From an uncultured Clostridia bacterium (GTDB lineage Bacteria; Bacillota; Clostridia; Oscillospirales; Acutalibacteraceae), in the NCBI GenBank assembly GCA_947630835.1, contig CANRIZ010000024.1, positions 1 to 37,289 of the forward strand: 37,289 nucleotides of DNA, in the 5' to 3' direction. Numbering within the stretch: position 1 is the stretch's first letter; the number at the start of each line of letters is the position of its first letter. Under the pieces are notes generated by a model. The model did no database searches. It saw only the letters and a list, made by a program, of their open reading frames with translations, and was not told the DNA's origin. The translations under genes and the position numbers were made by a program. Of the stretch, positions 1 to 37,289 are shown one piece after another.

Positions 1-402
1 ATCAACGCTCTTGAATACAAACCCGCCGATTACTCCAAGCTCAACTCCGCTCTCGCACAAGTCCCGGAAGACTTGTCAATTTACACCGACGAAAGCGTAG
101 AACGTCTTAATTCGGTTATCGACAGCTTAAACTACAACCTGAACGTAACAGAGCAAGACAAGGCGGACAAACAGGTTGAAGATTTGCTTGAAGCTATCAA
201 TTTCCTTGAAAAGCGTTACATTTTAGGCGACGTTAACCTCGACGGCGAAATTACCGTCCTTGACGCGAAATGGGCTTTGCAATACATTGCCTCCCTTCGT
301 ACTCTCGAAGCCCTCTCATTAAAATCGGCAGATATGAACCAAGACGGCAAAATTTCCGTCCTCGACGCAAAATTAATCTTAATTGCGGTGATAAGCGATT
401 AA
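1..402 (+). CDS. C-terminal end of a FIVAR/type I dockerin secreted protein (5' truncated by window edge)
   Basis: The frame is open from base 1, so the gene starts upstream of the window; 133 codons remain. They encode the end of one FIVAR helical repeat, a complete last FIVAR unit, and a type I dockerin in about the last 60 residues. The dockerin has two EF-hand-like calcium loops, GDVNLDGEITVLD and ADMNQDGKISVLD, each followed by a helix. Dockerins bind cohesin modules of scaffoldins, so the protein is probably an extracellular enzyme docked in a cellulosome-like complex or on the cell surface. The segment is almost identical to the ends of the two downstream paralogues, so this is most likely a third copy of the same subtilase family. 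Its catalytic part is not visible, so that is inferred. A TTG codon at 73 could open a shorter ORF but is internal to the domain. Confidence 0.85.
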   Translation: MNALEYKPADYSKLNSALAQVPEDLSIYTDESVERLNSVIDSLNYNLNVTEQDKADKQVEDLLEAINFLEKRYILGDVNLDGEITVLDAKWALQYIASLRTLEALSLKSADMNQDGKISVLDAKLILIAVISD

Positions 403-518
403 TCACGGCATGTCAAAGCAATACGAGGGCTAATTATGAAAGACCGATTTATTAAAATTTGCAAATTCATTACTTGCCTTTTGTGATATAACGCTAATTT
501 GGAAGGCGGTTTAAGCTT

Positions 519-2576
519 ATGAAAAAGGTATTTTCGGTATTTATGTCTTTAATACTTATGCTTTTTATGTTCAGTCCGTGCTTTGGCGTTTTTGCTGCAC
601 CCTTGCAGGAAGAACGGGAAAGCAAAGAGTTAAACAGCTTTATTAACGGAATTACGCAGCTTGTTCGGGAATATGATGCGGATAAAGAATTTACCGTTCC
701 CGACAACGACGAAACAGCCCAGATTCAAACATTTTCTGCCGAAAATACAACAGATGAAACAACGGATAACGACACATCTGAATACACCTTACAAGATTTC
801 CAAACCGCCCGTTTAATCGTCCGTGCAAATGGCAATTTTGACGACTGCAACGCATTGGAGCATATTAGCGGCTTTGAGGATTTTCATATTTTGCAGTATG
901 AAAGTCCCGAACAAGCTATGAGCGCTTATACGGATTTGCAAGCAGAAAAAAATATAACAAATGTTGCGCCCGACGAGGTTGCAGCGCCGTTGCAGGGCGA
1001 AAAAGTCGAAACCTTGACGGCAAGTGAAATTTCGGAAAAAGATTATCTTTGCGGCCGGAGCGTGGACAGAACACAGTCAAAAAGATTGCAGGAATATCTT
1101 GCGCAATCGGATATTCCTATGAAACAAGTTGTTGTTGGAGTTATTGACACAGGCGTAGACTATAACCATGAATTTTTAAAGGATCGTATTGTTAGAACAA
1201 ATTTTAACTCGTCTTCCGACGGAACCCCGGACGATGAAATGGATAACGAATACGAATGTCATGGAACAGCTGTAAGCAGTGTTATTGCAGATAATTCTCC
1301 TAAAAATATATCAATAGCCGTATATAGAGTTCTTAATGATGACGAAAGTACAACAACGAGTCAAATTTGCGCGGGATATTTAAGGGCTATCAAAGATAGT
1401 GTTGATATAATTAATGTAAGCTTGGGTCACAATGATGAATCCGGAATGGCGGAAGCTTGTATTATGCAAGCTTATTCGTGCAACATTCCCATATTCACGG
1501 CAATAGGAAACGTTCCTTACATCGATATATCCACACTTCCCGCGTGTATTGAGGAATGTATAATTGTATCTGCCACAGACGAAAACAATACAACGGTTTC
1601 GTGGAATACGCTAAGCAAATATACGGATATTTCCGCGCCCGGAGAAGATATACCCGTTGCCGTTATACATAACGGATATGAAGTATGGTCGGGAACTTCT
1701 TTTTCTGCGCCATGCGCCGCTGCGTTAGGTGCGATTTTAAAATCGATTAACCCTAAAATAACGGTTGATGAAATAGAAGCTCGATTAAAAGAAACTTCTA
1801 TAGATGTTGAAAAAAATAACTTTTATGAATCAGCGCAAGGAAACGCTTTGGACAATTATCATTCTCTGCTTGACGGCGTCGGTATGATTCAATTTTGCAA
1901 CGCGCTCGGTTTGGAAAAGCTTACAGCACCCGTGTTAAATTTAGAGGCTAAAGTTTATGTCGGCGAGCAAACCTGCACAATTACTTGTGATGACAAAAAT
2001 GCAACTGTTTTATATACCACGGACGGAACATATCCCGATTTTGAAAACGCCAATGTATATACACAGCCGTTTCAGGTTACAAAACGCACCCGTATTCGTG
2101 CTGTTGCATACTATCAGGACGGCGGATATTACAGCGACGAAGCAGAAGCTACGCCCCGTATTCAATATACGGACAGCGATGAAAATTTTGTAATCGATAA
2201 TAACGGTATCATTACAAAATACAACGGAAGCATATCCGATTTAAACGTCCCCGAAACCATAAAAGGAATTGGCGTAACGGGATTTGCTAAAGATGCGTTT
2301 AATACCGTGATTGGGTTAACGCTTCCCAAGACCGTGACAGAAATACCCGAAAGTGCTTTTATAAAAAATACAACACTTGAATTCATATATGCGGAAGGCG
2401 TATTAAATATCGGAAACTTCGCTTTTTATCAATCGGATATTAGATATTGCGATTTTCCTAAAGCCGCAAATATAGGACGGTCGGCTTTTGAGTTAACGCC
2501 CAAATTATATTATACTAATTTCCCAAGTGCAGAATATATTGGAAGAACCGCCTTTATGAATTCCGGATTAATATAG
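519..2576 (+). CDS. Dockerin-family S8 subtilisin-like peptidase, N-terminal part, ended by an in-frame TAG
   Basis: This is a secreted serine endopeptidase of the subtilisin family. An N-terminal signal peptide of about 26 residues (basic MKK, hydrophobic core, VFA cleavage region) is followed by a pro-region up to about residue 195. The S8 domain shows D210 (VIDTGVDYNHEF), H248 (CHGTAVSS), oxyanion N331 (AIGN) and S394 (WSGTSFSAP), so all catalytic residues are present. A chitobiase-C-terminal-like beta domain follows at about residues 478-545, with YTTDGTYPDF. The first BspA-type leucine-rich repeats come next. Translation stops at TAG 2574-2576 in mid-repeat. The same frame continues as 2613-4625 without further damage, and the neighbouring paralogue has serine (TCG) at this position. 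The product would therefore be an active but truncated protease lacking FIVAR and dockerin modules, or the gene is a very young pseudogene. A GAAGGCGG sequence lies about 10 nt before the ATG. Confidence 0.88.
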   Translation: MKKVFSVFMSLILMLFMFSPCFGVFAAPLQEERESKELNSFINGITQLVREYDADKEFTVPDNDETAQIQTFSAENTTDETTDNDTSEYTLQDFQTARLIVRANGNFDDCNALEHISGFEDFHILQYESPEQAMSAYTDLQAEKNITNVAPDEVAAPLQGEKVETLTASEISEKDYLCGRSVDRTQSKRLQEYLAQSDIPMKQVVVGVIDTGVDYNHEFLKDRIVRTNFNSSSDGTPDDEMDNEYECHGTAVSSVIADNSPKNISIAVYRVLNDDESTTTSQICAGYLRAIKDSVDIINVSLGHNDESGMAEACIMQAYSCNIPIFTAIGNVPYIDISTLPACIEECIIVSATDENNTTVSWNTLSKYTDISAPGEDIPVAVIHNGYEVWSGTSFSAPCAAALGAILKSINPKITVDEIEARLKETSIDVEKNNFYESAQGNALDNYHSLLDGVGMIQFCNALGLEKLTAPVLNLEAKVYVGEQTCTITCDDKNATVLYTTDGTYPDFENANVYTQPFQVTKRTRIRAVAYYQDGGYYSDEAEATPRIQYTDSDENFVIDNNGIITKYNGSISDLNVPETIKGIGVTGFAKDAFNTVIGLTLPKTVTEIPESAFIKNTTLEFIYAEGVLNIGNFAFYQSDIRYCDFPKAANIGRSAFELTPKLYYTNFPSAEYIGRTAFMNSGLI

Positions 2577-2612
2577 TTTGACGGACCGAATGTCAAAATC
2601 GGCTGCAACGGT

Positions 2613-4625
2613 ATGTTTCAGCAGTCATTAAGACTGGAAAGCGTCCGATTGCCGCAATTAACCGCAATTTCTCGTGGGACAGGCGTTTCCGGTGAATTCT
2701 ATGAAGATAATTATTTGTTTTTTATAGAAATGCCGCTGGTTGAAAATTTATTTTCCAATTCGTTTTATGGAACTAATATTTCAAATGCTGATTTTCCATG
2801 CATTAAAGAAATAAATACTAAAGCTTTTTGTAACTGTATGTGCTTGGAATATATAAATATGCCGGCGCTTCTTACTGTTCCAAAACAGGCTTTTGGAAAT
2901 GGTCCTCTTTTTGATTTTGATATAAACGCAAGTCCTCGATTTTACCGTTTGGACAGCGTAACTCAAATCGAGCAGGACGCTTTCGGAGAATATCCGACTT
3001 CACGCATCGAGTTTTCACATCTTGAAACTGCCCAAAGCTTGCCGCAGACAGAGGGCTGTATAATTGCTATGCCTTCAACTTTCAAAGAATGTACCGAAGA
3101 TACAAAGGGGCGCAATTACAAAGTCTATGGTACAAAGGGAACATATGCCGAGCAGTGGGTGAAAGAAAACGATCACGAATTTATTAATATTTCGCAAGAT
3201 ACTGCTATTTTGAAAGATGTTCCTATGGAATATACCGACAAAACGCAAACCTTGTCACCTGATGTAATCGGCTTTAACCGAACATATCAATGGTACGCAA
3301 GCGACAAGCCCGACAACACCGCCGGAACACCCATAGAGGGTGCAACGGATAGGGAGTTTAACCCCGAAGATTACCCTGCGGCTAAGTATTACTATTGTGT
3401 TGTCACAAGTACCGATGTAGGCTACGACCCAATAGAAATTAGAACAGGCGTTACGGAAAATATGACGCTCAACCCTGCCGATTATTCAAAAGTAGAAAAA
3501 GCTAAATCGGAAATCCCCGAGGACTTGTCCGTCTATACAGACGAAAGCATTAAGGCGTTGCAGGATATTTTAGACGGCATAGACTACAACTTGGACGAAA
3601 CCGAACAGAGCAAGGTTGACGATTACGCAAAGGCAATAGAAGAAGCAATCAACGCACTTAAATACAAACCCGCCGACTATACCGCATACAATGCCGCAGT
3701 TGAAAAAGCAAATGCGATAGACCGCAGTCTATACAAGGATTTAACTGCACTTGACAATGCACTTTCGGTTGATGTTAAAGATAAAAACATAACAGAACAA
3801 GCAGTAGTTGACGAACAAACAAAGGCAATAGAAGAAGCTATTAACGCCCTTGAATACAAACCTGCCGACTATACCGCATACAATGCCGCAGTTGAAAAAG
3901 CAAATGCGATAGACCGTAGTCTATACAAAGATTTAACTGCACTTGATGAAACTTTAAAAACCGATGTCAGCGGCAAGAATATAACCGAACAGGCAGTAGT
4001 CGACGAGCAGACACAGGCGATCCTTGAAGCAATAGAAAAACTTGAATACAAGCCTGCGGACTACACAGAGTATAACAAAGCAGTCGAAAAAGCTAATGCC
4101 CTTGACCGTAGTCTATACAAAGATTTAACTGCACTTGATGAAGCTTTGAATGTCGATGTCAGCGGCAAGAACATAGCGGAACAAGCGGTTGTAGACAAGC
4201 AAGCAAAAGCGATTGAAGAAGCTATCAACGCTCTTGAATACAAACCCGCCGATTACTCCGAGCTCAACTCCGCGCTTGCACAAGTACCGGAAGATTTATC
4301 AATCTATACCGACGAGAGCGTAAAACGCCTTAATTCGGTTATTGATAACTTGAATTACAATCTAAATATAACAGAACAAGACAAAGCGGACAAACAGGTT
4401 GACGATTTGCTTGAAGCTATCAACTCCCTTGAAAAGCGTTATATTTTAGGCGACGTTAATTTGGACGGCGAAATTACCGTCCTCGACGCGAAATGGGCTT
4501 TGCAATACATAGCCTCCATGCGCTCCCTTGAATCCCTCTCGCTAAAAGCCGCTGATATGAACCAAGACGGCAAAATTTCCGTCCTCGACGCTAAATTAAT
4601 CTTAATTGTGGTGGTAAGCAATTAA
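2613..4625 (+). CDS. C-terminal part of the interrupted subtilase: LRR, Ig-like, FIVAR repeats, type I dockerin
   Basis: This is the in-frame continuation of the preceding gene after the TAG at 2574-2576; the ATG at 2613 is an internal methionine of the paralogue alignment, with no convincing ribosome binding site or signal peptide. It encodes the remaining BspA-like leucine-rich repeats (about 2613-3100), an Ig-like segment ending in TSTDVGYDPIEIR (about 3205-3470), FIVAR units from about 3478 to 4430 including three central 192-bp copies, and a type I dockerin in the last 60 residues. If translated alone it would stay cytoplasmic and make little sense, so it is best read as the distal half of one 1,369-codon gene (519-4625). 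Separate expression is doubtful; nonsense mutation, readthrough or a base-calling error are the alternatives. Confidence 0.75.
   Translation: MFQQSLRLESVRLPQLTAISRGTGVSGEFYEDNYLFFIEMPLVENLFSNSFYGTNISNADFPCIKEINTKAFCNCMCLEYINMPALLTVPKQAFGNGPLFDFDINASPRFYRLDSVTQIEQDAFGEYPTSRIEFSHLETAQSLPQTEGCIIAMPSTFKECTEDTKGRNYKVYGTKGTYAEQWVKENDHEFINISQDTAILKDVPMEYTDKTQTLSPDVIGFNRTYQWYASDKPDNTAGTPIEGATDREFNPEDYPAAKYYYCVVTSTDVGYDPIEIRTGVTENMTLNPADYSKVEKAKSEIPEDLSVYTDESIKALQDILDGIDYNLDETEQSKVDDYAKAIEEAINALKYKPADYTAYNAAVEKANAIDRSLYKDLTALDNALSVDVKDKNITEQAVVDEQTKAIEEAINALEYKPADYTAYNAAVEKANAIDRSLYKDLTALDETLKTDVSGKNITEQAVVDEQTQAILEAIEKLEYKPADYTEYNKAVEKANALDRSLYKDLTALDEALNVDVSGKNIAEQAVVDKQAKAIEEAINALEYKPADYSELNSALAQVPEDLSIYTDESVKRLNSVIDNLNYNLNITEQDKADKQVDDLLEAINSLEKRYILGDVNLDGEITVLDAKWALQYIASMRSLESLSLKAADMNQDGKISVLDAKLILIVVVSN
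3475..4432 (+). repeat. FIVAR repeat block of the interrupted copy (three central 192-bp units)
   Basis: Direct repeats encode about 64-residue helical FIVAR units, recognised by KPADYT.YN at the start, a central RSLYKDLT and EQAVVD, and AIEEAI(N/E) near the end. Three central units begin about 192 bp apart (near 3670, 3862 and 4054), flanked by a divergent first unit (about 3478-3669) and a shorter last unit before the dockerin. Sequence similarity between units is high at the nucleotide level, so recombination or slippage can change copy number. Confidence 0.85.
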
Positions 4626-4743
4626 TCACGGCAAGGCAAAGCAATACGAGAGAAAATTATGTAAGATAAATTTGCAAACGCAAGAAATTCATTACTTAAA
4701 CTTTATTTGATACATAAACCAATTTGAAAGGCAGTTTAAGCTT

Positions 4744-7700
4744 ATGAAAAAGGTATTTTCGGTATTTATGTCTTTAATACTTATGCTTTTTATGTTCAGT
4801 CCGTGCTTTGGCGTTTTTGCTGCACCATTGCAAGAGGAATGGGAAAGTAAAGAGTTAACCGGCTTTATTAGCGGGATAACGCAGCTTGCGCAAGAATATG
4901 ACAAAGGTAAGGATTTTGTTGTTCCCGAAAATGACGAAACTGCGCAGATTCAGACATTTTCTGCCGAAAATATAACAGATAACTCCAATTCAAAGTACAC
5001 CTTACAGGATTTCCAAACCGCCCGTTTAATCGTCCGTGCAAATGGCAATTTTGACAACTGCAACGCATTGGAGCATATTAGCGGCTTTGAGGATTTTCAT
5101 ATTTTGCAGTATGAAAGTCCCGAAGCGGCGATTACAGCTTATGAGCAATATAAAACTATGTCGGAAATTGAAAATGTTGCACCCGACGAGGTTGTAAATG
5201 CTTTGCAGGATGAAGGATCCGATTCCGAGCTTTTAGATTCCGATATTATTAAAAATCAAAAATATCTTTGCCAATGGGGTCATGACAGGACGCAGGCAGA
5301 CAGGCTTTTAGATTATATAGAATCTTCGGCTATTGAACTAAATACGGTTACAGTCGGCATTGTTGATTCCGGTGTGGACTATAACCATGAGTTTTTAAAG
5401 AGCAGAATAAAACGAACTTATTTCAATTCATCATCTAACGGAAATCCAAACGATGAAATGGATTGTGAAGAAGCACATGGCACGGCTGTAAGCAGCGTTG
5501 TGGCAGATTATTCACCTGATAATGTGAAGATTGCAGTATATAGAATTCTCAATAGTGAGGGTTGGGCATCTGTTACGCAAGTTTGCGCCGGTTTTTTACA
5601 AGCAATTGCAGACGGCGTTAATATTATCAATGCAAGTATAGGGTTTTCAGATCATTCCGGCTTAGTTAATAAATGTGTAAATAAAGCGTATTACGAAAAT
5701 ATACCTTTATTTACAGCAGCGGGAAATGAGGGAAAGTATGCCGTGTATGAATTGCCGGCTAATGTGGCAGAGTGTATAACTGTATCTGCTACGGATGCGA
5801 ACAATACTGCGGTTAAATTTAATTCACTTACTCCGAAATCGGATATATCGGCTCCGGGGGAAAATGTTACTGTTGCTGCGTTAAATAATACATATCGCTT
5901 ATGGTCGGGTACATCCTTTGCCGCTCCTTGTGCGGCGGCGTTGGGAGCTGTTTTAAAGTCGGTTTATCCGGAAATAACGGTTGATAAGATAGAGAGCCAA
6001 TTAAAAGATACCGCATATGATGTTAAAAGATACGGTGAGTATGAATCGTCGCAAGGCAGTAACATGGACAATTATTATTCTCTATTGGATGGTTTCGGTA
6101 TGATTCAGTTTTGCGATGCTCTTGGATTAGAAAACTTTACCGCACCTGAGATTAATTTAGAGGATAAAGTTTATGTCGGCGAGCAAACCTGCACAATTAC
6201 TTGTGATGACAAAAATGCAACAATTTTATACACAACAGACGGAACATATCCCGATTTTGAAAACGCCAATGTATACACACAGCCGTTTCAGGTTACACAA
6301 CGCACCCGTATTCGTGCTGTTGCATACTATCAGGACAGCGGATATTACAGCGACGAAGCAGAAGCTACGCCCCGTATTCAATATACGGACAGCGATGAAA
6401 ATTTTGTAATCGATAATAACGGTATCATTACAAAATACAACGGAAGCATATCGGATTTATATGTTTCCGAAGCTATAAATGGGATTACAGTTAGAGGATT
6501 TGCTAAAGATTCGTTTAATAACCTGACAGGATTAACACTTCCTAAGACCGTGACTAAGATACCGGAAAAAAGTTTTTATAAAAATATATCGCTTGAATTT
6601 ATTTGCGCCGAGGGAGTTACTGATATAGGAGAGCAATCTTTTGAAAATTCACAGCTTATGTATGCCGAATTTCCAACCGCAAAAAATATGGGAAATTCCG
6701 CTTTTGCTTATACTTCCCGTTTCTGTTTGGGCAGTTTTCCTAATCTTGAAGATATGGGTAGAAATGCTTTTATGTATTCAAATATTATTTCGTTTAATTG
6801 CCCGAACATAAAAGCGTTATATAATGGGAGCTTTGTATGGTGTGCAAGACTTGAATCGGTTTATCTTCCGCAATGTACCGAAATTATCTTTACCTCTTCC
6901 TTTGAAGGGACTTTCTACGAGTGTTCCAGATTGTCTGTTATTGAAATCCCTTTATTGAAGTGTACATACTTTTATGCTACATTTTATGACACGGGTATTA
7001 TGCAATCGGATTTTCCATTTATTGAACAAATATCACCTCGGGATTTTTATGACTGCTCTTTATTAGAGATTATAAATATGCCGTCTTTATTATCCGTTCC
7101 CGAAGAAGCTTTTAACGGAAGGAATAATTCAGGTGGTACAAAGCCTCGGTTATTCCGTTTGGACAGTGCAACTCAAATCGGACAGGACGCTTTCGGAGAA
7201 TATCCGACTTCACGAATTGAGTTTTCACATCTTGAAACTGCCCAAAGTCTGCCGCAAACAGAGGGTTGTATAATTGCTATGCCTTCAACTTTCAAAGAAT
7301 GTACAGAAGATACCGTAGGCAGGAATTACAAAGTCTATGGTACAAAGGGAACATATGCCGAGCAGTGGGCGAATGAAAACGGCCACGAATTTATTAATAT
7401 TTCGCAAGATACTGCTATTTTGAAAGATGTTCCTATGGAATATACCGACAAAACGCAAACTCTTTCTCCCGATGTCATAGGCTTTAACCGAACATATCAA
7501 TGGTATGCAAGCGACAAGCCGGACAACACCGCCGGAACACCCATAGAGGGCGCAACGGATAGGGAGTTTAACTCCGAAGATTACCCTGCGGCTAAGTATT
7601 ACTATTGTGTTGTCACCAGTACCGATGTAGGCTACGACCCAATAGAAATCCGTACAGGCGTTACGGAGAATACAACGCTCAACCCTGCCGATTATTCAAA

Positions 7701-9024
7701 AGTAGAAAAAGCTAAATCGGAAATCCCCGAGAATTTATCACTATACACAGACGAAAGCGTTAAGGCGTTGCAGGATATTTTAGATAACATAGATTACAGC
7801 TTGGACGAAACCGAGCAATCGGTTGTTGACGATTACGCAAAGGCAATAGAAGAAGCTATCAACGCCCTTAAATACAAACCTGCCGACTACACCGAGTATA
7901 ACAAGGCAGTCGAAAAAGCAAATGCCCTTGACCGTAGTCTATACAAAGATTTAACTGACCTTGATAATGCCTTATCGGTTGATGTCAGCGGTAAGAACAT
8001 AACCGAACAAGCGGTTGTAGACAAGCAAGCAAAAGCGATTGAAGAAGCTATCAACGCCCTTAAATACAAACCTGCCGACTACACCGAGTATAACAAGGCA
8101 GTCGAAAAAGCAAATGCCCTTGACCGTAGTCTATACAAAGATTTAACTGACCTTGATAATGCCTTATCGGTTGATGTCAGCGGTAAGAACATAACCGAAC
8201 AAGCGGTTGTAGACAAGCAAGCAAAAGCGATTGAAGAAGCTATCAATTCCCTTGAGTACAAACCTGCCGACTATACCGCATACAATGCCGCAATCGAAAA
8301 GGCAAATGCTCTTGACCGCAGTTTATACAAAGATTTAACTGCACTTGATGAAGCCTTAAAAACCGATGTCAGCGGTAAAAACATAACAGAGCAATCGGTT
8401 GTTGACGAACAAACAAAAGCGATTGAAGGAGCAATCAACGCCCTTGAATACAAACCTGCCGACTATACCGCATACAATGCCGCAATCGAAAAAGCTAATG
8501 CCCTTGACCGTAGTCTATACAAAGATTTAACTGCACTTGACAATGCACTTTCGGTTGATGTTAAAGATAAAAACATAACAGAACAAGAAGTAGTTGACGA
8601 ACAAACAAAGGCTATCCTTGAAGCAATAGAAAAACTTGAATACAAGCATGCTGATTACTCCAAACTCAACTCTGCTCTTGCACAAGTGCCGGAAGACTTG
8701 TCGATATATACCGACGAGAGCGTAAAACGCCTTAACTCGGTAATTGAAAACCTAAATTACAACCTAAACGTCACCGAACAAGACAAGGCAGACGAACAAG
8801 TTGAAGCCTTACTTGAAGCAATCAACGCTCTTGAAAAGCGTTACATTTTAGGCGACGTCAACCTTGACGGCGAAATTACCGTCCTCGACGCGAAGTGGAC
8901 TTTGCAATACATAGCAGCTCTGCGTTCGCTTGAAGCTCTCTCGCTAAAAACCGCGGATATGAACCAAGACGGCAAAATTTCCGTCCTCGACGCTAAGTTG
9001 ATATTAATTGCCGTAATAAGTTGA
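4744..9024 (+). CDS. Secreted S8 subtilisin-like peptidase with LRR, FIVAR repeats and type I dockerin (intact paralogue)
   Basis: This 1,426-residue extracellular modular protease has a signal peptide at about 1-26, nearly identical to that of the upstream copy, and a pro-region to about 195 that includes an I9-like core ending VAPDEV. The peptidase shows D208 (VDSGVDYNHEF), H245 (AHGTAVSS), N328 (AAGN) and S391 (WSGTSFAAP). A chitobiase-C-like beta domain spans about 476-541 and BspA-type leucine-rich repeats about 560-857. An Ig-like segment precedes FIVAR units from about 982, including four central 64-residue copies, and the type I dockerin is at about 1367-1426 (GDVNLDGEITVLD and ADMNQDGKISVLD). 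No LPXTG motif is present, so attachment would be through cohesin-dockerin binding. The LRRs and beta domain probably bind substrate or host ligands and the FIVAR run is a spacer stalk; both are inference. A GAAAGGC sequence precedes the ATG by about 11 nt. A strong terminator follows and closes the array. Confidence 0.92.
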   Translation: MKKVFSVFMSLILMLFMFSPCFGVFAAPLQEEWESKELTGFISGITQLAQEYDKGKDFVVPENDETAQIQTFSAENITDNSNSKYTLQDFQTARLIVRANGNFDNCNALEHISGFEDFHILQYESPEAAITAYEQYKTMSEIENVAPDEVVNALQDEGSDSELLDSDIIKNQKYLCQWGHDRTQADRLLDYIESSAIELNTVTVGIVDSGVDYNHEFLKSRIKRTYFNSSSNGNPNDEMDCEEAHGTAVSSVVADYSPDNVKIAVYRILNSEGWASVTQVCAGFLQAIADGVNIINASIGFSDHSGLVNKCVNKAYYENIPLFTAAGNEGKYAVYELPANVAECITVSATDANNTAVKFNSLTPKSDISAPGENVTVAALNNTYRLWSGTSFAAPCAAALGAVLKSVYPEITVDKIESQLKDTAYDVKRYGEYESSQGSNMDNYYSLLDGFGMIQFCDALGLENFTAPEINLEDKVYVGEQTCTITCDDKNATILYTTDGTYPDFENANVYTQPFQVTQRTRIRAVAYYQDSGYYSDEAEATPRIQYTDSDENFVIDNNGIITKYNGSISDLYVSEAINGITVRGFAKDSFNNLTGLTLPKTVTKIPEKSFYKNISLEFICAEGVTDIGEQSFENSQLMYAEFPTAKNMGNSAFAYTSRFCLGSFPNLEDMGRNAFMYSNIISFNCPNIKALYNGSFVWCARLESVYLPQCTEIIFTSSFEGTFYECSRLSVIEIPLLKCTYFYATFYDTGIMQSDFPFIEQISPRDFYDCSLLEIINMPSLLSVPEEAFNGRNNSGGTKPRLFRLDSATQIGQDAFGEYPTSRIEFSHLETAQSLPQTEGCIIAMPSTFKECTEDTVGRNYKVYGTKGTYAEQWANENGHEFINISQDTAILKDVPMEYTDKTQTLSPDVIGFNRTYQWYASDKPDNTAGTPIEGATDREFNSEDYPAAKYYYCVVTSTDVGYDPIEIRTGVTENTTLNPADYSKVEKAKSEIPENLSLYTDESVKALQDILDNIDYSLDETEQSVVDDYAKAIEEAINALKYKPADYTEYNKAVEKANALDRSLYKDLTDLDNALSVDVSGKNITEQAVVDKQAKAIEEAINALKYKPADYTEYNKAVEKANALDRSLYKDLTDLDNALSVDVSGKNITEQAVVDKQAKAIEEAINSLEYKPADYTAYNAAIEKANALDRSLYKDLTALDEALKTDVSGKNITEQSVVDEQTKAIEGAINALEYKPADYTAYNAAIEKANALDRSLYKDLTALDNALSVDVKDKNITEQEVVDEQTKAILEAIEKLEYKHADYSKLNSALAQVPEDLSIYTDESVKRLNSVIENLNYNLNVTEQDKADEQVEALLEAINALEKRYILGDVNLDGEITVLDAKWTLQYIAALRSLEALSLKTADMNQDGKISVLDAKLILIAVIS
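7687..8850 (+). repeat. FIVAR repeat block of the intact copy (four central 192-bp units, two of them identical)
   Basis: This is the same FIVAR architecture as in the upstream paralogue but with four central 192-bp units (starting near 7880, 8072, 8264 and 8456) instead of three. Positions 7849-8054 are identical base for base to 8041-8246, a 206-bp match at an offset of 192, showing a very recent exact unit duplication. Confidence 0.9.
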
Positions 9025-9049
9025 TTTTAAATATACAACGACAAAAATT

Positions 9050-9083
9050 AAGCCTCCCGATTTATGCTTTCGGGAGGCTTTTT
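9050..9083 (+). terminator. Rho-independent terminator of the dockerin-protease array (probably bidirectional)
   Basis: An 11-bp stem pairs AAGCCTCCCGA (9050-9060) with TCGGGAGGCTT (9070-9080), with a 9-nt loop and a run of five T at 9079-9083. On the minus strand the same hairpin is followed by AATTTTTG, so it can also end the convergent gene at 9092-9694. It is the only terminator found in the first 9 kb; the spacers after 402 and 4625 have none. Confidence 0.88.
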
Positions 9084-9091
9084 GCAAATGT

Positions 9092-9694
9092 TCATATATA
9101 GGCATTGACTTTTTTATTGTTTTTAAACTCAACTTTTATCCATACGCCCGTAAGCGCCCAGGCTATAAAAAGAGCAATAAAATAATCGATTCTGCCGTAG
9201 GGGAAAATTGAAATTATATCAAAAAAAGTGTGCGCTTCTATACCGTTAATAATAAGATACCATTCCACAACTATTATCAGCCTTGCAAACGGCAGAGCCG
9301 TGGCAACGGAGAAACACAGGCAGGCAATCTGCGGCGCCCAATTTTTAGGCCATTTTATCATTCCGATTGATTTAACATTGGGATCTCCGTAGGTTATATC
9401 CGCCAAATATCGGCGCATATCCGTCGTTTCGCCGGAAACGGGGGATTTATACTTTATATAAGCGTAGTATGCCATTACAAAGTAAATCGCAAAGGTGATA
9501 ACGTTTATAGCGATTAGCCCGAACCAGTCCATTTTAAAATTAACTACCAACGGGTTGCCCTCAAGCGCTAAATCCGGAGTGGCAAAGAATGTCAGCAACA
9601 GGTCGAAAACCGTTATCAAAAAATATGAAATTGTTAAAATGCAAAAAACAATTTTTTTCTTCATATACTTTAAAAACAATAAAAAATTCCTCAT
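9092..9694 (-). CDS. Small integral membrane protein of unknown function
   Basis: The 200-residue hydrophobic protein has about four predicted transmembrane segments, near residues 14-36, 57-77, 120-142 and 163-185. A conserved-looking turn with D, L and ENPLV-like character (ALEGNPLVVNF) follows the first helix. The arrangement of an acidic residue in helix 1 followed by GNPL recalls the DUF5658 type of small membrane proteins, but this is a weak resemblance and no function is assigned. The start is uncertain: the first ATG has AGAAGG directly against it with no spacing, so translation may begin at a TTG five codons in, preceded by GAGGA at normal spacing, or at the ATG of MKKKIV. It converges on the dockerin array, is not in an obvious operon, and ends at the shared terminator. 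Confidence 0.65.
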   Translation of the reverse strand: MRNFLLFLKYMKKKIVFCILTISYFLITVFDLLLTFFATPDLALEGNPLVVNFKMDWFGLIAINVITFAIYFVMAYYAYIKYKSPVSGETTDMRRYLADITYGDPNVKSIGMIKWPKNWAPQIACLCFSVATALPFARLIIVVEWYLIINGIEAHTFFDIISIFPYGRIDYFIALFIAWALTGVWIKVEFKNNKKVNAYI

Positions 9695-9739
9695 CCTTCT
9701 AATTTATAGTAACATAAATTTTTCGCCTTTACAATAATT

Positions 9740-10105
9740 TTATTCCTTACCTTCCTTTTTTGAAAAAACCGTGCCTATTCCCGAAATTACAAGAAAAAAC
9801 CCGAAAATTATTCTAAGCATCGATTCGGGAATTGTCTTAATAAACAGGTTGCCGATAAACACACCTATAATTCCGCCGAAAATCATAGGCAGAATTTTTT
9901 TAAATTTTATAAGCCCGTTTTTATAATATATATAAAGCGAGGCTACGGAGCAGGGGATAAAGAAAAACAGATTTTTGCCCTGCGCCTTTAGCTGCGGGGT
10001 GTTTTTAAATAGCGTTAAGTAGAGTATAAGCACTCCGCCGCCGCCCAAGCCCATGGAGCTGATAACCGCCGAAATAACGGCGGCAATAATGTCAACAGTA
10101 TTCAT
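9740..10105 (-). CDS. Half-length TauE/SafE-family membrane transporter subunit B
   Basis: The 121-residue protein corresponds to one repeat of the TauE/SafE (sulfite/organosulfur anion exporter) fold, whose usual members are about 250 residues and carry two such repeats. It has a glycine-rich first helix (SSMGLGGGGVLILYL), a middle helix pair with GGIIGVFIGN, and a last hydrophobic helix with GFFLVISGIGTV, which are characteristic family positions. Its ATG overlaps the TGA of the upstream half-length paralogue by 4 bp, so the two are translationally coupled and probably form a hetero-oligomer equivalent to one full-length transporter. Substrate is unknown; family members export sulfite, sulfonates or related anions. 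Confidence 0.8.
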   Translation of the reverse strand: MNTVDIIAAVISAVISSMGLGGGGVLILYLTLFKNTPQLKAQGKNLFFFIPCSVASLYIYYKNGLIKFKKILPMIFGGIIGVFIGNLFIKTIPESMLRIIFGFFLVISGIGTVFSKKEGKE

Positions 10106-10455
10106 CTTTTAACCGCCAGACGTATTCCCGCCCAAATCATAAACAGCCCGAATACGATTTTTGCCGCTTTATTTGAAATTTTGCTTAAAATTTTCGTTCC
10201 TATAAGCGCTCCTATAACGGCGCAGGGTATAAGATAAATGTTTTCGTAAAAATTGACATGACCGTTAATAAAGTATATAATTAAGCTGATAATTGTAATG
10301 GGGAAAATTACGGCTATGGCATTTGCCTGAGACTGTTTTTGGGTAAATCCTGCTTTGTTTAAAAGCTTTACCGCTACTATTCCCGCGCCGGCGCCCAAAA
10401 TGATATTAATCGCGCCGATTAGAATTCCGCTTAGAAATAAGACCGACTTTTTCAT
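10102..10455 (-). CDS. Half-length TauE/SafE-family membrane transporter subunit A
   Basis: The 117-residue protein is a single TauE/SafE repeat with about four hydrophobic segments: GILIGAINIILGAGAGIV at the N-terminus, then SQANAIAVIFPITIISL, IPCAVIGALIGTKIL, and KIVFGLFMIWAGIRLA at the end. The order of glycine-rich helix 1, QANA loop, GALIG helix and F/G-rich final helix is that of the N-terminal half of full-length family members. It overlaps the next gene by ATGA. It is transcribed divergently from the PH-domain-like gene that starts 45 bp away, so promoters must lie in or overlap this short gap. A role in anion export is inferred from the family only. Confidence 0.8.
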   Translation of the reverse strand: MKKSVLFLSGILIGAINIILGAGAGIVAVKLLNKAGFTQKQSQANAIAVIFPITIISLIIYFINGHVNFYENIYLIPCAVIGALIGTKILSKISNKAAKIVFGLFMIWAGIRLAVKR

Positions 10456-10499
10456 ATTTTCACCGTTTTTATATTGTGGAATAAGGAGTGAATTATACC

Positions 10500-11147
10500 A
10501 TGCAATTAAAATTCAAATCGGGTGTAAATTTTTGGCTCAAAATTTTAACCGTAATTTTAAATATCTTAATTTTACTGCTCTTTATTGCTAAAATTTTTAT
10601 TGATTCTTATATTACGATAAAATTCGGAATAGCTTTGCTTGTTATCGAGGTTGTTTTGATATTGCCGTTGCCGTTTTTTACTTATTATGAGTTTCGCGAC
10701 GATTATCTTTACGTCCATGATTATCCCATCAGGTTTTTTAAAATTAAATACAAAGATATTTTCGACGTTGAGGACGGAGATTTTGAGGCTAAAAACAAAA
10801 ATATTGTTGCGCTGTCGCTTGACAGGATTGTTATTTGCTATAAAGTGATTAACAAAGACGAGGAAGAAGAAAAAAGGTATCTTTACATTTCGCCTAAGGA
10901 TATGAGCCTGTTTTTAATCAGGCTAAGCGCAAGGCTTCAAAAGAACAAGGTCGATATTGAAGAAAAGGCAAAGGAAATAAGTTTAAAGCAAAAAGAGCAG
11001 GAGCTTAAAAAGAAGCTTGCCGAGGAGAGAAAAAGGGCAGAAAAAGAAGCCGACAAGCCCGAAATCATAAAAGCCGACAGTATCGATAAGACGTCGGGCT
11101 TCATAGTAAGCGACGAAGATGAAAATACCGTCGATAAAGAGGATTGA
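10500..11147 (+). CDS. Membrane protein with PH-like domain and charged coiled-coil tail
   Basis: The 215-residue protein has two transmembrane segments at about 14-36 and 42-62. These are followed by a compact beta-rich region (about 65-145: YYEFRDDYLYVHDYPIRFFKIKY and later YISPKDMSLFLIRL) that resembles bacterial PH-like domains of the YyaB/bPH_4 type. The tail from about 150 is a long charged helix rich in K and E (coiled coil), then an acidic end. I chose the ATG at 10500 rather than the GTG at 10488, because that GTG lies inside AAGGAG, which is then a ribosome binding site 11 nt before the ATG. The domain call is by pattern only; the function, perhaps a membrane-surface scaffold, is not known. 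A clear terminator follows. Confidence 0.62.
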   Translation: MQLKFKSGVNFWLKILTVILNILILLLFIAKIFIDSYITIKFGIALLVIEVVLILPLPFFTYYEFRDDYLYVHDYPIRFFKIKYKDIFDVEDGDFEAKNKNIVALSLDRIVICYKVINKDEEEEKRYLYISPKDMSLFLIRLSARLQKNKVDIEEKAKEISLKQKEQELKKKLAEERKRAEKEADKPEIIKADSIDKTSGFIVSDEDENTVDKED

Positions 11148-11162
11148 TTTAATAAAAAATTA

Positions 11163-11195
11163 AAATCGTTGCAGAAAAGCTGTAACGATTTTTTT
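11163..11195 (+). terminator. Rho-independent terminator after the PH-like gene
   Basis: A 12-bp stem pairs 11163-11174 (AAATCGTTGCAG) with 11180-11191 (CTGTAACGATTT) with a single G-U wobble, a 5-nt loop AAAAG, and a run of seven T at 11189-11195. Confidence 0.85.
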
Positions 11196-11218
11196 ACGCC
11201 GATTATACGCTGTTTTCC

Positions 11219-11247
11219 TTGATATAAAAGGCGGAATTTGGTATAAT
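11219..11247 (+). promoter_or_regulatory. Sigma-A-type promoter of tsaD
   Basis: TTGATA (11219-11224), a 17-nt spacer and a perfect TATAAT (11242-11247) lie 30 nt before the tsaD start codon and directly behind the preceding terminator. Confidence 0.8.
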
Positions 11248-11276
11248 TATTTTAATTTGATTTAGGGAGAGGCAGT

Positions 11277-12290
11277 ATGAAAATTCTCGGTATCGAATCC
11301 TCCTGCGACGAAACGGCGGCCTCAGTTGTTGAGGACGGCAGGAACATACTTTCAAATATTGTTTCAACTCAAATAGAAAAGCATAAAATATTCGGCGGCG
11401 TGGTACCCGAAATTGCTTCACGGCTTCATACGGAGTCCGTTTCTTTCGTGGTAAACGAGGCTTTAAGGCAGGCGGGCAGCGGTATAAAGGATATAGACGC
11501 AATAGCCGTAACCTACGCTCCCGGGCTTATAGGCGCATTGCTTGTAGGCGTTAATTATGCAAAAGGGCTTTCCCTGTCGTCGGGCGTACCGGTTGTGCCG
11601 GTGCATCATCTTCGCTCGCATATCGCCTCAAATTATATTACTCACAAGGATTTAAAGCCCCCGTTTATGTGCCTTGTTGTTTCGGGCGGCAACACCTTGC
11701 TGTGTATGGTTAAGGATTACACCGATTTTGAAGTGGTCGGCAGAACCCGCGACGACGCCGCCGGCGAGGCAATGGATAAAGCGGCAAGAACCATGGGCCT
11801 TGCGTACCCGGGCGGAGTTAATCTCGATAAAGCGTCAAAACATGGCAATGCGGACGCTTTTAAATTTCCTAACCCGAGCGTTGAGAACAGCCCGTTCGAT
11901 TTCAGCTTTTCCGGACTTAAAACCAATGTAATTAATATAATACATAACGCACGGCAAAAGGGCGAGACTATACAAACGGAGGATTTGGGAGCTTCGTTTA
12001 TCAAGGCGGTTGTAAATTCGCTTGAAAGCAGAACTTTGAAAGCGCTTGAAAAATACGGCGCCGATACCCTTGTGCTTGCGGGCGGCGTTTCGGCAAACTC
12101 CGTGTTAAGGGAAACTATGCTTGCAGATTCGGAAAAATACGGATTTAAACTGTATTTGCCCGAGCTTTCGTTGTGCGGAGACAATGCCGCCATGGTAGCT
12201 TCGCAGGGCTATTATGAGTTTATCGGCGGCAAAAGAGGGGATATGTCGTTAAACGCCTTTGCGACTATGCCCATTACCGAAGACAATTAA
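11277..12290 (+). CDS. tsaD: tRNA N6-adenosine threonylcarbamoyltransferase TsaD
   Basis: TsaD transfers the threonylcarbamoyl group from threonylcarbamoyl-AMP to A37 of ANN-decoding tRNAs (t6A), working in the cytoplasm with TsaB and TsaE, neither of which is in this window. The 337 residues match the usual length. Hallmarks are the N-terminal ASKHA start ILGIESSCDETAAS, the VVPEIASR segment, the metal-binding histidines H111 and H115 (HHLRSH), VVSGGNTLL, the GEAMDKAAR region, FSGLKTN, and a C-terminal ELSLCGDNAAM with the conserved aspartate. GGGAGAGG precedes the ATG. It is monocistronic, having its own promoter and being followed by a long AT-rich gap and a second promoter. The gene is essential in most bacteria. 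Confidence 0.97.
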   Translation: MKILGIESSCDETAASVVEDGRNILSNIVSTQIEKHKIFGGVVPEIASRLHTESVSFVVNEALRQAGSGIKDIDAIAVTYAPGLIGALLVGVNYAKGLSLSSGVPVVPVHHLRSHIASNYITHKDLKPPFMCLVVSGGNTLLCMVKDYTDFEVVGRTRDDAAGEAMDKAARTMGLAYPGGVNLDKASKHGNADAFKFPNPSVENSPFDFSFSGLKTNVINIIHNARQKGETIQTEDLGASFIKAVVNSLESRTLKALEKYGADTLVLAGGVSANSVLRETMLADSEKYGFKLYLPELSLCGDNAAMVASQGYYEFIGGKRGDMSLNAFATMPITEDN

Positions 12291-12298
12291 CACAACAT

Positions 12299-12327
12299 TT
12301 TGTTATTTTCAATATAAAAATAACAAA
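12299..12327 (+). terminator. AT-rich perfect hairpin after tsaD, possible weak terminator
   Basis: TTTGTTATTTT (12299-12309) and AAAATAACAAA (12317-12327) form an 11-bp perfect stem with a 7-nt loop. The T-run (12337-12343) is about 10 nt downstream and the stem has only two G-C pairs, so termination would be weak. Confidence 0.45.
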
Positions 12328-12355
12328 TTCTTGATATTTTTTTAACAATTAGATA

Positions 12356-12384
12356 TTGAATAATTTTCCTAAATATATTATAAT
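12356..12384 (+). promoter_or_regulatory. Sigma-A-type promoter of pckG with long leader
   Basis: TTGAAT (12356-12361), a 17-nt spacer and TATAAT (12379-12384) lie about 97 nt before the pckG ATG. The expected start point near 12391 leaves a leader of about 90 nt. The leader contains an AAAGGAG ribosome binding site near 12465-12471; I see no recognisable riboswitch in it. Confidence 0.78.
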
Positions 12385-12480
12385 TTTTTCATAATGGCGA
12401 AGATTTTGATTTTTCATTTTGTCATTAATTTTGTTTAATTTATTTCGACTTACGGTCGGATTGCAAAGGAGTAATATTTT

Positions 12481-14274
12481 ATGACACTCACAACAAACAA
12501 GAGCATACTTGATTGGATTGATGAGAAGGTTGAGCTTGTCAAGCCCGACAGCATTGTTTGGATTGACGGAAGCGAGGAACAGCTCGAGGAGCTTCGCAAG
12601 CAGGCGTGCGAAACCGGAGAAATGATTAAGCTTAACGAGGAGCTTCTTCCCGGTTGCTATTATCACAGAACAAAGCCCAACGATGTTGCAAGGGTTGAGG
12701 ACAGAACGCTTATTTGCTCTAAAAAGGAAGAGGACGCGGGCCCCACGAACCACTGGATGGCTCCCGAAAAAGCATATAAAATGCTTTATGATATTGCAAG
12801 GGATTCTTACAAGGGCAGAACCATGTATGTAATTCCTTATTCAATGGGTCCCGTAGGTTCGCCCTTCTCAAAGGTAGGTATTGAGCTTACAGATTCTATC
12901 TATGTTGTTCTTAATATGGCTATTATGACCCGCGTCGGCAAAAAGGTAATGGACGCTTTCCTCGACGATTCAAACGATTGGGTCAGAGGGCTTCATTGCA
13001 AATGTGACGTTGACGCAGAAAAAAGATGGATTTGCCAGTTCCCCGAGGACAATACCATAATTTCCGTCAATTCCGCTTACGGCGGAAACGTGCTTCTCGG
13101 CAAAAAGTGCTTTGCGCTTCGTATTGCTTCGTATCAGGGCAAAAACGAAGGCTGGCAGGCCGAGCATATGCTTATACTCGGAATTGAAAATCCGCAGGGC
13201 GAGGTTAAATACGTCTGCGCCGCTTTCCCGTCGGCTTGCGGCAAAACAAACCTTGCTATGCTTATTCCTCCCGAGGGATACAGAAAGAAAGGCTACAAGG
13301 TTTGGTGCGTAGGCGACGATATTTCCTGGATTCGTAAGGGCGAGGACGGCAGACTCTATGCCATTAACCCCGAAAACGGATTTTTCGGCGTTGCTCCCGG
13401 TACGAACGATAAATCAAATCCCAACGCTCTTGCGGCTACAAAAAAAGGTACAATCTTTACCAATGTTGCGAGAAACCTTGACAACAACACCGTTTGGTGG
13501 GAAAGTCTTGACAAAAATCCGCCCGTCAATGCAGAGGAGTGGACAGGTATTAAAACAAACGGCGTAGAGTGGAAAGCCGAGGGCAAAAACCTTGCTCATC
13601 CGAATTCGCGTTTTACCGCTCCTACAGAGAATTGCCCCTGCCTTTCTCCCGAGTTTGAAAATCCGCAGGGCGTTCCGATTTCAGCCTTTGTATTCGGCGG
13701 CAGACGCGCAAAGTTAGCTCCGCTTGTATATCAGTCAAGGGATTGGAATCACGGCGTGTTTGTAGGCGCTACCATGGCTTCCGAAACAACGGCGGCAGCC
13801 GCAGGCGCAGTCGGCGTCGTTCGCCGCGATCCTATGGCGATGCTTCCTTTCTGCGGCTATCATATGGCTGATTATTGGCAGCATTGGATTGACATAGGCA
13901 AAACGCTTGACCCCGACAAAGCTCCTAAGATATTCAACGTAAACTGGTTCAGAAAAGATGACGACGGCAACTTTATGTGGCCCGGATTCGGCGATAACCT
14001 TCGCGTCCTCGAATGGATAATCAAACGCTGTGAGGGCGAGGTTGACGCTAAGGAAACCGCGATAGGCTATCTTCCCTATGCCAAGGATATTAACCTTGAG
14101 GGCCTTGAAGGCGAGGTTACCGAGGAGTCGCTTGAAAAAATCCTTGACGTTGACAAGGAGCTTTGGAAAGAGGAAGCAAAGGGAATTGAGGAATTTTTCG
14201 CAAAATTCGGCGACAAGGTTCCCGAGGAGCTTGAAGAAAGCCTTGCGACTCTTAAAGCAAATCTTGATAAATAA
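12481..14274 (+). CDS. pckG: Phosphoenolpyruvate carboxykinase (GTP)
   Basis: The enzyme interconverts oxaloacetate + GTP and PEP + GDP + CO2, feeding gluconeogenesis or, in fermenters, fixing CO2 toward oxaloacetate/succinate. The 597 residues match the GTP-dependent family, distinct from the ATP-type found in many bacteria. Visible hallmarks are the substrate-binding VIPYSMGPVGSP, the NSAYGGN loop, the kinase-1a/P-loop AFPSACGKTN with the reactive cysteine C253 and Mg-binding T256, VGDDISWI (kinase-2), FFGVAPGTN, and the guanine-binding NWFRKDDDGNFMWPGFGDN. Cytoplasmic. It is transcribed alone from its own promoter and ends at a strong hairpin shared with the convergent transporter gene. 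Confidence 0.97.
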   Translation: MTLTTNKSILDWIDEKVELVKPDSIVWIDGSEEQLEELRKQACETGEMIKLNEELLPGCYYHRTKPNDVARVEDRTLICSKKEEDAGPTNHWMAPEKAYKMLYDIARDSYKGRTMYVIPYSMGPVGSPFSKVGIELTDSIYVVLNMAIMTRVGKKVMDAFLDDSNDWVRGLHCKCDVDAEKRWICQFPEDNTIISVNSAYGGNVLLGKKCFALRIASYQGKNEGWQAEHMLILGIENPQGEVKYVCAAFPSACGKTNLAMLIPPEGYRKKGYKVWCVGDDISWIRKGEDGRLYAINPENGFFGVAPGTNDKSNPNALAATKKGTIFTNVARNLDNNTVWWESLDKNPPVNAEEWTGIKTNGVEWKAEGKNLAHPNSRFTAPTENCPCLSPEFENPQGVPISAFVFGGRRAKLAPLVYQSRDWNHGVFVGATMASETTAAAAGAVGVVRRDPMAMLPFCGYHMADYWQHWIDIGKTLDPDKAPKIFNVNWFRKDDDGNFMWPGFGDNLRVLEWIIKRCEGEVDAKETAIGYLPYAKDINLEGLEGEVTEESLEKILDVDKELWKEEAKGIEEFFAKFGDKVPEELEESLATLKANLDK

Positions 14275-14288
14275 TTGAGCATAAAACG

Positions 14289-14317
14289 AGCCTCCCTTAT
14301 CACGGGGAGGCTTTTTT
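14289..14317 (+). terminator. Rho-independent terminator of pckG, shared with convergent gene
   Basis: AGCCTCCC (14289-14296) pairs with GGGAGGCT (14305-14312), with an 8-nt loop and a run of six T (14312-14317). It sits between two convergent genes; on the minus strand a shorter T-run (GTTTTA) follows, so bidirectional action is plausible. Confidence 0.88.
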
Positions 14318-14333
14318 CTGCTTGCGTTTAGCT

Positions 14334-15986
14334 TTACGCCTTTTGCTTTTCGGCTTCCTTTTCAAGAAGTATCAAATACTTTCCGTTTTCATCTTTTGTA
14401 AGAGGGTGCTTTTCGTCGCTGTCGTTGTTTTTGCCGAGCCAGGTGTTTTTGTATTTCTGACCTGAAATCAACTCGCAGCGTTTAATTTCATCCTCGCTTA
14501 AATAAACGCTTCCGTATTTATGCTTGGTTGCTATCGCCGCGCGTATCATAGTGTGGTCGTCGCCCGTCATTTGGAATTTTTTTAGCAGAATAAGCGATAT
14601 TACGGCGGTAACTATCGGAATAATCGCAACGCATATCCTAACGCCGAGTATTGCGTTGGACGACTGTGCGAAAATTTCGCCCGTTTGCTTTTCATATTGC
14701 GCAACCGTATCGCCGGTAATAAGCCCGAAGCCTTCAAGCGTAAAGCCTACCATTGCCGCCATTACGCCGCTTATGCTCTTTTTAATCAGCGTGCTGAAGG
14801 TTGAAATAACGCCCTCTCGTCTTCTGCCTGTAATAAGCTCGTCAACGTCTGTAAGGTCGGGGAAAATGTTTGTAGAAACAAATCCCAAGCCAGACATACC
14901 GAAGGGATATAAAATCATACTCAAAAGCATAAGCGCTACCCAAATTAAAGAGCCCTTTCCGCTGCTTGACTGCATTATTATGCCTATCGCAAGCCCGGCT
15001 ATCATAAGAGGCGTAACGATATTTCCGCATTTTTTCTTGCCGTATTTCATTGTAAGGGCATAATTTAGCGGAAAAGCGCCCGCTTCCGCAACGCCCGCAA
15101 CAGCGTTGAAAATCGCATATTTGCTGTACTGGTTTGCAAGATATTTGATATAATAAACCTTTGAATTGTTATAAAATCCGGTAGAGAATTGATACGCAAG
15201 GCTCATAAAGAAATATTGGCGGAAAGAACGGTTTTTAAATACGAGCGCGTATTCCCGCAAAACATATTTTACGTCGAGCTTTTCGTTTTCCATACCCAAA
15301 GAGCTCGGCTCCTTTGTTTTCTTAAACGTCAAAAATACAGAGATTGAGAAGAAAACGGAGAGTACAAGTCCTATTATCAAAAACGGTTGCTTTGAACCCG
15401 AAGTAATATTGTCGCCCGAGCCGAAAAGCTCCAAAATCGCTACAACTATCAAAAACGCCGGAACCATACCCGCCGAGTTAAACAGATAACCGACGGAGTT
15501 GTACTGGGTACGCAGATTGTATGCCGGAGCAAGCTCGGGGAGCATTGCGGTATGCGGTACGCATATTATGGTATACGCCGTTTTGTAAAGCATATAAACC
15601 GCTATAAAATATACCATAGCCTTTACGGGGCTTGATTTGCCGTCAAGTCCGTAGCCGTTCCAAAGCAGGGAATATGCCGTGAAAAGCACAGGTATTCCCC
15701 AAAGCAGATAACGGCGGTGCTTGCCGTATTTTGAACGGGTGCGGTCGGTAATTATGCCCATAACCGGGTCGGTTACGGCGTCCCAAACGGTTGCAATCAT
15801 TACAACAATTCCCGCTTGCTTCAACGATATGTTTATTACATCGGTTAAAAAGATAGTAAAATACATACCGATTATGTAGCCTGCGCCGCCCATAAAAATA
15901 TTTGCGTAGCTGTAGTTTATCATAGGCAGTATAGCGGTTTTAAAATCGCCCTCTACTCCTATGGCTTTTTTAATTTTCTCTCCCAT
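14334..15986 (-). CDS. GPH-family (MelB-like) sugar:cation symporter
   Basis: This major-facilitator-type transporter belongs to the glycoside-pentoside-hexuronide:cation symporter family (MFS_2), with about 12 hydrophobic segments. The diagnostic cation/sugar-site loop between helices 2 and 3 is present (TVWDAVTDPVMGIITDR followed by TRSKYGKHR), as are the central charged loop with FKKTKEPS and LRE, and the family-typical PFLI and GYLFNSAGM segments. At 550 residues it is somewhat longer than the usual 450-500 because of an extended C-terminal cytoplasmic tail (about 475-550) rich in charged residues. GAGGGAA precedes the ATG. It is the last gene of the aldo/keto reductase-sulfatase-anSME operon and so likely imports the desulfated sugar or a related glycoside; the substrate is inferred from context. 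Confidence 0.9.
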   Translation of the reverse strand: MGEKIKKAIGVEGDFKTAILPMINYSYANIFMGGAGYIIGMYFTIFLTDVINISLKQAGIVVMIATVWDAVTDPVMGIITDRTRSKYGKHRRYLLWGIPVLFTAYSLLWNGYGLDGKSSPVKAMVYFIAVYMLYKTAYTIICVPHTAMLPELAPAYNLRTQYNSVGYLFNSAGMVPAFLIVVAILELFGSGDNITSGSKQPFLIIGLVLSVFFSISVFLTFKKTKEPSSLGMENEKLDVKYVLREYALVFKNRSFRQYFFMSLAYQFSTGFYNNSKVYYIKYLANQYSKYAIFNAVAGVAEAGAFPLNYALTMKYGKKKCGNIVTPLMIAGLAIGIIMQSSSGKGSLIWVALMLLSMILYPFGMSGLGFVSTNIFPDLTDVDELITGRRREGVISTFSTLIKKSISGVMAAMVGFTLEGFGLITGDTVAQYEKQTGEIFAQSSNAILGVRICVAIIPIVTAVISLILLKKFQMTGDDHTMIRAAIATKHKYGSVYLSEDEIKRCELISGQKYKNTWLGKNNDSDEKHPLTKDENGKYLILLEKEAEKQKA

Positions 15987-16038
15987 AAAATTCCCTCGGT
16001 TATGTTTGAATTTGAATTTAAGTCGGGTTAAACGGCAA

Positions 16039-17145
16039 TCAGCTCTTTTTTTCGCTTATAAAAACTCTGAAAAGGGGAAGACAGGCGCCGAAAAATTTTT
16101 TGTAAGCTTCGCAGTAATCTCTGTCTTCACGGGTTCGTTTACAGCCGCCCGCACGGCAAATGGGGTAAAATTTACACTTTTTGCATTTTTCGTCGACCGG
16201 CAGACTTTCCTTTAAAAATTCAATAGCCTTGTCGCAATGCGCCAGGGTATCAAAATTTTCGTCTTTATCGTCAATGTTTCCCAAAAGCCATTCGTCGGTA
16301 CAGTAGAAATCGCAGGGATAAATATTTCCGTTTCCCTCCGCAACAAACTGGTGCATACAGTGACCGCATATTCCGCACTGCTCGGTGGGGTTTCCCAAAT
16401 AAAGATGCACAATGTTGTCAAAATATCTTACGCTTGTGTATTGACCTCTTACATAGTCCTTAACATAGTAATTAAAGCATTTTATAAGAAAGTCGGCGTA
16501 CTGTTCGTTTGTCATATACAGCTCGCTTTCGCTTTTGTCGCCGAACGGACGCAGACAGGGGATAAATTGCAGATAGCGAAATCCCTTGCTTTTAAAAAAC
16601 GAATAAATTTTATCTATATTGTCGGCGCAGTTTCCTGTAAGGACGGTTAAAATATTAAAATCAACCTTAAAGCGTTCGAGCAGCTTTGCGGCGCTCATCA
16701 CCCTGTAAAAAACATTACTGCGTTTTTCGTCAACACGGAAGCGGTTGTTTTCAAAATCGCCGTCAAGGCTTAATCCGACAAGGAAATTGTACTTATGAAA
16801 CAATTTTGCCCAGTCCTCGTTTACAAGCGTGCCGTTGGTCTGAATACTGTAATAAATTACGCTTCCCTTTTTGTTTTCGTCCTTAACTTTTTCCGCAAAA
16901 CGCTCAAAATATTCTATCCCCGCCAAAAGCGGTTCTCCGCCCTGAAAGGCAAAGGCAACGCTTTCTCCGCCTGCGAAGTCAAGCGCTTTTTTGATTAAAT
17001 TGTCCGCGGTTTCTTCGCTCATAATTCCGAAAGAGGAAACCTCCCTTAATTGAGAAACATTGTGATAAAAGCAATATCTGCACCTTAAATTGCAAAGGCT
17101 TGAAGCGGGCTTAATCATTATTGAAAGCGGCGGCATACATATCAC
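16039..17145 (-). CDS. Anaerobic sulfatase-maturating enzyme (radical SAM, SPASM)
   Basis: This radical SAM enzyme oxidises the active-site Cys or Ser of sulfatases to C-alpha-formylglycine without oxygen. The first [4Fe-4S] cluster site is C18-x3-C22-x2-C25 (CNLRCRYC) within the family-typical MIKPASSLCNLRCRYCFYH start. AFQGGEPLLAG is the SAM-binding GGE motif. The C-terminal SPASM region contains CGICGHC, YPCDFYC, CKKCKFYPICRAGGCKR and a final YC, supplying ligands for two auxiliary clusters. The 368-residue length is normal for anSME. It lies 47 nt downstream of a Cys-type sulfatase gene on the same strand, its obvious substrate. The enzyme is cytoplasmic and must act on the sulfatase chain before or during export. 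Confidence 0.95.
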   Translation of the reverse strand: MICMPPLSIMIKPASSLCNLRCRYCFYHNVSQLREVSSFGIMSEETADNLIKKALDFAGGESVAFAFQGGEPLLAGIEYFERFAEKVKDENKKGSVIYYSIQTNGTLVNEDWAKLFHKYNFLVGLSLDGDFENNRFRVDEKRSNVFYRVMSAAKLLERFKVDFNILTVLTGNCADNIDKIYSFFKSKGFRYLQFIPCLRPFGDKSESELYMTNEQYADFLIKCFNYYVKDYVRGQYTSVRYFDNIVHLYLGNPTEQCGICGHCMHQFVAEGNGNIYPCDFYCTDEWLLGNIDDKDENFDTLAHCDKAIEFLKESLPVDEKCKKCKFYPICRAGGCKRTREDRDYCEAYKKFFGACLPLFRVFISEKKS

Positions 17146-17154
17146 TCCAAAATA

Positions 17155-17185
17155 TTTACGCCCTCTGAAAAGGGGAGGGCGTAAA
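17155..17185 (-). terminator. Hairpin between sulfatase and anSME, weak terminator or attenuator
   Basis: TTTACGCCCTC (17155-17165) and GAGGGCGTAAA (17175-17185) form a perfect 11-bp stem with a 9-nt loop. On the minus strand it is followed by a T-poor TATTTTGG, so partial termination or mRNA stabilisation of the sulfatase cistron is more likely than full termination. It would lower anSME and transporter expression relative to the sulfatase. Confidence 0.55.
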
Positions 17186-17192
17186 CACTTAA

Positions 17193-19244
17193 TTATTTAT
17201 TGCTGTAGTAATCTTGATTGATACCTCTGCGGTTTTCTTTAAAGTTCTTCATAATTTCGTCCATCTTGCCGTTCATTTCCTCGGAAACGGTCGGATAGGT
17301 TGAGGAACGGTTATAGTTTTCGCCCGTATCGTCGCTCAAAATATGAAGCCAGTTCTTACGGAATTTATCAAAGAAAGCAGAGTTATCGTTTTGTATATTC
17401 TTAAAGTATTTGAATGTAATGTAATCGTTGTCGGTAAGCACGGGATAAGAGTAATCCTTATATTCCTCACGGCTTAAAATATCGCTTGTGGGAACGGTGT
17501 ACTGAATAGCTTTGAGCTTTTCACGCTTCATATGAAGAATGGGGTGTTCGCTTGTGTGTATAACCTCGTCCTTTGTAATTAACGGCAGCATTGAAACGCC
17601 GTCAATTTCACGGTCTTTCGGCAAATTGTTTCCGTCGGGGTCCGAGGTGGTTATCGAGCAAAGCTCAAGAAGCGTCGGGAACATATCAACAAGCGTTGCG
17701 CTGTTTTCAATAGTTGTTCCCGCTTTCCAAAGTCCGCCGTTATTACCCCAGCGTATCATACAGGGAACTTTCTGACCGCCCTCGTATGCAAGGTATTTTC
17801 CGCCCCTCAATTCGTTTACGCTTCCCTCAAGAGCCGGACCGTTATCGCTTGTGAATACGATAATCGTATCGTCCATTACGCCCAATTCTTCAAGTGTGTC
17901 GAAAAGCTTGGCAAGATAATAGTCAACCTCTTTTAAGCAGTCAACATAAGTACCCATACCGCTTTCGCCGTCAAATTCATCGCCCGCAAATACAGGCGCG
18001 TGGGGCCACGGAGTTGCATAATATACGAAAAACGGATCGTCCGTATTTTCAACCTTATCCGTAATCCAGTCGGTCATTTCGGCGTTTATCCATTCGGTGA
18101 GCTTGCTCTGGTCTTTTTTGCCGTCAACGAACATCTCGTCCGTACCGTGAACAATCTCATATTCGCCGTTTTCCTCGCTGACGTGATAGAACGGCGTCAT
18201 ATCGTTTACATGATGGCTGCCGTAGAAATAATCAAAGCCTTGATTGGTCGGCAAATACTCGCCGTAATCGCCCAAATGCCACTTTCCGAACGCTCCCGTA
18301 TTGTAGCCGGCGCTCTTAAATACTTCAGCCATGGTAATCTCGTCGCCGAGCATACCGTCGCAGTTTGCGCCCATTTCGATAGAATTGAATATCCTCGTTG
18401 AAGCAAAGGGAGAGAAGGTATCAATAGTGGGATACATAACGTTGTCCGCATAGCCCCTGAAAGGATATCGACCCGTCATAAGAGTAAATCTTGCGGGTGA
18501 GCATACCGAATAGCTTGAATAGAAATTGTCGAAATTCAAGCCTTCCTCGCCGATTCTGTCCATAGCCGGCGTGTCGTAAATAGCGCCGTTGAGCGAAGTG
18601 TCGCCGTAGCCCATATCGTCCATAAGTATAAAAAGTACGTTCGGGCTGTCCTTAGAAGCCTTGTTAATGCTGTTGAGATAGTCGTCCTGACCTTCCCAGA
18701 GGCGTTGGGTATTGGGCTTTGAACGCAGGTTCATGGTAAGCACATACAAAACCGTTGTTCCCGCAAGCAAAATGCTTATAAGCGCAGTAACGCCGAAGTG
18801 TACGGAATTCTTTTTGAATTTCTTTTTACCTATAAAATAAAGAGCGAGCAGAGCGGCGGCGCAGGGGAGGATTAAAAGTAAATTTCCCCCGAGCCTTGTC
18901 AAAAAGTTGCCTTCACCGGCAAACAGAGCGTTTTCGGCGGATTTCCAACCCGCATGACCCGAGGAAAAAGCCCCGAAGCCTGCGTCGGCGCCCCAAATTA
19001 TGTAATAAATTACTATAGATAACGCAGGTACGCAGTAAGCTATAAAATTCCATAAATACAGCTTCTTTAAGAAAAGCACGCCGATAATCATAACGGCCGC
19101 AATTATGCACATAAACGCTACGTTTACAACCGCAAAGAAATTAAGTCTCATAACTTGCAGCAGAACGGCGAGTACAATTCCCACAGCCGCCAAAATCATG
19201 GGAAATACTTTTTTCGATTTGTCAAAAATAATGCCTTTTTTCAT
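17193..19244 (-). CDS. Membrane-anchored formylglycine-dependent sulfatase (Cys type)
   Basis: The 683-residue protein has five hydrophobic segments in its first 172 residues (about 14-32, 36-60, 63-84, 119-138 and 148-172), then a type I sulfatase domain from about 200. The metal-binding start is VLFILMDDMGYGD with D209/D210, and the signature is C248-S-P-A-R252 followed by TLMTGRYP; C248 is the residue converted to formylglycine. Further family segments are GKWHLGDY, HAPV and FTSDNGPALEG. With an odd number of helices and the N-terminus inside, the catalytic domain faces outward, so it would cleave sulfate esters at the cell surface. The five-helix-plus-sulfatase-fold layout recalls LtaS, but LtaS uses threonine and has no CxPxR, so this is a true sulfatase signature. 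It is paired with anSME downstream and separated by 30 nt from the aldo/keto reductase upstream. Confidence 0.93.
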   Translation of the reverse strand: MKKGIIFDKSKKVFPMILAAVGIVLAVLLQVMRLNFFAVVNVAFMCIIAAVMIIGVLFLKKLYLWNFIAYCVPALSIVIYYIIWGADAGFGAFSSGHAGWKSAENALFAGEGNFLTRLGGNLLLILPCAAALLALYFIGKKKFKKNSVHFGVTALISILLAGTTVLYVLTMNLRSKPNTQRLWEGQDDYLNSINKASKDSPNVLFILMDDMGYGDTSLNGAIYDTPAMDRIGEEGLNFDNFYSSYSVCSPARFTLMTGRYPFRGYADNVMYPTIDTFSPFASTRIFNSIEMGANCDGMLGDEITMAEVFKSAGYNTGAFGKWHLGDYGEYLPTNQGFDYFYGSHHVNDMTPFYHVSEENGEYEIVHGTDEMFVDGKKDQSKLTEWINAEMTDWITDKVENTDDPFFVYYATPWPHAPVFAGDEFDGESGMGTYVDCLKEVDYYLAKLFDTLEELGVMDDTIIVFTSDNGPALEGSVNELRGGKYLAYEGGQKVPCMIRWGNNGGLWKAGTTIENSATLVDMFPTLLELCSITTSDPDGNNLPKDREIDGVSMLPLITKDEVIHTSEHPILHMKREKLKAIQYTVPTSDILSREEYKDYSYPVLTDNDYITFKYFKNIQNDNSAFFDKFRKNWLHILSDDTGENYNRSSTYPTVSEEMNGKMDEIMKNFKENRRGINQDYYSNK

Positions 19245-19274
19245 TTGTTTCCCCCTATAAGGTTATTTTTAATA

Positions 19275-20450
19275 TTATTTTCCGAATTCTCTCGAAACGG
19301 ATTTTAATAACTTTCTTATTTCAAGGTTCTGAGGGCAGACGCTTTCGCATTTCCCGCAGCCGATACAATCCGACGCTTTGCCTATATCGTTTGTAAGCGC
19401 GTAGTAATATTGCCTTGAATTCCATTTAATTAAGCTTTTGTCCTGCTTTTTAGCATTGTAACAGGCGAAAACCTCGGGTATGTTTATTTTCTTGGGACAA
19501 CCGTCAACGCAGTATTTGCAGGCGGTACATTCTATTAAATTTGTACCGTTTAAAATGGCGCAAACCTTATCGACGGCGAGTGTTTCTTCCTGCGACAGAG
19601 GCTCAAAGTTTTTCATAAAGCTTAAATTGTCTTCCATTTGCTTTAAGTCGCTCATACCGGAAATTACCATCATAATTCCCTCAAAGCCCGCCGCAAATCT
19701 CAAAGCGTACGAGGCGGGACTCAAACCGCTGTTTAAATTTTCAAATATTTTAAGAGCGGGTTCGGGCAGGTTTACAAGAGCGCCGCCCTTGACAGGTTCC
19801 ATAACTATTACGGGCTTGTTGTGCTTTCTGCAAACTTCAAGGCACTCCTTGCCCTGAACGCCCGCGTCATTGTAATCACGGTAATTAAACTGAATTTGAA
19901 CAACGTCAACCTCGGGATTTTCTTTCAAAATCTCGTCAAGCACTTTCGCCTTGTCGTGAAAGGACAGCCCGATATGCCGAACCTTGCCCTCCGATTTTAA
20001 CTGCGCCGCAACCTTGTAAGCGTTAGCCTTTTTGTAATGCTCGTAGTTTTTGCTTGACTGGGCGTGCATTAAGTAAAAATCAAAGTAATCGACGCCGCAG
20101 GCTTTAAGCTGCTTTTCAAAGAAAGGCCGTATATCGCTTTCGTTTTTAAAGCAGTTGGAGGAAAGCTTGTCGGTAAGCACAAAGGACTCCCTCGGATAGC
20201 GCTTTGCAAGGCAATCTCTTATTGAGGTTTCGCTTTGCGTGGCGACATAGCCGTGAGCGGTGTCGAAATAATTAAAGCCCTCCGCCATAAATTTGTCAAT
20301 CATAGCGGAAAATTCCTTGTAATCCACCTTGACTTTAAATTTCATCGGCAAACGCATACAGCCGAAGCCGAAATTCCTTTTTATTTCCGGAAAATACAAA
20401 TTGCTTCCGTCGTCGTTTACAAATTTAATAATAATCACCGACTTTCGCAA
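19275..20450 (-). CDS. Aldo/keto reductase with C-terminal 2x[4Fe-4S] ferredoxin domain
   Basis: The enzyme is a fusion of an aldo/keto reductase barrel (about residues 25-300) and a bacterial ferredoxin domain (about 310-391). The catalytic tetrad is visible: D in FNYFDTAHGY, Y of HGY, K in TDKL and H in YLMHAQ; VISGMS lies in the cofactor region. Two cluster motifs, CTACKYCVDGCPK and CIGCGKCESVCPQ, suggest electrons from ferredoxin or flavoprotein partners rather than NADPH alone. It is the first gene of the sulfatase operon, so it may process an oxidised or reduced sugar released by the sulfatase. The start is uncertain: the longest frame begins with TTG at 20450, but a GTG at 20438 is equally possible, and neither has a clear Shine-Dalgarno sequence. 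Confidence 0.88.
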   Translation of the reverse strand: MRKSVIIIKFVNDDGSNLYFPEIKRNFGFGCMRLPMKFKVKVDYKEFSAMIDKFMAEGFNYFDTAHGYVATQSETSIRDCLAKRYPRESFVLTDKLSSNCFKNESDIRPFFEKQLKACGVDYFDFYLMHAQSSKNYEHYKKANAYKVAAQLKSEGKVRHIGLSFHDKAKVLDEILKENPEVDVVQIQFNYRDYNDAGVQGKECLEVCRKHNKPVIVMEPVKGGALVNLPEPALKIFENLNSGLSPASYALRFAAGFEGIMMVISGMSDLKQMEDNLSFMKNFEPLSQEETLAVDKVCAILNGTNLIECTACKYCVDGCPKKINIPEVFACYNAKKQDKSLIKWNSRQYYYALTNDIGKASDCIGCGKCESVCPQNLEIRKLLKSVSREFGK

Positions 20451-20491
20451 ACTGCGGCACAGCCAATGCGCCGAAATTTTTTAATGAAGAC

Positions 20492-20520
20492 ATTATACAA
20501 TAATTCCAATAAAATATCAA
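20492..20520 (-). promoter_or_regulatory. Sigma-A-type promoter of the aldo/keto reductase-sulfatase-anSME-GPH operon
   Basis: Read on the minus strand, TTGATA (20520-20515), a 17-nt spacer and a perfect TATAAT (20497-20492) lie about 40 nt before the predicted start of the aldo/keto reductase. No operator-like palindrome was recognised around it. Confidence 0.8.
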
Positions 20521-20552
20521 CAGTTTTTATGTAATATGTAAGCGATTTCTTC

Positions 20553-20590
20553 ATTAAAAAAGAGAGAAACCGAATTTGGCTTCTCTCTTT
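20553..20590 (-). terminator. Rho-independent terminator of the Gfo/Idh/MocA gene
   Basis: On the minus strand, a 10-bp stem AAAGAGAGAA/TTCTCTCTTT (20590-20581 with 20568-20559) with an inner CC/GG pair is followed by a run of seven T. It separates the upstream oxidoreductase from the sulfatase operon. Confidence 0.85.
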
Positions 20591-20607
20591 AGGGGGTATC
20601 GGAATTT

Positions 20608-21909
20608 TTACAAATTTACCTTTTGGGGCATTCCGTTTTCTTCTCTTGATTTATCCGCAAGATAAACGCACAGATGACCTGCTACCGAGTCAAAAATCGA
20701 GGTGCAGGCGAGGGAGGGTTTACCCCCGCGCAGATACTCTACAAAATCCGCCGCAAGCTTTTCGTCGCCGCCGCCGTGACCGCCGTAAGCTCCTACCATA
20801 TCTCCGGTAACCTTCAAATCGACTTCTTCAACAATCTTTTCGTCGGTTTTGGTGGGATGGATTTTTGAAACGTAGAATTTAGATTCCTCAAAATCTCCGT
20901 AAATTTCTCCCAAAGTACCGATTATATGTATTCTTCTAAGCGGCTTTGAAGAACCGCCTACCATATTATGCGTACCCGTTGCGCCGCTTGCGAAGTTTAC
21001 AAGCACGGATTGATGGTCAACCACGTTGTTGTCGCACTTGTAGATACATTTTCCGTAGTCGGAATCACCTTTGAGCAGGTTGATTCTGTCCTCATCGGTC
21101 GGGTTGTCAATTCCCTCAAGCTTATCCCAGATGTAGAACGCCCAGCGTTCGGGCTGGTCGAGGTACAAACGCTTTGCCGAATACCTGCATTCGTCAACAA
21201 GCGGACAGTCCGCAAGGCATCTTGTGCCTGCGTTTTCGGGCGCATTTTCCGGTTTAAACTGGAATTTAGAACCGAAGCTCGATATGCAGACGGGCTTTGT
21301 TTCGGACATCATCCACATCATAATGTCTATATCGTGACAGCACTTTGCCAAAAGCATGGTGGTATGGCATTTGTCGGAATTTGCCCATTTGCCTCTTACA
21401 TACGAGGTCGAAAGGTGATGATAGCTTACATGCTCGCTTGTCTGTATATTGATAATATCGCCGATTTCGCCGTTATGTACCCTTTCCTTAATGGACAGAT
21501 AGAAAGGCGTGTAACGAAGGACGTGGCAAATCATAACTTTGTTGCCGTGCTTTTTAACACATTCAACAAGCCTTCTCATTTCCTCCTCATTAGTGGCAAA
21601 GGGCTTTTCCAAAAGCATATCGTAGCCCTTTTCCAAAAGGGGAATCGAGGTTTCTATATGCTGTTCGTCCATGGTGCCGTTTATTACGGCGTCGGCAATT
21701 TTAGGCGCCTTTGCAAGCTCTTGTGCCGAGTCAAAGCAGTTTTCCTCGGAAAAGCCGAACATCTCCATGGCTTTTTTTTGCCTGATTTTATCCGGGTCGG
21801 CAACGCCGACGATTTTCAATTTATCGGGGTCTGTGAGGGCTAATTTTGAGTAAATAATCGCTCTGTGACCCGCGCCGACGATTACGGCGGTTACAGGCTT
21901 GTTTTCCAT
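20608..21909 (-). CDS. Gfo/Idh/MocA-family NAD(P)-dependent oxidoreductase
   Basis: The 433-residue protein has an N-terminal Rossmann fold (TAVIVGAGHRAIIYS, then VGVADPD) and the family signature EKPFA at about residues 101-105, whose lysine is catalytic. The segment KCCHDIDIMMW supplies the conserved D/H pair that usually completes the active site. A cysteine-rich insertion (CLADCPLVDECRYSAKR) near 232-248 is the type seen in the larger family members, and may bind metal. Such enzymes oxidise or epimerise sugars, inositols or amino sugars; the substrate here is unknown. AAGGAA precedes the ATG. It lies just upstream of the sulfatase operon on the same strand, so joint use in sugar catabolism is plausible but inferred. 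Confidence 0.9.
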   Translation of the reverse strand: MENKPVTAVIVGAGHRAIIYSKLALTDPDKLKIVGVADPDKIRQKKAMEMFGFSEENCFDSAQELAKAPKIADAVINGTMDEQHIETSIPLLEKGYDMLLEKPFATNEEEMRRLVECVKKHGNKVMICHVLRYTPFYLSIKERVHNGEIGDIINIQTSEHVSYHHLSTSYVRGKWANSDKCHTTMLLAKCCHDIDIMMWMMSETKPVCISSFGSKFQFKPENAPENAGTRCLADCPLVDECRYSAKRLYLDQPERWAFYIWDKLEGIDNPTDEDRINLLKGDSDYGKCIYKCDNNVVDHQSVLVNFASGATGTHNMVGGSSKPLRRIHIIGTLGEIYGDFEESKFYVSKIHPTKTDEKIVEEVDLKVTGDMVGAYGGHGGGDEKLAADFVEYLRGGKPSLACTSIFDSVAGHLCVYLADKSREENGMPQKVNL

Positions 21910-21932
21910 AAAATCATTCCTTAAAATATTTT

Positions 21933-21960
21933 AAAAAACAGGCACGGAAAACCGTGCCCC
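21933..21960 (-). terminator. Terminator/attenuator between the SCP2 gene and the Gfo/Idh/MocA gene
   Basis: On the minus strand, GGCACGG (21958-21952), a TTTT loop and CCGTGCC (21947-21941) are followed by TGTTTTTTAA. Only about 30 nt remain before the next start codon and I see no good promoter there, so readthrough past this hairpin may supply the downstream gene. Confidence 0.75.
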
Positions 21961-21972
21961 GTAATTTTTCGA

Positions 21973-22296
21973 TTATTTTGCAAGCTTGATAAAGCGAAGC
22001 GCGGTCTGAAGGTCGCCGCTGACCTTAACCTTGCCCATTGTGTAAGCGAGAACGGGGTCAAGCTTGCCGTCAAGGATTTTAAAAAGGTTTGTCGGGTTAA
22101 CCGTTATCGTAGCCCAGTTGTCGTGATAATCATACGGCTCGACGTTTACCTTGCCGTCCTTGATTTCGATGTAGAATATGCCCTCTGTATTTTTACCTGA
22201 AAGGTTTACCTGAATTGCCTGCGTTCCCTCAACGGATGACACGTCGGTGTCGGCGTATCTGCTTCTTATTTTTTCTACTACCTGTTCGTAAGTCAT
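21973..22296 (-). CDS. SCP2 sterol-binding-domain protein
   Basis: The 107-residue cytoplasmic protein is composed of one SCP2-like domain. Visible features are a helical start (MTYEQVVEKIRSRY), the beta segments IQVNLSGKNTEGIFYIEI and GKVNVEPYDYHDNWATITV, the helix LFKILDGKLDPVLAYTMGKVKV, and the closing GDLQTALRFIKL. This GKLDPVLAYTMGKVKVSGD stretch is the most diagnostic part of the family. I chose the ATG at 22296, with AAAGGAG nine nt upstream, over an in-frame start at 22338 that lies in the promoter leader. SCP2 proteins bind lipids or hydrophobic acyl compounds; the exact ligand is unknown. Confidence 0.88.
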   Translation of the reverse strand: MTYEQVVEKIRSRYADTDVSSVEGTQAIQVNLSGKNTEGIFYIEIKDGKVNVEPYDYHDNWATITVNPTNLFKILDGKLDPVLAYTMGKVKVSGDLQTALRFIKLAK

Positions 22297-22328
22297 AATA
22301 ATAAGCTCCTTTATTGGAATTTTTTTAT

Positions 22329-22357
22329 ATTTTACCACGAAAACATATTATTATCAA
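22329..22357 (-). promoter_or_regulatory. Sigma-A-type promoter of the SCP2 gene
   Basis: On the minus strand, TTGATA (22357-22352), a 17-nt spacer and TAAAAT (22334-22329) lie about 33 nt before the chosen ATG. It is divergent from the promoter at 22469-22497. The AT-rich 22297-22534 gap holds these two promoters and nothing else that I recognise. Confidence 0.75.
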
Positions 22358-22468
22358 GATTTTTAAATCGTTAAAAAAACGATTATTCATAATTTGGCTT
22401 TTAATTTTTTATAAAAAATGCTGTATTGAGATAATAAAAAATTTACAAATAATTATTTCCGAAAAATG

Positions 22469-22497
22469 GTGACAAAAAAGTTAAACTATAGTATAAT
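22469..22497 (+). promoter_or_regulatory. Sigma-A-type promoter of the long alpha/beta hydrolase-miaB-mutSL-division operon
   Basis: GTGACA (22469-22474), a 17-nt spacer and a perfect TATAAT (22492-22497) lie 38 nt before the chosen start of the first gene. This is the only clear promoter seen before the run of 14 co-directional genes. Confidence 0.8.
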
Positions 22498-22534
22498 ATT
22501 TGATGTATGTATTTTAACTAACGGAGGTATCGTC

Positions 22535-23470
22535 ATGTCTGTTATATGCACGGAGGCTTATTTTAATTCGTCCGACTCGGTTCATAAAATCAGAACCTTA
22601 ATTTGGAAAGAAGAAGAGCTTACCCCTATCGGCGTTGTTCAGATAGCCCACGGTATGGCGGAGCATATCGGAAGATACTCTGATTTTGCGTCTTTTCTCG
22701 CTTCCAACGGCTTTGTAGTGTGCGGGAACGACCATCTCGGCCACGGAAAATCTGTAAACGATTCTTCGGAATACGGCTTTTTTGCCGAAAAAGACGGTCA
22801 TATCAGGCTCGTTGACGATATGCACATACTTACAAAGATAATGAAAAAGAAATATCCCGATATTCCTTATTTCCTTTTCGGTCACAGTATGGGTTCGCTG
22901 TGCGCGAGGGTGTACACAACTCATTTCGGCAGCGAATTAAACGGCGCGATTTATTGCGGAACCGCCGAAATACCCGCCGCAGTCGGAACTCTGCAGCCCG
23001 TTGTCGATATGCTTTGCGAAAAATTCAACCCCCGTACCAAAATAGAAAAAATGGGCGAGCTTTTTAATAAAATTCAATGCCTCGGAATTAAAAACAAGGC
23101 TTCGGATCTCGATTGGATAAGCAGAAGCGCAGAAAATCAGAAAAAATATGCCGACGATGAGCTTTGCGGCTTCACCTTTACAATCGGAGCGTACAGGGAC
23201 GTTTTTTCGCTTGCCAACGAAAGCTCAAGCAGGGTTTGGGCTTCAACCGTTCCCAAGGATTTGCCCATACTTATAATCTCAGGTGCTCTTGACCCGGTGG
23301 GATTAAACGGAAAAGGCGTTCTTTCCGTAAGCGACAATCTTAATATGTGCGGCAAAGAACCGACAGTTATACTTTATCCGGGCGACAGGCATGAAATTCT
23401 TAACGAAGACGATAAACAGCTTGTTTATAACGATGTGCTTAATTGGCTCAATTCAATTTACATTAAATAA
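22535..23470 (+). CDS. Alpha/beta hydrolase, monoacylglycerol-lipase-like (Hydrolase_4 family)
   Basis: The 311-residue enzyme is of the serine aminopeptidase S33/lysophospholipase type. IAHGMAEHIGRY supplies the oxyanion region and DHLGHGKS a family motif. The nucleophile S118 lies in the elbow FGHSMGS, followed by catalytic D253 (SGALDPVG) and H286 (GDRHEIL). It would hydrolyse a carboxylester such as a monoglyceride or lysophospholipid; the substrate is not deducible. There is no signal peptide, so it is cytoplasmic. The start is the ATG at 22535 behind CGGAGG; the longer in-frame ATG at 22466 is rejected because it precedes the -35/-10 promoter. The stop is 14 nt before miaB. Confidence 0.9.
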   Translation: MSVICTEAYFNSSDSVHKIRTLIWKEEELTPIGVVQIAHGMAEHIGRYSDFASFLASNGFVVCGNDHLGHGKSVNDSSEYGFFAEKDGHIRLVDDMHILTKIMKKKYPDIPYFLFGHSMGSLCARVYTTHFGSELNGAIYCGTAEIPAAVGTLQPVVDMLCEKFNPRTKIEKMGELFNKIQCLGIKNKASDLDWISRSAENQKKYADDELCGFTFTIGAYRDVFSLANESSSRVWASTVPKDLPILIISGALDPVGLNGKGVLSVSDNLNMCGKEPTVILYPGDRHEILNEDDKQLVYNDVLNWLNSIYIK

Positions 23471-23484
23471 TTCGGAGCGTCGAA

Positions 23485-24909
23485 GTGTCGATAAATAATA
23501 ACGTTTCACAGGAACAACTTAAAATACAGGCGGATTTTTCGCAAAAGGTAAAGGCAATACTTTCCGCCAAATACTATAACAGAGCGCCGAAGGCTTATAT
23601 CCATACCTACGGCTGTCAGGGCAATGTTTCCGACAGCGAAAGAATTATGGGCTTGCTCAAAGAGATGGGCTATGAATTTACCGACAGCCTTGAGAGCGCC
23701 GACTTTGTCTTGTATAATACCTGCGCGGTTCGCGAACACGCCGAGGACAGGGTGTTCGGGAACGTCGGAAACTTAAAAAAGTATAAAGAAGAAAACAGGG
23801 ATATGATTATAGCTCTTTGCGGTTGTATGATGCAGCAGGAGCATATCAGGGAAAAGATACATAAAAGCTATCCGTATGTCGATTTGGTTTTCGGAACGCA
23901 TGCAAATTACAGATTGCCGGAGCTTATTTACAAAAAATTAAGCGGCGGCAGGCGCGTTGTTTGCGCTCCGGAAGAAAATGGTGAAATTGCGGAAAATATC
24001 CCCGTTTACCGCGACAAAAGCGTTAAAGCCTGGCTTCCCGTTATGTACGGCTGCGACAATTTTTGTACTTATTGCATCGTTCCCTATGTCAGAGGCAGGG
24101 AAAGAAGCCGTGAGCCGGAGGATATAATTAACGAGGCAAAGGAAATAATATCGCAAGGCTATAAGGAAATAACCCTGCTTGGGCAGAACGTTAATTCATA
24201 CGGTAAGAACAACAAAAGCGATATGAATTTTGCCTCGCTTTTAAAAGAGATTAATAAGCTTGACGGCGAGTTTAAAATCCGCTTTATGACTTCGCACCCC
24301 AAGGATTGCACAAAGGAGCTTATTGACGCCGTGGCGCAATGCGATAAGGTTGCAAAGCATATTCATTTGCCGTTTCAGTCCGGCAACGACAGGGTACTCA
24401 AGGCTATGAACAGGCATTACGACAGGGAAAAGTACCTTGAGCTTATAAATTACGCAAAGTCAAAAATTCCCGACGTTTCGCTTACAAGCGACGTTATTGT
24501 CGGCTTCCCGGGAGAAACCTACGAGGAATTTAAGGATACCTTGTCGCTTATTAAGGAAGTGGGCTTTACCTCGCTGTTTACCTTTATTTTTTCACCGAGA
24601 AAGGGAACGAAAGCCGCCGAAATGCCCGACCCCGTACCCGCCGAGGAAAAAAGCAGGTGGTTTAAGGAGCTTTGTACCGTTCAGGAGGAAATTGCTGCTT
24701 CCAGAACCGCTTTGATGAAGGGCAAAACCTACGGCGTTCTTGTAGAAGGCTTTTCAAAAAACAAAGAAGGTTATCTTTCGGGCAGAACGGACGGTAATAT
24801 AATTATCGAATTTCCGTTTTCCGAAAACCCCGAGAGCATTATCGGCACTTTTCAAAACGTCACGGTTACACAGAGCCTTAATTGGATATTAAGAGGAAAA
24901 TTAAGTTAA
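23485..24909 (+). CDS. miaB: tRNA-2-methylthio-N6-dimethylallyladenosine synthase MiaB
   Basis: This radical SAM methylthiotransferase adds the 2-methylthio group to i6A37 of tRNAs, completing ms2i6A after MiaA. In the N-terminal UPF0004 domain, C44 (TYGCQ), C80 (NTCAVRE) and C114 (GCM) ligate the sacrificial auxiliary cluster. In the radical SAM domain, C190/C194/C197 (YGCDNFCTYC) lead into the family-typical PYVRGRERSR. A TRAM domain closes the 474 residues. The start is GTG at 23485 with GGAG eight nt upstream. Its partner miaA is in the same operon, about 5 kb downstream, so both steps of one tRNA modification are co-expressed. Confidence 0.96.
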   Translation: MSINNNVSQEQLKIQADFSQKVKAILSAKYYNRAPKAYIHTYGCQGNVSDSERIMGLLKEMGYEFTDSLESADFVLYNTCAVREHAEDRVFGNVGNLKKYKEENRDMIIALCGCMMQQEHIREKIHKSYPYVDLVFGTHANYRLPELIYKKLSGGRRVVCAPEENGEIAENIPVYRDKSVKAWLPVMYGCDNFCTYCIVPYVRGRERSREPEDIINEAKEIISQGYKEITLLGQNVNSYGKNNKSDMNFASLLKEINKLDGEFKIRFMTSHPKDCTKELIDAVAQCDKVAKHIHLPFQSGNDRVLKAMNRHYDREKYLELINYAKSKIPDVSLTSDVIVGFPGETYEEFKDTLSLIKEVGFTSLFTFIFSPRKGTKAAEMPDPVPAEEKSRWFKELCTVQEEIAASRTALMKGKTYGVLVEGFSKNKEGYLSGRTDGNIIIEFPFSENPESIIGTFQNVTVTQSLNWILRGKLS

Positions 24910-24962
24910 TAATCCTTCAGAGGTTATTATATAAGAGAAAATCAAATTATAAGGAGAAAAAA

Positions 24963-25376
24963 ATGGAACTTGAAAAACTCGCTCGCCAACTCGGCGCCGC
25001 AATTCAGCAGGACAAGGTTTACCTCGATTACAAAAAGGCTATGGAGGAAAACGAAAAGGACGAGGCACTCAACGAGCTTATGGGCAAAATAAGACTGCTT
25101 CAGATGTCCTATCAGCATGAGGCCAATCAGGAAAAGCCCAACGAGGAAAAGCTCAATTCCTACAATCAGGAATTTCAGGGACTTTACGCCCAAATTATGG
25201 CAAACGAGCATATGAAAGCTTACGAAAAAGCAAGGCAGGAGGTTGACGATATGATGAATTATCTTACCGGAATACTTGCGCTTTGCGTGCAGGGCGAAGA
25301 TCCCGAAACCTGCGATCCCCATGCGCATCAGCACAACTGCGGCGGCGAATGTTCGGAGTGCAGCGGCTGCAATTAA
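24963..25376 (+). CDS. YlbF/YmcA-family regulator with Cys/His-rich C-terminus
   Basis: The 137-residue, mostly helical protein is of the YlbF/YmcA family, whose Bacillus subtilis members form the Fe-S-carrying Y-complex with YaaT that modulates RNase Y and development. Family features are LARQLGAAIQQDKVYLDY near the N-terminus and the long paired helices through QEVDDMMNYLTGIL. The last 25 residues contain five cysteines and three histidines (TCDPHAHQHN, then CGGECSECSGC), a probable metal or Fe-S site. Position between miaB and mutS mirrors the ymcB/ymcA-mutS-mutL order of Bacillus. I chose the ATG at 24963, directly behind AAGGAGAAAAA, over an earlier start that overlaps miaB. Confidence 0.85.
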   Translation: MELEKLARQLGAAIQQDKVYLDYKKAMEENEKDEALNELMGKIRLLQMSYQHEANQEKPNEEKLNSYNQEFQGLYAQIMANEHMKAYEKARQEVDDMMNYLTGILALCVQGEDPETCDPHAHQHNCGGECSECSGCN

Positions 25377-25418
25377 CAGATTATTTTCAGTTACAGTAAG
25401 TTAGGAGTTAAGACGGTA

Positions 25419-28028
25419 ATGGCAGAATTATCACCAATGATGAAGCAATATTTAGAAATAAAAGAGAAATATCCGGATACGATTTTGCTGTTCCGTCTTG
25501 GCGATTTTTACGAGATGTTCTACGACGACGCAAAGCTTGTGTCAAAGGAATTGGAGCTTGTATTGACAGGCCGCGACTGCGGACAGGAGGAAAGGGCGCC
25601 TATGTGCGGCGTTCCCTTTCACAGCGCCGACAGCTATATCGCAACTCTCGTGCAGAGGGGATATAAGGTTGCGGTTTGCGAGCAGACCGAAGACCCAAAA
25701 CAGGCAAAAGGCATAGTAAAAAGAGAGGTTATAAGGGTAATTTCGGCAGGTACGGTAATTGAGAGCAGTATGCTTGACGAAACCAAAAACAATTACCTTG
25801 CGTCTTGCTGTCTTATGTTTGAAAGCGTGGGGCTTTGCTTTGCGGACGTTTCGACGGGTATGCTTTATCTTACCGAAATCAGGGATAATATCGACGAAAA
25901 AACCGTCGATGAATTTGCAAGATTTATGCCGTCGGAAATCCTTATCAACAAAGAGGCGACTTCGCTTAAAAGATTTTCCGCCTTCGTTTTGAAAAAGCTT
26001 GAGGCAACCGAGGAGGTTTTGCCCGCTCAAAGCTTTGATTTTGAAAAAAACAGGGAAATAGTTTTAAAGCATTTTGAGCGTTCTTCGCTTGAAAATCTTA
26101 ATCTTGAAAATAAGCAAAGCGCTGTTTGCGCTCTCGGCGCTTTGCTGTCATATCTTTATCAGGCGCAGAAAACAGAGCTTAACAATATTAAGGAAATTAA
26201 TTTTTACAACGACGCAAAGTATATGAAAATCGGCGTTTCAACGAGGAGAAATCTTGAGATTACCGAGACTATGCGCGACCGTGAAAAGAAGGGTTCGCTG
26301 CTTTGGGTTTTGGATAAGACGAAAACCGCCATGGGTAAACGTATGATCAGAAACTGGCTTGAATGTCCGCTGTATGACTGCGCCCAAATTTCAAAAAGGC
26401 AGAATGCCGTTGCCGAGCTTTGCGAAAATTCGGAAAAAAGGCAGGAGCTTACAGGGCTTATGTCCGGTATTTACGATATGGAAAGGCTTATGACAAGGGT
26501 GCTTTACAACACCGCAAACGCCAAGGAGCTTCTTTCCCTTAAATCGACGCTTGCGCCGCTTCCCGAAATAAAGAAAATTTTGAGCGATTCAAATTCCGCC
26601 CTTCTTAAAAAAATATATAACGATATTGACTTGCTTTCCGACGTATATACGCTTATCGAAAATTCAATAAGCGAGGACGCCCCGTTTTCCGTCAGAGAGG
26701 GCGGAATGATAAAGGATAATTTCAACTCCGAGCTTGACGGGTTGAGGGAAACCGTAGAGGGCGGTCAGAGCTTCTTAACCTCATTGCAGGCAAAGGAGCA
26801 GGAAAGTACCGGAATTAAAAAACTTAAAATAGGATATAACAGGGTATTCGGTTATTATTTTGAAGTGCCAAACGCATTTAAGGAAATCGTACCCGAAACA
26901 TATATAAGAAAGCAGACGCTTTCAAACTGCGAAAGATACATAACTCAGGAATTAAAGGAGCTTGAGGCAAGGGTTCTGGGCGCAAGGGAAAGAATAGTCG
27001 GCCTCGAATATGAAATTTTCAGCAGCGTGCGTAAAAAGATTGGCGAGCAGTATGAGAGAACCAAGAAAACATCGAGAGCGATATCGGAACTCGACGTTTT
27101 GTGTTCCTTTGCAAACACCGCCGTATCAAACAATTACACAAGACCGGACGTAAACGATTCGGATAAGATAATTATTAAGGACGGCAGGCATCCGGTAATC
27201 GAAAAAATGCTGAGGGACACGCCTTTTGTGCCTAACGACACCGAGCTTGACTGCGGCGAAAACAGAATTGCAATAATAACAGGACCCAATATGGCGGGTA
27301 AATCCACATATATGCGTCAGGTTGCGATTATAGTTATTATGGCTCAAATAGGTTCGTTTGTGCCCGCTTCATACGCCTCTATAGGAATGGTGGATTCCGT
27401 CTTTACCCGTGTGGGAGCTTCGGACGACCTTGCTTCGGGACAGTCTACTTTTATGGTTGAAATGAGCGAGGTTGCCGATATACTCGAAAATGCAACCGAC
27501 AAAAGCCTTATAATACTTGACGAAATCGGCAGAGGCACGTCTACATATGACGGAATGAGCATAGCCAAGGCCGTTTTGGAATATGTTGCGGACAAAAAAA
27601 TCCTGGGTGCAAAAACTCTGTTTGCAACGCATTATCACGAATTGACGGAGCTTGAAAACGAGATGGATTCCGTTAAAAATTACAACATAGCCGTAAAAAA
27701 ACGGGGCGACGACATCATATTTTTAAGAAGAATTGTCTGCGGCGGCGCCGACGGAAGCTACGGTATAGACGTTGCCCGACTTGCCGGGGTTCCTAAGTCC
27801 GTCGTAAAAAGGGCGAAGGTTATACTTAAATCTCTTGAAGAAAGTAATCCGAGGCCCGTTTACGCCGCGGAAAACAGAAATCCGACGGACGATTTGCAGT
27901 TGAGCTTCGATTCTTCCGCAAGCGACGAAATTACGCAGGAGCTTAAAAATCTTGACGTCAACACTTTAACTCCGATAGAAGCTTTGTCAAAGCTGTACGA
28001 GCTTTCCGCAAAGGCAAAGCAGAATTAA
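25419..28028 (+). CDS. mutS: DNA mismatch repair protein MutS
   Basis: MutS recognises mismatches and small loops and recruits MutL. The 869 residues match the family. The mismatch-binding F-x-E wedge is in the N-terminal domain (GDFYEMFYDDA), followed by connector, lever and clamp regions. The C-terminal ABC-type ATPase has Walker A at 622-629 (GPNMAGKS), FVPASYASIG, a signature loop with LASGQSTFMVEM, Walker B with D701/E702 (LIILDEIGRGTS) and the ATHYHEL histidine loop. TAGGAG lies about 11 nt upstream. mutL follows after 22 nt. The end, with LSFDSS and a helical tail, resembles the beta-clamp-binding and tetramerisation region. Confidence 0.97.
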   Translation: MAELSPMMKQYLEIKEKYPDTILLFRLGDFYEMFYDDAKLVSKELELVLTGRDCGQEERAPMCGVPFHSADSYIATLVQRGYKVAVCEQTEDPKQAKGIVKREVIRVISAGTVIESSMLDETKNNYLASCCLMFESVGLCFADVSTGMLYLTEIRDNIDEKTVDEFARFMPSEILINKEATSLKRFSAFVLKKLEATEEVLPAQSFDFEKNREIVLKHFERSSLENLNLENKQSAVCALGALLSYLYQAQKTELNNIKEINFYNDAKYMKIGVSTRRNLEITETMRDREKKGSLLWVLDKTKTAMGKRMIRNWLECPLYDCAQISKRQNAVAELCENSEKRQELTGLMSGIYDMERLMTRVLYNTANAKELLSLKSTLAPLPEIKKILSDSNSALLKKIYNDIDLLSDVYTLIENSISEDAPFSVREGGMIKDNFNSELDGLRETVEGGQSFLTSLQAKEQESTGIKKLKIGYNRVFGYYFEVPNAFKEIVPETYIRKQTLSNCERYITQELKELEARVLGARERIVGLEYEIFSSVRKKIGEQYERTKKTSRAISELDVLCSFANTAVSNNYTRPDVNDSDKIIIKDGRHPVIEKMLRDTPFVPNDTELDCGENRIAIITGPNMAGKSTYMRQVAIIVIMAQIGSFVPASYASIGMVDSVFTRVGASDDLASGQSTFMVEMSEVADILENATDKSLIILDEIGRGTSTYDGMSIAKAVLEYVADKKILGAKTLFATHYHELTELENEMDSVKNYNIAVKKRGDDIIFLRRIVCGGADGSYGIDVARLAGVPKSVVKRAKVILKSLEESNPRPVYAAENRNPTDDLQLSFDSSASDEITQELKNLDVNTLTPIEALSKLYELSAKAKQN

Positions 28029-28050
28029 AACAAAAAGCAAGGGGTGCGGT

Positions 28051-29985
28051 ATGGGAAAAATCAATAAATTACCTAAAAATATTTGGGAACTCATAGCCGC
28101 AGGCGAGGTTGTTGAAAGACCCGCTTCCGTGGTTAAGGAGTTAATTGAAAATTCTATAGACGCCGGTGCAAGCTCGGTCACGGTTGAAATTATGTCCGGC
28201 GGAATACGTTACATAAGAATTACCGATAACGGCTGCGGTATTTCAAGGGAGGACGTGCCGCTTGCATTTGTGAGCCACGCCACAAGCAAAATATCCGAAG
28301 CGGATGATCTCGATTGTATCAGCACTCTCGGCTTCAGGGGCGAGGCTCTTGCAAGCATTGCCGCAGTATCAAGGGTTGAAATCATTACAAAAACGAGAGA
28401 GGAAAATCTCGGTACAAGGCTGGAAATTTCGGGAGGTATTCAGGGCGTTACAGACGACGCGGGCTGTCCCGACGGCACTACAATAATAATTAGGGATTTG
28501 TTTTTCAACACCCCGGCAAGGATGAAATTTTTAAAATCCGACAAATCGGAGGGTATGGCGGTTGCCGGAATTGTAGATAAAATCGCAATATCGCATCCCG
28601 AAATAAGCTTCAGGTTTATAAAGGACGGAAAGCAGCTTTTGTGTACCAACGGAAGCGGAGCTTTAAAGGACGCTGTTTTTTCCGTTTACGGAAAAGAATT
28701 TTCCGACGCTCTTATTGATGTTAATTACGAGCTCAACGGCGTTTCGGTAAGCGGCTTTATCACCAAGCCCTTTTATTTGCGGGGCTCGGGTTCAATGCAG
28801 CTGTTTTTTGTAAACAACAGGTTTATTAAAAGCAAAACGGCGTGCGCCGCTTTAAACGAAGCGTACAAAAATTCCATAATGACAGGTAAATATCCCGCCT
28901 GCGTGTTGTTCCTCGGCGTAATACCCGAGCTTGTCGACGTTAATGTTCATCCTGCCAAGACCGAGGTGCGCTTTTCAAACGAAAAAGCAATTTTTGACGC
29001 GGTTTATTACGCCGCAAAAAACGCCCTTTCCGGCGATTCTTCAAGGAAGCAGGCAAGCTTTAGGCAAAAGAACAATTTTGATTTACTCTCCCGCAGCGTA
29101 CCTCATTCCGAGCAGACCAAAATAACCGAAATATTGAGCAGAATACCCGAAATACGGGAAGAGATTTTTAACAAAGATGCCGAAAATTCCGTTTGTTCCG
29201 ACGTTGAAAACAATAAAAAATACGAAGTAAGCTCCGACGAACCGCTTTCATATGTTTTGGGTTCGACCGAGGATGCAAGTTATTCCAAAAACGATGATGA
29301 AATAGACCTGTCCGTTAAGACGGCGGGGCAAAGCGAAAAAGACGCTTCTTACGAAAATGAAAATCCCGCTTCCGGCAAAGATAAGGCGGAAGTAAAGGAA
29401 ATTCCCCAAAGCGGGGAAATCAGCTTTAAGTACCTCGGCGAGGCGTTTAAAACTTATATTTTCGCCGAATACAACGGTAAAATCATCATTATTGATAAGC
29501 ATGCGGCTCACGAGAGAATGATTTATAACGCTTTGAAAAAGGATAACGGCGAAAACGGCTCTCAAATGCTTTTAACCCCTGTCAGCGTGCTGCTCTCAAG
29601 GGAGGAGTACACGGCGGTTACGGAAAACTCCGAGCTTCTCAAAAGCACCGGGTTCGAGATTGACGATTTCGGCAACGGTTCGGTTATTGTAAGGGCGTGT
29701 CCGCTCAATCTCGAAAAGGAAGACATTTCCGCCTTGGTAAGCGAAATTGCGTCTTATCTTGTCAGCAACAAAAAGGATATTATGCCCGAGAAGCTTGATT
29801 GGGTTTATCATTCCATTTCTTGCAGGCAGGCTGTAAAGGCGGGCAACGAAACGAGCGACGCGGAGCTTATAGAGTTTACAAAAAGGCTTCTTTCGGACGA
29901 AAGTATAAGGTATTGTCCTCACGGCAGACCTGTTCTGGTTGAGCTTACAAAGTATGAAATTGATAAACAGTTTGGGAGAGTTTAG
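28051..29985 (+). CDS. mutL: DNA mismatch repair protein MutL
   Basis: MutL couples mismatch recognition to strand incision. The GHKL ATPase is complete: E33/N34 (LIENSIDAGA), DNGCGI, and TLGFRGEAL at about 93-100. A PMS-type second domain with VHPAKTEVRF follows. A charged linker at about 330-455 leads to the C-terminal dimerisation domain. That domain carries an endonuclease motif at 482-493, D-K-H-A-A-H-E-R-M-I-Y-N, plus SCRQAVKAG (C591), CPHGRP (622-627) and a terminal FGRV. The motif differs from DQHA(X)2E(X)4E at the second position (K) and the last position (N for E). It ends with TAG and miaA starts 3 nt later. Confidence 0.96.
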   Translation: MGKINKLPKNIWELIAAGEVVERPASVVKELIENSIDAGASSVTVEIMSGGIRYIRITDNGCGISREDVPLAFVSHATSKISEADDLDCISTLGFRGEALASIAAVSRVEIITKTREENLGTRLEISGGIQGVTDDAGCPDGTTIIIRDLFFNTPARMKFLKSDKSEGMAVAGIVDKIAISHPEISFRFIKDGKQLLCTNGSGALKDAVFSVYGKEFSDALIDVNYELNGVSVSGFITKPFYLRGSGSMQLFFVNNRFIKSKTACAALNEAYKNSIMTGKYPACVLFLGVIPELVDVNVHPAKTEVRFSNEKAIFDAVYYAAKNALSGDSSRKQASFRQKNNFDLLSRSVPHSEQTKITEILSRIPEIREEIFNKDAENSVCSDVENNKKYEVSSDEPLSYVLGSTEDASYSKNDDEIDLSVKTAGQSEKDASYENENPASGKDKAEVKEIPQSGEISFKYLGEAFKTYIFAEYNGKIIIIDKHAAHERMIYNALKKDNGENGSQMLLTPVSVLLSREEYTAVTENSELLKSTGFEIDDFGNGSVIVRACPLNLEKEDISALVSEIASYLVSNKKDIMPEKLDWVYHSISCRQAVKAGNETSDAELIEFTKRLLSDESIRYCPHGRPVLVELTKYEIDKQFGRV

Positions 29986-29988
29986 CTG

Positions 29989-30933
29989 ATGTGCAAAATA
30001 CCTCTTTTGGTGATTGTCGGCCCAACCGCTTCGGGCAAAACGGCGCTTTCGGTGGAGTGCGCTTTGGCTTTGAACGGCGAGATTGTATCGGCGGATTCCA
30101 TGCAGATTTACAAAGGTATGTCCGTCGCAACGGCAAAGCCTACCGAAGAAGAAATGAGGGGCGTTAAGCATTATCTTACGGATTTCCTTGACTTGGAGCA
30201 AAAATACAGCGTTGCCGATTTTGTTTGCGACGCTGCAAAAGCAATAGACGAAATTTGCAAAAAGAACAAATTTCCTATTTTATCGGGCGGAACGGGGCTT
30301 TATATCGACAGCCTCGTAAATAACGTAAAATTCACGCAGGCGGATACAGATTTTGAACTTCGTCAAAAGCTTTCCGAGGAGTTTGAGACTCTCGGGGCGG
30401 ACGTTATGCTCGAAAAGCTCAAAATGCTTGATTACGATACGGCAGTAAAACTCCATACGTCCGATAAAAAACGCATAATAAGGGCTTTTGAAGTGTTTGA
30501 GCTTACGGGCAAAACAATGTCGCAGCTTGTAAAGGAATCAACCGCCGAGCCCTCTTTGTATGAGCCGTGCTATATCGGCATTAATTTCAGAAGCAGGGAT
30601 AAGCTTTACGAAAGAATAAACAAACGTGTTGACTTAATGCTTGTAAACGGCTTAGTCGACGAAGCGGAAAGGTATTATAATTTATCCGAAAAGACCACCG
30701 CTTCTCAGGCTATAGGTTATAAAGAACTAAAGCCTTATTTCGACGGGGAGATAAGCCTCGAGCAGGCTGTGGAAAATCTTAAAAAAGCGACAAGGCATTA
30801 CGCCAAAAGGCAATTAACCTGGTTTAGAAGAAACAGCGGGATAAATTGGTTTTATCCCGACGATTACAAAAATTTCGATGATTTTACATCAGAAGTTACA
30901 GACTTTATAAAAAAGGTGCTTAATTATGGCTGA
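29989..30933 (+). CDS. miaA: tRNA dimethylallyltransferase MiaA
   Basis: MiaA transfers a dimethylallyl group to N6 of A37 in tRNAs reading UNN codons, giving i6A, the substrate of MiaB. The P-loop GPTASGKT is at 11-18, followed by the catalytic region VSADSMQIYKGMSVATAKPT, FPILSGGTGLYIDSL, KKRIIRAFEVFELTG and the tRNA-contacting ASQAIGYKEL and YAKRQLTWFRR. The 314 residues are the usual length. GGGAGAG inside the end of mutL serves as ribosome binding site. It overlaps the next gene by 8 bp. The mutL-miaA adjacency is a widely conserved arrangement. Confidence 0.96.
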   Translation: MCKIPLLVIVGPTASGKTALSVECALALNGEIVSADSMQIYKGMSVATAKPTEEEMRGVKHYLTDFLDLEQKYSVADFVCDAAKAIDEICKKNKFPILSGGTGLYIDSLVNNVKFTQADTDFELRQKLSEEFETLGADVMLEKLKMLDYDTAVKLHTSDKKRIIRAFEVFELTGKTMSQLVKESTAEPSLYEPCYIGINFRSRDKLYERINKRVDLMLVNGLVDEAERYYNLSEKTTASQAIGYKELKPYFDGEISLEQAVENLKKATRHYAKRQLTWFRRNSGINWFYPDDYKNFDDFTSEVTDFIKKVLNYG

Positions 30934-32188
30934 GGTTGAGAAAAAGGATAACATAATTAAATTTAAAAACGGTAAAAACAAGCTTAATCTGTTGTATGCG
31001 GTTATAGCGCTTTTTATAGTTGCGTATTTTGTGTTTTTGGTTTTTAAAATTAATTACGAACCCGTAAAAACAGAGGTATGTTTGCAAAAGACCGTTTCCT
31101 CTGCCGAGCTTGCGGACGCGTTTATTGTAAGGGACGAATATCCCGTTGAAGCCTCCGACTCGGAGGGTACTCTCGTACCGCTTGTGGAGGACGGCAAAAG
31201 GGTTGCTTCGGGCGACGCCGTCGCGGTTGTTTTCGATAACGAAGAATCCGCCAAGGTATATAACGAAATTCAAAGCGTTAAAGAGGAGATAGAATATTAT
31301 TCTTCCCTTGAAAACAGGGTGGGCGTGCAAACCGCCGATATTACTCCGCTTGACGAAAGAATTTACTCCGCCTGCGAAGAATACGTCGTCAGCGTAAACA
31401 AGGGCAACGTAAGCGATTACGGGGAAAAAGAAAAAAATATAAGAAACGCAATCACTTCAAGGCAGCTTGCTACGGGTTCCGTTATTGACCCGAGCGAAAA
31501 GCTCGGCGAGTTAAACTCAAAACTTTCCGAGCTTGAAAGTAAAAAATTGGGCTATAATACTATTGAAGCACCGCATCCCGGCTATTATATCAGCCTTGCG
31601 GACGGCTACGAAAACGCCGTAAATTACAACGACGTTTTATCCTTGAGTACCGCGCAGATTCAGGAGCTTATTAATTCCGAACCCGAGAAAGCAAACGATG
31701 ATAAATATATGGGTAAGCTGTCCGACGGCTTTAACTGGTATATCCTTTGCGTTATCGATTACGATAACGCCGTTAAGCTTAAGGTCGGCGACAGCGTCAA
31801 AATCGAATTTACCATGGCGGCTGCCGAACCTCTCAAAGCCAAGGTTGCTTTGATAGGTGAAAATGTTGACGGCAAATCGGCGGTCGTTTTCAAGTCAAAT
31901 CTTATGAATCGCGAATATTCCTCGTTGAGAAAAGAGCAAATAAGGATTACTTTTTCCGAATACGACGGCTTGCAGGTAAGCAATAAGGCTATAAGGGAAA
32001 TTGATGGGCAAAAGGGCGTATATGTTCAAAGCGGAAATATAGTAGAATTTAAAAAAATCAATATTTTGTATTCGGATTCCGACATTTCAATTTGCAACAA
32101 CCCCGACAACAAATCGGGTTTTATAGAACTTTATGACGAAATAATCGTGGAGGGAACTGATTTATATGACGGAAAAGTCTTGGATTGA
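30926..32188 (+). CDS. HlyD-like membrane-fusion protein of unknown function
   Basis: The 420-residue protein has a short basic cytoplasmic N-terminus, one transmembrane helix (about 19-41), and an extracellular part laid out like HlyD/RND adaptor proteins. A first beta-barrel/lipoyl-like half (IVRDEYPV, GTLVPLVEDGKRVASGDAVAVVF) precedes a helical hairpin at about 110-205 and a second half with IEAPHPGYYISL, LKVGDSVKIEF and a closing VQSGNIVEFKKINI segment. No ABC transporter or permease partner is nearby. It overlaps miaA by 8 bp and the next gene by 23 bp, so it is firmly part of the operon. Its position beside ylmE/sepF/divIVA suggests a role in the cell envelope, but this is inference. 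Confidence 0.75.
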   Translation: MAEVEKKDNIIKFKNGKNKLNLLYAVIALFIVAYFVFLVFKINYEPVKTEVCLQKTVSSAELADAFIVRDEYPVEASDSEGTLVPLVEDGKRVASGDAVAVVFDNEESAKVYNEIQSVKEEIEYYSSLENRVGVQTADITPLDERIYSACEEYVVSVNKGNVSDYGEKEKNIRNAITSRQLATGSVIDPSEKLGELNSKLSELESKKLGYNTIEAPHPGYYISLADGYENAVNYNDVLSLSTAQIQELINSEPEKANDDKYMGKLSDGFNWYILCVIDYDNAVKLKVGDSVKIEFTMAAAEPLKAKVALIGENVDGKSAVVFKSNLMNREYSSLRKEQIRITFSEYDGLQVSNKAIREIDGQKGVYVQSGNIVEFKKINILYSDSDISICNNPDNKSGFIELYDEIIVEGTDLYDGKVLD

Positions 32189-32891
32189 CGAAAAATTCTC
32201 CGATATTGAGTATAACCTTAAATCAATTTCGGAAGAAATAGCGCTTGCCGCCGTTAAAAGCGGAAGAAAGCCGGAAGATATTGATTTTATGGCTGTAACC
32301 AAAACGGTCGACGAAATGTTTATAAACCGTGCCATTGAATGCGGAATTAAGCTAATAGGCGAAAATAAGGTTCAAGAGATGCTCAGAAAAAAGCCGAATT
32401 TAAACTTGGACGGCGTAAGTAAAAACTTAATAGGACATTTGCAGACCAATAAGGTTTCGCAGATAGTAGGTGAGGTCGATATGATTGAATCGGTCGACTC
32501 TCTGAAGGTTGCGAGGGAAATAGGCAAGCAATCCGTGAAAAAAGGACTGGTAACGGACGTGCTTTTGGAAGTAAACATAGGGGAAGAGGATTCAAAAACA
32601 GGCTTTATGCCCTCGGAAGTTGAAGAAAGCGTTTATCAGACGGCTCAAATTCAGGGAATCAGGATTTGCGGATTGATGTCAATACCGCCGATTTGCGACG
32701 ATAATGCAAAGCTTTGTAAATTTTTTGAAAAAATATACAATATGTATGTTGACATTGGGGCAAAAAAAATAGATAATGTATACATGAATATTTTGTCGAT
32801 GGGAATGTCGGGCGACTTTGTTCCGGCAATTCTCTGCGGTTCCAACCATGTAAGGATAGGTTCAAAAATTTTTGGGCCGAGAATATATTAA
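32166..32891 (+). CDS. ylmE: YggS/YlmE-family pyridoxal-phosphate homeostasis protein
   Basis: This 241-residue single-domain PLP-binding protein of the alanine-racemase N-terminal fold is not itself a racemase. The PLP lysine is K46 in FMAVTKTV; other family segments are LIGENKVQEML, NLIGHLQTNKV, MIESVDSLK, VLLEVNIGEEDSKTGF, ICGLMSIPP, LSMGMSGDF and a phosphate-binding SNHVRIGSKIFG. Family members buffer PLP and keep amino-acid pools balanced; in Gram-positives the gene sits with sepF and divIVA, as here. The start overlaps the HlyD-like gene by 23 bp, with GGAGG just upstream of it. The name follows the Bacillus synteny. Confidence 0.92.
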   Translation: MTEKSWIDEKFSDIEYNLKSISEEIALAAVKSGRKPEDIDFMAVTKTVDEMFINRAIECGIKLIGENKVQEMLRKKPNLNLDGVSKNLIGHLQTNKVSQIVGEVDMIESVDSLKVAREIGKQSVKKGLVTDVLLEVNIGEEDSKTGFMPSEVEESVYQTAQIQGIRICGLMSIPPICDDNAKLCKFFEKIYNMYVDIGAKKIDNVYMNILSMGMSGDFVPAILCGSNHVRIGSKIFGPRIY

Positions 32892-32907
32892 TACGGAGGA
32901 TTTTAAC

Positions 32908-33387
32908 ATGAGCTTAAAAGACAAACTCAGCAACATTCTTAAAGTTTCGGAAGACGAGTATTACGACGTGCCTGAAAATGACGAATTTGAAGAATTTGAG
33001 GATGAAGAGGAGGATTACTACGAGCAGCCTGCTCCTCGCTTTTCACCGAAATCCACCCGTGAATCGAGAGCGGAGCAGAACAAGGTAGTCAGCATAAATG
33101 CAAGCGCGAAGCTTCAGGTCGTTTTGACCAAGCCCAAGTCAATGGAGGACGCGCGCGGTATTGCCGACAATCTAAATCAAAAAAAGACGGTTGTTCTCAA
33201 TCTCGAAGCCGTAAACGGAGAAACCGCAAGGAGAGTATTGGACTTTTTGAGCGGCGTAACCTATGCCAACAGGGCAACTATGCGTCAGGTTGCAAGCGAT
33301 ACTTTTATGATTACGCCTTACAATGTCGATGTAAACGGCGATTTACTCAGCGAGCTTGGCAATAACGGTCTTATATTCGATAAATAA
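32908..33387 (+). CDS. sepF: Cell division protein SepF
   Basis: SepF anchors and aligns FtsZ filaments at the membrane. An N-terminal amphipathic helix (MSLKDKLSNILKV) binds membrane. An acidic linker at about 19-40 is rich in D and E. The DUF552 domain from about 58 to 159 has VVLTKPKSMEDARGIADNL, the VVLNLE strand, and RRVLDFLSGVTYA, and a final NVDVNGDLL. The start is the ATG at 32908 behind CGGAGG; an earlier in-frame ATG at 32872 overlaps ylmE and would ruin the amphipathic N-terminus. The 159-residue length is typical. Confidence 0.94.
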   Translation: MSLKDKLSNILKVSEDEYYDVPENDEFEEFEDEEEDYYEQPAPRFSPKSTRESRAEQNKVVSINASAKLQVVLTKPKSMEDARGIADNLNQKKTVVLNLEAVNGETARRVLDFLSGVTYANRATMRQVASDTFMITPYNVDVNGDLLSELGNNGLIFDK

Positions 33388-33416
33388 AAAAATTTTACAA
33401 GTACGAGGGGAATACT

Positions 33417-34646
33417 ATGCTTACGCCTGATAAAATCAAGTCAAAATCATTCCAGACTACCGGTATGGGGTCTTACAGGTCTGAGGATGTAAACAATTTC
33501 TTTGAGGAGGTTTCGGCTTCATACGAGCAGCTTTTCAAGGAAAACAGCTCGTTGATAAAAAAGCTTAGCCTTCTTGCCAATAAGGTGGAAGAATATAAAA
33601 AGGATGAAGACAGCCTTCGCCACGCTTTGCTCACGGCTCAAAAGCTTGCCGACCAAATAGTTGCCGAGGCTAAGGAAAGCACGGCGGGCGCTGTCGCAAA
33701 AGCCAAGGAGGAGTCTTCAAAGCTTGTTTCGGCAGCCAAGGAGGAAGCGGATAAAATTCTTTCGGAGGCCAAGAAAACTGCCGATAAGCTTGTCAGCGAC
33801 GCAAGATATACTGCGGATTCCGTTGTTCACGACGCAAACGCAAAGGCAGACGAGGTGCTTGGCGGTATCAACAGAAAGGCTACGCAGGAAAAGCTCGTTT
33901 ACGATATGCTCCAAAAGGAAGTGGCGCAGTTCAGAACAAAGCTTATGGATCTTTACAAGGAGCATCTTACCTTACTTGATAAAATTCCCGCTATTGTTGA
34001 CGAAAGCAAAGAAAATATCAAAGCGGACAATATTCCCGCCGATATTGAAAAAGCGGCGGACGAGGCTTTAATTGCGGATTCTCCTGTTCGGGAGGAACCC
34101 TCGGAGCCTGCCGCAGATACATACTTGGAAAGCGAAATTCCCGAGGAAGCCTCTCAGCAGGTCGAGGAAGAGAATATCGACGAGGCGTTCGAGCTTTCCG
34201 ATTTTGCTTATGAGGATGAGTCGGAGGCCGAGGTTGAGGAGGACTTTCAACAGCCCGAGGAGAGCGTGTTGGATGAAATTGACTCCGACGACGGCTTTTC
34301 ATTGAGCTTTGACGACGAATCGGAAATCGAAGATGACGAAAGCGATGAAGAAATTGAATTGAAAAATGAAATTGAGGACGTTTTTTCATCCGAGAACTCT
34401 GCCGGCAAAAACGGTGAAAACGACGGTTTTTCATTGAATATTTCCGATATTGACGACGAGGATTTTGATGAGGATACCGCCGAACCCGACGATGCGGACG
34501 GCGATTATGCCGATATTAAAGACAAGTACGCCTCTTTGGAAGACTCAGGCGCGTTTGACCGCGCGGAAGCCGAGGACGAGGACGAAGATGAGGACGACGA
34601 AGACGACGGTTCAAGGGCGTTTAAAAAGTTTTTCAGAAAAAAATAA
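33417..34646 (+). CDS. divIVA: DivIVA-family protein with very long acidic C-terminal tail
   Basis: The N-terminal DivIVA domain (about 1-45: MLTPDKIKSKSFQTTGMGSY followed by EDVNNFFEEV) is the membrane-curvature-sensing crossed loop plus first coiled coil. A long coiled coil follows at about 50-195, with repeating A-K-E-A heptads. The remaining about 210 residues are a low-complexity, strongly acidic tail (many D/E runs) that ends in a short basic FKKFFRKK. Usual DivIVA/GpsB proteins are 100-260 residues, so the tail is unusual. It recruits division or cell-wall machinery to poles and septum. GAGGGG precedes the ATG. It is placed directly after sepF as in Bacillus. Confidence 0.9.
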   Translation: MLTPDKIKSKSFQTTGMGSYRSEDVNNFFEEVSASYEQLFKENSSLIKKLSLLANKVEEYKKDEDSLRHALLTAQKLADQIVAEAKESTAGAVAKAKEESSKLVSAAKEEADKILSEAKKTADKLVSDARYTADSVVHDANAKADEVLGGINRKATQEKLVYDMLQKEVAQFRTKLMDLYKEHLTLLDKIPAIVDESKENIKADNIPADIEKAADEALIADSPVREEPSEPAADTYLESEIPEEASQQVEEENIDEAFELSDFAYEDESEAEVEEDFQQPEESVLDEIDSDDGFSLSFDDESEIEDDESDEEIELKNEIEDVFSSENSAGKNGENDGFSLNISDIDDEDFDEDTAEPDDADGDYADIKDKYASLEDSGAFDRAEAEDEDEDEDDEDDGSRAFKKFFRKK

Positions 34647-34660
34647 TTTGAGGTGAAATA

Positions 34661-35140
34661 ATGTTTCAGGCAATAACGGTTTTGGCAATAGTTATTTTGG
34701 TTGCAATCGACCAAGCCGTTAAGCTGTTGGCGCTTGAACATTTATCCGAGTCGGGAAGCTATATTCTTATAGATAAATTTATAAGTCTGACATTTGTTAA
34801 AAATACGGGGGCGGCTTTCGGCTCGTTCAGCGGCTATACTGTAGTTTTAAGCATAGTAACCGCAGTCGTATTGATTGTCGGGCTTATTTATTTGTTGTCG
34901 GGTAAAATTAAGAAAAACATTTTGCGTATTCCCGCCGTTATGATTATTTCCGGCGGATTGGCAAACCTTATCGACAGAGTTTTTCGGGGCTATGTGATAG
35001 ACTATATCGAACCTCTTTTTGTTGATTTCGCCGTGTTTAATTTTGCCGATATGCTTGTCACGGTGGGTTCGTTTATCATTATAGTTTATTTAATTTACGA
35101 TTTGATTAAGGATATGAAACGTGAAGAAAAGGAAAAATAA
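34661..35140 (+). CDS. lspA: Lipoprotein signal peptidase (signal peptidase II)
   Basis: This membrane aspartyl protease cleaves the signal peptide from diacylglyceryl-modified prolipoproteins. Its 159 residues form four transmembrane helices. Family motifs are DQAVK at 17-21, FVKNTGAAFG at 45-54, the GGLANLIDR segment at 98-106, then D114 (YVIDYI) and D130 (FNFAD), which are the expected catalytic aspartate pair. TGAGGTGAA precedes the ATG by a normal distance. The stop is 2 nt before the pseudouridine synthase gene; lspA-rluD-type order is conserved in Firmicutes. Confidence 0.96.
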   Translation: MFQAITVLAIVILVAIDQAVKLLALEHLSESGSYILIDKFISLTFVKNTGAAFGSFSGYTVVLSIVTAVVLIVGLIYLLSGKIKKNILRIPAVMIISGGLANLIDRVFRGYVIDYIEPLFVDFAVFNFADMLVTVGSFIIIVYLIYDLIKDMKREEKEK

Positions 35141-35142
35141 AA

Positions 35143-36063
35143 ATGAACAGTATCAGTATTCTTATTGACTCGGAATCCGAGGGCGAAAGAATTGACAAGC
35201 TTTTGGCGTTTGTTTTTCCGTCCGCTTCACGCTCTTATATTCAAAAGGCGATAGATATGGGCAACGTCAGCGTAAACGGCGCCGCAGTTTCAAAAAATTA
35301 CAGGTTGAAGCTTAATGACAGGGTGGAATATACGCCCTTAGAGCCTGTAAAGCTGTCTGTTACGCCGCAGAATATTCCGCTTGACATTGTGTTTGAGGAT
35401 GACGATCTGCTTGTTGTAAATAAGCCTAAGGGTATGGTGGTTCATCCTGCGCCCGGCAATTATGACGGCACGCTCGTTAACGCTTTAATGTATCATTGCG
35501 GCGACAGTCTTTCGGGCATTAACGGCGTTTTAAGACCGGGAATCGTTCACCGCATAGATAAAAATACAAGCGGTTTGCTTATAGCGGCCAAAAATGATTT
35601 TTCGCATAAAGAGCTTGCTTCGCAGATTAAAGAACACAGCTTTACAAGGGAATACAGGGCGGTTGTGACCGGGCATTTAAAGGAAAGCTCCGGTTCCGTT
35701 GTCGCTCCCATAGGCAGAAATCCCTCCGACCGTAAAAAAATGACCGTTACCGATAAAAATTCAAAGAACGCCGTCACTCATTACGAGGTGCTGAAAAGCT
35801 ATGTTAATTACGATTACGTCAGGCTAAAGCTTGAAACGGGCAGAACGCATCAGATAAGGGTGCATATGGCGCATATCGGTCACCCGCTGGCGGGCGACGA
35901 CGTTTACGGTAAGCCCAAGGGCAGGGAGTTAAAGCTCAACGGTCAGTGCCTGCATGCGGGTCTTATAGGTTTTATTCATCCGAGAAGCCGCGAGTACGTC
36001 GAGTTTACTTCGGATATTCCCGAATATTTTAAAAGCTTTTTAAGCGAGCTTAAAGAAATATAA
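35143..36063 (+). CDS. RluD/YlyB-family ribosomal large-subunit pseudouridine synthase
   Basis: The 306-residue enzyme converts selected uridines of 23S rRNA into pseudouridine. An N-terminal S4 RNA-binding domain (about 15-75: IDKLLAFVFPSASRSYIQKAI, GNVSVNG) precedes the RluA-type catalytic domain with LLVVNKPKGMVVHP and the active-site D139 in GIVHRIDKNTSGLL, then LETGRTHQIRVHM and GHPLAGDDVYG. In Bacillus the counterpart next to lspA is ylyB; the exact target uridine cannot be told from sequence alone. Translation is coupled to lspA through the 2-nt gap. Confidence 0.94.
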   Translation: MNSISILIDSESEGERIDKLLAFVFPSASRSYIQKAIDMGNVSVNGAAVSKNYRLKLNDRVEYTPLEPVKLSVTPQNIPLDIVFEDDDLLVVNKPKGMVVHPAPGNYDGTLVNALMYHCGDSLSGINGVLRPGIVHRIDKNTSGLLIAAKNDFSHKELASQIKEHSFTREYRAVVTGHLKESSGSVVAPIGRNPSDRKKMTVTDKNSKNAVTHYEVLKSYVNYDYVRLKLETGRTHQIRVHMAHIGHPLAGDDVYGKPKGRELKLNGQCLHAGLIGFIHPRSREYVEFTSDIPEYFKSFLSELKEI

Positions 36064-36092
36064 ATGTCTTTCATAAATAAGGAGATTTTATT

Positions 36093-36935
36093 ATGGATAA
36101 TATCAGAAAAAAGGAATTGCAGATATTTGCCGTAAAGGCGCGTTTGGGCGTTATAGAGGGCGTTTACAACGCAAAAGCGGGGCATCCGGGCGGTTCGCTT
36201 TCTATTTGCGACGTGCTTGCTTATCTCTATAATTGCAAGATGAATATCGACCCGAAAAATCCCAAGTGCGAAACCCGCGACAGGTTTGTTCTTTCAAAAG
36301 GTCACGCCGCTCCGGCTCTGTATTCCGTGCTTGCGCTTAAAGGATTTTTCCCGTATGAAGACCTTAAAACCCTGAGAAAATCCGATTCCTATCTTCAAGG
36401 CCACCCAAATATGAATAAAGTGCCGGGCGTCGATATGAGTACGGGTTCTTTGGGTCAGGGCATTTCGGCGGCAGTCGGTATGGCTTTGGGCGCAAAATTC
36501 GATAAATCCGATTACAGAGTATATACCATACTCGGCGACGGTGAGCTGGAGGAAGGCGAAGTCTGGGAAGCCGCAATGTTTGCGGGCAACAAAGGGCTTG
36601 ACAATCTTGTCGCTTTCGTTGACTACAATAACTTGCAGATTGACGGCACAATAGACGAAGTAAATTCAGCCTATCCCATAGCGGACAAATTTAAGGCGTT
36701 TAATTGGAACGTAATTGAAATTGACGGTCACGATTTTGACGCTATCGAGGCGGCTTTAAACGAAGCCGAAAGCGCAAAGGGCGTTCCCACCTGTATTGTA
36801 ATGAAAACGATAAAGGGAAAGGGCGTATCCTATATGGAAAACGCCTGCGGCTGGCACGGCAAGGCTCCTAACGAGGAGCAGTATAATCAGGCAGTATCCG
36901 AGCTTAACGCAAAGCTCAGAGAATTGGAGGCATAA
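36093..36935 (+). CDS. Transketolase, N-terminal (TPP-binding) subunit
   Basis: This is the N-terminal half of transketolase, which moves two-carbon units between sugar phosphates in the non-oxidative pentose phosphate pathway. The 280 residues contain the substrate-binding HPGGSLS, LSKGHAAPALY, MSTGSLGQGIS, and the TPP/Mg motif GDGELEEG reaching to NNLQIDG. This half is encoded separately from the C-terminal half, which starts 3 nt later. The two together make one heterotetrameric enzyme, an arrangement common in Clostridia. A GGAG ribosome binding site lies before the ATG. Confidence 0.96.
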   Translation: MDNIRKKELQIFAVKARLGVIEGVYNAKAGHPGGSLSICDVLAYLYNCKMNIDPKNPKCETRDRFVLSKGHAAPALYSVLALKGFFPYEDLKTLRKSDSYLQGHPNMNKVPGVDMSTGSLGQGISAAVGMALGAKFDKSDYRVYTILGDGELEEGEVWEAAMFAGNKGLDNLVAFVDYNNLQIDGTIDEVNSAYPIADKFKAFNWNVIEIDGHDFDAIEAALNEAESAKGVPTCIVMKTIKGKGVSYMENACGWHGKAPNEEQYNQAVSELNAKLRELEA

Positions 36936-36938
36936 ACT

Positions 36939-37289
36939 ATGGCAGAGGTAATAAAGTGCGCTACGAGGGACGCTTACGGCAGAACGCTTGTTGAACTCGG
37001 CGATAAGGGAGCAAATATAATCGTGCTTGACGCAGACCTTGCGGAAGCCACAAAAACAGGTATGTTTAAGAAGGCGTATCCCGAAAAATTTGTTGACGTC
37101 GGTATAGCGGAGTCCAATCTTATGGGCATTGCCGCAGGTCTTGCGGCGACGGGGCATACGGTTTTCGCTTCGTCCTTTGCTATGTTTGCGGCGGGCAGAG
37201 CGTTTGAGCAGATAAGAAATTCAATAGGCTACCCGCATCTTAACGTTAAAATAGGCGCAACGCATGCCGGTATTTCGGTAGGTGAGGAC
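36939..37289 (+). CDS. Transketolase, C-terminal (pyrimidine-binding) subunit, cut by window end
   Basis: 117 codons are present and open to the window edge. The visible start (ATRDAYGRTLVELGDKG, then IIVLDADLAEATKTGMF) and the segment VDVGIAESNLMGIAAGLA contain the conserved glutamate that activates the thiamine ring. ASSFAMFAAGRAFEQIRNS and GATHAGISVGED follow. The ATG has GGAGG inside the end of the preceding subunit gene, 3 nt away, so the two are translationally coupled. The rest lies beyond the window. Confidence 0.95.
   Translation, partial: MAEVIKCATRDAYGRTLVELGDKGANIIVLDADLAEATKTGMFKKAYPEKFVDVGIAESNLMGIAAGLAATGHTVFASSFAMFAAGRAFEQIRNSIGYPHLNVKIGATHAGISVGED

Follow-up and report, generated by a model that had tools for sequence, protein, structure and literature searches.

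Mosaic subtilase–LRR–dockerin genes of an uncultured Clostridia bacterium suggest exchange of linked peptidase–LRR cassettes

We analyzed a 37,289-nt stretch of DNA (the window) held by contig 24 of 39 in a genome of 2.10 Mb. Three tandem units lie on the + strand at the start of the window: W1, which is partial, W2, and W3. This agrees with an earlier reading made from the letters alone (the sequence-only reading), which had claimed at least three tandem subtilase–dockerin paralogues. W3 encodes, in order, a signal-like N-terminus, a pro-region, an S8 peptidase, a beta domain, a BspA-type LRR, a post-LRR domain, 192-bp repeats, and a type I dockerin. The Pfam families matched were Peptidase_S8 (PF00082; E-values of 5.9e-36 in W3 and 7.1e-37 in W2), Fn3_assoc, BspA-type LRR_5 (PF13306, passing the cut-off in W3 and both W2 pieces), and type I Dockerin_1 (PF00404, passing it in W1, W2, and W3). 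Type VII mycosin, the nearest NCBIfam name, scored 98.1 and 89.6 bits, below the curated cut-off of 278.75. The repeats had been taken for FIVAR domains, but no match to this family at E ≤ 0.001 was found in W1, the W2 pieces, or W3; "FIVAR-like" is thus a mere label for the 192-bp repeats at 3628–4252 and 7809–8587. The end of W1 was identical to that of W2 at 352/399 nt. The features of the array are as follows:

1–402, + strand: W1, 3′ remainder of a family member upstream of W2 (end of the repeats, dockerin), 5′ part beyond the contig start
403–518, + strand: W1–W2 spacer, 116 nt
519–4625, + strand: W2, subtilase–beta–LRR–repeat–dockerin gene, TAG-interrupted
783–911, + strand: W2 pro-region core, frame block, 2/129 differences vs. 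4996–5124
1125–1847, + strand: W2 peptidase, cassette block, alignment-derived with approximate edges, 76% aa to G020
1941–2262, + strand: W2 beta domain
2310–2946, + strand: W2 LRR, cassette block containing the TAG, edges approximate
2955–3473, + strand: W2 post-LRR domain, frame block
3628–4252, + strand: W2 192-bp repeats, 3.3 copies
4446–4601, + strand: W2 dockerin
4626–4743, + strand: W2–W3 spacer, 118 nt
4744–9024, + strand: W3, intact gene, 1426 aa
4744–4824, + strand: W3 signal-peptide region, frame block, called by eye, 81/81 nt identical to W2
4996–5124, + strand: W3 pro-region core, frame block
5344–6063, + strand: W3 S8 peptidase, cassette block
6163–6483, + strand: W3 Fn3/chitobiase-like beta domain
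6541–7152, + strand: W3 BspA-type LRR, cassette block
7165–7683, + strand: W3 post-LRR domain, frame block
7809–8587, + strand: W3 192-bp repeats, 4.1 copies
8848–9003, + strand: W3 dockerin
9052–9083, + strand: terminator-like stem 3′ of W3 (8 bp, 11-nt loop, T run), found by eye

The region 519–4625 is not a single open frame because of an in-frame TAG at 2574–2576 within the LRR of W2, where W3 has TCG; TAG is the terminal codon of 1/21 tallied ORFs of the window. Neither this codon nor the family members elsewhere in the genome appeared in the sequence-only reading. The spacers were identical at 85/115 aligned bases, in line with the earlier claim that the units were duplicated together with them. 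No terminator-like stem was visible by eye in either spacer. The stem at 9052–9083 was not among the matches of the terminator scan, which allowed loops of 3–8 nt, and the promoter and terminator scans both gave output at the level of shuffled sequence.

Nucleotide identity between W2 and W3 was high in the signal region (81/81 aligned bases), pro-region core (127/129), beta domain (300/316), post-LRR domain (476/515), and dockerin (137/156), and low in the peptidase (455/720) and LRR (350/609). The two differences formerly counted in the pro-region core were confirmed; the first copy lies at 783–911, not 784–912. Among codons for the same residue in both genes, 36/330 differed in the frame (signal, pro-region core, beta, and post-LRR) and 115/233 in the peptidase and LRR (Fisher's test, 4e-24). 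The sliding-window comparison proposed earlier gave pS values in 40-codon windows of mostly 0–0.5 in the conserved blocks and 0.45–0.90 in the late pro-region, peptidase, and LRR, that is, a range from 0.00 to 0.90 within a single gene pair, and the identity shifts abruptly inside conserved frame blocks. The mosaic of a near-identical scaffold with diverged peptidase and LRR is therefore confirmed and visible at synonymous sites; the beta domain acts in this pair as an additional frame block. A longest-silent-run test on 10 own-genome pairs gave p 0.014 (uncorrected) for W2–W3 and p 0.003 for 5c–27p, with 5/10 pairs above 0.05; it is weak, as only 5c–27p would survive correction, and we do not rely on it.

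When the own genome was searched in translation, seven 5′ ends of the main dockerin-bearing family were recovered (W2, W3, 26B, 5c, 27p, 2p, and 31p), each of the seven with its start codon and a signal-like N-terminus; seven 3′ ends were also present (W1, W2, W3, 26A, 26B, 5c, and 20p). The copy count suggested earlier thus yielded, for this genome, seven members, some of them outside the window: four of full length, one of which is TAG-bearing, and three interrupted where contigs stop. A single 77-mer terminates both the 2p and the 31p contig, which is what a break of the assembly in shared sequence would be expected to leave. The same genome also has four more distant subtilase–LRR genes (1x, 5a, 5b, and 5d). 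Peptidase matches occurred in 22/39 genomes of the genus, own included, with 11 matches in the own genome and 4 in the runner-up; in a sample of 300 genomes drawn from the family, own included, 12 matched at E ≤ 1e-30. A first contig scan for relatives with the peptidase as query returned no relative, and a post-LRR profile query led to 29 loci. The genomes compared are drafts, probably metagenome-assembled, one per species. The relatives are recorded as uncultured Clostridia, Oscillospiraceae or Ruminococcaceae. Their sample words (Lapin for G035 and G033; sheep rectum and goat cecum for more distant relatives) are the source of the label "gut".

Peptidase and LRR types cut across genomes. 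W2 groups with G020, which is another species and nonetheless closer to it than W3 in both blocks; the 26B type is common to G035a, G036, G024, and G004; the 2p and 31p peptidases and the 26A LRR type go with G026, G002, and G035b; and 27p pairs with G005. A single clade of the own copies was rejected by the AU test in the peptidase (p 6.5e-5) and the LRR (p 2e-8). Synonymous divergence of cassettes between types was near saturation, and the LRR was the most diverged block (30–58% aa between most types). The diverged modules are old types common to several species, not copies diverging in place. The single clade was rejected in the post-LRR domain too (p 4e-12) and weakly in the pro-region (p 0.021), while in the post-LRR tree the copies of the own genome (G000) and G035 were separate from those of other genomes (100/99), in groups common to both. 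Homogenization of the frame follows lineage and is incomplete, since the own frames do not form one clade. For two pairs, W2–G020 and G036–G024, there was no contrast between frame and cassette (p 0.6 and p 1, respectively).

Distance matrices of peptidase and LRR were strongly correlated (Mantel r of 0.92, n = 13; 0.90, n = 12, with G035a left out). Correlation of the peptidase with the beta domain was clear (0.71–0.74), that with the late pro-region 0.56–0.61, that with the post-LRR domain weak (0.28–0.40), and that with the signal or pro-region core −0.13 to 0.02. With three partial rows excluded, the nearest neighbor by LRR was the same as that by peptidase in 12/15 rows, by late pro-region in 10/15, and by beta domain in 9/15; for the post-LRR domain, signal, and pro-region core the figures were 3/15, 3/13, and 2/13. 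Peptidase and LRR hence behave as one linked cassette and are not freely shuffled, although short DNA distance alone may link them.

The cassette moved recently between species in one case. Gene 26B and G035a of genome G035 have in common a stretch of ~2.2 kb (CDS nt 340–2560) with 14 mismatches (99.4% identity) and sharp edges: coding windows upstream were at 0.70–0.88 and downstream at 0.68–0.96. Codons for the same residue differed at 6/546 in peptidase, beta, and LRR and at 41/183 in pro-region core and post-LRR. The frames differ at about the housekeeping level, a thin baseline of three genes (pS between G000 and G035: PEPCK 0.31, TsaD 0.32, MutS 0.54). The two genes were sisters in the peptidase (100/100), beta, and LRR trees, and this sisterhood was rejected by the AU test in the post-LRR domain (p 4e-4) and pro-region (p 0.0045). 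A neighbor of G035a had no match in G000, G033, G020, or G024, and a neighbor of 26B, searched for in five genomes, matched weakly at best anywhere but at its own position; with different neighbors, the two genes stand in different surroundings. The same pattern would result if a cassette was imported or if the entire gene arrived and its frame was overwritten afterwards.

In G035 the W3 locus itself is occupied by another type. Genes on the 3′ side of W3 are conserved there (six ORFs, 91–98% aa), and nucleotide identity of the 3′ flank was 0.83–0.97 in windows starting at or beyond position 8998. The family member at this locus, G035b, compared without its 5′ part, reached 0.89–0.93 in the beta domain and 0.65–0.93 in the post-LRR domain vs. 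0.44–0.69 in the peptidase and LRR. A second case is given by 5a and 5b on contig 5, which have no dockerin: pS was 0.00 in columns 1–180 and from 901 onward, 0.54–0.65 in peptidase windows, and 0.45–0.65 in LRR windows. Over full length, 5a is close to a gene of G035 (pS 0.00–0.09) and 5b, in spite of the distant MutS of G033, to a gene of that genome (pS 0.00–0.24). Perfect identity of 5a and 5b extends over 703 nt and could partly be caused by assembly collapse. G033 was considered as a close relative on account of its PEPCK (98% aa) and rejected as such by MutS (67% identical to that of G000) and TsaD (73%). With a pS of 0.29 vs. 0.78 for MutS, PEPCK seems to have been exchanged with G033 and is a poor yardstick.

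The catalytic Asp, His, and Ser and the oxyanion Asn were invariant in 17/17 peptidases. We take 20 positions, assigned by motif from general knowledge of the subtilisin pocket, to be substrate-binding segments. Their mean entropy was 1.86 vs. 1.27 for the domain (p 0.0004), or 1.77 vs. 1.13 for the rest with one sequence per type (p 0.0003), and this presumed layout ranked 1 of 172 layouts slid along the domain. The same positions were more variable within types as well (p 0.0095). The dN/dS check proposed by the sequence-only reading gave an omega of 0.05–0.38 for blocks within types where it was computable, some pairs being saturated. Selection on the blocks within types is purifying on average; block-level omega within types gave no sign of positive selection and, being below 1, no support for an arms race.

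A dockerin forms the C-terminus in G000 and G035. Judged by eye, that of G037, G004, G005, and G033x is LPXTG-like; G020 and G024 have one of another kind, and in G036, G002, and G026 it is truncated or short. The docking frame is consequently not shared by all, contrary to the earlier view; the varied C-termini fit a single task, surface attachment, carried out by different anchors. Dockerin counts were 57 in G000, 31 in G035, and 5–10 in nine relatives. One cohesin over the cut-off was found in the own genome, in addition to two weak matches in one other protein; these proteins are encoded on contigs 10 and 14.

These data are best explained, in our opinion probably correctly, by surface-attached subtilases with exchangeable peptidase–LRR specificity cassettes. 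Each gene would code for a subtilase that is secreted and carries an LRR module and, at its C-terminus, an attachment domain, which in this genome is a dockerin. The resident frame would comprise the signal peptide, pro-region core, post-LRR domain, repeat stalk, and anchor; a cassette of late pro-region, peptidase, beta domain, and LRR would be plugged into it by homologous recombination, both inside a species and from one species to another. We regard this recombination and cassette part as very probable; read from the sequences, the pattern of sharing demonstrably requires exchange both between copies and between species. The LRR would capture or present a target protein and the peptidase, with a matching pocket, would cut it, so that a new cassette would retarget the surface protease with secretion and docking unchanged. 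This target-specificity part is plausible but falls short of probable. The exchange pattern suggests specificity parts, peptidase and LRR as a unit, vs. interchangeable packaging; if this is true, nature offers a library of paired recognition-and-cleavage modules, and the protease targets become testable type by type. The sequence-only reading held up in part. Duplication and recombination stand, with homogenization of the frame backed by the synonymous contrast and found to be partial. Its cutting and recognition modules are indeed diverged, but as old, linked, cross-species types, one of them recently moved, and not by diversification in place. The counter-possibility that it named, ancient divergence with no exchange between copies, is right as to the age of the divergence and wrong as to exchange.

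Several other explanations were weighed. Plain constraint, with purifying selection on frames and drift of peptidase and LRR in the absence of recombination, accords with the better conservation of frame blocks at the protein level between species. However, the same contrast is seen at synonymous sites in W2/W3 and 5a/5b, which constraint alone is unable to yield and recombination is able to, and 26B/G035a shows the opposite contrast, with a near-identical cassette in a differing frame. Constraint alone is thus refuted for these three pairs and hardly credible in general. A recent whole-gene duplication, after which peptidase and LRR changed fast under positive selection, would suit the within-type variability of pocket positions; high pS in the cassettes, near saturation between types, the greater proximity of W2 to G020 than to W3, and the low omega lead us to reject it as extremely improbable. 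Chimeric joins or repeat collapse during assembly or binning could be suspected, given that several contigs end within the family, 2p and 31p on the same 77-mer, and given the perfect 5a/5b stretch. An artefact of this kind is nevertheless very improbable: the frames of W2, W3, and 26B are several percent apart, with longest exact matches of 69–115 nt, peptidase–LRR pairings recur in other assemblies, and the neighbors of 26B and G035a differ.

Two further explanations accept cassette exchange and differ in what selects it. If host antibodies did, the proteins would be variable surface antigens with cleavage specificity secondary; they are surface-attached, variable, and exchanged, and the LRR is the most diverged block. 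This is unlikely in view of the invariant catalytic residues, the concentration of variation at the presumed pocket positions, the persistent coupling of peptidase and LRR, and an omega below 1. Alternatively, each type may target a different dietary or host protein, so that niches are partitioned with no arms race; dockerin-bearing peptidases are known in fiber degraders (PMC2930009, PMC5590126), and purifying omega agrees with this. Such use for food is possible, though we doubt it, and our results do not separate it from antagonism or defense. Returning to exchangeable specificity cassettes, we tentatively suggest that gut Oscillospiraceae and relatives may draw on a pool, common to several species, of targeting cassettes in which protease and LRR are matched. 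These would enter dockerin- or sortase-type frames by homologous recombination and make up a retargetable recognize-and-cut system, with diversity kept by an arms race or negative frequency dependence.

Conserved segments of type I restriction specificity subunits permit exchange of specificity domains between alleles; unlike the family described here, these subunits recognize DNA in the cytoplasm and are not proteases. The streptococcal IgA1 protease is a metalloprotease, not a serine protease. Its gene, which like ours encodes a surface protease, is distributed patchily over related commensals, in some at one shared locus and in others at a different place; the part of the source covered describes genes that are present or absent, not an exchange of cassettes (PMC2444020). 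The vls system of Borrelia also consists of paralogous variable segments shaped by recombination, but there unexpressed cassettes feed one expression site (PMC3828179); in our family each of the seven copies with a visible 5′ end has its own start and signal region, which does not fit silent cassettes. Dockerin-bearing peptidases and LRR proteins occur in Ruminococcus flavefaciens FD-1 and Pseudobacteroides cellulosolvens, and one peptidase–dockerin binds the surface cohesin ScaE (PMC2930009, PMC5301203, PMC5590126). They likewise attach a protease or LRR module via a dockerin; the covered portions of these papers describe neither subtilase and LRR in a single protein nor cassette exchange, and the role of dockerin-linked peptidases was not experimentally defined as of 2017 (PMC5590126). 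In titles and abstract openings, with few subscription papers covered, we failed to find a description of subtilase–LRR–dockerin cassette exchange or of a coupled cross-species protease–LRR cassette on frames with different anchors. In S. aureus and S. mitis genomes, the immunity genes esaG and tipC of type VII secretion occur as tandem paralogues; their products are small immunity proteins, not secreted proteases, and have no linked protease–LRR cassette in the part of the source covered (PMC9484751). The tandem copies of esaG are known to recombine through their conserved blocks, and both systems offer blocks of high similarity as a path for homologous recombination (PMC9484751); here too, conserved blocks flank variable ones, and the block trees are discordant.

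At synonymous sites, the phosphoenolpyruvate carboxykinase (PEPCK) gene of the window was much closer to its counterpart in the relative G033 than were two other housekeeping genes.
window 12481-14274: GTP-type PEPCK
The differing synonymous fraction (pS) to G033 was 0.29 for PEPCK versus 0.78 for MutS and 0.71 for TsaD; this suggests that PEPCK was exchanged between the lineages of G033 and our genome (G000). Also in the window, a TauE/SafE-type transporter was split over two ORFs, with its halves in reversed order.
window 9740-10455, minus strand: TauE/SafE-type transporter as two separate ORFs (profile match)
The first minus-strand ORF covered profile positions 128-237 and the second positions 4-112; both halves were likewise adjacent in the relative G035 (91% and 98%).

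Within the subtilase family, the 120 nt upstream of 2p (locus L020) were almost identical to the 120 nt upstream of 27p, another member in the same genome, but the 2p signal peptide was of the kind found in the tandem genes W2 and W3; thus, a further breakpoint probably lies close to the 2p start codon. In the family member of the relative G004 (L063), the frame was broken within the LRR region, resembling the stop in the LRR region of W2; these two breaks may be coincidental, may stem from errors in sequencing, or may mark a weak spot.

Upstream of two more distant family genes on contig 5 were genes for response regulators of the LytTR type and for GHKL kinases.
L017:7914-9912: gene 5a
L017:14694-16785: gene 5b
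The nearby kinase genes matched differing neighbors in G035 and G033 (41-95%); therefore, these regulators seem to have been reshuffled too. In three genomes, namely our own (beside member 31p), G026, and G024, family genes had as neighbors a gene for an ECF-type sigma factor and one for a DUF4367 protein.
L021:12817-14044, L059:5037-6252, and L061:4544-5759: ECF-type sigma factor and DUF4367 protein
This arrangement may provide control through an envelope signal.

The whole G000 genome contained 57 dockerin matches versus few cohesin matches (one above the cut-off and two below). Nine relatives had 5-10 dockerins; the dockerin expansion is particular to G000 and G035. Two proteins with cohesin matches are possible docking partners.
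L025:8243-10465: protein of 741 aa that carries a dockerin and gave weak hits to cohesin; more cohesin-like repeats and LRRs were seen by eye
L024:7330-7977: 216-aa single-cohesin protein with a hydrophobic stretch at the C-terminus
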